Shown here in pieces: positions 1-37,901 of a stretch of DNA of 37,901 nucleotides; the stretch's first letter is position 1, and each line of letters opens with the position of its first letter. The stretch comes from Chloroflexota bacterium. Lineage in GTDB: Bacteria > Chloroflexota > Anaerolineae > Anaerolineales > Villigracilaceae. Below the pieces are notes generated by a model that was given only the letters and a program-made list of their open reading frames with translations, ran no database searches and had not been told where the DNA came from. The position numbers and the translations under genes were made by a program. The DNA lies in contig QMIW01000037.1 of NCBI GenBank assembly GCA_024434165.1, positions 1 to 37,901 on the forward strand. The letters run 5' to 3'.

Positions 1-70
1 CTGCCCTCTCCCATCGGGAGAGGGGGAAGTCATCCCAGAAGATATAACCTTGTTTGGGGTGAGGGAAACC
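1..70. repeat. REP-like palindromic intergenic element (5' edge cut by window)
   Basis: The window opens with a short palindrome, CCCTCTCCC-atc-GGGAGAGGG, followed about 30 bases later by GGGGTGAGGG. Arms of the type CCCTCACCCC / CCCTCTCCC are typical of small non-coding repetitive elements dispersed between bacterial genes. A related pair of arms occurs at 22376-22433. Only part of the element is inside the window, so its full length and function cannot be judged. Confidence 0.5.
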
Positions 71-139
71 TCTTGAAACCAAGGCAGCAACTCGGGTTAA
101 TATCTATTTCGACCGGCTACTTAAAGATAAAAACCCGGT

Positions 140-179
140 GAATCATCCCGTTCGTCTGTGTTGACCTGTGGTTAAATTC
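140..179. repeat. Dispersed repeat phrase upstream of the first gene
   Basis: The stretch GTTCGTCTGTGTTGACCTGT followed by GGTTAAATTC resembles the dispersed phrase 'cgtgt-tcatctgtggttaaatt' seen between genes in many bacterial genomes. It runs up to 7 bases before the start codon of the lipoprotein gene at 185 and so forms most of its 5' region. TTAAAT (172-177) could act as a -10 box for a leaderless transcript, but this is weak. Recognition rests on memory of similar sequences, not a search. Confidence 0.3.
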
Positions 180-184
180 CCGCA

Positions 185-1171
185 ATGAAACAACGTGCGA
201 TTCTGATTTTGTCGGTTTGCACTCTCTTTGCGGCTTGCCTGCCCCCGCCGGAACGCACCCCGCAGGCGGCTTCCGTCCCGCCAACCGGGACTCCCGCCCG
301 TATCGTGCCGTCACCGAGGTACGACATTCCGGCGCAGAGCCAACTCACAGTCACGCCCGAAGCGACGGCAGCCGGACGAAGAACGCCCACGCCGGCTGTT
401 GAGCCTGCGTTGACGGTCGAGCCTTCGTCCAGTCCGGTCACAGCGACATCCGAATCGAATGAGTGGATGAGTTTGCCCGTGCTTCCCAAGCCGGGGGAGA
501 ATGTCCGCGCGATTTACGAAAGGGGCTTGGAACTGGGCAACAACCCAAATGCGTTTTCGATCTTTGGCGATTGCCAGGCGCGCCCCGGCGAGTTCTTCGG
601 CGTTTATGAAACGGACGAAGGACGTGTGGCAGACCTGCCGCCCAACCTGCGCGAGACGGTGGAACATTTCACCGGTTCATTCAACCGCGAAAGCGCCACC
701 GCGCAGGACGGCACCACACCCGGCGCATTGTTGTGGGACCAATGGCATCGCGGAGAGTACGGCTGCGCCTTTGGCGAAACGCCCGTAGATTGTGAACTGC
801 GGGTCCACCGGCCTGCGTTCGTCATCATCCAAATCGGCTCGCACTTCGAATCGCGCAACACGGAATACCTGCGCCGCATCATCAGCCAGCTGCTGGAAAG
901 CGGCGTCGTGCCGATTCTCGCCACCAAAGCCGACAACCGCGAACTCGATCACCGCATCAACCGCGACATGGCGCTGCTCGCCGCGGAATATGACCTGCCG
1001 CTTTGGAATTTCTGGGCGGCGCTCTCCGACCTCCCCAACCGCGGGCTGTATACCCGCGACGACCGCCCGCTGCAGGGCGATATTTACCTGACCGGCGAAG
1101 CGCAGGAGATTCACCGCTTCACGGGCTTGCAGGCGCTGGACATCGTCTGGCGCGCGGCAGCGGGTGAATGA
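185..1171 (+). CDS. Lipoprotein with SGNH/GDSL-hydrolase-like domain, atypical GDC nucleophile block
   Basis: The protein has 328 residues. It begins with a lipoprotein signal peptide (basic MKQR, hydrophobic core, lipobox LFAAC with Cys18), so it is probably anchored on the outer face of the membrane. Residues 19-95 are a Pro/Thr/Ser-rich linker. From about residue 100 the pattern resembles an SGNH hydrolase: FSIFGDCQ (125-131-ish) sits where block I GDS(x) is expected, and a later strand-helix reads FVIIQIGSHFESRN then VVPILATKADN, like blocks III and IV. The expected Ser is Cys130, and I do not see a clear C-terminal DxxH block; the nearest His is in EAQEIHRF. It may therefore be inactive or use a thiol. 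No Shine-Dalgarno is seen. It appears to be a single-gene unit, and its substrate is unknown. Confidence 0.6.
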   Translation: MKQRAILILSVCTLFAACLPPPERTPQAASVPPTGTPARIVPSPRYDIPAQSQLTVTPEATAAGRRTPTPAVEPALTVEPSSSPVTATSESNEWMSLPVLPKPGENVRAIYERGLELGNNPNAFSIFGDCQARPGEFFGVYETDEGRVADLPPNLRETVEHFTGSFNRESATAQDGTTPGALLWDQWHRGEYGCAFGETPVDCELRVHRPAFVIIQIGSHFESRNTEYLRRIISQLLESGVVPILATKADNRELDHRINRDMALLAAEYDLPLWNFWAALSDLPNRGLYTRDDRPLQGDIYLTGEAQEIHRFTGLQALDIVWRAAAGE

Positions 1172-1286
1172 AACTCTGAAGTCAGCCAGTTCGCTGGCGT
1201 ACTTCGGGAACAACCCCCTGATTCCGTGACGAAGAGCAAAAAAAGAAGACAACCGCACGGGCTGCCTTCCTTCCCCTTTTATCATT

Positions 1287-1404
1287 AGACTTTATCCAAA
1301 ACAAAAAATCACCCACGAAGAACACACATTTTCACGAAAACGCGAAAGAAGTTCGTGTTTCTTCGTGAACCTCGTGGATAAACAAGTTAATTCGGATAAA
1401 ATCT
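1287..1404. repeat. Possible MITE-like element with terminal inverted repeats
   Basis: The stretch between the lipoprotein gene and the next stop codon is bounded by AGACTTTATCC (1287-1297) and GGATAAAATCT (1394-1404), inverted repeats matching at 10 of 11 positions. Inside is a second inverted pair, CACGAAGAACAC (1314-1325) and GTGTTTCTTCGTG (1355-1367). The remainder is AT-rich compared with neighbouring genes. No ORF is present. The nested arms suggest a small non-autonomous mobile or repeat element; no target-site duplication is evident. It ends 2 bases before the stop of the minus-strand gene at 1407. Confidence 0.4.
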
Positions 1405-1406
1405 AT

Positions 1407-1649
1407 TCATCCTTTTAAAGGCGGCGCGTCCTTGTCGTACACAAAGACCTGCACATCCAAACCGTCCGAGTTCAGCATATCAATGGCGGGCTGAAAGACC
1501 GCGTCCTTGATCTTCTGCATATCGCCCGCGGGGGCATACACCGAAAGCCGCGCCTCCTCATCCGACATCTTTGCAGCTTTCACCTCCGCGCCGGCGCATG
1601 CGGCTGTGACGAGTCCGGTCATTTTTTGGATGGCGTCGTCAATCGTCAT
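1407..1649 (-). CDS. Small conserved-type hypothetical protein (80 aa)
   Basis: The protein is short and acidic, starting MTIDDAIQKMTGL and ending DKDAPPLKG. I chose the ATG at 1649 because GGGAG lies about 7 bases upstream; an in-frame upstream start would add eight residues (MKLNREPI) but would contain that Shine-Dalgarno. There is no signal peptide or membrane segment. The alternation of predicted helix (residues 1-20) and strands (SVYAPAG, VQVFVYDK) suggests a small alpha/beta fold, but I do not recognise the family. It lies 37 bases downstream of mutS2 on the same strand and could be read through from it. Confidence 0.6.
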   Translation of the reverse strand: MTIDDAIQKMTGLVTAACAGAEVKAAKMSDEEARLSVYAPAGDMQKIKDAVFQPAIDMLNSDGLDVQVFVYDKDAPPLKG

Positions 1650-1686
1650 AATCGGCTCCCTGTTGAGTTTCAAAAATTATACAACA

Positions 1687-4104
1687 TCATCCCGCGTTTA
1701 ACTTCGCCACCGTCACGCCTTCGCCACCTTCGGTGTGACCGCCCTCCTCGAACGATTTCACGTATGCGTGCCCCTTCAACGCATCGCGCACCGCCTGCCG
1801 CAGTTTGCCCGTTCCCTTGCCGTGAATGATTCGCACCCAGGGCAGCCCCGCGAGGTACGCCTGCTCCAGGTATCGTTCCATTTTGTCGAGCGCATCGTCG
1901 GACATGAGTCCGCGCAGGTCCACTTCCATGCCGGGGAATTTTTTCGAGTCCAAAGCCGAAGGTCGAACGTCGCCTGACTTTTGACTTTTGACCTTTGACT
2001 CGACCGCCTCACCTGTTGACTTCCGAATCAATTCCGACAACCTCGCCCGCACGCGGATCGTCCCAATCTGCACCTCCGCATCGGACTCCCCCAGGGCTGT
2101 CACCACACCCTCGGCATTCAGCGTGCCGACAGTGACTCGCTCACCGAGCGACCATTGACGATTGACCATTGACGATTGATTTTCGACCTTCGACCTTTGA
2201 CGTTCAACGGGTTGTTCCACCTTCTCTTCCATTTCCATCATCTTTTCTTCGATGGCTTTGATGGCTTGCAAAGGCTGGCTGGCTTTCTTCAACTGCGCCT
2301 TCAACGACTCGATATTCTTCTTCAACACCGCCACTTCCAACTCGCCTTCGGCGCGGGCTTTGGCAAGCGTCTCACGGCGTTCATCCTCGATTTTTTCGAG
2401 TCGCTTTTCGAGTTCGCGGGTCTGCGCTTCGAGTTTGGCGCGGGCTTTTTCCAGTTTTTCGCGTTCGCGCGAGGTGCGGTTGCGTTCCTTGCGGATGTCG
2501 TCCAGCAGTTTATCGGCGCGCAGATCCAGCGGGTTGATCTCCGCCTTTGCCGCTTCAATGATGGATGGCGGAAGCCCCAGCCGCTGGGCGATTGCCAGGG
2601 CGTTGGAACGGCCCGGGAGACCGATGGTCAGCTTGAAGGTCGGGCGAAGCGTTTTGATGTCGAATTCCAAAGAGGCGTTGACCACACCTTCCGTCGAGTG
2701 GGCGAAGGTTTTCAGTTCGGGGTAGTGCGTGGCGACGAGCGTCATACAGCCTGCATCCAGCAAATGACCCAAAATCGCGCGCGCGATTGCCGCGCCTTCC
2801 TGCGGGTCGGTGCCTGCGCCGAGTTCGTCCAGAATGACAAGCGAGCGATGGTCAATCTGTTTGAGGATGCGGATGATGTTGGTGACGTGACCGCTGAACG
2901 TGGAGAGCGACTGTTCGATGGATTGCTCGTCGCCGATGTCGGCATAGACCGACTTGAAGAACGGCATTTCCGAGCCGCTTTGCGCGGGGATGTGCAAACC
3001 GGATTGAGCCATCAACACCAGCAAGCCGACGGTCTTCAACGAAACCGTTTTTCCGCCTGTGTTCGGTCCCGTGATGACGATGGCGCGCGTCCCTTCGCGG
3101 GGGTCCACGTCAATGGGAACGACGGCGGCGGGGTCGAGGAGGGGGTGGCGGGCTTGAAGAAGTTTCAAATCAAAGGTCGAAGGTCGAGGGTCGCCTGGCT
3201 TTTGACCTTTGACTTTCGACGGTTCTTTCAATAAAGGCTCACTCGCTTTTAAAGCCTCCGCATATTTCGCCTTCGCAAACGCCAGGTCCAGCGCGGCAAG
3301 GTTTTCCACGCCGTATTTCAACTCGCTCGCGTGAGCGCCCACCAGCGAGGAAACCTCGGCAAGGATGCGGCGTTCTTCGTCGCGCTCGGCGAGCTGCAGT
3401 TCGCGCAGTTCGTTGTTCGCCTCCACGATGGGCAAAGGTTCGACGAACAGCGTCGCACCGCTGGCGGACTGGTCGTGGACGATGGCTTTGATCCTTCCCT
3501 TGAATTCGGCGCGCAGGGGAATTACATACCGCCCGTCGCGCTGGGTGATGATCGCTTCCTGGAGCATCGAAACGGTTTTGGAATCAGTCACGTATTTTTG
3601 CAGGCGGCTCATCAAACGGTCATGGGCGATGCGCAAATTGCGGCGGATTTCGGCAAGTTTTGGTGAAGCGGAATCCAACACTTCGCCGCGTTCGGAGAGG
3701 ACGCGGGTGATGGCGTCCACGATGCCGTGTGTTTCGGGGAGTCCCTGCGCGATCAGGGCAAGGCGCGGATATTCATTTTCCTTTTTCTCGAAGGTCTTTT
3801 TCAACTCGCGGCAGGAGATGAGCGTGGACTTGACGTCCAGCAATGCCTGCGGGTCGAGCACACCGCTGCGGGCGGCGAGGTCTGCCGCCGGGCGGATGTC
3901 GTGCGCCGCGCCGATGCTCACATCCTGGATCGAAAGCAGTTTGCGCGCCTCGGTCGTTTCGGCAAGGCGGGAGACGGCGAGGTCGTAGGAATCGGTTGGA
4001 TCGAGCGAACGCGCCAGTTCCATCGAAGCGGAAAAGTCGCAATAACCTGCCAGCCGTTCGAGGATTTTCGGGTATTCGAGTACGTTGAGTGTCTTGCTGT
4101 CCAT
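1687..4104 (-). CDS. mutS2: Endonuclease MutS2 with three in-frame repeat insertions
   Basis: The protein has 805 residues, slightly long for MutS2. Residues 1-290 form the MutS core/clamp. The ABC ATPase follows, with Walker A GPNTGGKT (346-353) and Walker B LVILDELGAGTD (about 422-433). A charged coiled coil spans roughly 525-635, then a KOW-like segment, and the C-terminal Smr nuclease domain has DLRG (729-732) and HGKGTGKLR (761-769). MutS2 lacks the MutS mismatch-recognition domain; members suppress recombination or act in ribosome rescue. The linker at 296-314 (SKVKGQKPGDPRPSTFDLK) and that at 703-721 (SKVKSQKSGDVRPSALDSK) are near copies encoded by DNA repeats; a third repeat encodes about 637-655. 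All three sit between domains and keep the frame. TATAAT lies 8 bases before the ATG with no Shine-Dalgarno, suggesting a leaderless mRNA. Confidence 0.95.
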   Translation of the reverse strand: MDSKTLNVLEYPKILERLAGYCDFSASMELARSLDPTDSYDLAVSRLAETTEARKLLSIQDVSIGAAHDIRPAADLAARSGVLDPQALLDVKSTLISCRELKKTFEKKENEYPRLALIAQGLPETHGIVDAITRVLSERGEVLDSASPKLAEIRRNLRIAHDRLMSRLQKYVTDSKTVSMLQEAIITQRDGRYVIPLRAEFKGRIKAIVHDQSASGATLFVEPLPIVEANNELRELQLAERDEERRILAEVSSLVGAHASELKYGVENLAALDLAFAKAKYAEALKASEPLLKEPSKVKGQKPGDPRPSTFDLKLLQARHPLLDPAAVVPIDVDPREGTRAIVITGPNTGGKTVSLKTVGLLVLMAQSGLHIPAQSGSEMPFFKSVYADIGDEQSIEQSLSTFSGHVTNIIRILKQIDHRSLVILDELGAGTDPQEGAAIARAILGHLLDAGCMTLVATHYPELKTFAHSTEGVVNASLEFDIKTLRPTFKLTIGLPGRSNALAIAQRLGLPPSIIEAAKAEINPLDLRADKLLDDIRKERNRTSREREKLEKARAKLEAQTRELEKRLEKIEDERRETLAKARAEGELEVAVLKKNIESLKAQLKKASQPLQAIKAIEEKMMEMEEKVEQPVERQRSKVENQSSMVNRQWSLGERVTVGTLNAEGVVTALGESDAEVQIGTIRVRARLSELIRKSTGEAVESKVKSQKSGDVRPSALDSKKFPGMEVDLRGLMSDDALDKMERYLEQAYLAGLPWVRIIHGKGTGKLRQAVRDALKGHAYVKSFEEGGHTEGGEGVTVAKLNAG
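1942..1998. repeat. 7-bp-period repeat inside mutS2, copy A
   Basis: On the plus strand the core reads CGAAGGTCGAACGTCGCCTG, followed by heptamers TTTTGAC-TTTTGAC-CTTTGAC. It shares about 28 bases with the copy at 3163-3219 with few mismatches. The left half (GGTCGAA type) and right half (TTTTGAC type) are roughly inverted, so the transcript could fold. It encodes mutS2 residues 703-721 without breaking the frame. Confidence 0.75.
2146..2213. repeat. 7-bp-period repeat inside mutS2, copy B
   Basis: The plus strand reads as consecutive heptamers CATTGAC, GATTGAC, CATTGAC, GATTGAT, TTTCGAC, CTTCGAC, CTTTGAC, GTTCAAC. It encodes an odd linker (SKVENQSSMVNRQWSLGER) between the mutS2 coiled coil and the KOW/Smr region. 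The frame is kept. Confidence 0.75.
3163..3219. repeat. 7-bp-period repeat inside mutS2, copy C
   Basis: The plus strand reads CAAAGGT, CGAAGGT, CGAGGGT, CGCCTGG, CTTTTGA, CCTTTGA, CTTTCGA. It encodes mutS2 residues 296-314, just before the ATPase domain, and is near-identical to copy A in DNA and in peptide. The halves are inverted around CGCCTGG. Confidence 0.75.
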
Positions 4105-4118
4105 GATGAGGGATTATA
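4105..4118 (-). promoter_or_regulatory. -10 box (TATAAT) for leaderless mutS2
   Basis: On the minus strand TATAAT (4118-4113) is separated by 8 bases from the mutS2 ATG (4104-4102). No purine-rich Shine-Dalgarno lies between. Transcription would begin at or next to the start codon. The -35 region is not recognisable. Confidence 0.5.
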
Positions 4119-4128
4119 CTTTGGAGTT

Positions 4129-4165
4129 GGGGAGCCTGCTCCCCGAAGTACAGCGGCAAGCCGCT
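4129..4165. repeat. Two adjacent small palindromes in the mutS2/SDR divergent region
   Basis: GGGGAGC-ct-GCTCCCC (4129-4144) is followed by AGCGGC-aa-GCCGCT (4152-4165). They occupy most of the 82-base divergent spacer between mutS2 and the SDR gene. They could be operator sites, an RNA hairpin in the SDR leader, or a dispersed repeat. Neither has a T-tract, so neither is a terminator. Confidence 0.45.
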
Positions 4166-4186
4166 TGATTCCAAAGGAGGTACACC

Positions 4187-4960
4187 ATGAGACTTAAAAA
4201 TAAAGTTGCCATCATCACCGGCGGGACATCGGGCATTGGAAAAGCCACCGCGCTTCTTTTCGCGGACGAGGGAGCGAATCTCATCGTCACGGGCAGGCGC
4301 GTCGAGCTGGGGAAAGCCGTCGAAGCGGAATGCAGGCAGAGGGGAGTCCGATGCGTTTTTGTGGAGACGGATCACTCAAAGGTGGAAGACTGCCGGAGAG
4401 TCGTCGAAACCGCACTCAAGGAATTCGGTCAAATTGACATTCTATTCAACAACGCGGGCATCGTCACCAAAGGGACGGCGGAAACAACGAGCGAAGAGAC
4501 CTGGCAAAGCACGATTGACATCAACGTCACGGCGGTGTGGCGCATGAGCAAACTGGTGCTGCCGCAGATGAAGAAGCAGGGCAGGGGTGTGATTGTCAAC
4601 AACGGCTCGGACTGGTCGGTGGTGGCGGGCAGGGATGCCTTTCCGTATGTGATGAGCAAGGGCGCGGTGGGGATGATGACCAAGGCGATGGCGCTGGATT
4701 ACGCGCGCGACGGAATCCGCGTCAATGCGGTCTGCCCCGGCGACACCTTTGTTGACCGCTGGACGGAGAAAGGATATTTCGAAGGCGACGAGAAGGTGGC
4801 GCTGGAACAGGCGATCAAGGAAGCGAGCGAGTACCTGCCGATGGGTCGCTTCGGCACGCCCGAAGAGATCGCAAAAGCGGTTTTGTTTCTGGCTTCGGAT
4901 GATTCTTCCTTCGTGACGGGGCATCTGCTGCTGGTGGATGGCGGCAATACGGCGCAGTGA
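4187..4960 (+). CDS. SDR-family NAD(P)-dependent oxidoreductase
   Basis: A classical short-chain dehydrogenase of 257 residues. It has the cofactor-binding motif TGGTSGIG (11-18), NNAG (88-91), structural Asn113, and the catalytic set Ser141, Tyr154 and Lys158 in YVMSK. PG at 184-185 and the C-terminal LLLVDGG are also family features. Arg37-Arg38 after the second strand suggests a preference for NADP(H). It is cytoplasmic and its substrate cannot be deduced. The start is supported by AAAGGAGG 7 bases upstream. A HAD-type phosphatase follows after 37 bases on the same strand, suggesting a two-gene unit. Confidence 0.9.
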   Translation: MRLKNKVAIITGGTSGIGKATALLFADEGANLIVTGRRVELGKAVEAECRQRGVRCVFVETDHSKVEDCRRVVETALKEFGQIDILFNNAGIVTKGTAETTSEETWQSTIDINVTAVWRMSKLVLPQMKKQGRGVIVNNGSDWSVVAGRDAFPYVMSKGAVGMMTKAMALDYARDGIRVNAVCPGDTFVDRWTEKGYFEGDEKVALEQAIKEASEYLPMGRFGTPEEIAKAVLFLASDDSSFVTGHLLLVDGGNTAQ

Positions 4961-4997
4961 CCGCGCCGTGCAGGATACGTTTTTAACGAGGAAACAG

Positions 4998-5654
4998 ATG
5001 ATCGTCGTTTCAGATATGATGGGAACACTCACCACCGGTTCGCCCTTCCTGGGGCTGGTGGATTGGATTCGGCACAACCAGAGCAGGCTGCGCGCCGGCT
5101 GGTACATGGCGTCCATTATGCCGTCGTATTTGCTGGCAAAGCGTGGAATCATTGACTGGCAGGCATGGGGACAGAAACTGATGATTGACAGCCTGGCGTA
5201 CATCAGGAACGCCAACCCGGAAAATGTAAAACACGCCTCGGAGTGGGTGGTGGAACGGGATTTGTGGAAGAAACGCCGCGAGGATGTGGTGGCGCGGCTC
5301 GTCAAACATCGGGAAGACGGCGCAAAGGTGTACATTGCCAGCAGTGTGGTGGAGCCGTTCATCGAACCGTTTGCGCGGCGCATCGGCGCAGAGACCATCG
5401 GCACGCCCGTTGAAATTGTGAACGGGCGCGTGCGAATGGCGGGGGAACTCGCGGCGAACGAGAAAAAGATCGAGCAGGTGCTGAGCCGCCTCGGCGTGGA
5501 TCGTGTGGATGTTGCCTATGGCGATACAATTTTGGATCTTCCCCTGCTGGAACATGCCGACCATCCTGTGGCGGTCTATCCCGATGCGAGGTTGAAGAAA
5601 ACCGCTTTGGAACGCGGCTGGGAAATTGTCGGCGATACACCAGCTTATGGATGA
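4998..5654 (+). CDS. HAD-superfamily hydrolase, PSPase-like (class IB), with altered motif I
   Basis: The protein has 218 residues from ATG 4998, chosen because GAGG lies about 5-10 bases upstream. Motif I is SDMMGTLT: nucleophile Asp6 is present but the usual second Asp (DxD) is Met8. Motif II is the Ser of IASSVVEP, followed by a Lys in AANEKK, and motif III is GDTILDLPLL. The helical insert after motif I fits the C1 cap of phosphoserine-phosphatase-like enzymes. Loss of the general acid/base Asp suggests weak or different chemistry. It lies downstream of the SDR gene, so a shared pathway is possible but not identified. Confidence 0.8.
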   Translation: MIVVSDMMGTLTTGSPFLGLVDWIRHNQSRLRAGWYMASIMPSYLLAKRGIIDWQAWGQKLMIDSLAYIRNANPENVKHASEWVVERDLWKKRREDVVARLVKHREDGAKVYIASSVVEPFIEPFARRIGAETIGTPVEIVNGRVRMAGELAANEKKIEQVLSRLGVDRVDVAYGDTILDLPLLEHADHPVAVYPDARLKKTALERGWEIVGDTPAYG

Positions 5655-5729
5655 CGCGAATAGCCATATTGGGTGATGTTGGCGCGCAGATCTTTGCGAT
5701 AAAGTCAGTCCAAAATACTGGAGCGCATC

Positions 5730-6221
5730 GTGAAAAAAACGAATTGGATCGTCATTTCAATCATCTTCGGCGTCAGTCTATTTTTGGGATACGCCATCTT
5801 TACCGCCCTCGTCAGCGCGCTTTTTCCCGCCGTCAACAATATTTCCAGGCCGCTTTTATGCGCGGGCGAATATCGCATCGAAACCACGCGCTCTTCGTAT
5901 CGCCCCGGCGAGACCATCTGGTCGCACAACATCTACTGCGACGACAAGGACATCACGCTTCCATCCGTCGCGCTGACCGGGCTGATCGTCTCGCTGGTTT
6001 TCTTTGTTTTGCTGCTCATCGCTTTTCGTAATTTGCTGTCTTACCCAAAGGATTTCGGGGTCCTCGCGAACGACTTGAAACAAACTGGCAAAGCGCCGAA
6101 AGGGGCAAAAGGAAAAAGCCCGCTCGAGCGCATGACCGAGTTGAAGGAGATGCGCGACAAAAACCTGATCTCACAGGTGGAATACGAGCGCAAGAAAGAC
6201 GAGATCATGGAGGAGTTGTAG
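5730..6221 (+). CDS. Membrane protein with C-terminal SHOCT domain
   Basis: The protein has 163 residues and a GTG start preceded by GGAG at 5 bases. Two hydrophobic segments (about 6-34 and 82-103) flank a loop of roughly 45 residues containing Cys44 and Cys70 (LLCAGEY and NIYCDD), possibly an extracytoplasmic disulfide. A basic region (KQTGKAPKGAKGK) then leads to a SHOCT-type ending, with LERMTELKEMRDKNLISQ and EYERKKDEIMEEL. SHOCT domains are short oligomerisation or interaction modules. Its stop codon overlaps the GTG of the next gene by one base, so the two are translationally coupled. Confidence 0.75.
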   Translation: MKKTNWIVISIIFGVSLFLGYAIFTALVSALFPAVNNISRPLLCAGEYRIETTRSSYRPGETIWSHNIYCDDKDITLPSVALTGLIVSLVFFVLLLIAFRNLLSYPKDFGVLANDLKQTGKAPKGAKGKSPLERMTELKEMRDKNLISQVEYERKKDEIMEEL

Positions 6222-6643
6222 TGCATAAATTCGACGAATTCATCCACAAGGAACTCGCGCCGCATCTTGCGCCCGGCGAGCGGATCGAGCAAACGGGCTT
6301 CCTCTACACCAAATCCCTGAAACAGGTCGTTGTCAGCGGCGGCTTGAGCCTGATGGGCGGCGGGTACTTCTTCGCCGCGCTCACCCGCAGGCGGATGTTC
6401 GTCATCGCCACCGAGATGGGCTTCGCCTCCCTGAAGATGATGAACAAGGAACTGGGCGAGATTCCATACGCGGACATCAAATCCATCAAGCCGGGCGGAT
6501 TCCTCAACCAGAAGATGTTCACCATCGAACTCAAGGACGGCAGGACGCTCGTCTTCCGCCTGAACACGCTGGCGGTGCATTATGCTTCGGGGCAGAAACA
6601 GTTTATCGAGACGTTGGTTCGATTTCAGCAGGGGGCTGGGTGA
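6221..6643 (+). CDS. PH-domain-like (YokE/bPH type) protein
   Basis: The protein has 140 residues and a GTG start overlapping the preceding stop codon. An N-terminal helix (HKFDEFIHKELAPHL) is followed by a beta-rich region, with RRMFVIATEMG, the typical IPYADIKSIKPG strand-turn, MFTIELKDGRTLVFRL and a C-terminal helix. This is the layout of bacterial PH-like domains. There is no signal peptide and no strong membrane segment. The PH-like fold together with a partner carrying a SHOCT tail is a recurrent pairing, suggesting the two proteins work together at the membrane; their role is unknown. Confidence 0.65.
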   Translation: MHKFDEFIHKELAPHLAPGERIEQTGFLYTKSLKQVVVSGGLSLMGGGYFFAALTRRRMFVIATEMGFASLKMMNKELGEIPYADIKSIKPGGFLNQKMFTIELKDGRTLVFRLNTLAVHYASGQKQFIETLVRFQQGAG

Positions 6644-6658
6644 TCTGTACGGCGGGGT

Positions 6659-7750
6659 TTATCCCGCCACCGAATTCAACGCCCGCACGAAGGCTTCCGC
6701 CATCTTTTGAATATTGATCTCTTCCGAGACGATCCGAAACGACTCTTTCCCCATCCTTCGCAGGCGCGCCATATCGGACAGCGCGTTCTTCATGGCGGAA
6801 ACCAGCGCGCCGTAATCGTCCGGCTCGATCTGCCAGCCGTTCGATTCCCGAACCAGGTCATCCTGCGTGCCATCCCCTTTGGCGACGATGACGGGCAAGC
6901 CGTAACTCATGGCTTCCTGCACAGCCAGCCCGCCGGTGCCGGGGAGGACGAACAGATCCGCCTGCTGGAAGTACGGCTTTAAATCTGCGCCGTGCTTTGC
7001 GCCGATAAACTCCGCCGAGGGATAAACGTTCCCTGCCAGTGACTCCAGCGCGGCGCGTTCGGGTCCATCGCCGACGATCAGCAATCGCGGATTTGTCCCC
7101 AGCTCGGCGCAGGCACGCAGGAGGAGATCCACCCGCTTTCGCGCCTGCAATCGTCCAACAAATAAGATCGTTGGTCGAAGATCGAAAGTCAAAGGGCGGT
7201 TGGGCATTGGGAAGTTTGGTGTGGAAGAAACTGAGTTGTGCGCCACGAAAATCTTTTCGCGCGGAAAGCCAAGCGCCGCATATTCCTCCGCTCCGCGCTG
7301 GCTGTATGCCAGCAGCGCGTCGAACCGGCTCAGGAATTGGATTCGCCTCATTTGGCGGAACCCGGACCAGGGTCCAGAAAGAGGCGGCGAACCCAAGCCC
7401 CAGCCGATGACTTTGCGCCCGCGGGCGTGCATCCATTTGATTCCCGCCGAAGTCGAAAGGTAGCGCGGGTTCGCTTCCACGATCAAAGCGTCGGGATTCC
7501 AATCGGTAAGCCAGTCCACGAAGCCGCGTTGATGGCAAAGATAAAAACGCCCGTTGAAGAGGTGGAGGTTGCCGGCTTCGACGCGCTTTGCAATTTGCGT
7601 CTGCCCGTCCACGATCATTTCTTCGGGGCGGGCATATCCGGCAAAGAGGCTCAGCCCGCCTTCGCAATGCGTTGCGAGCAAATCGAAGAACGGAACGCGA
7701 TACCCCGGCAGGACACGCTGCTGCAAACCCAATCTGCCTTTGAATTTCAT
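6659..7750 (-). CDS. Glycosyltransferase family 4 (GT-B fold)
   Basis: The protein has 363 residues and no membrane segment. The N-terminal half begins with LPGYRVPFFDLLA, the acceptor-side pattern of GT4 enzymes. The C-terminal Rossmann half starts at PTILFVGRLQARKRVDLLL and continues with LLIVGDGPER and FVLPGTGGLAVQEAMSYGLPV, where the E-x7-E-like region binds a nucleotide sugar. The acceptor is probably a lipid-linked or surface glycan. Linker residues between the two halves (NFPMPNRPLTFDLRP) are encoded by a 7-bp-period repeat. The start overlaps the stop of the GT-C-like gene (ATGA), so the two are coupled. Confidence 0.85.
   Translation of the reverse strand: MKFKGRLGLQQRVLPGYRVPFFDLLATHCEGGLSLFAGYARPEEMIVDGQTQIAKRVEAGNLHLFNGRFYLCHQRGFVDWLTDWNPDALIVEANPRYLSTSAGIKWMHARGRKVIGWGLGSPPLSGPWSGFRQMRRIQFLSRFDALLAYSQRGAEEYAALGFPREKIFVAHNSVSSTPNFPMPNRPLTFDLRPTILFVGRLQARKRVDLLLRACAELGTNPRLLIVGDGPERAALESLAGNVYPSAEFIGAKHGADLKPYFQQADLFVLPGTGGLAVQEAMSYGLPVIVAKGDGTQDDLVRESNGWQIEPDDYGALVSAMKNALSDMARLRRMGKESFRIVSEEINIQKMAEAFVRALNSVAG
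7164..7226. repeat. 7-bp-period repeat inside a GT4 gene
   Basis: The plus strand reads TTGGTCG, AAGATCG, AAAGTCA, AAGGGCGG and then TTGGGCA, TTGGGAA, GTTTGG. It encodes the interdomain linker of the glycosyltransferase in frame. It is the same phrase family as the mutS2 copies (GGTCGAA / GTCAAAG) with a second family (TTGGGAA) attached. Confidence 0.6.
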
Positions 7751-9240
7751 TGCGCCTCACAACGAGCAAAGATGACGGCGTAATCGTCGCGGTATTCCTC
7801 GCACCACACGGCGGAGGAGGAGACCGCGCGAATCAGGTTTGGCTGCGCCGCGCGCGAAAGCAGCAGCAGGTTGATGCCTTCGCGGTCGAACATCTCCTGC
7901 CAGCTTTCGCCGCCGCTGACGCGCACATATTCCCGCCATTGTTCCTGCGGAAAACTGTACATGCGCGTGTCCATCCAGGTGGGGCGCGAAGGCAGGGCGA
8001 ACAGGAGGTACGAGCCAAAAGCGTAATCGTTCCACAGCGGACCCGGTAGATCTTCGCGCGTTTTCAGGAATTCCACCGCGTCCACCGGGGTGGTGGTCAG
8101 TTCGTAGATTTCGGGCGCGTCCCGCCACCATGGGTCGCGGATGCCGGGAAGGAAGATCAGCGGCAGGAGGAACAACGCGGAAGCAAGCGTCGTGTTGATG
8201 CGCGGGTTGATTTTTTCGACGGGCTTGTCCACGAAGGCGTTTGTCCATTCGCCGGCCAGTCTGGCGGTGAAGACGGCAAGCAGGAACATGAACCAGATCA
8301 CATAGCGGATGCCCGAAAACGCCAGCCAGCCGAAGCCCAGGAAGAGAATCCATTCGAGCAGGGTGAGTCTCTGCCTTGAAAACGCCGCAAGGATTGGGAA
8401 GGCAAGCACCCATGCGAAGAAGATGTTCATCTGCCAGCCTTCGTTCGCCGGAGGACGCCATTCCACGCTGAAGAGATAATCGGAGGGGTTGCTGAGGATG
8501 AAGACCAGATATTGCCACACACCAAATCCACGCGGGTTGAGCAGGCTGGCAATGAACATGGCAATCAGCGTAATGAGCATGGATTGGTGCTTTTTTGAGC
8601 CCCAAAAGGCGCGAACGATACTTTTTGGATCGTTCACAGACAATTCCTTCATCCACTCATTCGAGCCGAACATCAACGCCGCGCCCGCCAGCAGAAATGG
8701 CAAAACAAATGAGCCGTGCAGGTTTGCCCAAAGGAATGTGGAAAGAGGAAAGAGGAAAAGAAGACAACTGTTTCCTTTCTGCCATTCGTATATTACGAAC
8801 AGACAGAGCAGGAACAACGGATATGCAAACAACTGCGGGCGCATCATCCAGTTGTTGGCGGTGGATAAACCCAACAGCGCCAGGAGAATGGTCGCCGTCC
8901 GCGCGCCAACCCAGGAGCGCATCAGCCGCCAGGTCAAACCATAGGCGGTGCCGAGCAAACTGGCGCGCAGGAGAAAGGTGAGCGGCGCACCGCCTGTTCG
9001 ATAAACAAGATAAAAAACGATTCCCGACAGCCACTGCTGGTAAAAGATCGGCTCCCCCGCGCGGCTGTGACTCATCGTATCCACCAGCGGCACAGAGCCT
9101 TGTTCCAGAATATCCCTGCCTAAACGGAGATACCACCAATAATCCTGGGCAGGCACAGAGATCATAAAGGAAACCCCAAGCAGCGGCAAAAGTGCAATGC
9201 TCAACCAGAGTAAATCATACGAACGGGAATGGCTTTTCAT
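7747..9240 (-). CDS. Polytopic membrane protein, GT-C glycosyltransferase-like
   Basis: The protein has 497 residues, about ten to twelve predicted transmembrane helices and a short cytoplasmic N-terminus. After the first helix lies QDYWWYLRLGRDILEQG, then PLVDTMSHSRAG and FYQQWLSGIVFYLVYR. This acidic and aromatic first loop is typical of GT-C type transferases that use polyprenyl-phosphate sugars. The C-terminal 100 residues form a soluble extracytoplasmic region. It is coupled by a 4-base overlap to the GT4 gene, and a surface-glycan role is inferred. WQKGNSCLLFLFPLSTFLW is partly encoded by a purine-rich heptamer repeat (8742-8775). Confidence 0.65.
   Translation of the reverse strand: MKSHSRSYDLLWLSIALLPLLGVSFMISVPAQDYWWYLRLGRDILEQGSVPLVDTMSHSRAGEPIFYQQWLSGIVFYLVYRTGGAPLTFLLRASLLGTAYGLTWRLMRSWVGARTATILLALLGLSTANNWMMRPQLFAYPLFLLCLFVIYEWQKGNSCLLFLFPLSTFLWANLHGSFVLPFLLAGAALMFGSNEWMKELSVNDPKSIVRAFWGSKKHQSMLITLIAMFIASLLNPRGFGVWQYLVFILSNPSDYLFSVEWRPPANEGWQMNIFFAWVLAFPILAAFSRQRLTLLEWILFLGFGWLAFSGIRYVIWFMFLLAVFTARLAGEWTNAFVDKPVEKINPRINTTLASALFLLPLIFLPGIRDPWWRDAPEIYELTTTPVDAVEFLKTREDLPGPLWNDYAFGSYLLFALPSRPTWMDTRMYSFPQEQWREYVRVSGGESWQEMFDREGINLLLLSRAAQPNLIRAVSSSAVWCEEYRDDYAVIFARCEAQ
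8742..8775. repeat. Heptamer repeat (GGAAAGA) inside the GT-C-like gene
   Basis: GGAAAGA-GGAAAGA-GGAAAAG-AAGACAA on the plus strand has a 7-base period. It corresponds to a loop/helix segment of the membrane protein (LLFLFPLS) and keeps the frame. CCTCTTT heptamers, its complement type, occur at 10771-10808. Confidence 0.5.
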
Positions 9241-9270
9241 CCGCGATCCGTTTATCCGCTTCCAAATCCG

Positions 9271-9690
9271 CTACCCAATATGCGGCGCGGAATAGGCGGG
9301 CGATTTATGCACATGCACCACCTTCCAGCTGCCGTCCAGTTTCACCATCACGCGGCTTTCGTTGTGCGCGGCAACCGTCACGCCCGAAGCCAGCGCCGTG
9401 CTGATGAGCAGGGTGTAACTGGCAATCGCCGTGTCGCCATAGCGTTGGATGTGCAAATTCGCCAGATCGAAGCGCGTCCTCCCTTTTTCCTCTGCGCCAA
9501 AAACGGAACCGCGCTCGGCATTGGATGTCATCATAAACTCGTGGAACGGCAGCCCGTCCAACCGGTGCGGCGTGACCCACCACTCGTACAGCGTCAGATC
9601 CTCCGCCGTCGTTTCATGATATGAGGCAATATCGTTTGTCATAATGCCTTGCAAATGCTTCAATAAAAATTCGTGAACTTCCTTGTCCAT
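9271..9690 (-). CDS. NTF2-like (SnoaL/DUF4440-type) protein
   Basis: The protein has 139 residues from ATG 9690, selected because GGAGG sits 7 bases upstream; a TTG two codons earlier is unlikely. An N-terminal helix (DKEVHEFLLKHLQGIMTNDIASYHETTAED) precedes LTLYEWW. Strands then end in TAIASYTLLIST, NESRVMVKLDGSWKVVHVHKS. This is the cone-shaped NTF2 fold of calmodulin-kinase-association/SnoaL-type proteins, which bind small ligands or act as isomerases. There is no signal peptide. It lies between two glycosyltransferase-type genes; no specific substrate can be assigned. Confidence 0.75.
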   Translation of the reverse strand: MDKEVHEFLLKHLQGIMTNDIASYHETTAEDLTLYEWWVTPHRLDGLPFHEFMMTSNAERGSVFGAEEKGRTRFDLANLHIQRYGDTAIASYTLLISTALASGVTVAAHNESRVMVKLDGSWKVVHVHKSPAYSAPHIG

Positions 9691-9695
9691 AACCA

Positions 9696-9735
9696 ATCCT
9701 CCAATTACTCAATTACCAATTACTCAATCACTCCA
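9696..9735. repeat. 7/8-bp-period repeat CAATTAC, supplies the downstream Shine-Dalgarno
   Basis: The plus strand reads CCAATCCTCCAATTACT, CAATTAC, CAATTACT, CAATCACT. Its CCTCC (GGAGG on the minus strand) is the ribosome-binding site of the NTF2-like gene, and its other end runs through the stop codon of the glycosyltransferase gene. The element fills the spacer completely. Confidence 0.6.
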
Positions 9736-10753
9736 GCAAAACTTTGAGATATGACTCGACCATTCCATCCAGACCAAACTCCGCTTCCGCCCGTCTCCTT
9801 GCGGACCTCCGAACCTGTTCCTGTTTCTCCAGCATTTCCCACGCGGACGATGCCAGCGCGTCCACGTCCGGCATTTCCAATTTCCAGGGATTCGCCCCGT
9901 ACGGCACAATGCACCCGGCATCCCCGCCGACCAGTTCCCTGAGCGAACCCGTATCGAAGCCGATCACGGGCAGTCCGCACGCCAGCGATTCGATGACCGA
10001 GTTTGGACAGGGCGGATTGACTTCGGCGCAGTACATCAGGTGAGAAGAACGCGCCAGTTTGGGAATCTCCCCGCGCGGGACGGTGCCGAGAAATCTAACG
10101 GAGAGATTCACCACAGAGTTCACAGAGAGCACGGAGGTTAATTTTCTTTGAGTCCCTTCATCCACCATGCCTGCCACGACAACTTCCATCGGGTGTTTCG
10201 CGGACATTTTCTCCGCCACCGCAACCGCGTGGAACAAGCCCGAATTCAATCCGCGTGCGAGACTGCCTTCGAGCAGCAACATGCGGATTTTGTCCGCCGG
10301 GCGTTCGCCTTCGCCTTTGGGGGTGTACGTCTGCAAATCCACGCCATTGTGAATGACCGTCGCAGGCGCTTCTGCGGCGCCGTACCAATCCTCCCACCAT
10401 TTGCGGATGAATTCGCTCTGGTAGATGACCCGGTCGGCGAAGCGGTTGCGGATGAGCGAGAGCATGAAGTTGCCATAGACCGCGCGAAGGGTGTACTTCA
10501 CGCCCGACCACTTCACGCGATGCACCCAGTTGATTCCATCCAGCCTTTGGACGACGCGAATGCCCCGCCGGCGGGCCCGCTTCAAGTCCGGCAGGAAGCG
10601 CGTGCCTGCAATGACAAGCACCGCATCGGACTTTTCATCCAGATCGTGAGTCACGTCAATGCCGCGGGCTTTCAATCCCTGCTCGAACTTCAAACGAAAG
10701 GATGCCATGCCGCCCGTCCCCTCCACACGCGGCGTGACGCAAATCTTTGCCAT
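9728..10753 (-). CDS. Glycosyltransferase family 4
   Basis: The protein has 341 residues from ATG 10753 (MAKICVTPRVEGTGGMASFR). A TTG five codons upstream is possible but less likely. N-terminal features are EGTGGMASFRLKFEQGL and VVQRLDGINW. The C-terminal half has TVIHNGVDLQTYTP, EVVVAGMVD and NPPCPNSVIESLACGLPVIGFDTGSL, the nucleotide-sugar-binding region with the conserved Glu. The protein is probably peripheral on the cytoplasmic face. LTSVLSVNSVVNLS is encoded by a repeat phrase at 10106-10140. TATAAT lies only 6 bases before this ATG and there is no Shine-Dalgarno. Confidence 0.85.
   Translation of the reverse strand: MAKICVTPRVEGTGGMASFRLKFEQGLKARGIDVTHDLDEKSDAVLVIAGTRFLPDLKRARRRGIRVVQRLDGINWVHRVKWSGVKYTLRAVYGNFMLSLIRNRFADRVIYQSEFIRKWWEDWYGAAEAPATVIHNGVDLQTYTPKGEGERPADKIRMLLLEGSLARGLNSGLFHAVAVAEKMSAKHPMEVVVAGMVDEGTQRKLTSVLSVNSVVNLSVRFLGTVPRGEIPKLARSSHLMYCAEVNPPCPNSVIESLACGLPVIGFDTGSLRELVGGDAGCIVPYGANPWKLEMPDVDALASSAWEMLEKQEQVRRSARRRAEAEFGLDGMVESYLKVLLE
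10106..10140. repeat. Dispersed 'CACAGAG' repeat phrase inside a glycosyltransferase gene
   Basis: The plus strand reads TTCACCACAGAG, TTCACAGAGAGCACGGAGG. The phrase resembles dispersed repeats built from CACAGAG and CACGGAG found in many genomes. Here it is read in frame as KLTSVLSVNSVVNLS, a serine/valine-rich loop within the GT4 C-terminal domain. Confidence 0.45.
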
Positions 10754-10765
10754 TCGCCCATTATA
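10754..10765 (-). promoter_or_regulatory. -10 box (TATAAT) for leaderless glycosyltransferase
   Basis: TATAAT (10765-10760) is followed after 6 bases (GGGCGA) by the ATG at 10753. With a normal start-site distance, transcription would begin at the start codon itself. Confidence 0.5.
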
Positions 10766-10770
10766 CAATC

Positions 10771-10808
10771 TCCCTCTTTCCTCTTTCCGCCTTCATCCTT
10801 CCTCCCTC
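10771..10808. repeat. Heptamer repeat CCTCTTT between glycosyltransferase and kinase genes
   Basis: The run reads CCTCTTT, CCTCTTT, CCGCCTT, CATCCTT, CCTCCCT on the plus strand, a clear 7-base period. It lies in the divergent spacer between the glycosyltransferase gene and the deoxynucleoside kinase gene. Its complement type is found inside the GT-C-like gene at 8742-8775. Confidence 0.55.
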
Positions 10809-10853
10809 AAATTATGGTATCCTTGATTCAACTTCATTCGGGAGAATTCATTC

Positions 10854-11489
10854 ATGTATATTGCCATCGAGGGCGTGATCGGCGTGGGCAAAACCACGCT
10901 CGCCCGCCTGCTGCAGCCGGTTTTCGAAGCGGAAGTGTTGTTGGAAGTGTTCGAAGAGAACCCCTTCCTCTCCGATTTTTACAGCGACCGCGCGCGCTAC
11001 GCTTTCCAGACGCAGATCTTCTTTTTGCTCAGCCGCTACCACCAACAGAACAACAATGTGCCGAAGGTTCTGGCGGAGGGTAAAAACCTGATCGCCGATT
11101 ACACCTTTGCGAAAGACGCGCTCTTCGCGGGCATCAACCTCAAAGGCGACGAACTCGACATGTACCACAAGGTGCACGAAGCGCTCGGCGAAAAGATTCC
11201 AAAACCCGATCTGCTGGTGTACCTGCAAGCCAGCACCGACACGCTCATGCAGCGCATCGCCTTCCGCGATAGACCCTACGAACGCCAGATGGAGCGAAGT
11301 TACATTGACGAACTGAACACGGCATACGAAAGTTTTTTTTCGAAGCCGTTCAACCATACGCCCATTTTGAAAATTGACACCAACGACTTGAACATCATCC
11401 AGAACGCGGAGCACATCAAGTTGATCGAAAACCGCATCCGCGAGACGCTGGGGCTGACGCCGTTTCAGCCGGCATTGCCCCTGAGTTAG
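10854..11489 (+). CDS. Deoxynucleoside kinase, deoxyguanosine-kinase (Dgk) type
   Basis: The protein has 211 residues. The P-loop GVIGVGKT (7-14) is followed by EENPFLSDFY and the FQTQIFFLLSRYHQ helix typical of dNKs. In place of the DRS motif of Dck-type enzymes it has IADYTFAKD, the pattern I associate with Bacillus Dgk. RPYERQMERSYIDEL is the lid/LID-like Arg-rich segment. It phosphorylates deoxyguanosine (inferred) to dGMP in purine deoxynucleoside salvage, in the cytoplasm. GGGAG lies 8 bases before the ATG. A nucleotidyltransferase-fold gene follows after 10 bases. A second dNK of the other type lies at 15237-15902. Confidence 0.85.
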   Translation: MYIAIEGVIGVGKTTLARLLQPVFEAEVLLEVFEENPFLSDFYSDRARYAFQTQIFFLLSRYHQQNNNVPKVLAEGKNLIADYTFAKDALFAGINLKGDELDMYHKVHEALGEKIPKPDLLVYLQASTDTLMQRIAFRDRPYERQMERSYIDELNTAYESFFSKPFNHTPILKIDTNDLNIIQNAEHIKLIENRIRETLGLTPFQPALPLS

Positions 11490-11499
11490 GCAGGTTCCC

Positions 11500-12528
11500 A
11501 TGCGAGTGACAAGAGATTCCCTGCTGAGGATCGCAAAGGAAACCGTCCAGGAGCGGGCGTATAACGACCCCGACATCATCGCCGCCTACCTGACCGGTTC
11601 CCTGCTTACGCCGAATCCCATGCTCGGCGGCACGGCAGATATTGATATTGTCTTTGTCCACAAAACCCAGCCGGTCAAACTGCGCGAATTCGTCAAACTT
11701 ACACCCGACTTCCACATTGACATCAGCCGCCGCGCCCGGGACGAGTTCAAATCTCCGCGCGAACTGCGCGGCGACCCCTGGCTCGGTTATGAAATGTACG
11801 ATCCCATCCTGCTGTACGAACGCGAGAAGTTCTTCGATTTCGTGCAAGCCAGCCTGCGCGCCGGGTTTGAATTCGAACAGCCGCCGCTCATGCTGCAGCG
11901 CTGCCGCACACTTCTCGCACACGGGCGCGGCATCTGGATGGACATCTCCGAGCTGGAAACGCCCGCCGGGGCAAAAGAAGTGAAAAAATATTTGAAGTCC
12001 CTCTTCCACGCGGTCAACGCCGTGGCAGAGTTGAGCGGACCGCCCATTCAGGAGCGCAGGCTTTTGCTGGAGTTTCCCGCCCGCGCCGAAGCCGCCCAAA
12101 AGCCGGAGATGATCGCCGCGGTGTTCGGCCTCATTGGCGCGAACCGCGTGAACCCCGATACGGTCAAAGGCTGGCTGGCGGATTGGAAGTCCGCGTTTCA
12201 ATTTGCCTGCGAAAAGCCGGAGGTGGATGGACGTATCCACGCCACGCGCCTGAACTACTACGAGAAAGCCGTCAAAGCCATGCTGGAAGGAGAAACGCCT
12301 CTTGCCGCGCTCTGGCCGCTTCTGCAGACCTGGACCTTATCCGCCGAGGTGGTGGGAGGCGACCATCTCACGTTCTGGCAAAACGCCTGCGCGGAACTGG
12401 GTTTGTTGGGAGATGGATTCAAGGAGCGGGTGGAGGGTCTCGACCGTTTCCTCGACGAGATTGAGATTATCTTCGAGGAGATCGCCGCCGCCAACGGACT
12501 GGACGCCGAGCCTTCGACGGGGCTGTAA
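11500..12528 (+). CDS. Nucleotidyltransferase-fold protein of unknown function
   Basis: The protein has 342 residues, is soluble and has no signal peptide. The N-terminus has AAYLTGSLLTPNPMLGG followed by ADIDIVFV. Gly33-Ser34, with Asp47-x-Asp49 and a later acidic strand (HIDISRR, Asp74), match the GS...DxD...D layout of the polymerase-beta-like nucleotidyltransferase fold. The remaining 250 residues are mostly helical, comparable to the substrate domain of such proteins. The substrate is unknown. It begins 10 bases after the dGK-like gene and is probably cotranscribed. A small upstream AGG is the only ribosome-binding-site candidate. Confidence 0.6.
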   Translation: MRVTRDSLLRIAKETVQERAYNDPDIIAAYLTGSLLTPNPMLGGTADIDIVFVHKTQPVKLREFVKLTPDFHIDISRRARDEFKSPRELRGDPWLGYEMYDPILLYEREKFFDFVQASLRAGFEFEQPPLMLQRCRTLLAHGRGIWMDISELETPAGAKEVKKYLKSLFHAVNAVAELSGPPIQERRLLLEFPARAEAAQKPEMIAAVFGLIGANRVNPDTVKGWLADWKSAFQFACEKPEVDGRIHATRLNYYEKAVKAMLEGETPLAALWPLLQTWTLSAEVVGGDHLTFWQNACAELGLLGDGFKERVEGLDRFLDEIEIIFEEIAAANGLDAEPSTGL

Positions 12529-12535
12529 ATGCGGG

Positions 12536-12662
12536 TATAATCAGCGCCGATGTTTCGAGGAAATCCCCTGTTACACCCGTTTGAAAAGTCCCGACCGGAC
12601 TCCTTCTTTGTTTTCAATTTTCATTCTCGAAAAGCCTGACAAATTTTTGTCAGGCTTTTTTT
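12536..12662 (+). ncRNA. Candidate short transcript (sRNA or leaderless 29-aa ORF)
   Basis: A perfect -10 hexamer TATAAT (12536-12541) is followed by a strong rho-independent terminator ending at 12662, defining a transcript of about 113 bases. An ATG at 12550, 8 bases after the -10, opens a 29-codon frame (MFRGNPLLHPFEKSRPD..., stop at 12637-12639) whose stop lies in the terminator stem. No -35 box or Shine-Dalgarno is visible. It does not match the tmRNA, SRP or RNase P cores that I know. It could be an sRNA, a leaderless microprotein, or the terminated 3' end of the upstream operon. Confidence 0.4.
12630..12662 (+). terminator. Strong rho-independent terminator
   Basis: AAAAGCCTGACAAA (12630-12643) pairs perfectly with TTTGTCAGGCTTTT (12646-12659) across a 2-base loop, followed by further T residues. 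It ends the transcript from the dGK operon and/or the short unit starting near 12548. Confidence 0.9.
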
Positions 12663-12749
12663 ATCAGATGGGAGCGGCCCCGCAATGGGCAGTCAAGGTA
12701 CCGGGTTTTTGCCGAGCGGGTTGCTCTACGATTTATATGGAGAGAGCGT

Positions 12750-13097
12750 ATGAACGACTTTACCGATGTAAAACTCGAAATCTTCATCCCGCAGGGATAC
12801 GTGGATCAGGTCCGCGAGGCGCTGGCAAAGGTTGGCGTGGGCGTGATCGGCAAGTACGACCACTGTTTCGCCGTTTCCGAGGTGCAGGGTTCGTTCCGCC
12901 CGCTGGAGGGAGCCAGTCCCTTCGACGGGAAAGTAGGTGAGATCACCTACAGTGTGGAATACAAACTCGAAGTGAATTGCAGGCGCGGGTTGGTGGAAGA
13001 GGCGGTTGCCGCAGTGCGGCGTTCACATCCCTACGAAGAGCCGCTCATCAACGTCATTCCGCTGGCGAATCATTTATTCGATATGAGGAAAAAATGA
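12750..13097 (+). CDS. NIF3/CutA-like (PII-fold) small protein
   Basis: The protein has 115 residues. It begins VKLEIFIPQGYVDQVREALAKVGVG and ends RRSHPYEEPLINVIPL, with HPYEEP at 93-98. This beta-alpha-beta pattern plus HPYEEP matches the insert domain of YqfO/NIF3 proteins, related to CutA and PII. CutA proteins are trimeric and linked to divalent-metal tolerance. GGAGAGAG upstream supports the start. Its stop codon overlaps the start of the EamA transporter gene by 4 bases, so the two are translationally coupled. Given the partner's histidine-rich tail, a metal-related role is a reasonable inference but is not shown. Confidence 0.75.
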   Translation: MNDFTDVKLEIFIPQGYVDQVREALAKVGVGVIGKYDHCFAVSEVQGSFRPLEGASPFDGKVGEITYSVEYKLEVNCRRGLVEEAVAAVRRSHPYEEPLINVIPLANHLFDMRKK

Positions 13098-14155
13098 AAT
13101 CGCAAAACATCGGATACATCCTGCAAGCCCTGCTCGCGGCGGTCTTCTTTGGGGCAAGCGCGCCGGTCTCGAAGTTGCTGCTTGGGGATATTGCGCCGGT
13201 TTTCCTGGCTTCTTTTCTTTATCTCGGCAGCGGCACGGGCATCGCGTTGACGCGGTTGACTCAACGAAAGGGAACCGAGGCGGGTATTCAGCGGGCGGAC
13301 GTGAAATGGCTGGCAGGCGCGATCCTCTCCGGCGGCATCCTCGCGCCGATCCTGCTGATGGTGAGTCTGCAACATACGCCTGCTTCCACGGCGTCGCTTC
13401 TGCTGAACTTCGAGGGTGTGGGCACGACGGTCATTGCGCTGTTCTTCTTCCGCGAATCCATCAGCCGCCGCGCATGGACCGCCATCCTGCTCATCACGCT
13501 GGCAAGCATTTTTCTCTCGACCGATTTCTCCAGCGGGTTTGGGGTTTCGCCCGGCGCGCTGGGCATCCTGCTTGCCTGCGTGCTCTGGGGCGCGGACAAC
13601 AACTTCACGCGCAATATCTCCGGCAAGGACCCGCTCGTCATCGTGGCGTGGAAGGGACTGGCAGCGGGGTCGTTCTCCTTCCTGCTGGCGTGGGCGCTCG
13701 GCAGCCCGTTCCCTTCGGCAACAGCCATTCTCAGCACGATGGCGCTGGGATTTCTCAGTTACGGCTTGAGCACCCTGCTGTTCATCCGCTCGATGCGCGG
13801 ATTGGGCGCGGCGCGCACCAGCGCGTTATATGGCACGGCTCCGCTGGCGGGGGTCCTGCTTTCGATTGTCATCTTCGGCGAAATCCCCTCTGTCCTTTTC
13901 GCTGCCGCCGCCCTCCTGATGATCGGCGGGGCGCTGCTACTGGTCAATGAGAGCCACTCGCACACACACATCCACACCGCCATCATCCACGAGCACAGCC
14001 ACAGTCACCGCGATCCCATGCACGAGCACGACGAGGCGAAAGGCATCCATTCACACGTGCATGAGCATCCCGTCGAGGAGCACGAGCACGACCACATGCC
14101 GGATATCCACCACCGGCATGGGCATGAAAAAGAAAGACGAAAAAATCATCACTGA
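13094..14155 (+). CDS. EamA/DMT transporter with histidine-rich C-terminal tail
   Basis: The protein has 353 residues from ATG 13094, which overlaps the preceding stop. Ten predicted transmembrane helices (about 7-285) form two EamA repeats; FFGASAPVSKLLLG and LACVLWGADNNFTRNIS are the typical repeat starts. DMT exporters move metabolites or other small solutes out of the cell. After the last helix a tail of 66 residues (288-353) contains 23 histidines as HSHTHIH, HEHSHSH, HSHVHEH and HHRHGHE. Such tails bind Zn, Ni or Co in known metal transporters but are unusual on EamA proteins. Together with the coupled CutA/NIF3-like gene this suggests metal-linked efflux. Confidence 0.85.
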   Translation: MKSQNIGYILQALLAAVFFGASAPVSKLLLGDIAPVFLASFLYLGSGTGIALTRLTQRKGTEAGIQRADVKWLAGAILSGGILAPILLMVSLQHTPASTASLLLNFEGVGTTVIALFFFRESISRRAWTAILLITLASIFLSTDFSSGFGVSPGALGILLACVLWGADNNFTRNISGKDPLVIVAWKGLAAGSFSFLLAWALGSPFPSATAILSTMALGFLSYGLSTLLFIRSMRGLGAARTSALYGTAPLAGVLLSIVIFGEIPSVLFAAAALLMIGGALLLVNESHSHTHIHTAIIHEHSHSHRDPMHEHDEAKGIHSHVHEHPVEEHEHDHMPDIHHRHGHEKERRKNHH

Positions 14156-14185
14156 ACAAAAACCACCAAACCAGGAGACCAACCA

Positions 14186-15166
14186 ATGCCAACTCAATCC
14201 TCATCCCCCTACCTGCCATTCGGCGAGAACAAACATGCCGCATGGTACGGCAAGGACATCATTTCCGTCAAACAATTCGAGCGCGCCGATTTGGAGTACA
14301 TCTTCGGCGTGGCGCACGAGATGCGCGGAATGGTCGAGCGCGTAGGGACCTTCGACCTGCTGAAAGGGAAAATTCTCGCCAACCTGTTCTATGAACCGTC
14401 CACGAGAACATCGTCCTCGTTTACGGCGGCAATGGAACGGCTCGGCGGCTCGGTCATCCCGATCAACGAGGTGAAGTACTCTTCGGTATCGAAGGGCGAA
14501 AGCCTGCCGGATACCGTCCGCACGCTGGAATGTTACGCCGATGTGATCGTCCTGCGTCACCCCGAAACAGGCTCGGCGGCGATTGCGGCAAAGGCGGCGC
14601 GCAAACCAGTCATCAACGCGGGCGACGGCGTGGGCGAACATCCCACTCAGGCGCTGCTCGATACTTTCACCGTCATGGAGGAATTGGGGCGCCTCGATAA
14701 CCTGACCGTGACCATGCTGGGCGATTTGAAGTATGGGCGTACCGTCCACTCGCTGGCGCGCCTGCTCTCGAAGTTCAGCAATATCAAACTGAATTATGTT
14801 TCGCCCGATATTTTGAGAATGCCAAAGGAAGTGATGGCGGAGGTCGCCGAAAGGAATATCCCGCAGGCGGAATACACGTCGCTGGAAAAAGTGCTCCCCG
14901 AAACGGACGTGTTATATGTGACGCGCGTCCAGAAGGAGCGCTTCGAAGATCCCGCCGATTACGAAAAAGTGAAGGGCGCGTATGTGATTGACCCCGATGT
15001 GATGAAAGCCGCGAAGAAGGAAATGGCGGTCCTGCATCCGCTTCCGCGCGTGACCGAAATCAGCGTTGACTTCGACGACGACCCCCGCGCCGCATATTTC
15101 CGCCAGATGGAATACGGTTTGTATGTGAGGATGGCGCTGCTGGCGATGGTTTTAGGCAAAGCGTAG
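14186..15166 (+). CDS. pyrB: Aspartate carbamoyltransferase catalytic chain
   Basis: The protein has 326 residues, close to other PyrB chains. The carbamoyl-phosphate-binding loop STRTS is at 72-76 and the SSVSKGES loop (about 99-106) supplies Ser and Lys from the neighbouring subunit. HPTQALLD is at 152-159 and HPLPR at 284-288. It condenses carbamoyl phosphate with aspartate, the committed step of pyrimidine synthesis. No pyrI, pyrC or other pyr gene is adjacent in this window. GGAGA about 7-9 bases upstream supports the start. It ends just before a long inverted repeat shared with a convergent deoxynucleoside kinase gene. Confidence 0.97.
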
Positions 15167-15235
15167 TGTCAGGTTCCAGGTTTCAGGTGTCAGGTAACAT
15201 GGAATCTAGCACTTGACACCTGACACCTGAAACTT
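15167..15235. repeat. Inverted 7-bp-period repeat between convergent pyrB and dNK
   Basis: The left part reads GGTTCCA, GGTTTCA, GGTGTCA, GGTAACA and the right part CTTGACA, CCTGACA, CCTGAAA. The arms GTTTCAGGTGTCAGG (15180-15194) and CCTGACACCTGAAAC (15219-15233) are a perfect 15-bp inverted repeat with a 24-base loop. It fills the whole convergent spacer and could serve as a bidirectional 3'-end hairpin, although there is no T-tract. Confidence 0.7.
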
Positions 15236-15236
15236 C

Positions 15237-15902
15237 TTAATCCTCCGCTGCCCGCGCCACTTCCTCCGGTTCGAAGACGACCTCCTCCTTGCCGGTCAGT
15301 TTTGCGTCTATTTTCGAGGCGATGAGGCGCAGGTGACCGTTATGGGCGACATAATCCAAATCGTCGGCGGGGACGGCAAGCACGGGGCAGAGCGTGAAGT
15401 TTTCGATCCAGCCTTCATAGAGGTTGTTCAGGTTTTGCAGGTAGTCGGGGGAAATCTGACGTTCGTAATCCCGTCCGCGCTGGTTGATGCGCCGCATGAG
15501 TGTATCCACCGAGGCGCGCAGGTAGATGACGAGATCGGGCGGGGGCAGGAACTGCACGGCGGTTTCATAGAGTTCCCGGTAGGTTTGGAAATCGCGGTCG
15601 GTCATGTTCCCCTGCCTGTAAAGGTTATAGGCGAAGATCTCCGCATCTTCATAGACGCTGCGGTCCTGGATCACGGAATTGGGATGCTGGGCAAGGTTGA
15701 AGTGCGAGCGCAGACGGTGTGTGAGAAAGAATACCTGTGAGTGAAACGCCCAGGCGGTCATGTTCTTGTAGAAATCGGCAAGGTAGGGGTTTTCTGTAAC
15801 CGGTTCGTAAAACGGATCCCACCCCATCTCTTCGCACAACATTTTGACAAGCGTGGACTTGCCCACTCCGATATTTCCGGCAACGGCAACAAATCGTTTC
15901 AT
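15237..15902 (-). CDS. Deoxynucleoside kinase, deoxyadenosine/deoxycytidine-kinase (Dck) type
   Basis: The protein has 221 residues. It has P-loop GNIGVGKS (9-16), the acidic ENPYLADFY segment, FHSQVFFLTHRL, and the DRS motif in QDRSVYEDAEIFA, where Asp-Arg position substrate and phosphate. The lid segment is RGRDYERQISPDYLQNL. This is the Dck/Dak pattern, complementing the Dgk-type enzyme at 10854-11489; together they would cover purine and cytosine deoxynucleoside salvage. The C-terminus is acidic (GKEEVVFEPEEVARAAED). It is convergent with pyrB across a repeat hairpin. AGAGAAG (rc of cttctct at 15905-15911) lies just before the ATG as a plausible ribosome-binding site. Confidence 0.85.
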   Translation of the reverse strand: MKRFVAVAGNIGVGKSTLVKMLCEEMGWDPFYEPVTENPYLADFYKNMTAWAFHSQVFFLTHRLRSHFNLAQHPNSVIQDRSVYEDAEIFAYNLYRQGNMTDRDFQTYRELYETAVQFLPPPDLVIYLRASVDTLMRRINQRGRDYERQISPDYLQNLNNLYEGWIENFTLCPVLAVPADDLDYVAHNGHLRLIASKIDAKLTGKEEVVFEPEEVARAAED

Positions 15903-16045
15903 GGTCTTCTCTCCGAGGTATTCTGTTTTGTGTCCTGCCGCAGGGATTTCCTCTTATCGGTGGCGGCAGTTCGGGCTGCATGAAGGTTGATCGCCCCTAT
16001 CTTACCACCTCAATAAAAGGCGGCGTGGAGTTTTAAGGATGGGCA

Positions 16046-16073
16046 ATAAAAAAGGCGGGCATTGCGCCCGCCC
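16046..16073 (-). terminator. Rho-independent terminator of the DsbA-like gene
   Basis: Read on the minus strand, GGGCGGGC-gcaat-GCCCGCC is followed by TTTTTTA. It lies 6 bases beyond the DsbA-like stop codon. Confidence 0.85.
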
Positions 16074-16078
16074 GATGG

Positions 16079-16915
16079 TCATTGGGTCTTTGCCAGTTCG
16101 GCGTCTATGATCTGGATGAAGTATTCGATGGGGTATGCCCCGCCAAGCCGGTGACCGTTGATGAAGAAGGTCGGTGTGCCGCCCACTGCCGGTTCGCCGG
16201 TGGAGTCGTAGGGCAGGGATGCGGCGTACTCCATGTCCTTCTGAATGAACTCCAGGTATTTGTGGCTGGTCATGCACTCTTCGAATGTTTCCACGTTCAA
16301 ACCGAGGCTCGCGGCGAGTTCGTTGTAGAAACTCTGCTCGAGCACCGCGCCGGACTGGTTGTTCATGCTCTCCTGATTGTCGAACAACAGGTCGTGATAC
16401 TCCCAGTAGGCGTCCTGGTCTCCGGCGCAGAGCGCGGCTTCGGCGCCAGGCATGGCATTCTGGTGGAAGGATAACGGAAAGTTGCGATAGACGAAGCGGA
16501 TTTTATCGGGATAAGCCGCCATGAGCGCATCATACACCTGGACATGCCAGCGATAGCAATATGGACACTGGTAGTCGCTGAATTCGACGATGGTGATGGG
16601 CGCATCCGCCGGACCGATGCTGGGGAAACCTTCGGTTTCGATGTCGTAGATGACGGGCTGGGGAGTGGCGGTGGGGCGCGGCGTGACTTCGATATAAACC
16701 GGTCCCTGGCTGGCGGCGACGCCCGCAGCGGGAGTTCTTCCCCATGCAACATAACCGACCAGCAAGCCAACCGCAAAGGCAAGCACCACCAGCACGGAAT
16801 AGAAATGACTGCGTTTGAAGGTGATGAATTCCTCCGCATCCTGCACGACGGGGAGTTCCTCTTCTACAACCGCTTCTTCAACAACGGGGGGGGATTTTCT
16901 TGTTTTTGTGGGCAT
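16079..16915 (-). CDS. Membrane-anchored DsbA-family thiol-disulfide oxidoreductase
   Basis: The protein has 278 residues. An acidic cytoplasmic N-terminus (1-37) is followed by one transmembrane segment (about 38-59) and a Pro/Thr-rich linker. The catalytic domain begins at PADAPITIVEFSDYQCPYCYRW, with the CPYC motif at 117-120. The cis-Pro loop is in VGGTPTFFING, and the helical insert typical of DsbA-like/thioredoxin_4 proteins lies between. It probably forms or isomerises disulfides on the outer face. TATAAT ends 9 bases before the ATG and there is no Shine-Dalgarno between. It lies at the edge of the redox gene cluster, although in a separate transcript with its own terminator. Confidence 0.9.
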   Translation of the reverse strand: MPTKTRKSPPVVEEAVVEEELPVVQDAEEFITFKRSHFYSVLVVLAFAVGLLVGYVAWGRTPAAGVAASQGPVYIEVTPRPTATPQPVIYDIETEGFPSIGPADAPITIVEFSDYQCPYCYRWHVQVYDALMAAYPDKIRFVYRNFPLSFHQNAMPGAEAALCAGDQDAYWEYHDLLFDNQESMNNQSGAVLEQSFYNELAASLGLNVETFEECMTSHKYLEFIQKDMEYAASLPYDSTGEPAVGGTPTFFINGHRLGGAYPIEYFIQIIDAELAKTQ

Positions 16916-16930
16916 GGTTTTGAAATTATA
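16916..16930 (-). promoter_or_regulatory. -10 box (TATAAT) for the DsbA-like gene
   Basis: TATAAT (16930-16925) is 9 bases upstream of the ATG at 16915. GGGAGG lies further upstream than the -10 and so would not be in the mRNA. The expected transcript has little or no leader. Confidence 0.5.
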
Positions 16931-17025
16931 GTCCTCCCGGCTTCGTTCAGATAGTGATACTTAAGTTCCTTTCATTTTGCATCGTTTGCGAAAGTACCGC
17001 GTATATCGGCATGGAGGTTTTTCTC

Positions 17026-17250
17026 ATGACTGCTCAAAAAGGACAAATCCCCTGGTACTTGTGGCCCTTTGCCGCGCTCTGGAAACTGCTGGCGGTCATC
17101 GTGGAGATGACGGGGCGCTTCGTGGCGATGGTGCTGGGCATCGTGCTGATCGTCGCCGGCGTGATCGTCAGTTTGACGATTATCGGCGCGATCGTCGGTG
17201 TGCCGCTTGCCATCATCGGTTTGCTGCTCTTCCTGCGCGGAATGTTCTAA
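17026..17250 (+). CDS. Small two-helix membrane protein (74 aa)
   Basis: The start at 17026 is chosen because GGAGG lies 8 bases upstream; an in-frame GTG further upstream would add an implausible Cys-rich extension. After MTAQKGQIPWYLWPFAALWKLL come two Val/Ile/Gly-rich hydrophobic segments (about 27-48 and 52-70) joined by a short glycine turn, ending LLLFLRGMF. There is no charged domain or catalytic motif. The function is unknown. It converges with msrQ, whose terminator lies immediately after its stop codon. Confidence 0.6.
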   Translation: MTAQKGQIPWYLWPFAALWKLLAVIVEMTGRFVAMVLGIVLIVAGVIVSLTIIGAIVGVPLAIIGLLLFLRGMF

Positions 17251-17282
17251 AAACGCAGCGCCGCTTGGACCGGCGCTGCGTT
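17248..17282 (-). terminator. Rho-independent terminator of the redox operon (after msrQ)
   Basis: AACGCAGCGCC (17252-17262) and GGCGCTGCGTT (17272-17282) form an 11-bp stem with a 9-base loop. On the minus strand the stem is followed by TTTTTA, so it terminates msrQ transcription; the msrQ stop codon overlaps the stem base. On the plus strand only two T residues follow. Confidence 0.85.
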
Positions 17283-17964
17283 AAGGCGCATCCGCTTTCG
17301 GTTGCTGACTCTTTTTGGGGAACAGGGGCAGGCTGCGGGTCGGGAAGGAGGCGAGATATCTTCGGACGGCGGGAATTCTCACCGCGAGGAAAATCAAAAG
17401 GATGAGTCCGTAAATCAACGGGCGGACGATGTCGCCGGAGAGGGAGAAGAAATCCCCTTTTTTGCTCCAGGCATAATGGAGGACCGCCAGCGGGGCGATG
17501 AGGTAGACCGTCTTGTGCAGGCGCTTCCAGTTTTTGCCGAGGCGGACTTTCCAAACGTCGAACGAGGTGACGGCGAGCGGAATCAGCATGAGGAAGGTGA
17601 GCGTGCCGACGATGATGTATGGTTTCTCGAAGACCGTGCGGAAGATCAGACTCCAGGCGAGACCGTAATCCAAATCCACAAAGATGATGACGTGGACGGC
17701 GGCGTACATGAAGGCGTACAACCCCAGCGTGCGGCGGCGTTTGAGAGGCTCCGCCCATTTGAAGAGGGTGTTGAGCGGCGTGCAAAGCAGGGACAGCATC
17801 AACAGCGTGATGGCGTGCCGCCCGGTGCGCTGTTCGAGTTCCTGGATCGGGTTGATGGAAAAGGAGCCCGTGAGCATTTCAACGGCGATCCATGCCAGCG
17901 CCGACCAGGCGTACAGGTGAACGGCAATTTGAAGGGGGGTGTAGCGGGAGAATATCTTCATCAA
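17281..17964 (-). CDS. msrQ: Heme-binding membrane subunit MsrQ (YedZ family)
   Basis: The protein has 227 residues and about six transmembrane helices. Candidate heme-ligand histidines lie in [39 protein letters not shown] and LAVLHYAW, the arrangement of the ferric-reductase-like domain of YedZ. MsrQ passes electrons from the quinone pool (and/or a flavin donor) across the membrane to MsrP. The C-terminus is basic and proline-rich (FPKKSQQPK). Its start overlaps the msrP stop by 4 bases (ATGA), so the pair is translationally coupled. A strong terminator follows directly. Confidence 0.9.
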
Positions 17965-18941
17965 TAGTTCAGGTTCAAATCCATACCTTCGTACAGATGC
18001 GCGACCTGTTCACCGTAGCCGTTGAACATCAGCGTTTCGCGGCGGGTGAATTCGCCGATGCGCCGCTCGGATGCCTGCGACCAGCGCGGGTGATCCACGT
18101 TGGGATTGACGTTGGCGTAAAAACCGTATTCATTGGGCGCAACGGTGTTCCACAACGTGTTGGGACGCTGGTCGGTCAGTTCGATCTTGACGATGGACTT
18201 GATGGATTTGAAGCCATACTTCCACGGGACGACAAGACGGAGCGGCGCGCCGTTCTGCGGCAGGATGGTCTCGCCGTAGATGCCGGTGGCGATCAGGGTC
18301 AGGTCGTTCATGGCTTCGTCGAGGCGCAGACCTTCCTGGTAGGGCCAGGGATAGAACGGGCTGCCCTGTCCCTTCATTTCTTCGGGACGGTAGACCGTTT
18401 CAAAACGCACGTACTTTGCATCGGACGTCGGTTCGACCATGTTGAGCAGGCTCGCCAGCGGGAAGCCGTTCCACGGGATGACCATGCTCCACGCCTCGAC
18501 ACAACGCAGGCGGTAGATGCGTTCCTCCTGCGGGAAGAGTTTCAAAATGTCTTCGATTCCGAAGGTCCTGGGTTTGTTGACCATGCCGTAGACTTCCACC
18601 GTCCATGGGGAGGTGGTGAAGTTTTTGGAGAGGGGCGCAACCGCTTCCTTGTTGGTGCTGAATTCGTAGTAGTTGTTGTAGTTGGTGATCTCTTCGAAGG
18701 TGTTGGCGGGGTCGCCCAACTCGTCCGTGAATGCGGGGCGGTTCACATCGGGCACGGAGGGATCGTCTGCGGGAGTATCCGTCATGCCGGGCGCGTCCTC
18801 CGGCGAGGACAGACAGGCGGCAAGCGCGGCGCTTCCGGCGATCACACCGGCGGCTTTGATGAAATCGCGCCGTGAGAGATACACGTCCTTCGGCGTGATC
18901 TCGGAGGAACGAACGGGAACAGATTGATACGGGTGGGTCAT
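17961..18941 (-). CDS. msrP: Methionine-sulfoxide reductase catalytic subunit MsrP (Mo-cofactor), Tat lipoprotein
   Basis: The protein has 326 residues from ATG 18941, preferred because AGGAGA lies about 6 bases upstream; ATG 18959 overlaps the preceding stop but lacks such a site. A Tat signal ([10 protein letters not shown], Arg24-Arg25 in this numbering) is followed by GSAALAAC, which also reads as a lipobox. It would therefore be folded with cofactor, exported and possibly lipid-anchored, unlike soluble Gram-negative MsrP. The molybdopterin-ligand Cys is in [12 protein letters not shown] (about 147). It reduces methionine sulfoxide in exported proteins with electrons from MsrQ. It is preceded by a selenocysteine TlpA-like gene in the same operon. 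Confidence 0.92.
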
Positions 18942-18955
18942 CGGGTCTCTCCTCG

Positions 18956-19516
18956 TCATGGCTTCGGGTAAGGCTCTGCCAGCAGCAATTGAATGGCAGC
19001 TTCGGTTTCCTTGTACCTGCCTTCGCCGATATGAATATAACGGATGTGTCCTTCTTTATCAATGAGGTACAACGTGGGCCAGTAACGGTTTTTGTAGGCG
19101 CGCCAGGTTGCGCCGTCGTTATCCTGCGCCACAGGGTATTCGATGCCGTATTCCAGCACCTTCGCTTTGAGGCTGCCCAGGTCTTCTTCGTAACTGAACT
19201 CCGGGTAATGGTTGCCGATGATGACCAGACCCCGGTCGCGGTATTCCTCGTCCCATTCCTTCAACGAAGGAATCACATTCTGGCAGTTAATTCAGCCAAA
19301 CGTCCACATGTCAATGGCGACCACCTTGCCGCGCAAATCGGCGAGGCGGAGGGGCGCATCCACATTCAGCCAGGTATCGTTGGCGAGTTCGGGGGCGGGT
19401 CCGAGGTCCGGCAGGGAGGCGGAGAATGCGGGCATGACAGGCTGTGAGGATGAAGCGTCCGCGGGGGCGGCGCAGGCGGTCAGGAAAAAAATCAGTCCGA
19501 TAAGAATGCGCTTCAT
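18956..19516 (-). CDS. Selenocysteine-containing TlpA/thioredoxin-like lipoprotein (TGA read through as Sec75)
   Basis: I read 18956-19516 as one 186-residue protein. The ATG at 19516 has GAGGT 4-5 bases upstream. It has lipobox LTAC (Cys15), then [17 protein letters not shown], an in-frame TGA (19294-19292), then [13 protein letters not shown]. Redoxins of this TlpA/DipZ-like type read WT(F/Y)xCINC here, so the TGA replaces the first active-site Cys, giving Sec75-Ile-Asn-Cys78. Both flanks are in one frame and form a complete thioredoxin fold; the cis-Pro lies in [19 protein letters not shown]-like hairpin follows 18 bases after the TGA. It begins an operon with msrP and msrQ and probably reduces oxidised residues on the cell surface. 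The alternative is a point-mutated pseudogene or sequencing error (TGC to TGA). No sel genes are in this window. Confidence 0.75.
19255..19294 (-). promoter_or_regulatory. Putative bacterial SECIS element after the in-frame TGA
   Basis: On the minus strand the TGA (19294-19292) is followed by 18 bases and then ATTCCTTC-GTT-GAAGGAAT (19273-19255), a perfect 8-bp stem with a 3-base loop. Known bacterial SECIS elements have the apical stem-loop within a few tens of bases of the UGA and a G among the first loop bases; both hold here. The hairpin lies inside coding sequence, as bacterial SECIS elements must. Confidence 0.65.
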
Positions 19517-19537
19517 CGTCACCTCAAAGATGAGGCG

Positions 19538-19573
19538 ATTGTACGGAAACTTCCTTACGAAAGGATTACGCAA
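19538..19573 (-). promoter_or_regulatory. Direct-repeat operator and -10 of the Sec-TlpA/msrPQ operon
   Basis: Read on the minus strand, TTGCGTAAT and TTTCGTAAG (19562-19554) begin exactly 11 bases apart. They are followed by 10 bases and then TACAAT (19543-19538), a good -10. No -35 consensus is present; the repeat occupies that place. This is the geometry of PhoB/OmpR-activated promoters. The same TTTCGTAAG-N10-hexamer arrangement occurs in front of the TlpA-like/ccdA operon. Confidence 0.6.
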
Positions 19574-19629
19574 GTCTGAGAGTTTTATGAGGGGATGAAA
19601 ACGGAATCCGCAGGTTCCACTTGCGAAGA

Positions 19630-19650
19630 TCCAGAAGTAGAACTTCTGGA
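19630..19650. repeat. Perfect hairpin downstream of the histidine kinase gene
   Basis: TCCAGAAGT-aga-ACTTCTGGA is a 9-bp perfect stem with a 3-base loop, located 8 bases beyond the histidine kinase stop codon. There is no T-tract on either strand, so it is probably a 3'-end stabilising or pausing hairpin rather than an intrinsic terminator. Confidence 0.5.
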
Positions 19651-19658
19651 CTCCATAT

Positions 19659-20879
19659 TTACGGGATGTAAAACGTGAAGCGGCTGCCGCGTCCCGCTTC
19701 GCTCTCGACCCGGAGACTGCCCCCGTGCGCCTGAACGATGCCGCGCGAAATGGCGAGACCCAGCCCGGCTCCGCCGGTGGCGCGGCTGCGGGATTTTTCC
19801 CCGCGATAGAAGCCATCGAAGATGTGCGGAAGGTCTTCAGCGCGGATGCCTTCGCCCGTGTCGGAGACGGTCACTTCGACGCCGGAGTTGGTGCGCCGCG
19901 CCTCGACCCTGACCTCCCCTTGAGCGGGTGTGTGCCGAATGGCGTTGTTGATGAGGTTGTTGAGCACACGCCCGATGCGGCGGGTATCCATGTGGACGGG
20001 GTCAACGTCCGCATCCACACTGCCCGCCAGTTTCACGTTCTGGCGCGAGGCGAGTTCCGCAAAGGATTCGAGCGTATCGGAGATGAGGTCGGCAAGCGAT
20101 GAGTTTGCGCGTTCCAGTTGAAAGCCGCCCGCGTTCAACTGCGCCATTTGGAAGAGGTCGTCAATCAGCGCGGAAAGCGAGCGCACATCGCGCTGGGCGG
20201 TGCTCAGGTAACGCTTGATGGTGGCGGGGTCGTCCACCATGCCGTCTTCGAGCGCTTCGAGGATGGCGCGGATGGAGGCGAGCGGAGTTTGCAGGTCGTG
20301 CCCGACCCAGGCGATGAGATTCGCGCGCATTTTTTCGAGTTCGCGCTGTCTGGCGTCGGCGGTTTCGAGCTGCTCCGCCATCAAGTTGAAGGTCTGCGCA
20401 AGCGCGGCGACCTCATCGCGCCCGTGCACAGGAACGCGCGTTTTCAAATCGCCCTGCGCCAGTCTTTCCGCCGCGCCCTTCAACTGGTTGACGCGGTCGG
20501 TGATGGTGGACGAGAGGAAATATCCCAGCGCCATCGCCATGCCGCCTGCGAACACAAGCAGGACGATCGCCAGAAGCAGGTCGTGCTGGCTGGCGAACAT
20601 CATCTGCGCCGAGAACCAGACGTTGAAAAAGGTCAGCAGGCTGGACAGGGCGTAACCGCCCAAAAGAGACCAGCGCAGCGCCGGCGAGAGGGACATCCAG
20701 CCGAGGCGGTAGGCAAGGTAGCCCGCCAGCGCCGAGACCAATGCCGTGACGCCGAGGAAGAGCGCCATCAAGCCCAGTTCGTACATCGGCGGCGCCATCA
20801 TCATGGCGAAGATGGCAAGCGAGACGATGAAGATGAGCAGGATGCCTGCGATAAAACGAAGAATGGCGGATGATTTCAT
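19659..20879 (-). CDS. Sensor histidine kinase (HAMP-HisKA-HATPase)
   Basis: The protein has 406 residues from ATG 20879, which overlaps the regulator stop codon (ATGA). Four transmembrane segments lie within about residues 7-123. A HAMP-type linker (ITDRVNQLKGAAERLAQGDLKTRV) follows. The HisKA motif is VGHDLQTPLASIRA with His194. The ATPase has NNLINNAIRHTP (N box), VSDTGEGI (G1) and GGAGLGLAISRGIVQAHGG (G2). There is almost no extracytoplasmic domain, so it probably senses within the membrane, for example redox or envelope stress. It is coupled to the OmpR-type regulator and lies between two redox operons. Confidence 0.95.
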   Translation of the reverse strand: MKSSAILRFIAGILLIFIVSLAIFAMMMAPPMYELGLMALFLGVTALVSALAGYLAYRLGWMSLSPALRWSLLGGYALSSLLTFFNVWFSAQMMFASQHDLLLAIVLLVFAGGMAMALGYFLSSTITDRVNQLKGAAERLAQGDLKTRVPVHGRDEVAALAQTFNLMAEQLETADARQRELEKMRANLIAWVGHDLQTPLASIRAILEALEDGMVDDPATIKRYLSTAQRDVRSLSALIDDLFQMAQLNAGGFQLERANSSLADLISDTLESFAELASRQNVKLAGSVDADVDPVHMDTRRIGRVLNNLINNAIRHTPAQGEVRVEARRTNSGVEVTVSDTGEGIRAEDLPHIFDGFYRGEKSRSRATGGAGLGLAISRGIVQAHGGSLRVESEAGRGSRFTFYIP

Positions 20880-21568
20880 GGCTCGAATTTGTATCCCACG
20901 CCCCATACGGTCAAAAGGCGGACCGGCGATGACGGGTCCCTTTCGATCTTCTCGCGCAGGCGGCGGACGTGCACCGTCACCGTGCCGGGGTCAATGTATT
21001 CCGCGCCGCCCCACACACGCTCGAGCAATTGCTCGCGGGTGAAGACCTGTCTGGGGTGCCGCGCCAGCAGGTAGAGCAGGTCGAATTCCTTTGCGGTCAA
21101 CTCGATCTGCGATTCGCGCACCGTCACCGCGCGCGAAACCGGGCTGATGTGAATATCTCCAAGCGACAAGTCGCGCTCAGACTCTGCCCCGGTTTGTTCC
21201 CGCCCGGTGCGCCTGAGCACCGCCCGAACACGGCTGACCAACTCCTGCGGGCTGAACGGCTTGACCACGTAATCGTCCGCACCCATCTCCAGCCCGGCGA
21301 TGCGGTCAATTTCCTCGCGCCGCGCCGTAACCATGATGATGGGCACGTTCGAGCGGTCTCTCAGCCAGCGCGTCAGGGATAGACCGTCAATTTCAGGCAG
21401 CATCAAATCCAGGATGACGAAGTCGGGCATCTGCTTTTCCAGAATTGCCATCGCTTGTTTGCCGTCCGCGGCGGCTTGCACCTGAAACCCGGCGCGTTTT
21501 AAATAGAGGCAGACCACCTCCGCCAGGCTGGGCTCGTCCTCCACTACAAGGATGCGCGCATCGTTCAT
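20876..21568 (-). CDS. OmpR/PhoB-family response regulator
   Basis: The protein has 230 residues from ATG 21568. The receiver domain has the acidic pair in VVEDEPS, phosphoacceptor Asp54 in VILDLMLPEIDG, and Lys in YVVKPFSPQEL. The C-terminal winged helix ends in GTVTVHVRRLREKIERDP and VWGVGYKFEP, as in PhoB/OmpR. It would bind tandem 11-bp half-sites. Such repeats (TTTCGTAAG) lie before the Sec-TlpA operon and before the divergent TlpA-like/ccdA operon, making these the likely targets. TATGAT (21581-21576) lies 7 bases before the ATG with no Shine-Dalgarno, suggesting a leaderless transcript. Confidence 0.95.
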   Translation of the reverse strand: MNDARILVVEDEPSLAEVVCLYLKRAGFQVQAAADGKQAMAILEKQMPDFVILDLMLPEIDGLSLTRWLRDRSNVPIIMVTARREEIDRIAGLEMGADDYVVKPFSPQELVSRVRAVLRRTGREQTGAESERDLSLGDIHISPVSRAVTVRESQIELTAKEFDLLYLLARHPRQVFTREQLLERVWGGAEYIDPGTVTVHVRRLREKIERDPSSPVRLLTVWGVGYKFEP

Positions 21569-21581
21569 GCGGAAAATCATA
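21569..21581 (-). promoter_or_regulatory. -10 box (TATGAT) for the response-regulator operon
   Basis: On the minus strand TATGAT (21581-21576) is 7 bases (TTTCCGC) before the ATG at 21568. The divergent operator for the TlpA-like operon lies about 50 bases further upstream, so the regulator could also act on its own promoter. Confidence 0.4.
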
Positions 21582-21621
21582 CTTGATTCCCGGTGGAAAG
21601 TCATTAACAAAAAATTACGCC

Positions 21622-21686
21622 TTCAGGAAGAGTTCAGGGTTTCGTAAGCAATGTACAGGCGTTTCGTAAGAACCTCCCACTATCAT
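21622..21686 (+). promoter_or_regulatory. Direct-repeat operator and -10 of the TlpA-like/ccdA operon
   Basis: GTTTCGTAAG occurs identically at 21639-21648 and 21661-21670, 22 bases apart (two turns). Each is preceded by a related CAGG word (TTCAGGG, TACAGGC), and TTCAGG also repeats 11 bases apart at 21622 and 21633. Exactly 10 bases after the second copy is TATCAT (21681-21686), a plausible -10; there is no -35 consensus. This matches the promoter of the Sec-TlpA operon. Confidence 0.65.
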
Positions 21687-21709
21687 GAACCATCAGAAAA
21701 AGGAGAACC

Positions 21710-22369
21710 ATGAAAACAAGAATCTTATTTTTCAACTTTGCCCTGATCATGGCTTTGCTCGTCGCAGCCTGCGGCGGGGCAGCAGCCGAAGAGGCGATGA
21801 TGGATAAGCCCGCAACAGAAGAATCCATGATGGACAAGCCCACCGAGGAAGCCATGATGGACAACTCCACTGAAGAAGCCATGATGGACAAGCCCACCGA
21901 GGAAGCCATGATGGAAAGCCCTGCCTGGTTCAGCGCCGCGCTGACCGATGTCCGCACCGGGCAAACCTTCACGGTTCAGGATTTCGACGGCAAGGTGGTT
22001 TTGGTGGAGGCAATGGCTGTCTGGTGCTCGAAATGTCTGAGCCAGCAGAAGCAGGTCAAGGAATTGCGCGGTCTGCTCGGCGGGCGCGACGACCTTATCG
22101 TCATCGGCTTGGATATTGACCCGAACGAAGACGCCTCCCAACTTAAGGATTTCGCGGAAACCCAGGGCTTCGACTGGCTGTACGCCGTCTCGCCGGCGGA
22201 GGCGTCGAGCGAACTCTCGTCGCTGTATGGAAACCAGTTCCTCAACCCGCCCTCCACACCCATGCTGGTCGTTGACCGTCACGGCAAGGTTCATCCGCTG
22301 CCCTTTGGCATCAAGAGCGCAGAGGAACTCCTGGAATTCATCCAGCCGTTTCTCGACGAAACCATGTAA
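21710..22369 (+). CDS. TlpA-like thiol-disulfide lipoprotein with Met-rich acidic repeats
   Basis: The protein has 219 residues. Lipobox LVAAC gives lipidated Cys21. Residues 27-71 are five imperfect copies of EEAMMDKPT, which tether a thioredoxin domain from about 73 on. The domain has the redox motif WCSKC (Cys106, Cys109), the strand VIGLDIDPNED, and cis-Pro in NPPSTPMLVVDRHGK. It reduces or exchanges disulfides on the outer face and is probably re-reduced by the CcdA-type protein encoded 77 bases downstream. The methionine/acid-rich repeat may bind copper or simply act as a spacer. AAAGGAGA just upstream supports the start. The promoter carries the 22-bp-spaced operator shared with the Sec-TlpA operon. 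Confidence 0.9.
   Translation: MKTRILFFNFALIMALLVAACGGAAAEEAMMDKPATEESMMDKPTEEAMMDNSTEEAMMDKPTEEAMMESPAWFSAALTDVRTGQTFTVQDFDGKVVLVEAMAVWCSKCLSQQKQVKELRGLLGGRDDLIVIGLDIDPNEDASQLKDFAETQGFDWLYAVSPAEASSELSSLYGNQFLNPPSTPMLVVDRHGKVHPLPFGIKSAEELLEFIQPFLDETM
21788..21922 (+). repeat. Tandem 27-bp coding repeat (EEAMMDKPT)
   Basis: Five units of 27 bases (the first 30) encode EEAMMDKPAT, EESMMDKPT, EEAMMDNST, EEAMMDKPT, EEAMMESPA. Synonymous differences between units show the repeat is not brand new. It forms the flexible linker of the lipoprotein. Confidence 0.9.
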
Positions 22370-22375
22370 ATTTTT

Positions 22376-22433
22376 CATCCTCACCCCAACACCCTGCAGG
22401 TATGTTTCCCATGAGCAAGGGTTGGGGATGAGG
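22376..22433. repeat. Inverted-repeat intergenic element before ccdA
   Basis: CATCCTCACCCCAACACCCT (22376-22395) pairs imperfectly with AGGGTTGGGGATGAGG (22418-22433). The arms resemble the element at 1-70. It lies between the TlpA-like gene and ccdA; its right end GATGAGGAG supplies the likely Shine-Dalgarno of ccdA, 11 bases before the ATG. It could fold and change ccdA translation. Confidence 0.55.
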
Positions 22434-22446
22434 AGAATAAAAACTT

Positions 22447-23118
22447 ATGGAAACCATCCTCACCTCCCTTTCCCTCGGCTTGCTCGCCACCACCAGCCCA
22501 TGCGTCCTGCCGTTGTATCCCGGCTTTCTCGCCTACCTCAGCAGCGGAGGGGCAAACCTGCAAAACCCGCGCATCCGCTGCCTGCTCGGTTTCTTCGTGC
22601 TGGCGGGCGTATTGACGATGATGCTCGCATTGGGCGCTGTCATCGCGCTTTTATCCATATCCATTGGGCGGGCGCTGGCGCTGGTCATCCCCATTGCCGA
22701 CCTCATCATCATTCTGTCCGGCGTGTTATTGCTGTTGAACATCAACCCCTTCAAGAAACTTCCCCAAATCCAAACGCCGTTGTTCTCGCATCCGTTTGCG
22801 AACGCGTTCCTTTACGGCTTGCTATATGGACCCATCGCACTGCCATGTTCGGGTCCGCTGGTGGTGAGCATCTTCGCGCTTTCGCTCACCGTCGCCGACG
22901 CGCTTGGGAAGTTGAGCGTCTTCCTCTGGTTCGGTTTGGGGTTCGGCATCCCGCTCCTGCTGTTATCCTTCCTCTCCGGGGCTGCCCAACGCTGGATCAC
23001 GCGCCAATTCGCAGTGCGGGCGCGTTCGATCAACCTCGTCAGCGGTCTGCTGTTATTGGGCGTCGGGGCTTACGATCTCTCCGTCAACTGGAGTTTGATT
23101 GTCTCGTATCTTGCGTGA
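22447..23118 (+). CDS. CcdA-type transmembrane electron-transfer protein
   Basis: The protein has 223 residues and six transmembrane helices. The two redox cysteines are in TTSPCVLPLYPG (Cys19) and ALPCSGPLVV (Cys134), the hallmark PC..P motifs of the CcdA/DsbD-beta family. It carries reducing equivalents from cytoplasmic thioredoxin to extracytoplasmic thiol proteins. The TlpA-like lipoprotein encoded just upstream is the natural partner, and the Sec-TlpA protein is a further candidate. No cytochrome c assembly genes are nearby, so a general thiol-reduction role is favoured over heme ligation. Confidence 0.9.
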   Translation: METILTSLSLGLLATTSPCVLPLYPGFLAYLSSGGANLQNPRIRCLLGFFVLAGVLTMMLALGAVIALLSISIGRALALVIPIADLIIILSGVLLLLNINPFKKLPQIQTPLFSHPFANAFLYGLLYGPIALPCSGPLVVSIFALSLTVADALGKLSVFLWFGLGFGIPLLLLSFLSGAAQRWITRQFAVRARSINLVSGLLLLGVGAYDLSVNWSLIVSYLA

Positions 23119-23130
23119 TTGGGAGCCTTG

Positions 23131-23499
23131 TCAAAACGAATCCACGGCGGCTTGCAGGGTTTCGTAATTCTGGATGCTCTGTAAAAAGCCGGTGATGCCG
23201 AGCACGTGATAGACCTGCGGCGGCGCCTTGCACAATTTCACGTGCACCGCGTTATAGGCTTCCTCCTGCGGCGTGAATATCCGGTGAATCTTTTGAAGTG
23301 CGCGCATTCCGGCGCTGGTCAGCGTATCCACTTCTTCGAGGTTGATCACCAAATAACGCGCGCCTTCGTCGTACGCGCTCCTGGCTTCTGCAAGCAAAGC
23401 CTCTTCGCTTTGAGCGTCCAGCCAGCCGCGCACGTGCAAAACGGTAACCGGCACATTCCCCTGCATTTGTTCCCTTGTAACCTTAAAAGCGTTATTCAT
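23131..23499 (-). CDS. STAS-domain protein (anti-sigma-factor antagonist type)
   Basis: The protein has 122 residues. It begins with an insert-bearing N-terminus, followed by VTVLHVRGWLDAQSEEAL, ARYLVINLEEVDTLTSAGMRALQKIH and VLGITGFLQSIQNYETLQAAV. The Ser of TSAG corresponds to the phosphorylated Ser of SpoIIAA-type antagonists, so it may be switched by a kinase, as in partner-switching systems; no such kinase is in this window. GGAGG lies 7 bases before the ATG. It is a paralogue of the STAS protein at 24255-24647 and lies 24 bases after the S51 peptidase gene in the same direction. Confidence 0.85.
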   Translation of the reverse strand: MNNAFKVTREQMQGNVPVTVLHVRGWLDAQSEEALLAEARSAYDEGARYLVINLEEVDTLTSAGMRALQKIHRIFTPQEEAYNAVHVKLCKAPPQVYHVLGITGFLQSIQNYETLQAAVDSF

Positions 23500-23523
23500 G
23501 GCGTTACCTCCGGGTTGGGCGAA

Positions 23524-24249
23524 TTATAGCCGCTTTGTCTGGATTGAGAACCTTTCGCCTCTTCCATAGCCGGCGGTTGATTCGCTTCGGTAAAGCGTGA
23601 CCTTCCCGCCGCCGTATACTCCCCATTCCACATCCGTTTTCATCCGCGAATCCGTGAAGGAATCCGTTGACAACATGCCTGTATGTTCGTCAATGCCAAT
23701 GAGCGTACCGTCCGGGAGCATTTGTCTCAATTGACCCGCCCACGCTCTGCCGAAGGTATTATGATGCGGCAGGACGCAGGCGTTGGGCACCAAATTCAAG
23801 CCGCGCAGTAATTTCTTTTCGTAGGGGTCGTAGTAATGCTCGCACAACACCATCGCCCCCGCGCTGCTCCCGGCGATCACCGCTCCCGCTGTATGGGCTT
23901 CGAGAGCCGCGCTCCAGCATTGGCTGTCTTTCAATGTCTCGCCCAAATGACGGGGAAAACCTCCGAGCAGGTAGATCAGTTTCGAGGTCCGAACCGAGGC
24001 GGCGAGCGCGGAATCGTTAGCGGATTTCGAATCAATCACATCCACCGTGAATACGTTCCTCGCGCCGAGGCTTTGAAACCAGCGCACGCCGTTGTTCCCC
24101 GCCCGTTTGTGGTTGTTATCCGGCGCGGCGGCGGCGGGGATGATGCAGATGGGCGACTCGAACCCGCCAGCCAGTTCGATGGCGCGCAAATCCGGCTCGG
24201 ACATGCACCCGCCAAATTCCGCGCCGCCTTCGAGCAAAAGATACCCCAC
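23524..24249 (-). CDS. Peptidase S51 (cyanophycinase-like) family protein
   Basis: The protein has 241 residues and a GTG start 5 bases after the upstream STAS stop. It begins GYLLLEGGAEFGG, has ICIIPAAAA and LIYLLGGFPRHL, and the nucleophile elbow AGSSAGAMVL (Ser129). Later come LRGLNLVPNACVLPHHNTFGR and GTLIGIDEHTGM, whose His and Glu match the cyanophycinase pattern. The family hydrolyses aspartyl or beta-aspartyl peptide bonds. No cyanophycin synthetase is seen here, so the substrate is uncertain. It is sandwiched between two STAS genes in one apparent operon. Confidence 0.85.
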   Translation of the reverse strand: MGYLLLEGGAEFGGCMSEPDLRAIELAGGFESPICIIPAAAAPDNNHKRAGNNGVRWFQSLGARNVFTVDVIDSKSANDSALAASVRTSKLIYLLGGFPRHLGETLKDSQCWSAALEAHTAGAVIAGSSAGAMVLCEHYYDPYEKKLLRGLNLVPNACVLPHHNTFGRAWAGQLRQMLPDGTLIGIDEHTGMLSTDSFTDSRMKTDVEWGVYGGGKVTLYRSESTAGYGRGERFSIQTKRL

Positions 24250-24254
24250 TGGAA

Positions 24255-24647
24255 TCAGGCAAATGAAGCCAGCGCTTCGGCGGCGGAGGGATGGATATAG
24301 AGGCTTTGCAAAAAGCCCGCCATGCTCAACACGTAGTGCACCTGGGGAGATGGCTGCGCCAGTTTGAAATAGGGCGATTTGAAGACTTCATGCGGATGCT
24401 CCGCCCGCCAGGCTTGGATCTCGTTTTCGGGAGTGAACATTTTGTAAATGGTGTGCAGCGCCCGCAGACCCGCGCTGGTCACCACCTCCACACCATGCAG
24501 ATCCATCAACAAAAAGCGCGCGCCGGAATCGAATTCCCGCTGCGCTGCATGTACCAGTTCGTCCTCCGTTTGCCGGTCCAGGTTCCCCTCCAACTGCAGG
24601 ATGACGACCCTGCCCCCGGTCTTTGTGATTTTCAGCAGATCAGCCAT
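24255..24647 (-). CDS. STAS-domain protein (anti-sigma-factor antagonist type)
   Basis: The protein has 130 residues from ATG 24647, supported by GGAGGAG 4-5 bases upstream; a longer in-frame start at 24710 lies upstream of the TATAAT at 24692-24687 and is rejected. The core is VVILQLEGNLDRQTEDEL, ARFLLMDLHGVEVVTSAGLRALHTIY and VLSMAGFLQSLYIHPSAAEALA. TSAG carries the candidate phosphoserine. It is clearly paralogous to the protein at 23131-23499, sharing FTPE/FTPQ, PQVHYVL/PQVYHVL and GFLQS. It is first gene of the STAS-S51-STAS unit. Confidence 0.85.
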   Translation of the reverse strand: MADLLKITKTGGRVVILQLEGNLDRQTEDELVHAAQREFDSGARFLLMDLHGVEVVTSAGLRALHTIYKMFTPENEIQAWRAEHPHEVFKSPYFKLAQPSPQVHYVLSMAGFLQSLYIHPSAAEALASFA

Positions 24648-24686
24648 ATCTCCTCCGGGCGTGAATTCCATGCAAGCGACGACGTC

Positions 24687-24692
24687 ATTATA
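24687..24692 (-). promoter_or_regulatory. -10 box (TATAAT) of the STAS-S51-STAS operon
   Basis: On the minus strand TATAAT (24692-24687) lies 39 bases before the ATG at 24647, giving a leader of about 30 bases that includes the GGAGGAG ribosome-binding site. It lies just beyond the comEC stop codon. Confidence 0.5.
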
Positions 24693-24706
24693 CGCGAAAC
24701 CCCGCG

Positions 24707-27100
24707 TCACTCTCCGCCCGGTTCGGTTTCCTGCATGCCGCCCCGTTCCACATTGACCTGCATTTCAACTCCGTCCGTGCTGACATCAATCCAGCCGTTG
24801 CGGTCGGTGCGCAGGAGGGAATAGCCGCTCAGCATGTCCAGCACCTCCTGGTGCGGCAAACCGTTCAAGTCACCGGCGGCGGCGCTCAACACCACCAGCT
24901 GCGGGTTCAGGTTTTCGACGATATCCGGCGGGTTGCTCGGCGCATATCCCGATTCGGCGAGCAAAAGCACGTCCACCTTGCCGATGGAATTGCCGAACTC
25001 CAGCGACTCGAACGTACCTTCGCCTACGCCGATGGGCAGAAGCGCGCGAAAACTTCCATACTCGACGAGCAGCACGCTTCCACGCGGACCGACAGCCTGC
25101 ACCTCGATAAACGCGCCGCCGCCCAGCTCGAGCCGTTGACCAGCCTCTGCCGGCGTGACCGGGATTTCATTCTGTGCGAAGTATTCATCCAACAGGCGGG
25201 AGGAAAACGAGGCTTGCACGTTCCCGCTCCACAGGACGTTTTCGGGCGCGTACCGCTCCACGATGCGCGGCAGGGCGGCGACCTGGTTCTCCTGCGTGGA
25301 GGCAATGATGAGCCAATCCAGGCTGCGAGAGAAGAGGGGCAGACGCCTGCCGAGTTCATCCGAAAGTTCGGAGACGTTTGCCCCGCCGTTGACGAGGATG
25401 CTGCGTCCCTCCGGCGTTTGGATGAGGACGGCGTCGGCGGAACCGGCTTCGAGGAAGACGACATGGAAGCGCCCATCGCCGGATTTTGCGGAAGCCGTCC
25501 AGAACAACACCATGCAGGCGAAGACGAGGGCGAAGGCAGCGGTCAATGCAGCGGCGCGGATGGACGAAGCCGCAGACTTGAACCAGCCCTGGACGGCAGA
25601 CCAGTTCAACGTCACGGCAAGAAGCGCGGCATAGAAGGCAGCCACCGCCCAGCCGGGCACGCCGCCCAGCACGATCACACCGTTTGGCACACGGTCGAAG
25701 AATTCCACCACGCGGATGGTGTAACTTGCGAAACCCCACACGATCCATGCGAGCGCCTGCCCAAGCGGATAAATGAAGAGACTGACGAAGACCGCCAGTC
25801 CGCCGAGAACCATCACCACCGGCTGGACGGGCAGGATGAAGGGATTGGCTGCAAACGAGATGAGGGAGATGCGGTTGAAATAATATGCCATGATGGGGAT
25901 GGTCATCACCTGCGCGGCGAGGGTGAGGATGATGTTTTCATTGATGATGCGGATGACAGCGCCGGTGTCCTCTCTGGTCAATTTTGCGATGAGGCTGGCT
26001 GTAAAGTTGGAAAACGGTTCGGCGTAAAGGATCAAACCCAGGGTAGCCAGGAACGAAAGTTGAAAGCCCACATCCCACAGCGCGAGCGGGTTGATGAGCG
26101 CCATGATGAGCGCGACGAATGCCAGCGTGTTCATGCCCGCGTTGCGCCTGCCGACCTGCCGCGCGAACAGCGAGGCGCTGCCCATGAACGCGGCGCGCAC
26201 CACAGCCGGGTCGCCGCCGACCAGAAAGGCATAGAGGAAAACGAAGACCACCGCCAGGAACGCTCCCAGCCTTTCATCCCTCAGCAGAGATTTGAAGATC
26301 GAAAAGAACAAGCCCGCAATGATGGCGATGTTGAAACCCGAAATGGCAATGATGTGCGCCGTGCCGGTGTTCTTGAAGGCGTCCCGCAGGTTTTTGGGCA
26401 AGCCCGTATCCACGCCGAAGAGGATGCCCGCAAAGAGGGAGGCTTCGGGGTCCGGGAAGAGGCGGTAGGTGTTTTCGAGAAGTCTTTCCTTGAGATAATA
26501 CACAGGAATGAACAGGACGTTCCCGCCGCTGCCGGGCAGGCGCGTCGCTTCGGCATCGGACATGTAGGCGTAGACTCCCTGCCGCGCGAGATAATCGCGG
26601 TAGGAGAATTCCTCGTTCTCCGGCGGAGTCTTCAACAGTCCGCGCACACGGATGCGTTCGCCGTATTCATACGTTTCGTTCGGCGGCACGCGCACCAGAA
26701 TCGCGCCTGAGACGGGCAGGTCGCCGTCGCCGGTATCCACCGCTTCCACGTTCAGTTTGAGATTGGTGTATCTATCACGGTAGTCGGGCGGCTCGGCAAG
26801 AGACCCGGTGATCAGCAATTCGTATTCGCGGTCGTTGTAGAAGGCGATGTGGAAGGCGTCTATGGTCGGCTGGCGGAATTGGTGGTAGGCGGAACCGAGG
26901 AAGAAGATGGCGGGAAGGAGGGGGATAAAAGGATAAGCGGCGATTAACGAGGAACGGGTAACGAATTGGGAATTGCGGAGAAAAAAGAAGAGGAGCAGGA
27001 AACCAAGCGCAATCAGCGCCCACGCCCAGGCGGGAAGAGGGAACAGGCTGGCAAGGACAATCCCCGCCAGGAAGGATAATGAAATCCACAACAAGGGCAT
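24707..27100 (-). CDS. ComEC/Rec2-type membrane protein with degenerate metallo-beta-lactamase-like domain
   Basis: The protein has 797 residues. N-terminal helices and a DUF4131-like segment (YNDREYELLITGSLAEPPDYRD... GERIRVRGLLK) are followed by the Competence domain with LFAGILFGVDTGLP, HIIAISGFNIAIIAGL and VRAAFMGSASLFAR. The C-terminal domain starts FHVVFLEAGSADAVLIQTPEGRSILVNGG. Active ComEC proteins have DVGQGD and an HxHxDH metal site; here these read EAGSAD and STQENQVAAL, so the nuclease site appears lost. The pore for single-stranded DNA uptake may still work. NSQFVTRSSLI near the N-terminus is encoded by a heptamer repeat. TAGAAT is 6 bases before the ATG (leaderless-like). Confidence 0.9.
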   Translation of the reverse strand: MPLLWISLSFLAGIVLASLFPLPAWAWALIALGFLLLFFFLRNSQFVTRSSLIAAYPFIPLLPAIFFLGSAYHQFRQPTIDAFHIAFYNDREYELLITGSLAEPPDYRDRYTNLKLNVEAVDTGDGDLPVSGAILVRVPPNETYEYGERIRVRGLLKTPPENEEFSYRDYLARQGVYAYMSDAEATRLPGSGGNVLFIPVYYLKERLLENTYRLFPDPEASLFAGILFGVDTGLPKNLRDAFKNTGTAHIIAISGFNIAIIAGLFFSIFKSLLRDERLGAFLAVVFVFLYAFLVGGDPAVVRAAFMGSASLFARQVGRRNAGMNTLAFVALIMALINPLALWDVGFQLSFLATLGLILYAEPFSNFTASLIAKLTREDTGAVIRIINENIILTLAAQVMTIPIMAYYFNRISLISFAANPFILPVQPVVMVLGGLAVFVSLFIYPLGQALAWIVWGFASYTIRVVEFFDRVPNGVIVLGGVPGWAVAAFYAALLAVTLNWSAVQGWFKSAASSIRAAALTAAFALVFACMVLFWTASAKSGDGRFHVVFLEAGSADAVLIQTPEGRSILVNGGANVSELSDELGRRLPLFSRSLDWLIIASTQENQVAALPRIVERYAPENVLWSGNVQASFSSRLLDEYFAQNEIPVTPAEAGQRLELGGGAFIEVQAVGPRGSVLLVEYGSFRALLPIGVGEGTFESLEFGNSIGKVDVLLLAESGYAPSNPPDIVENLNPQLVVLSAAAGDLNGLPHQEVLDMLSGYSLLRTDRNGWIDVSTDGVEMQVNVERGGMQETEPGGE
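26942..26978. repeat. Heptamer repeat inside comEC
   Basis: GATTAAC, GAGGAAC, GGGTAAC, GAATTGG, GAATTGC follow one another with a 7-base period on the plus strand. They encode the short loop between the first two membrane helices (RNSQFVTRSSLIA) in frame. The words resemble the CAATTAC family at 9696-9735. Confidence 0.6.
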
Positions 27101-27112
27101 GAGGGAATTCTA
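27101..27112 (-). promoter_or_regulatory. -10 box (TAGAAT) for leaderless comEC
   Basis: TAGAAT (27112-27107) is followed by 6 bases (TCCCTC) and the ATG at 27100. There is no Shine-Dalgarno. Confidence 0.45.
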
Positions 27113-27129
27113 CTTTAGTTTGGAAGTAC

Positions 27130-27182
27130 GGGCGACCCGTCGGGATGGATCAGGCGCTTTACTTTCGCCGGGCGGGTCGCCC
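27130..27182. repeat. Inverted repeat GGGCGACCCG / CGGGTCGCCC
   Basis: GGGCGACCCG (27130-27139) and CGGGTCGCCC (27173-27182) are perfect 10-bp inverted arms around a 33-base loop. The element is typical of dispersed intergenic palindromes. It lies in the divergent comEC/HEAT-protein spacer (27101-27297), which otherwise holds AT-rich sequence and a lone TTTCGTAAG at 27204. Confidence 0.6.
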
Positions 27183-27297
27183 CTGCGGTTTGTAGAAAAA
27201 TTTTTTCGTAAGGTGAGTTATGAAATTGAAAGCCTCGCAGCCTTTGCCCTGTATCGAGGTCATGGGATAATTCACCCATACAAACAAGGACCATTCC

Positions 27298-28533
27298 ATG
27301 GCTAAAACAACCGTCCCATTTGAAACGCTCGCCGCCGACTTGCACGGTTCGGACTGGACCAAACGCTGCGATGCAGCGCGCATGCTGGGGCAAAGCAGGG
27401 ACCCGCGCGCAGTGGATTTGCTCCTGCCCGATTTGAAAGACCCCGATTGGCGCGTACGACGGAACGCGGTTCAGGCGCTGGGCGCGCTCAAATTCCCGCA
27501 AGCCCTTGCCCCGTTGACGGAGGCTCTGCAAGACCGGGTTGCCACCGTCCGCGAACGCGCCGCCGTCGGTTTGGGACGGCTCAAAGACCCCCGGTCCATC
27601 CCAGCCCTGCTCGAAGCCTTTCTTCGCAAAGACAAACTGCATGTGGGCAATGCGGCATATCAGGCGCTGCGCAAATTTGGGCGCAAGGCGGCTCCGCAAA
27701 TCGTCGAAGCCTTCCGGCAAAATCCGAATCCCCACCTGGTGGATCTGCTCCTCGAATTCAAAGCCGAAGGGTTGGCAGACCTGCTCCTGCCGCACATCGC
27801 CAGCCCGGATATCATCCTGAAGAGCAAAGCCATTCAGGCATTGGGGACATCGGGCGATGCGCGTGCAGCGGATGTTTTGCTCTCCCGCCTGCCCAAAAGC
27901 GACATGATGACTCAGGCGATCATGATTCAAGCGCTTGGGCAGCTGCAGGCAGTGCAGGCGCTTCCCGTCCTGCTCGATATGCTTCAAGACGACGACTTGT
28001 ACGGTCAACACACCGTGTTGTACCGCGCCGTCACCGACGCTTTGCAAACCATGAGCGGCATCAAACCGCAGATCGAAGGCGCGTTTCCAGGCGGCGGCTT
28101 CAGCCTGAACATGGGCGGCACGAACATCAGCCTTGCCGAAGGCATGAGCATTCTCGGCAGCAAGCAGGTGGCAGACCTCAACTCCATGCTGGCGAATATG
28201 GAAACGCAAGTACGAAAGGTGGGGGCGCAGCTCAATCTGCCTCCCGATTTCATCGAAAAACTCGCCGGTCAGACCTGGAGTTATGGAGCCATGTTTGCGG
28301 ATGCGCGCGACGCGAAGACGGAACGGGTGAAAGTGCTGATTGACCTCCTCAAATCGGATTCCGCCCTGACGCGCATCGCCTCTTCCCTAACCCTGGTCTG
28401 GTACACCGACCCCGGGGCTTTGACTCCCCTGGAGCAAGCCGCACAGGATTCCAACGCGAATGTGAGACGCGCGGCGGCATGGGCGCACCAGGCGCTCGAA
28501 AGAACCCTGGGCTATCTTAATGCCAGTGAGTGA
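27298..28533 (+). CDS. HEAT-repeat (PBS lyase-like) protein
   Basis: The protein has 411 residues. From residue 8 on it consists of helical pairs with the HEAT/PBS-lyase pattern: DWTKRCDAARMLGQSRDPRAVDLLLPDLKD, DWRVRRNAVQALGALKFPQALAPL, VRERAAVGLGRLKDPRSIPALLEAF and so on to about 235. A glycine-rich loop (FPGGGFSLNMGG, about 262-273) and a different helical part follow, and a last HEAT pair ends the protein (VRRAAAWAHQALER). These solenoids mediate protein binding; no catalytic motif is visible. AAGGA lies 7 bases before the ATG. It is monocistronic and the partner is unknown. Confidence 0.85.
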   Translation: MAKTTVPFETLAADLHGSDWTKRCDAARMLGQSRDPRAVDLLLPDLKDPDWRVRRNAVQALGALKFPQALAPLTEALQDRVATVRERAAVGLGRLKDPRSIPALLEAFLRKDKLHVGNAAYQALRKFGRKAAPQIVEAFRQNPNPHLVDLLLEFKAEGLADLLLPHIASPDIILKSKAIQALGTSGDARAADVLLSRLPKSDMMTQAIMIQALGQLQAVQALPVLLDMLQDDDLYGQHTVLYRAVTDALQTMSGIKPQIEGAFPGGGFSLNMGGTNISLAEGMSILGSKQVADLNSMLANMETQVRKVGAQLNLPPDFIEKLAGQTWSYGAMFADARDAKTERVKVLIDLLKSDSALTRIASSLTLVWYTDPGALTPLEQAAQDSNANVRRAAAWAHQALERTLGYLNASE

Positions 28534-28793
28534 TCGAAGAAGAAATTATCGTGATGGGTCAAAAGAAATGATGTAGAGCGAGATAGTCTCTCGCTCTACA
28601 TTTACGCAGACCCGCTGCCGAATTATTACCCGCCTGATTCGTATGCGCGCAACCATGTCAGGCAGCCTGCTCCCTGTGCTGGGGCGGCGGCTTTGAGCAT
28701 AGGTCACCGACAATTTTGCGCTACACCCGCGGGTGGGGGCATTTTGTCAATTCTTTGCTATAATGCAACAATCTTATTTCAGGAGTTCTCTCC
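28534..28793. other. Intergenic region with a perfect hairpin and an extended -10 promoter
   Basis: The region holds TGTAGAGCGAGA-tagtc-TCTCGCTCTACA (28572-28600), a perfect 12-bp hairpin followed by only three T residues, probably the 3' end signal of the HEAT-protein mRNA. TGCTATAAT at 28756-28764 is an extended -10 giving a leader of about 24 bases to the oppD-like gene, with AGGAG 10 bases before its ATG. Nothing coding is seen between. Confidence 0.6.
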
Positions 28794-29816
28794 ATGACCG
28801 TTCAAAAGCCATTGCTGGAAGTCAGGAACCTGAGAACGTACTTTTATACCGAGGACGGCATCGTGCGCTCGGTGGACGGGGTGGACTTTCATGTTTATCC
28901 CGGCGAAGTGCTCGGCATCGTGGGAGAATCGGGCTGCGGCAAGAGCGTGACGTCCCTTTCCATCATGCGGCTGATCAGCCCGCCCGGCAGGATTGTGGAG
29001 GGTGAAATCATTTTTGACGGCAAGGATTTGGTGCAGGCTTCGGAAGAAGAGATGATGCAGGTGCGCGGCAACCGCATCTCGATGATCTTTCAACAGCCGC
29101 AGTCCGCGCTCAATCCGGTGTTCCGCGCGGGCGACCAGATTTCGGAAGTATTGAACATTCACCAGGACTTCGGCAGGGAAGCCGGACGGGAACGCGCGGT
29201 CGAGTTGTTGAAACTGGTGGGCATTCCCGAACCGGAACGCCGCGCGGATGCCTTCCCGCATGAACTTTCGGGCGGCATGGCGCAGCGTGTCATGATCGCC
29301 ATGGCGCTCGCCTGCGTCCCGGACCTGTTGATTGCCGACGAACCCACCACCGCGCTGGATGTGACCATTCAGGCGCAGATCCTGGATTTGATGCGCGACA
29401 TGCGCAAACAGCTGGGTTCCGCCTTGATCCTCATTACGCACGATCTGGGTGTAATCGCCGAAATGGCGAACCGCGTGGCTGTGATGTATGCGGGCGAAAT
29501 CGTGGAAGAATCCCCGGTGACATCCCTGTTCGACACCCCGCTGCATCCGTACACAAAAGGCTTGATCGGTTCGATCCCCGTGCTGGGCGATGTGCGCGAG
29601 CGGCTGGATGTCATCCCCGGTTCCGTGCCGAACCTGATCAATCTGCCGCCGGGCTGCCGGTTTGCACCCCGCTGCCGCGCGCGCGTCGAACATAACCTTT
29701 CCATCTGTACCGAACGGCACCCCGACCTGACCGAGATTTCGGAGGGACACAAGGTGCGCTGCTGGCTGTATCAGGATGCTGAAGGTCATTCCGCTCCAAT
29801 GAAATCCGGCAAGTAA
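28794..29816 (+). CDS. Oligopeptide/dipeptide ABC transporter ATP-binding protein (OppD/DppD type)
   Basis: The protein has 340 residues. Walker A GESGCGKS is at 44-51, the Q loop is in [14 protein letters not shown], the signature is [16 protein letters not shown], Walker B is [13 protein letters not shown], and the switch His is in ILITHDLGV. The C-terminal oligopeptide extension has [22 protein letters not shown], the conserved Cys-rich tail of the Opp/Dpp branch. It powers import of peptides or related solutes with the OppF-like protein encoded 20 bases downstream. No permease genes lie in the window, so the membrane subunits must be elsewhere. Confidence 0.95.
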
Positions 29817-29836
29817 TTCCAAGAGAAGATACGGAT

Positions 29837-30832
29837 ATGAACACGATGAACAAACAGCCTCAGGAAAAATCGGATTTGTTGGTGGTCAGGGACCTTGTCA
29901 AACATTTCCCGGTGCGGTCGGGTCTCCTGCAGCGGACGACTGCCTGGGTCAAGGCGGTGGACCGCGTCAGTTTTGCCGTAAAGAGCGGGGAAACGCTGGG
30001 CATGGTGGGCGAATCCGGCTGTGGAAAGACGACCATCGGGCGCACCATCCTGCGCCTGATCGAACCGACCTCCGGCGAAATTTCCTTCAATGGGCGCGAC
30101 ATTACGAAGATGAACAGCGCCAATCTCAAACCCCTGCGCCGCGACATGCAGATCATCTTCCAGGACCCCTACGCCTCATTGAACCCGCGCATTCCCATCG
30201 GCGAATCGGTGATGGAAGGTCTGCAAATTCACAACATCGGTCACCCCAAGGAGCGCTGGGAGGTGGCGATCAACATGCTCAAGAAGGTGGGATTGGAGGA
30301 ATACCACGCCCGCCGTTACCCGCACGAGTTTTCCGGCGGGCAGCGTCAGCGCATCGGCATCGCGCGTGCCCTGGCATTGAACCCGAAGTTCATCGTCTGC
30401 GATGAGCCGGTCTCCGCGCTGGATGTTTCCATCCAGTCGCAGGTGTTGAACATCCTCAAGGACTTGCAGAAGGAATTCGGTCTGACCTATTTGTTCATCG
30501 CGCACAACCTCAGCGTGGTGGAGCACATCTCCGACCGCGTGGCGGTCATGTACCTCGGCAAGATGGTGGAACTGACCGACCGCGACGTGCTTTACCGCGA
30601 ACCCCTGCACCCCTACACCCGCGCGCTTCTTTCCGCCATTCCGGTCGCCCATCCCAGCATGAAGCGCGAACGCACCATCCTCAAGGGCGATGTACCAAGC
30701 CCGCTCAACCCGCCGAAGGGATGCCGCTTCCACACCCGCTGTCCGATTGCCATTGAAAAATGCTCGCAGGAGGAGCCGGAATTCAAGGAAGCCCGCCCGG
30801 GGCATTGGGTGGCTTGCTGGCTCGCCGAATAA
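29837..30832 (+). CDS. Oligopeptide/dipeptide ABC transporter ATP-binding protein (OppF/DppF type)
   Basis: The protein has 331 residues. Walker A GESGCGKT is at 58-65; [16 protein letters not shown] holds the Q loop; [16 protein letters not shown] is the signature; [12 protein letters not shown] is Walker [13 protein letters not shown] has the switch His. The tail [21 protein letters not shown] carries the family Cys motif. It pairs with the OppD-like ATPase encoded 20 bases upstream. A strong terminator follows, so the two ATPases form a closed bicistronic unit. The substrate-binding lipoprotein at 31174 has its own promoter. Confidence 0.95.
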
Positions 30833-30847
30833 ACCCCAATGAATACA

Positions 30848-30875
30848 GACCGCCTTTCGGCGGTCTTGTTTTTTG
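30848..30875 (+). terminator. Rho-independent terminator after the OppF-type gene
   Basis: GACCGCC-tttc-GGCGGTC (30848-30865) is followed by TTGTTTTTT. It ends the oppDF-like transcript. Confidence 0.9.
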
Positions 30876-30903
30876 GCTCTCCCATAATTAACGGGAAAGA
30901 GCC

Positions 30904-30935
30904 TAACCCCAAAGGACACCAAGTACACAAATGAG
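30904..30935. repeat. Dispersed repeat phrase (AAAGGACACCAAGTACACAA)
   Basis: The stretch AACCCCAAAGGACACCAAGT with ACACAA following resembles dispersed phrases built of AAGGACAC / AAGTACAC. It lies just upstream of the hairpins at 30979-31076. Confidence 0.35.
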
Positions 30936-30978
30936 AAAAGGCGTCAACTTTATAGGCGTTTTTCCTTCGTGCTCTCCC

Positions 30979-31076
30979 CGGCACTTGTCCCGGGTGCAAG
31001 TGCCGTGTCCTAAGCCCTCAGCATGAGGGTTGTGTTGAAAGTGGTTTTCCCGTTAAAAACGGTAGAACCGTTTTTT
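30979..31076 (+). ncRNA. Candidate structured RNA: two hairpins and a terminator
   Basis: The 341-base gap between the OppF-type gene and the substrate-binding lipoprotein holds no ORF of note. It contains CGGCACTTG/CAAGTGCCG (30979-31005, 9-bp stem), CCCTCA-gca-TGAGGG (31015-31029) and AAAAACGGT-aga-ACCGTTTTTT (31055-31076, a terminator on the plus strand and nearly one on the minus). The order suggests a terminated structured RNA. A possible -10 (CATAAT, 30882-30887) lies upstream. No known riboswitch class is recognised. Confidence 0.35.
31055..31076 (+). terminator. Rho-independent terminator upstream of the substrate-binding lipoprotein
   Basis: AAAAACGGT (31055-31063), loop AGA, ACCGTTTTT (31067-31075) plus one more T. 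The symmetrical A and T tracts mean it may work in both directions. The promoter of the next gene (TATAAT 31114-31119) lies after it. Confidence 0.75.
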
Positions 31077-31113
31077 CACCGGAGGTCCGCACAGTTGCAG
31101 ACACCAACATGGT

Positions 31114-31119
31114 TATAAT
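31114..31119 (+). promoter_or_regulatory. -10 box (TATAAT) of the substrate-binding lipoprotein gene
   Basis: TATAAT at 31114-31119, 54 bases before the ATG at 31174. TTGCAG (31095-31100) is a poor -35 at a spacing of 13, so the assignment rests mainly on the -10. Confidence 0.4.
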
Positions 31120-31173
31120 TGCACCCATGTCCCCATCCCCGACAAACACGGATACTCCCGCGGGCAGGTGTTC

Positions 31174-33093
31174 ATGAAGAAAAATCTGTTTCTTTTGCTG
31201 TTGATGGTAATGATATTGACGACCGGGTGTTTGACGTCAAGTGAATTGACCGGAACCCCCACCGCCCCGCCGCTGGACCTGCCCACCCTCACGCCGCAGC
31301 CATCCGCACAATCCTCCCTGACCGTGTGCCTGGGGCAGGAACCGAACAGCCTGTATCCCTTCGGCGAATTGAATTCCGCCGCGCGCAGTGTGCTTGCCGC
31401 CATCTACGATGGACCGTTCGACACCATCGCATACGAGTACCAGCCCGTCATCCTCACGAAAATGCCGTCGTTCGAGAACGGCGATGCGCAAATTGACCGC
31501 ATCCAGGTTCGGGCGGGCGATACGGTCCTGGACGCGGAAGGCAGTCTCGTCACGCTGGAGGCGGAGACCCGCGTCCGCCCGGCGGAGTGCCGCAGCGACG
31601 ATTGCGTCATCACATACGACGGAACCTCCCCGCTCGAAATGGATCAAATGCTCGTCACCTTTCACCTGCGCCCCGACCTGACCTGGTCGGACGGCACGCC
31701 CCTGACCTCCGACGATTCCATCTTTTCCTTTGAACTTCACAAGGAAGCCAGCATCAACCCCTACCTGCTCGCGCGCACGCAGGTATACGAAGCCGCCGAC
31801 GAGCAGACCTTGCAGTGGTTCGGCGTACCCGGTTTCATTGACCCAACCTATTTCACCAACTTTTGGATGCCCGCGCCGCGGCACGCCTGGGGCGTGTTCC
31901 CCGCCGATGAACTCCCGTCCATTGACATTGCCGCCAGCACGCCGCCCGGCTGGGGACCGTACATGGTGGAGGAGTGGCTGCCGGGCGATCACATTGCGCT
32001 GGTGAAGAATCCGCATTACTTCCGCACAGCAGATGGATTCCCCAAAATGGACAGAATCAACTTCCGCTTCATCCCGGACCCGGACATGGCTCTGTCCGAA
32101 TTGATCGCCGGCCGCTGTGACCTGATTGACCCAACCGTTAATCTCGAAAATCACGTCGGTCTGCTTCAGGAAATGCAATCCGCCGAGCAGGCGCGCATCT
32201 TCGTCACGACCGGCATGTCCATCGAATGGCTGGGACTGGGTATCGCCCCCGCCTCCTACGATGACGGCTACGATATTCAAAAAGACAGGCAGGATTATTT
32301 TGCCGATACCTATACCCGTCAGGGTATTGCCTACTGCCTCGACCGCGAATCCGTGGTGAAGAACACGCTCTTCGGCTTGACCAGCGTGCCTTCATCCTAC
32401 GTTCCGGTGGAACATCCCGTTTTCGATGCGGACAGTTCGGCAATTCCCCACGACCCCGAAGTGGGTATTTCCCTGCTCGAACAGGCGGGCTGGCTGGATT
32501 CCGACAACGACCCCGCCACGCCGCGCCGCGCCATCAACGTGAGGGGGGTCGCCTACAACACGCCCCTGCAATTGAACTATTACACCACCACCTCCACCCA
32601 GCGCAGGCAGGTGGCGGATATTCTGGAGCAATCCCTCGCGGAGTGCGGCATCGCCCTCAACGTGGAATATTTCTCCGCAAACGACCTGTACGCTTCGGGA
32701 CCGGCTGGGCTGCTCTTCGGGCGCCAGTTCGACCTGGCGCAATATGCCCTGGGCGTGGAAGGAGTCGAACCTCCCTGCGGCTGGTTTTCCAGTTCGCAGA
32801 TTCCCTCCGGGGTCAATGCCTGGAGCGGGACGAATGTCACCGGCTTCCGCAGCGAGGAGTATGATTCAGCATGCCGCGAGGCGGGGCTTTCCTTCCGCGG
32901 CGAACAGGCATATTTGAACGCCTACCGTCAGACGCAAATCATCTTCTCGGAACAATTGCCCGCCATTCCCCTTTATTATCGCCTGCGGATCGCCGCCGCC
33001 CGACCCGGCGTGTGCCGGTTCGACCTCGACCCCACCGCCAACCCATTGTGGAATATCGAGTCCATCGGCATCGGCGAGACCTGTCAAAATTGA
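31174..33093 (+). CDS. ABC transporter substrate-binding lipoprotein, family 5 (SBP_bac_5)
   Basis: The protein has 639 residues. Lipobox LTTGC gives lipidated Cys19, followed by a Thr/Pro-rich linker (SSELTGTPTAPP). The family-5 pattern starts SLTVCLGQEPNSLYPFGEL and continues with VTFHLRPDLTWSDGTPLTSDDSIFSFEL, WGPYMVEEWLPGDHIALVKNPHYF and QGIAYCLDRESVV. It ends in QTQIIFSEQLPAIPLYYRLRI. Such proteins capture peptides, nickel or other solutes for Opp/Dpp/Nik transporters. It lies after the oppDF-like ATPase pair and is the probable receptor for that transporter, with permeases missing from the window. It is longer than typical OppA (about 540). Confidence 0.92.
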   Translation: MKKNLFLLLLMVMILTTGCLTSSELTGTPTAPPLDLPTLTPQPSAQSSLTVCLGQEPNSLYPFGELNSAARSVLAAIYDGPFDTIAYEYQPVILTKMPSFENGDAQIDRIQVRAGDTVLDAEGSLVTLEAETRVRPAECRSDDCVITYDGTSPLEMDQMLVTFHLRPDLTWSDGTPLTSDDSIFSFELHKEASINPYLLARTQVYEAADEQTLQWFGVPGFIDPTYFTNFWMPAPRHAWGVFPADELPSIDIAASTPPGWGPYMVEEWLPGDHIALVKNPHYFRTADGFPKMDRINFRFIPDPDMALSELIAGRCDLIDPTVNLENHVGLLQEMQSAEQARIFVTTGMSIEWLGLGIAPASYDDGYDIQKDRQDYFADTYTRQGIAYCLDRESVVKNTLFGLTSVPSSYVPVEHPVFDADSSAIPHDPEVGISLLEQAGWLDSDNDPATPRRAINVRGVAYNTPLQLNYYTTTSTQRRQVADILEQSLAECGIALNVEYFSANDLYASGPAGLLFGRQFDLAQYALGVEGVEPPCGWFSSSQIPSGVNAWSGTNVTGFRSEEYDSACREAGLSFRGEQAYLNAYRQTQIIFSEQLPAIPLYYRLRIAAARPGVCRFDLDPTANPLWNIESIGIGETCQN

Positions 33094-33115
33094 ATAGAGC
33101 CCCGCAGGGGAACTT

Positions 33116-33124
33116 TGCTATAAT
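33116..33124 (+). promoter_or_regulatory. Extended -10 promoter (TGCTATAAT) of the REC-roadblock gene
   Basis: TGCTATAAT at 33116-33124, followed by a leader of about 58 bases to the ATG at 33189. The same extended word TGCTATAAT stands before the OppD-type gene at 28756. Confidence 0.5.
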
Positions 33125-33188
33125 TTATTCGTTCATTGAGTATGGCAGTCATTCCCCCGGCATTCTTTCAAAGGCAGAACAGGAAATC

Positions 33189-34253
33189 ATGGAACGGAAA
33201 ATTTTAATTGTGGACGACCATCGCGATATACTGCGGCTTCTGCATTCCTCGCTGGATTCGCTCAAGAACAAGGAACTCAAAGTCTACGAAGCGCCGTCGG
33301 GAGAGGAGGCGCTTCTCGAATCCGTCCGTCAGAAGATTGACATGCTCATCACCGACTACAAACTGCCCGGCATGACCGGCGTGGAGTTGATGCACAAGAT
33401 TCGCGGGCGTCACCCGGAGGTCAAGGTGATTCTCATCACCGGCATGACCGATAAAAAGACCCGCGACGAAATCCTGAACGCCGGGGCGCTCGCCATCTTC
33501 GACAAGCCCATTCCCATGGCGGACTTTTTGGACGCCGTGGAACGCGGGCTTGGACTCGTGCAAACCATTTTCCCCGCGGAGAAACCGGGCGAACAGGTGG
33601 AGGAGCACCGCCACTCGCGCATCTCGGACCTGCTTGCCAACTTCCGGCAGGACGTCAACGCCGATGCGGTTTTTCTTCTCAACGACCGCGGACTGGTGCA
33701 GGCGCGCACCGGCAAACTGCACGATCCCAGCATGGAAGTCTCGCTCATCTCCACGCTGATGGCGATCCACAGCGCCAGCCTCAAGGTGGCGCGCCACAAC
33801 CACCAGGAGGCGTTCGACTCGTATCACGTTTTCAGCGGCGGCGATCATGATTTGCTCTTCATCCCGGTCACTCCGCTGTATGCCCTGCTGGTCGCCGGGA
33901 ACGGGCTCGCCGCGGAGGATCGCATCCTCGAAACCGTGAGCGGTCTGCTCGCTTTGCGCGCGCAGGTGGAGAAGGCTCTCAAATCCCTCGGCGTGACCGG
34001 CGAACTGAAAACGGTCTCCGAGACCCAGCAAAAACCCGCCGTCAAGAAACACACCGATAAACTTGCCCAGGCAACCCCCGCGCCCGAAATGGAAGCCCTG
34101 CTCAGCCAGGCAACCACCCAAAAGATCAAGGTCCAAAATGCGGACGACTTTTGGAATGAAGCCGCGCAGAAGCACGCCAACAAATCCGCCAACCCCGAAG
34201 TCATCTCGTTTGAAGAGGCGCGCAAGCTCGGCATCATTCCGGGTGAAAATTAA
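33189..34253 (+). CDS. Response regulator with receiver and roadblock/LC7-like domains
   Basis: The protein has 354 residues from ATG 33189, with CAGGA 4-5 bases upstream. The receiver domain has VDDHRD, phosphoacceptor Asp in MLITDYKLPGMTG (about 55), Thr in LITGM and Lys in IFDKPIPM. Residues about 140-265 (SRISDLLANFRQDVNADAVFLLNDRGLVQARTG ... LYALLVAGNG) match a roadblock/LC7 beta-alpha fold, typical of regulators of small GTPases (MglB-like). A Lys/Gln-rich linker follows, then a conserved-looking tail (ISFEEARKLGIIPGEN). There is no DNA-binding domain, so it probably acts by protein contacts. No kinase or GTPase partner is adjacent. Confidence 0.85.
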   Translation: MERKILIVDDHRDILRLLHSSLDSLKNKELKVYEAPSGEEALLESVRQKIDMLITDYKLPGMTGVELMHKIRGRHPEVKVILITGMTDKKTRDEILNAGALAIFDKPIPMADFLDAVERGLGLVQTIFPAEKPGEQVEEHRHSRISDLLANFRQDVNADAVFLLNDRGLVQARTGKLHDPSMEVSLISTLMAIHSASLKVARHNHQEAFDSYHVFSGGDHDLLFIPVTPLYALLVAGNGLAAEDRILETVSGLLALRAQVEKALKSLGVTGELKTVSETQQKPAVKKHTDKLAQATPAPEMEALLSQATTQKIKVQNADDFWNEAAQKHANKSANPEVISFEEARKLGIIPGEN

Positions 34254-34278
34254 ATTTGTGATACAATTTCGCCCGCAC

Positions 34279-34349
34279 TGGGGCATGGTGCAATGGCAGC
34301 ACACCAGCCTTTGGAGCTGTGGATCTTGGTTCGAATCCAGGTGCCCCAG
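34279..34349 (+). tRNA. tRNA-Gln (anticodon TTG)
   Basis: Acceptor TGGGGCA (34279-34285) pairs fully with TGCCCCA (34342-34348), discriminator G349. D-arm GTGC/GCAC (34288-34302). Anticodon stem CCAGC/GCTGT (four pairs plus one terminal C-T mismatch) with loop CTTTGGA, anticodon TTG at 34311-34313. T-arm CTTGG-TTCGAAT-CCAGG. CCA is not encoded (CCT follows). TACAAT (34262-34267) is a likely -10. The hairpin CGTCCGC-gcaa-GCGGACG follows at 34358-34375. Confidence 0.93.
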
Positions 34350-34357
34350 CCTGATTC

Positions 34358-34375
34358 CGTCCGCGCAAGCGGACG
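34358..34375 (+). terminator. Hairpin after tRNA-Gln (weak terminator)
   Basis: CGTCCGC-gcaa-GCGGACG is a perfect 7-bp stem with a GNRA-type tetraloop. Only three T residues follow (ATTTG), so termination would be partial. The remaining spacer to glmU (34376-34491) holds no recognised gene. Confidence 0.45.
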
Positions 34376-34491
34376 ATTTGCTCAAACGGGATTTGTCGCG
34401 GAGCGCTTGCATCGCCGCACAAATCCTGTTTTCGTATGCCCCGCACATTTCCTGTTGTTTTTATCAAGATGAGCGGGGGTGAGGTGAAATC

Positions 34492-35862
34492 ATGAAGATA
34501 ACCGCTGTTCTCCTTGCCGCCGGGCAGGGCACACGCATGAAATCCTCGCTGCCCAAGGTCCTGCATCCTGTTGCGGGCAAACCCATGATCTGGCATGCCT
34601 TACAGGCGATCCGGCAAGCCACCACCGAAAAGCCGGTCGTCGTGGTGGGGCACGGCGCGGAGGAAGTGACCCGGTACCTCGGCGACTCGGCGCAGACCGT
34701 TTTACAGGAACCGCAGTTGGGAACCGGTCACGCCGTGCTTCAGGCTGAAGCCCTGTTGAAAGGAAACACCGACCTGGTGGTGGTCTCCTATGCCGATATG
34801 CCCCTTCTGCGCGGCGAAACCCTGCAAAAACTGGTGGAAACGCAAAAGCAAAGCAGGGGCGCGATGACCCTGTTGACGGTGGTGGCAGACGACCCGCGCG
34901 GGTTCGGGCGCATCATCCGCAAAGCGGACGGGTCGGTGGAAGCCATTGTGGAGGAATACGTCGCCACGCCGGAGCAGGCAAGAATCAGGGAATTGAACGC
35001 GGGCGGGTATTGCTTCGATGCCAACTGGCTGTGGGACGCCCTGCGCCGCATTCCCAAAAACCCCAAAAAGGGAGAATACTATCTCACCGATACGGTTGAA
35101 CTGGCAGCCGCAGACGGATTATCCGTCCAGCCTGTGGTGATGGACGACCTCGAAGAGGTCATCGGCGTCAATACGCGCGTGCACCTTTCGGAAGTGGAAG
35201 CCGCCATGCGCCGGCGCATCAACCGCGAACACATGCTCAACGGCGTGACCATGACCGACCCCGCCTCGACCTACATTGAAGCCGGTGTGACCATCGGCAG
35301 GGATACCGTCCTCATGCCCAACACCTATCTGCACGGAAAGACCGAAATCGGCGAAGGCAACGTCATCGGTCCGAACAGCATCGTCCGCGATTCGAAGATT
35401 GGGAACCGCTGTAAAGTCCTGGCTTCGGTGATGGAGGGCGCGGTCCTCGAAGATGATGTGGATATGGGACCCTTTGCACGTCTTCGCAAGGGCGCGCATC
35501 TGGGGAACCGCGTCCACATGGGGAATTTCGGCGAGGTGAAGGACTCGTATCTTGCCGAAGGCGTGAAGATGGGACACTTCTCCTATATCGGCAACGCGCA
35601 GGTCGGCGCAAACACCAACATCGGGGCGGGGACGATCACCTGCAACTACGACGGCGAAAAGAAACATCCCACCGAGATCGGCGAAGATGTGTTCATCGGT
35701 TCGGATACGATGCTTGTGGCGCCTTTGAAGATCGGCGCAGGCGCACGCACCGGCGCAGGCGCGGTGGTGACGAAGAACGTTCCCGAAGATACGCTGGTCG
35801 TGGGCATGCCTGCCCGCGCGATCCGCAAATTGGAAAGAAAACCGAAAAAGAAACAAGGCTGA
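34492..35862 (+). CDS. glmU: Bifunctional UDP-GlcNAc pyrophosphorylase / glucosamine-1-phosphate N-acetyltransferase
   Basis: The protein has 456 residues, the usual GlmU length. The uridyltransferase half has LLAAGQGTRMKSSLPKVLHPVAGKPM with the Lys of the nucleotide-binding loop, then QLGTGHAVLQAE and SYADMPLL. The second half is a left-handed beta helix of hexapeptide repeats ending in acetyltransferase motifs VKMGHFSYIGNAQ (catalytic His near 362) and TITCNYDGEKKHPT. It makes UDP-GlcNAc from GlcN-1-P, acetyl-CoA and UTP for peptidoglycan and surface glycans. GAGGTG about 6 bases upstream supports the start. The cdd gene follows after 5 bases. Confidence 0.97.
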   Translation: MKITAVLLAAGQGTRMKSSLPKVLHPVAGKPMIWHALQAIRQATTEKPVVVVGHGAEEVTRYLGDSAQTVLQEPQLGTGHAVLQAEALLKGNTDLVVVSYADMPLLRGETLQKLVETQKQSRGAMTLLTVVADDPRGFGRIIRKADGSVEAIVEEYVATPEQARIRELNAGGYCFDANWLWDALRRIPKNPKKGEYYLTDTVELAAADGLSVQPVVMDDLEEVIGVNTRVHLSEVEAAMRRRINREHMLNGVTMTDPASTYIEAGVTIGRDTVLMPNTYLHGKTEIGEGNVIGPNSIVRDSKIGNRCKVLASVMEGAVLEDDVDMGPFARLRKGAHLGNRVHMGNFGEVKDSYLAEGVKMGHFSYIGNAQVGANTNIGAGTITCNYDGEKKHPTEIGEDVFIGSDTMLVAPLKIGAGARTGAGAVVTKNVPEDTLVVGMPARAIRKLERKPKKKQG

Positions 35863-35867
35863 TAACC

Positions 35868-36275
35868 ATGACAAGCGAAGAGAAACAATCCCTGATTGAC
35901 CTTGCAAACGAAGCCCGCCGCCGCGCCTACGTGCCGTATTCCAATTATCCGGTCGGCGCGGCGCTGCGCACCAAAAGCGGGCGGCTGTACACCGGCGTCA
36001 ACGTGGAAAATGCGGCATACCCGCAGACCATGTGCGCGGAGCGCATCGCCATATTCAAAGCCGTCTCGGAAGGGGAGACCGAATTCGAAGTGATTGCCGT
36101 GGTCACCAGCAACGGCGGCTCGCCCTGCGGCGGCTGCCGCCAGGTGATGGCGGAATTCGGTCTGGACACCATCGTGTTGATGGCAAACGGAAACGGGGAA
36201 TTGGCAAAGGAAACCACCGTGAAAGAACTGCTGCCCGAAGCCTTCACGCCGAAACATTTGATGACAGGTAAGTGA
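35868..36275 (+). CDS. cdd: Cytidine deaminase
   Basis: The protein has 135 residues, the size of the homotetrameric Cdd class. The zinc and catalytic set is in MCAERIA (Cys56, catalytic Glu58) and SPCGGCRQVM (Cys87, Cys90). NVENAAYP (45-52) and YVPYSNYPVGAAL (21-33) are substrate-site motifs. It deaminates cytidine and deoxycytidine to uridine and deoxyuridine in salvage, complementing the deoxynucleoside kinases encoded upstream. It is 5 bases after glmU and probably cotranscribed. Confidence 0.95.
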   Translation: MTSEEKQSLIDLANEARRRAYVPYSNYPVGAALRTKSGRLYTGVNVENAAYPQTMCAERIAIFKAVSEGETEFEVIAVVTSNGGSPCGGCRQVMAEFGLDTIVLMANGNGELAKETTVKELLPEAFTPKHLMTGK

Positions 36276-36327
36276 TTGGATGACCAGGAAATAGTGGATA
36301 GCGTCATAACCCGCTAATAACTATTCT

Positions 36328-36358
36328 CCAATCTTCAATCTTCAATCTCTGATCTCCC
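36328..36358. repeat. Heptamer repeat CCAATCT/TCAATCT abutting recO
   Basis: CCAATCT, TCAATCT, TCAATCT, CTGATCT, CCCC runs directly to the recO ATG at 36360 with a 7-base period. No Shine-Dalgarno fits between, so the repeat forms the entire proximal 5' region of recO. Confidence 0.6.
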
Positions 36359-36359
36359 C

Positions 36360-37118
36360 ATGCCCGATTTCCGCTCCTTCCGCGCTTCGGCTGTCGTCCT
36401 CCGCCACTCCGATTGGGGCGAAGCGGACCGCCTGCTCACGCTCTACACTCGTGAACACGGCATGGTCCGGGCGCTGGCAAAGGGGGCGCGGAAGGTCACC
36501 TCGCGCAAGGCGGGACATCTCCAACCCTTCACATACGTCACCATACAACTCGCAAAAGGGCGCGACCTGTTGATCGTCACCCAGGTGGAAACGGTCAACG
36601 CCTTCCTGCCGCTGCACGACGACCTGGTAAAGACGGGGTACGCCGCCTATGTGGTGGAACTGCTCCTGCGCTTTTCGTATGAAGAGGAAGGCGCAAACCC
36701 TGCGATCTTCCGCCTGCTGGTGGAAACGCTGGGAAGAATCGAAAAAGAGCCGGATTCCTGGCTCTCGATTCGATACTATGAAATGAGGCTGCTGGATGCG
36801 GTGGGGTTTCGTCCGCAATTGTTCGAGTGCGCCAATTGCGGGCGCGAGATCAAGCCTGAAGACCAGTTCTTCTCGTTTACGGCGGGCGGGGTCATCTGCC
36901 CGAGGTGCGGCGGGGGGCTGAAGAACCTGACGCGCATTTCGCTCGAAGCGCTCAAATATCTGCGTCACTTCCAAAGGTCGGGGTACAGGGAAGCCTCACG
37001 CGCACATCCCAGCCCCGAGGTCCAAAAAGAGGCGGAAACGCTCATGCAGGGCTACTTCGCATACCTGCTGGAGCGCGAGTTGAACACGCCGGGCTTCATC
37101 AAAAAGATCAAACCGTAA
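36360..37118 (+). CDS. recO: DNA repair protein RecO
   Basis: The protein has 252 residues, normal for RecO. The N-terminal OB fold reads RASAVVLRHSDWGEADRLLTLYTREHGMVRALAKGARK, followed by LQPFTYVTIQLAKGRDLLIVTQVE. A helical part follows, and a zinc finger with Cys157, Cys160, Cys180 and Cys183 (CANC...CPRC). RecO anneals complementary strands and, with RecR, loads RecA on SSB-coated DNA at gaps. The start codon is directly preceded by a heptamer repeat and has no Shine-Dalgarno; the start is nevertheless fixed by the conserved N-terminus. Confidence 0.93.
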   Translation: MPDFRSFRASAVVLRHSDWGEADRLLTLYTREHGMVRALAKGARKVTSRKAGHLQPFTYVTIQLAKGRDLLIVTQVETVNAFLPLHDDLVKTGYAAYVVELLLRFSYEEEGANPAIFRLLVETLGRIEKEPDSWLSIRYYEMRLLDAVGFRPQLFECANCGREIKPEDQFFSFTAGGVICPRCGGGLKNLTRISLEALKYLRHFQRSGYREASRAHPSPEVQKEAETLMQGYFAYLLERELNTPGFIKKIKP

Positions 37119-37142
37119 CAACCACTTTAAGTTGTTTGGGCG

Positions 37143-37901
37143 CTAATTCCCGTCCGGCTGTTTCCTTTTTACCTTCATTTTCCGTCGTATCGTACTGCTG
37201 AGCGGCTGGGTATTGATGGGGGTGGATGCCGAGCGGGCATCGGAGGCATAGCCGAAGCGCCGCAGGGTGATGCGGTGCACCCAGCTGAGAATCGCCTTCG
37301 CCGAAAATTCCTCTTCATACGGGATCGGGACGGTGGTGTTATTTTCCAGCGCCGTTCGCAAATCCTGCGCCGTCCTGCCGGGGAATTCGGTGCGTCCCGC
37401 GCCGACCGCCCAGTAAATATGCGCGTCGCTGGAGGCGATTTTGGCAAGCGGCAGGTATACCGAAATCTTGCGGGCGATCTTATCGAAATTCTGCGTGCCC
37501 ATGTTGTGCGTCTCGATGCCTTTGAGCGCGCCTTTTGCGCGCGGGTTGGTCAGCGCGCCCAGCACCGCCTCCATCGAGAGACTGCCCGGAAAGTTGTTGA
37601 ACGGATGCGGCGCAATCGCCACGCCGCCCTGTTTGCCGATGTGAATCAATGTGTCGTTCAGGGTCATTCCGGCGGGCGGCAGCGTCTTGATGAACAACGC
37701 CACCAGGTGTCCGTCGCGGGTGCTGATCTCCGCCGCGGGAATGGCTTCGAGTCCGTATTGCGGCGCGAGTTCCTGCGCCTCCAGCGAGCCGCGAATCTCA
37801 TCGTGATCGGCAATGGCAATCACATCCAGGCCGACATCGGCAGCTTGCTTGAGAACTGCGCGAACGGTTGTGGTTGCATCGGGGGAGTAGATGGAGTGGA
37901 T
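37143..37901 (-). CDS. PHP-domain metal-dependent phosphoesterase (5' end beyond window)
   Basis: The reading frame continues to the window edge, so at least 252 residues are present and the start is missing. The visible N-terminus reads IHSIYSPDATTTVRAVLKQA and then GLDVIAIADHDEIRG, the HxH...DHD metal-binding pattern of PHP domains; the DLH part is cut off. Further ligands are in IPAAEISTRDGH (Glu), GVAIAPHPFN (His), GIETHNM and IASSDAHIYWAVG (Asp-x-His). PHP enzymes hydrolyse phosphoesters, such as histidinol phosphate or nucleoside 3',5'-bisphosphates. The C-terminus is basic (RRKMKVKRKQPDGN). It converges with recO after 24 bases. Confidence 0.9.
   Translation of the reverse strand: MHSIYSPDATTTVRAVLKQAADVGLDVIAIADHDEIRGSLEAQELAPQYGLEAIPAAEISTRDGHLVALFIKTLPPAGMTLNDTLIHIGKQGGVAIAPHPFNNFPGSLSMEAVLGALTNPRAKGALKGIETHNMGTQNFDKIARKISVYLPLAKIASSDAHIYWAVGAGRTEFPGRTAQDLRTALENNTTVPIPYEEEFSAKAILSWVHRITLRRFGYASDARSASTPINTQPLSSTIRRKMKVKRKQPDGN

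Follow-up and report, generated by a model that had tools for sequence, protein, structure and literature searches.

On the minus strand of a 37,901-nucleotide contig of a Chloroflexota bacterium (the whole of this stretch is referred to here as the window), a redoxin-like reading frame runs from an ATG at 19516 to a TGA stop at 18958-18956 and contains a single internal TGA at 19294-19292, i.e., at residue 75. This raises the question whether the codon is translated as selenocysteine (Sec), or whether the gene is decayed, misread, or read through by other means, and which function its product may serve next to its neighbors. An annotation that reads the TGA as a stop would break the gene in two; the two same-frame fragments described in the initial annotation, split by the TGA alone, proved to be a single frame of 186 residues that is otherwise open. 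The encoded protein starts with MKRILIG, followed by the lipobox LTAC, the active site WTFG-U-INC, and a full thioredoxin-like domain, and its ATG is preceded by GAGGTGA, which resembles a ribosome-binding site. The lipobox suggests, by its sequence, that the selenoprotein is a membrane-anchored lipoprotein, and a crude lipobox pattern occurs in 54 of 96 distinct homologue genes. The WPT loop at residues 146-148 is presumably in cis configuration, as is usual for the thioredoxin fold. Taken together, the Chloroflexota gene at 19516-18956 is considered a genuine selenoprotein gene with a probability of roughly 95%, and its TGA codon, SECIS, Sec machinery, domain family, and operon are established at the level of the genome sequence. 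The features of the locus are collected in Table 1.

Table 1. Features of the selenoprotein locus and its neighborhood in the window.
Feature	Position	Strand	Basis or remark
Selenoprotein gene, predicted thioredoxin-fold lipoprotein, Sec at residue 75, own TGA stop	18956..19516	-	186 residues
In-frame TGA as Sec, first residue of the UINC active site	19292..19294	-	TGA, TGC, or TGT only, in 110 loci including the window's own
TGC of the second (resolving) Cys, residue 78 of UINC	19283..19285	-	Invariant in 32 alignment rows
SECIS hairpin, 8-bp stem ATTCCTTC/GAAGGAAT, loop GTT, starting 18 nt after the TGA	19255..19273	-	
N-terminal signal with lipobox LTAC (Cys 15)	19472..19516	-	Sequence; Cys 15 in at least 90% of 32 rows
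WPT, residues 146-148, presumed cis-Pro loop of the thioredoxin fold	19073..19081	-	W146 and P147 invariant in 32 rows
msrP, molybdopterin methionine sulfoxide reductase catalytic subunit	17961..18959	-	NF003767, 463 bits (cut-off 207)
msrQ, haem-binding membrane subunit	17281..17964	-	NF003831, 173.5 bits (cut-off 130); PF01794
DsbA-like thioredoxin protein, CPYC with Cys	16079..16915	-	Under the cut-off of the Rcas_1661 (seleno)lipoprotein family
Sensor histidine kinase, upstream	19659..20906	-	
Response regulator, OmpR type, upstream	20876..21610	-	
Second redoxin lipoprotein, CSKC, divergent	21710..22369	+	PF08534; matches in 24 of 110 loci
Divergent gene for a CcdA-like membrane electron carrier (DsbD_TM), a candidate reductant	22447..23118	+	PF02683; matches in 24 of 110 loci

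Codon 75 among relatives and selection on the frame

Homologues were collected by two routes, namely, a class search of 396 genomes, which gave matches in 358 and from which the best 30 were retained as loci (the window's gene included), and a scan of the GTDB contig collection, from which the best 80 of 103 relatives were retained; both codon-checked sets lean to close relatives. The titles of the 80 contig relatives name Chloroflexota or its subgroups, with Brevefilum taken to lie within Chloroflexota. Across the 110 loci, window included, among which a species may appear twice by way of the two routes, the codon aligned with residue 75 is TGA in 62, TGC in 29, and TGT in 19; after removal of identical genes, 96 distinct genes remain (the window's among them), 54 with TGA and 42 with a Cys codon. 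This agrees with the initial annotation, which had placed the TGA of the motif WTFG-TGA-INC on the first catalytic Cys of a redoxin and had named other substitutions in relatives as evidence to the contrary; none occurs in the 110 loci. The frame that follows this codon extends for 107-114 codons in 89 of the 96 genes and for 181-191 codons in the other seven.

A lone TGA within an otherwise normal frame looks at first like a nonsense mutation in a decaying or broken redoxin gene, and the relatives include one case in point: the Cys gene L120 (317-844) has an in-frame stop at the Trp codon that lies four positions ahead of the catalytic Cys, which reflects either a broken copy or a misread base, so that broken or misread copies do exist (L120 was kept in the Cys counts of the codon survey, the distinct-gene tests, and the SECIS tests). 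Decay of the window's gene is nevertheless extremely unlikely, as 54 distinct genes have a TGA at this one position, the SECIS covaries (see below), and dN/dS over codons +14 to +105 is 0.04-0.11 in nine relative pairs (eight Sec/Sec, one Sec/Cys). Upstream of the TGA, eight of the pairs have a dN/dS between 0 and 0.13, and L088/L119, the ninth, is saturated. The low ratios past the TGA indicate that the downstream part is translated and matters, and, as had been argued earlier, no decay is seen there. The pseudogene reading was rejected, since relatives with the TGA have kept the frame past it.

An error of sequencing or assembly, with TGC or TGT as the true codon, would be in line with the Cys codons found in 42 of the 96 distinct genes, and the codons compared were read from assemblies. 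However, the TGA is also present in other assemblies, including that of the 94% identical L047, and the stem described below goes with the TGA rather than with the Cys codons. The recurrence of the TGA across separate assemblies makes such an error very unlikely.

In a tree of the 96 proteins, 19 Sec/Cys changes were counted, versus 31 with shuffled labels. The bootstrap 5-95% range of this count is 17-19, the protein tree bootstrap having yet to settle, and at least nine changes are forced by well-supported branches. As read from this tree, Sec and Cys interchange repeatedly in the redoxin family.

The SECIS hairpin

A perfect 8-bp stem with a GUU loop, 18 bases past the TGA, had been claimed for this gene, and it was found as described at 19273-19255. 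RNA folding, which had been proposed along with it, gave -15.8 kcal/mol over 56 nt (z = -2.37), with 3 of 200 shuffles as good. For the window gene, with its own amino acids and the codon use of the family, eight pairs arise by synonymous choice alone with p = 0.015, and a synonymous-choice p < 0.05 was obtained for 50 of the 54 Sec genes versus 5 of the 42 Cys genes. At fixed columns, 7.57 of 8 pairs form on average in Sec genes, versus 4.71 when their codons are redrawn among synonyms, and 4.40 in Cys genes, versus 3.80 under the same redrawing; the complete 8-pair stem is present in 44 of 54 Sec genes and in 2 of 42 Cys genes. When a stem was sought anywhere past the codon in distinct 60-base stretches, eight pairs were found in 44 of the 52 from Sec genes and in 5 of the 42 from Cys genes, a result less clean than that at fixed columns, with three of the five Cys stems sitting elsewhere.

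Pairing was further counted in the contig-collection genes plus the window, which comprise 41 of the 54 Sec genes and 34 of the 42 Cys genes (L035 and L040 excluded). Among these Sec genes, 96.0% of the stem cells pair, a value that no shuffle of 500 attained, and sliding the partner by 1-3 columns lowers pairing to 47-63%; in the Cys genes, 55.5% of the stem cells pair. Both sides have changed in 23 cells of the 41 Sec genes (0 of 500 shuffles as high), the types of change being T-A to C-G, C-G to T-A, and C-G to G-C, and the covariation score was reached by none of 500 shuffles. Two of the five covariation measures on the same 41 genes are not outstanding, namely, the number of pairs with a change on both sides (three, equalled by 35 of 500 shuffles) and the number of further pair types (five, versus a shuffled mean of 5.9).

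Of the 54 Sec genes, 41 have the loop GTT and 8 have GGT; among the 42 Cys genes, GTT occurs in 4. At codon +11, 36 Sec genes encode Arg, 34 of them by AGG, and at this codon of the Cys genes AGG is outside the four commonest codons. The SECIS codons show zero synonymous differences in eight of nine relative pairs, with dS further downstream ranging from 0.2 to 2.2. Overall, the SECIS covaries, tracks the TGA, and is conserved beyond codon needs. At gathering scores, Rfam reported one tRNA and nothing else in the window, and an RNA model of the hairpin (coding columns included) gave no match elsewhere in the genome up to E = 1.

Several genes depart from this pattern. L083 (3274-3333) and L101 (4217-4276) contain the active-site TGA without the usual stem, selA and selB being present. 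These two genes are DNA-identical from codons +7 to +13 and differ at about half of the synonymous sites further downstream, so a different hairpin is possible there. L035 and L040 have an enlarged loop, and L071 has a weakened stem of 6 pairs. The Cys genes L067 (4229-4288) and L068 (4226-4285), in turn, have an intact 8-bp stem, with the loop CTT in L067 and GTT in L068, which is sister to the Sec gene L023. Their stems are likely fossil SECIS elements after a recent Sec-to-Cys change, and where such relics stand, they point to Sec loss as the direction of change. L068, with TGT and an intact stem, was also considered as a genome that has lost selB, a reading that was dropped: selA was found there, and the absence of selB may be an assembly gap.

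Sec machinery in the source genome and in relatives

The source genome (4.4 Mb, 173 contigs, 98% complete) contains all four genes for which the initial annotation had proposed a search, each over its cut-off, i.e., selA on C114 (544 bits, cut-off 268), selB on C98 (327.6 bits, cut-off 242), selD on C50 (368 bits, cut-off 125), and tRNA-Sec (selC) on C49 (67 bits, gathering 47; ARAGORN anticodon tca). Its selD (L128) carries an in-frame TGA of its own, followed by the hairpin GACGCAG-GUU-CUGCGUC, which is an internal sign of Sec use with a GUU-loop SECIS in this genome.

The existence of L083 and L101, with TGA but without the usual stem, would fit with readthrough of the TGA by a near-cognate or reassigned tRNA that inserts Cys or Trp, in a process that does not involve selenium. 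For the window's gene this is highly improbable, as the Sec machinery is complete, the hairpin is retained at synonymous sites, Cys codons are the sole replacement among the 110 loci, and TGA is apparently an ordinary stop in this genome, to judge by the gene's own end at 18956. Incorporation of Sec is the preferred reading of codon 75.

A census of selB covered 60 genomes picked from the loci, in which the same species may enter by two routes. Of the 33 Sec genomes, 32 have selB over the cut-off, as do 21 of the 27 Cys genomes; the expected separation of the two groups by selB is thus weak, because most Cys genomes retain Sec machinery. Among the seven genomes with no selB over the cut-off, selA is present in G153, G278, G398, and G405, and is under the cut-off as well in G412, G414, and G315, the last of which (78% complete) is the sole one of the 33 Sec genomes with no selB over the cut-off. 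G278 is large and 96% complete, and holds selA and a TGA gene (L139) of the second Sec family described below, with selB not over the cut-off.

Relation to known proteins, operon context, and possible role

The gene product had been described as a TlpA-like redoxin lipoprotein. This description is refined in that the nearest solved structure is the C-terminal thioredoxin domain of M. tuberculosis DipZ, not TlpA. Both PF00578 (AhpC-TSA; 52.9 bits, gathering score 26) and PF08534 (Redoxin; 37.3 bits, gathering score 26.6) match the selenoprotein, which together with UINC places it among the UxxC redoxins, and Thioredoxin_8 is also over its cut-off. The closest solved chains by sequence are those of DipZ, 2hyx and 5cyy (E 7e-42), followed by SOQ1 and NHLRC2. 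In a predicted model with Sec read as Cys (32 rows, pLDDT 87.3, pTM 0.78), the fold is thioredoxin-like and residue 75 immediately precedes helix 76-95. All six of the best Foldseek matches of this model come from DipZ; among them, 5cyy_D ranks first, at 4.2 Å over 160 columns, and 2hyx_A, with 47% identity, superposes at 1.0 Å over 146.

The selenoprotein and the DipZ C-terminal domain (2hyx, 5cyy) are homologous, with the CINC motif and the WP loop aligned. DipZ, however, has Cys and further domains, namely, a fused CcdA-type membrane domain and an extra C-terminal domain, whereas the protein described here is one short Sec lipoprotein domain of 186 residues, with a separate CcdA-like gene nearby. 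NHLRC2 and SOQ1 (6gc1, 7djj) have a related thioredoxin domain, but the selenoprotein is without NHL repeats and is a predicted extracytoplasmic lipoprotein. The ResA/TlpA family belongs to the same superfamily and likely shares the chemistry too, but the ResA model NF002854 gives 58.2 bits, far under its cut-off of 170.

A second Sec family was observed in Anaerolineae-class genomes (L131-L142), consisting of longer NHLRC2/SOQ1-like thioredoxin proteins with TGA at the equivalent residue and the motif WT[YF][CG]-U-[IMV]NC, or FTYG in two of them. TGA was found in 12 of 14 fetched regions, which had been picked for a stop inside the class-search match, and SECIS-like hairpins folded in 5 of the 12. 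L131, the sole domain-checked member, has NHL repeats and matches SOQ1 at E 1e-114 and NHLRC2 at E 7e-112. A further DipZ-like redoxin with TGA, L143 (G069 C210), is 47% identical and has the hairpin TTCCCGC-GTT-GCGGGAA; the second family, too, is represented in its genome, by the longer TGA gene L138.

Both the MsrP and the MsrQ models are over their cut-offs in the genes that follow the selenoprotein gene, and the msrPQ operon in which it sits was absent from the initial annotation. The selenoprotein stop overlaps the first ATG of msrP in the sequence ATGA, which suggests coupled translation. Among 95 testable genes, the window's included, msrP lies next downstream on the same strand in 56 (32 of 54 Sec, 24 of 41 Cys), its matches beginning 3-261 bases past the selenoprotein stop; a match had to reach E 1e-10 on the same strand, no more than 1,300 bases from the stop, and L038 was dropped, its contig being too short. 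In the other 39 of the 95 no msrP is found next door, so the link to MsrPQ is not universal. The counts for other neighbors are lower bounds because the flanks vary in length, and comprise msrQ matches in 54 of 96 distinct loci, ORF clusters taken as the kinase and the regulator (by length, example, and matches) in 53 and 48 loci, and the CcdA neighbor in just 24 of 110 loci, many of which have short flanks. Neither of two thioredoxin-related neighbors was found to contain Sec: the DsbA-like protein, which scores 119.7 bits against the Rcas_1661 (seleno)lipoprotein family (cut-off 190), has Cys codons in all 29 loci with a match, and the second redoxin lipoprotein has Cys in 24 of 24.

For the selenoprotein, it is proposed that SelB and Sec-tRNA(UCA), guided by the hairpin 18 nt downstream, would recode the UGA at codon 75 and insert Sec as the attacking residue of the UINC site in a thioredoxin-fold lipoprotein. 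The protein would then be exported and lipid-anchored, Sec would attack the oxidised substrate, Cys 78 would resolve the intermediate, and re-reduction may occur via a CcdA-type carrier or the second redoxin, with the CcdA-type membrane carrier plausibly being the electron source. Most likely, the protein acts as an extracytoplasmic disulfide/selenenylsulfide reductase on the outer side of the membrane, where it would contribute, beside MsrPQ, to the repair of oxidative damage in the envelope, the latter role being a best guess made because of the shared operon.

The odds are about even between a role linked to MsrPQ and broader work as an envelope reductase. MsrP, a molybdoenzyme with MsrQ as its partner, is not known to require a thiol donor, and msrPQ in E. 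coli is linked to the HprRS two-component system. A job apart from MsrPQ, i.e., that of a real selenoprotein acting as a general envelope disulfide reductase in folding or cytochrome maturation and placed in the operon for co-regulation, has a little less than an even chance; it is in line with this apparent dispensability of a thiol donor and with the 39 testable genes without adjacent msrP, but less so with msrP lying directly next in 56 of 95, msrQ matches in 54 of 96 distinct loci, and a start/stop overlap that suggests coupled translation. It is possible, if rather doubtful, that the Sec redoxin is a dedicated MsrPQ partner in selenium-dependent envelope repair, under one redox-sensing two-component system. 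Such a partner might reduce disulfides or sulfenic acids on the oxidised clients of MsrPQ, or it might provide an alternative electron feed into Met-sulfoxide repair. In E. coli, MsrPQ is triggered by reactive chlorine species, according to the abstract of PMC9302797.

Selenoproteins of this kind are already known. UxxC Prx-like, thiol-disulfide isomerase-like, and redoxin-family selenoproteins (PF00578, cd02966, PF08534) are listed in Table 1 of a 2026 review (PMC13188914), UxxC redox selenoproteins are given in the Sargasso Sea, 2006, and GOS surveys (PMC1088965, PMC1794560, PMC2398784), and a table of the 2006 survey (PMC1794560) counts 3 selenoproteins for the Chloroflexota phylum. Compared by description with those in the review (PMC13188914), the present protein is alike in its AhpC-TSA/Redoxin match, in Sec as the first residue of UxxC, and in having known Cys homologues, but differs in being a DipZ-like UINC lipoprotein of Chloroflexota, often in an msrPQ operon. 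The main text of PMC13188914 does not contain 'Chloroflex', and a term search of the main text of the deep-Sep paper (PMC12013277) returned neither 'Chloroflex' nor 'redoxin'. Among the papers listed in literature searches on selenocysteine and selenoproteins, which left out most subscription papers, no title or abstract beginning describes the family. What is new is a DipZ-like UxxC member, found here in Chloroflexota.

The finding adds a selenoprotein lineage to the Chloroflexota and ties selenium to the msrPQ operon. With many Sec/Cys swaps inside one well-sampled clade, the family constitutes a natural experiment, and since two Cys genes retain SECIS stems, the individual steps by which Sec is lost are directly readable.
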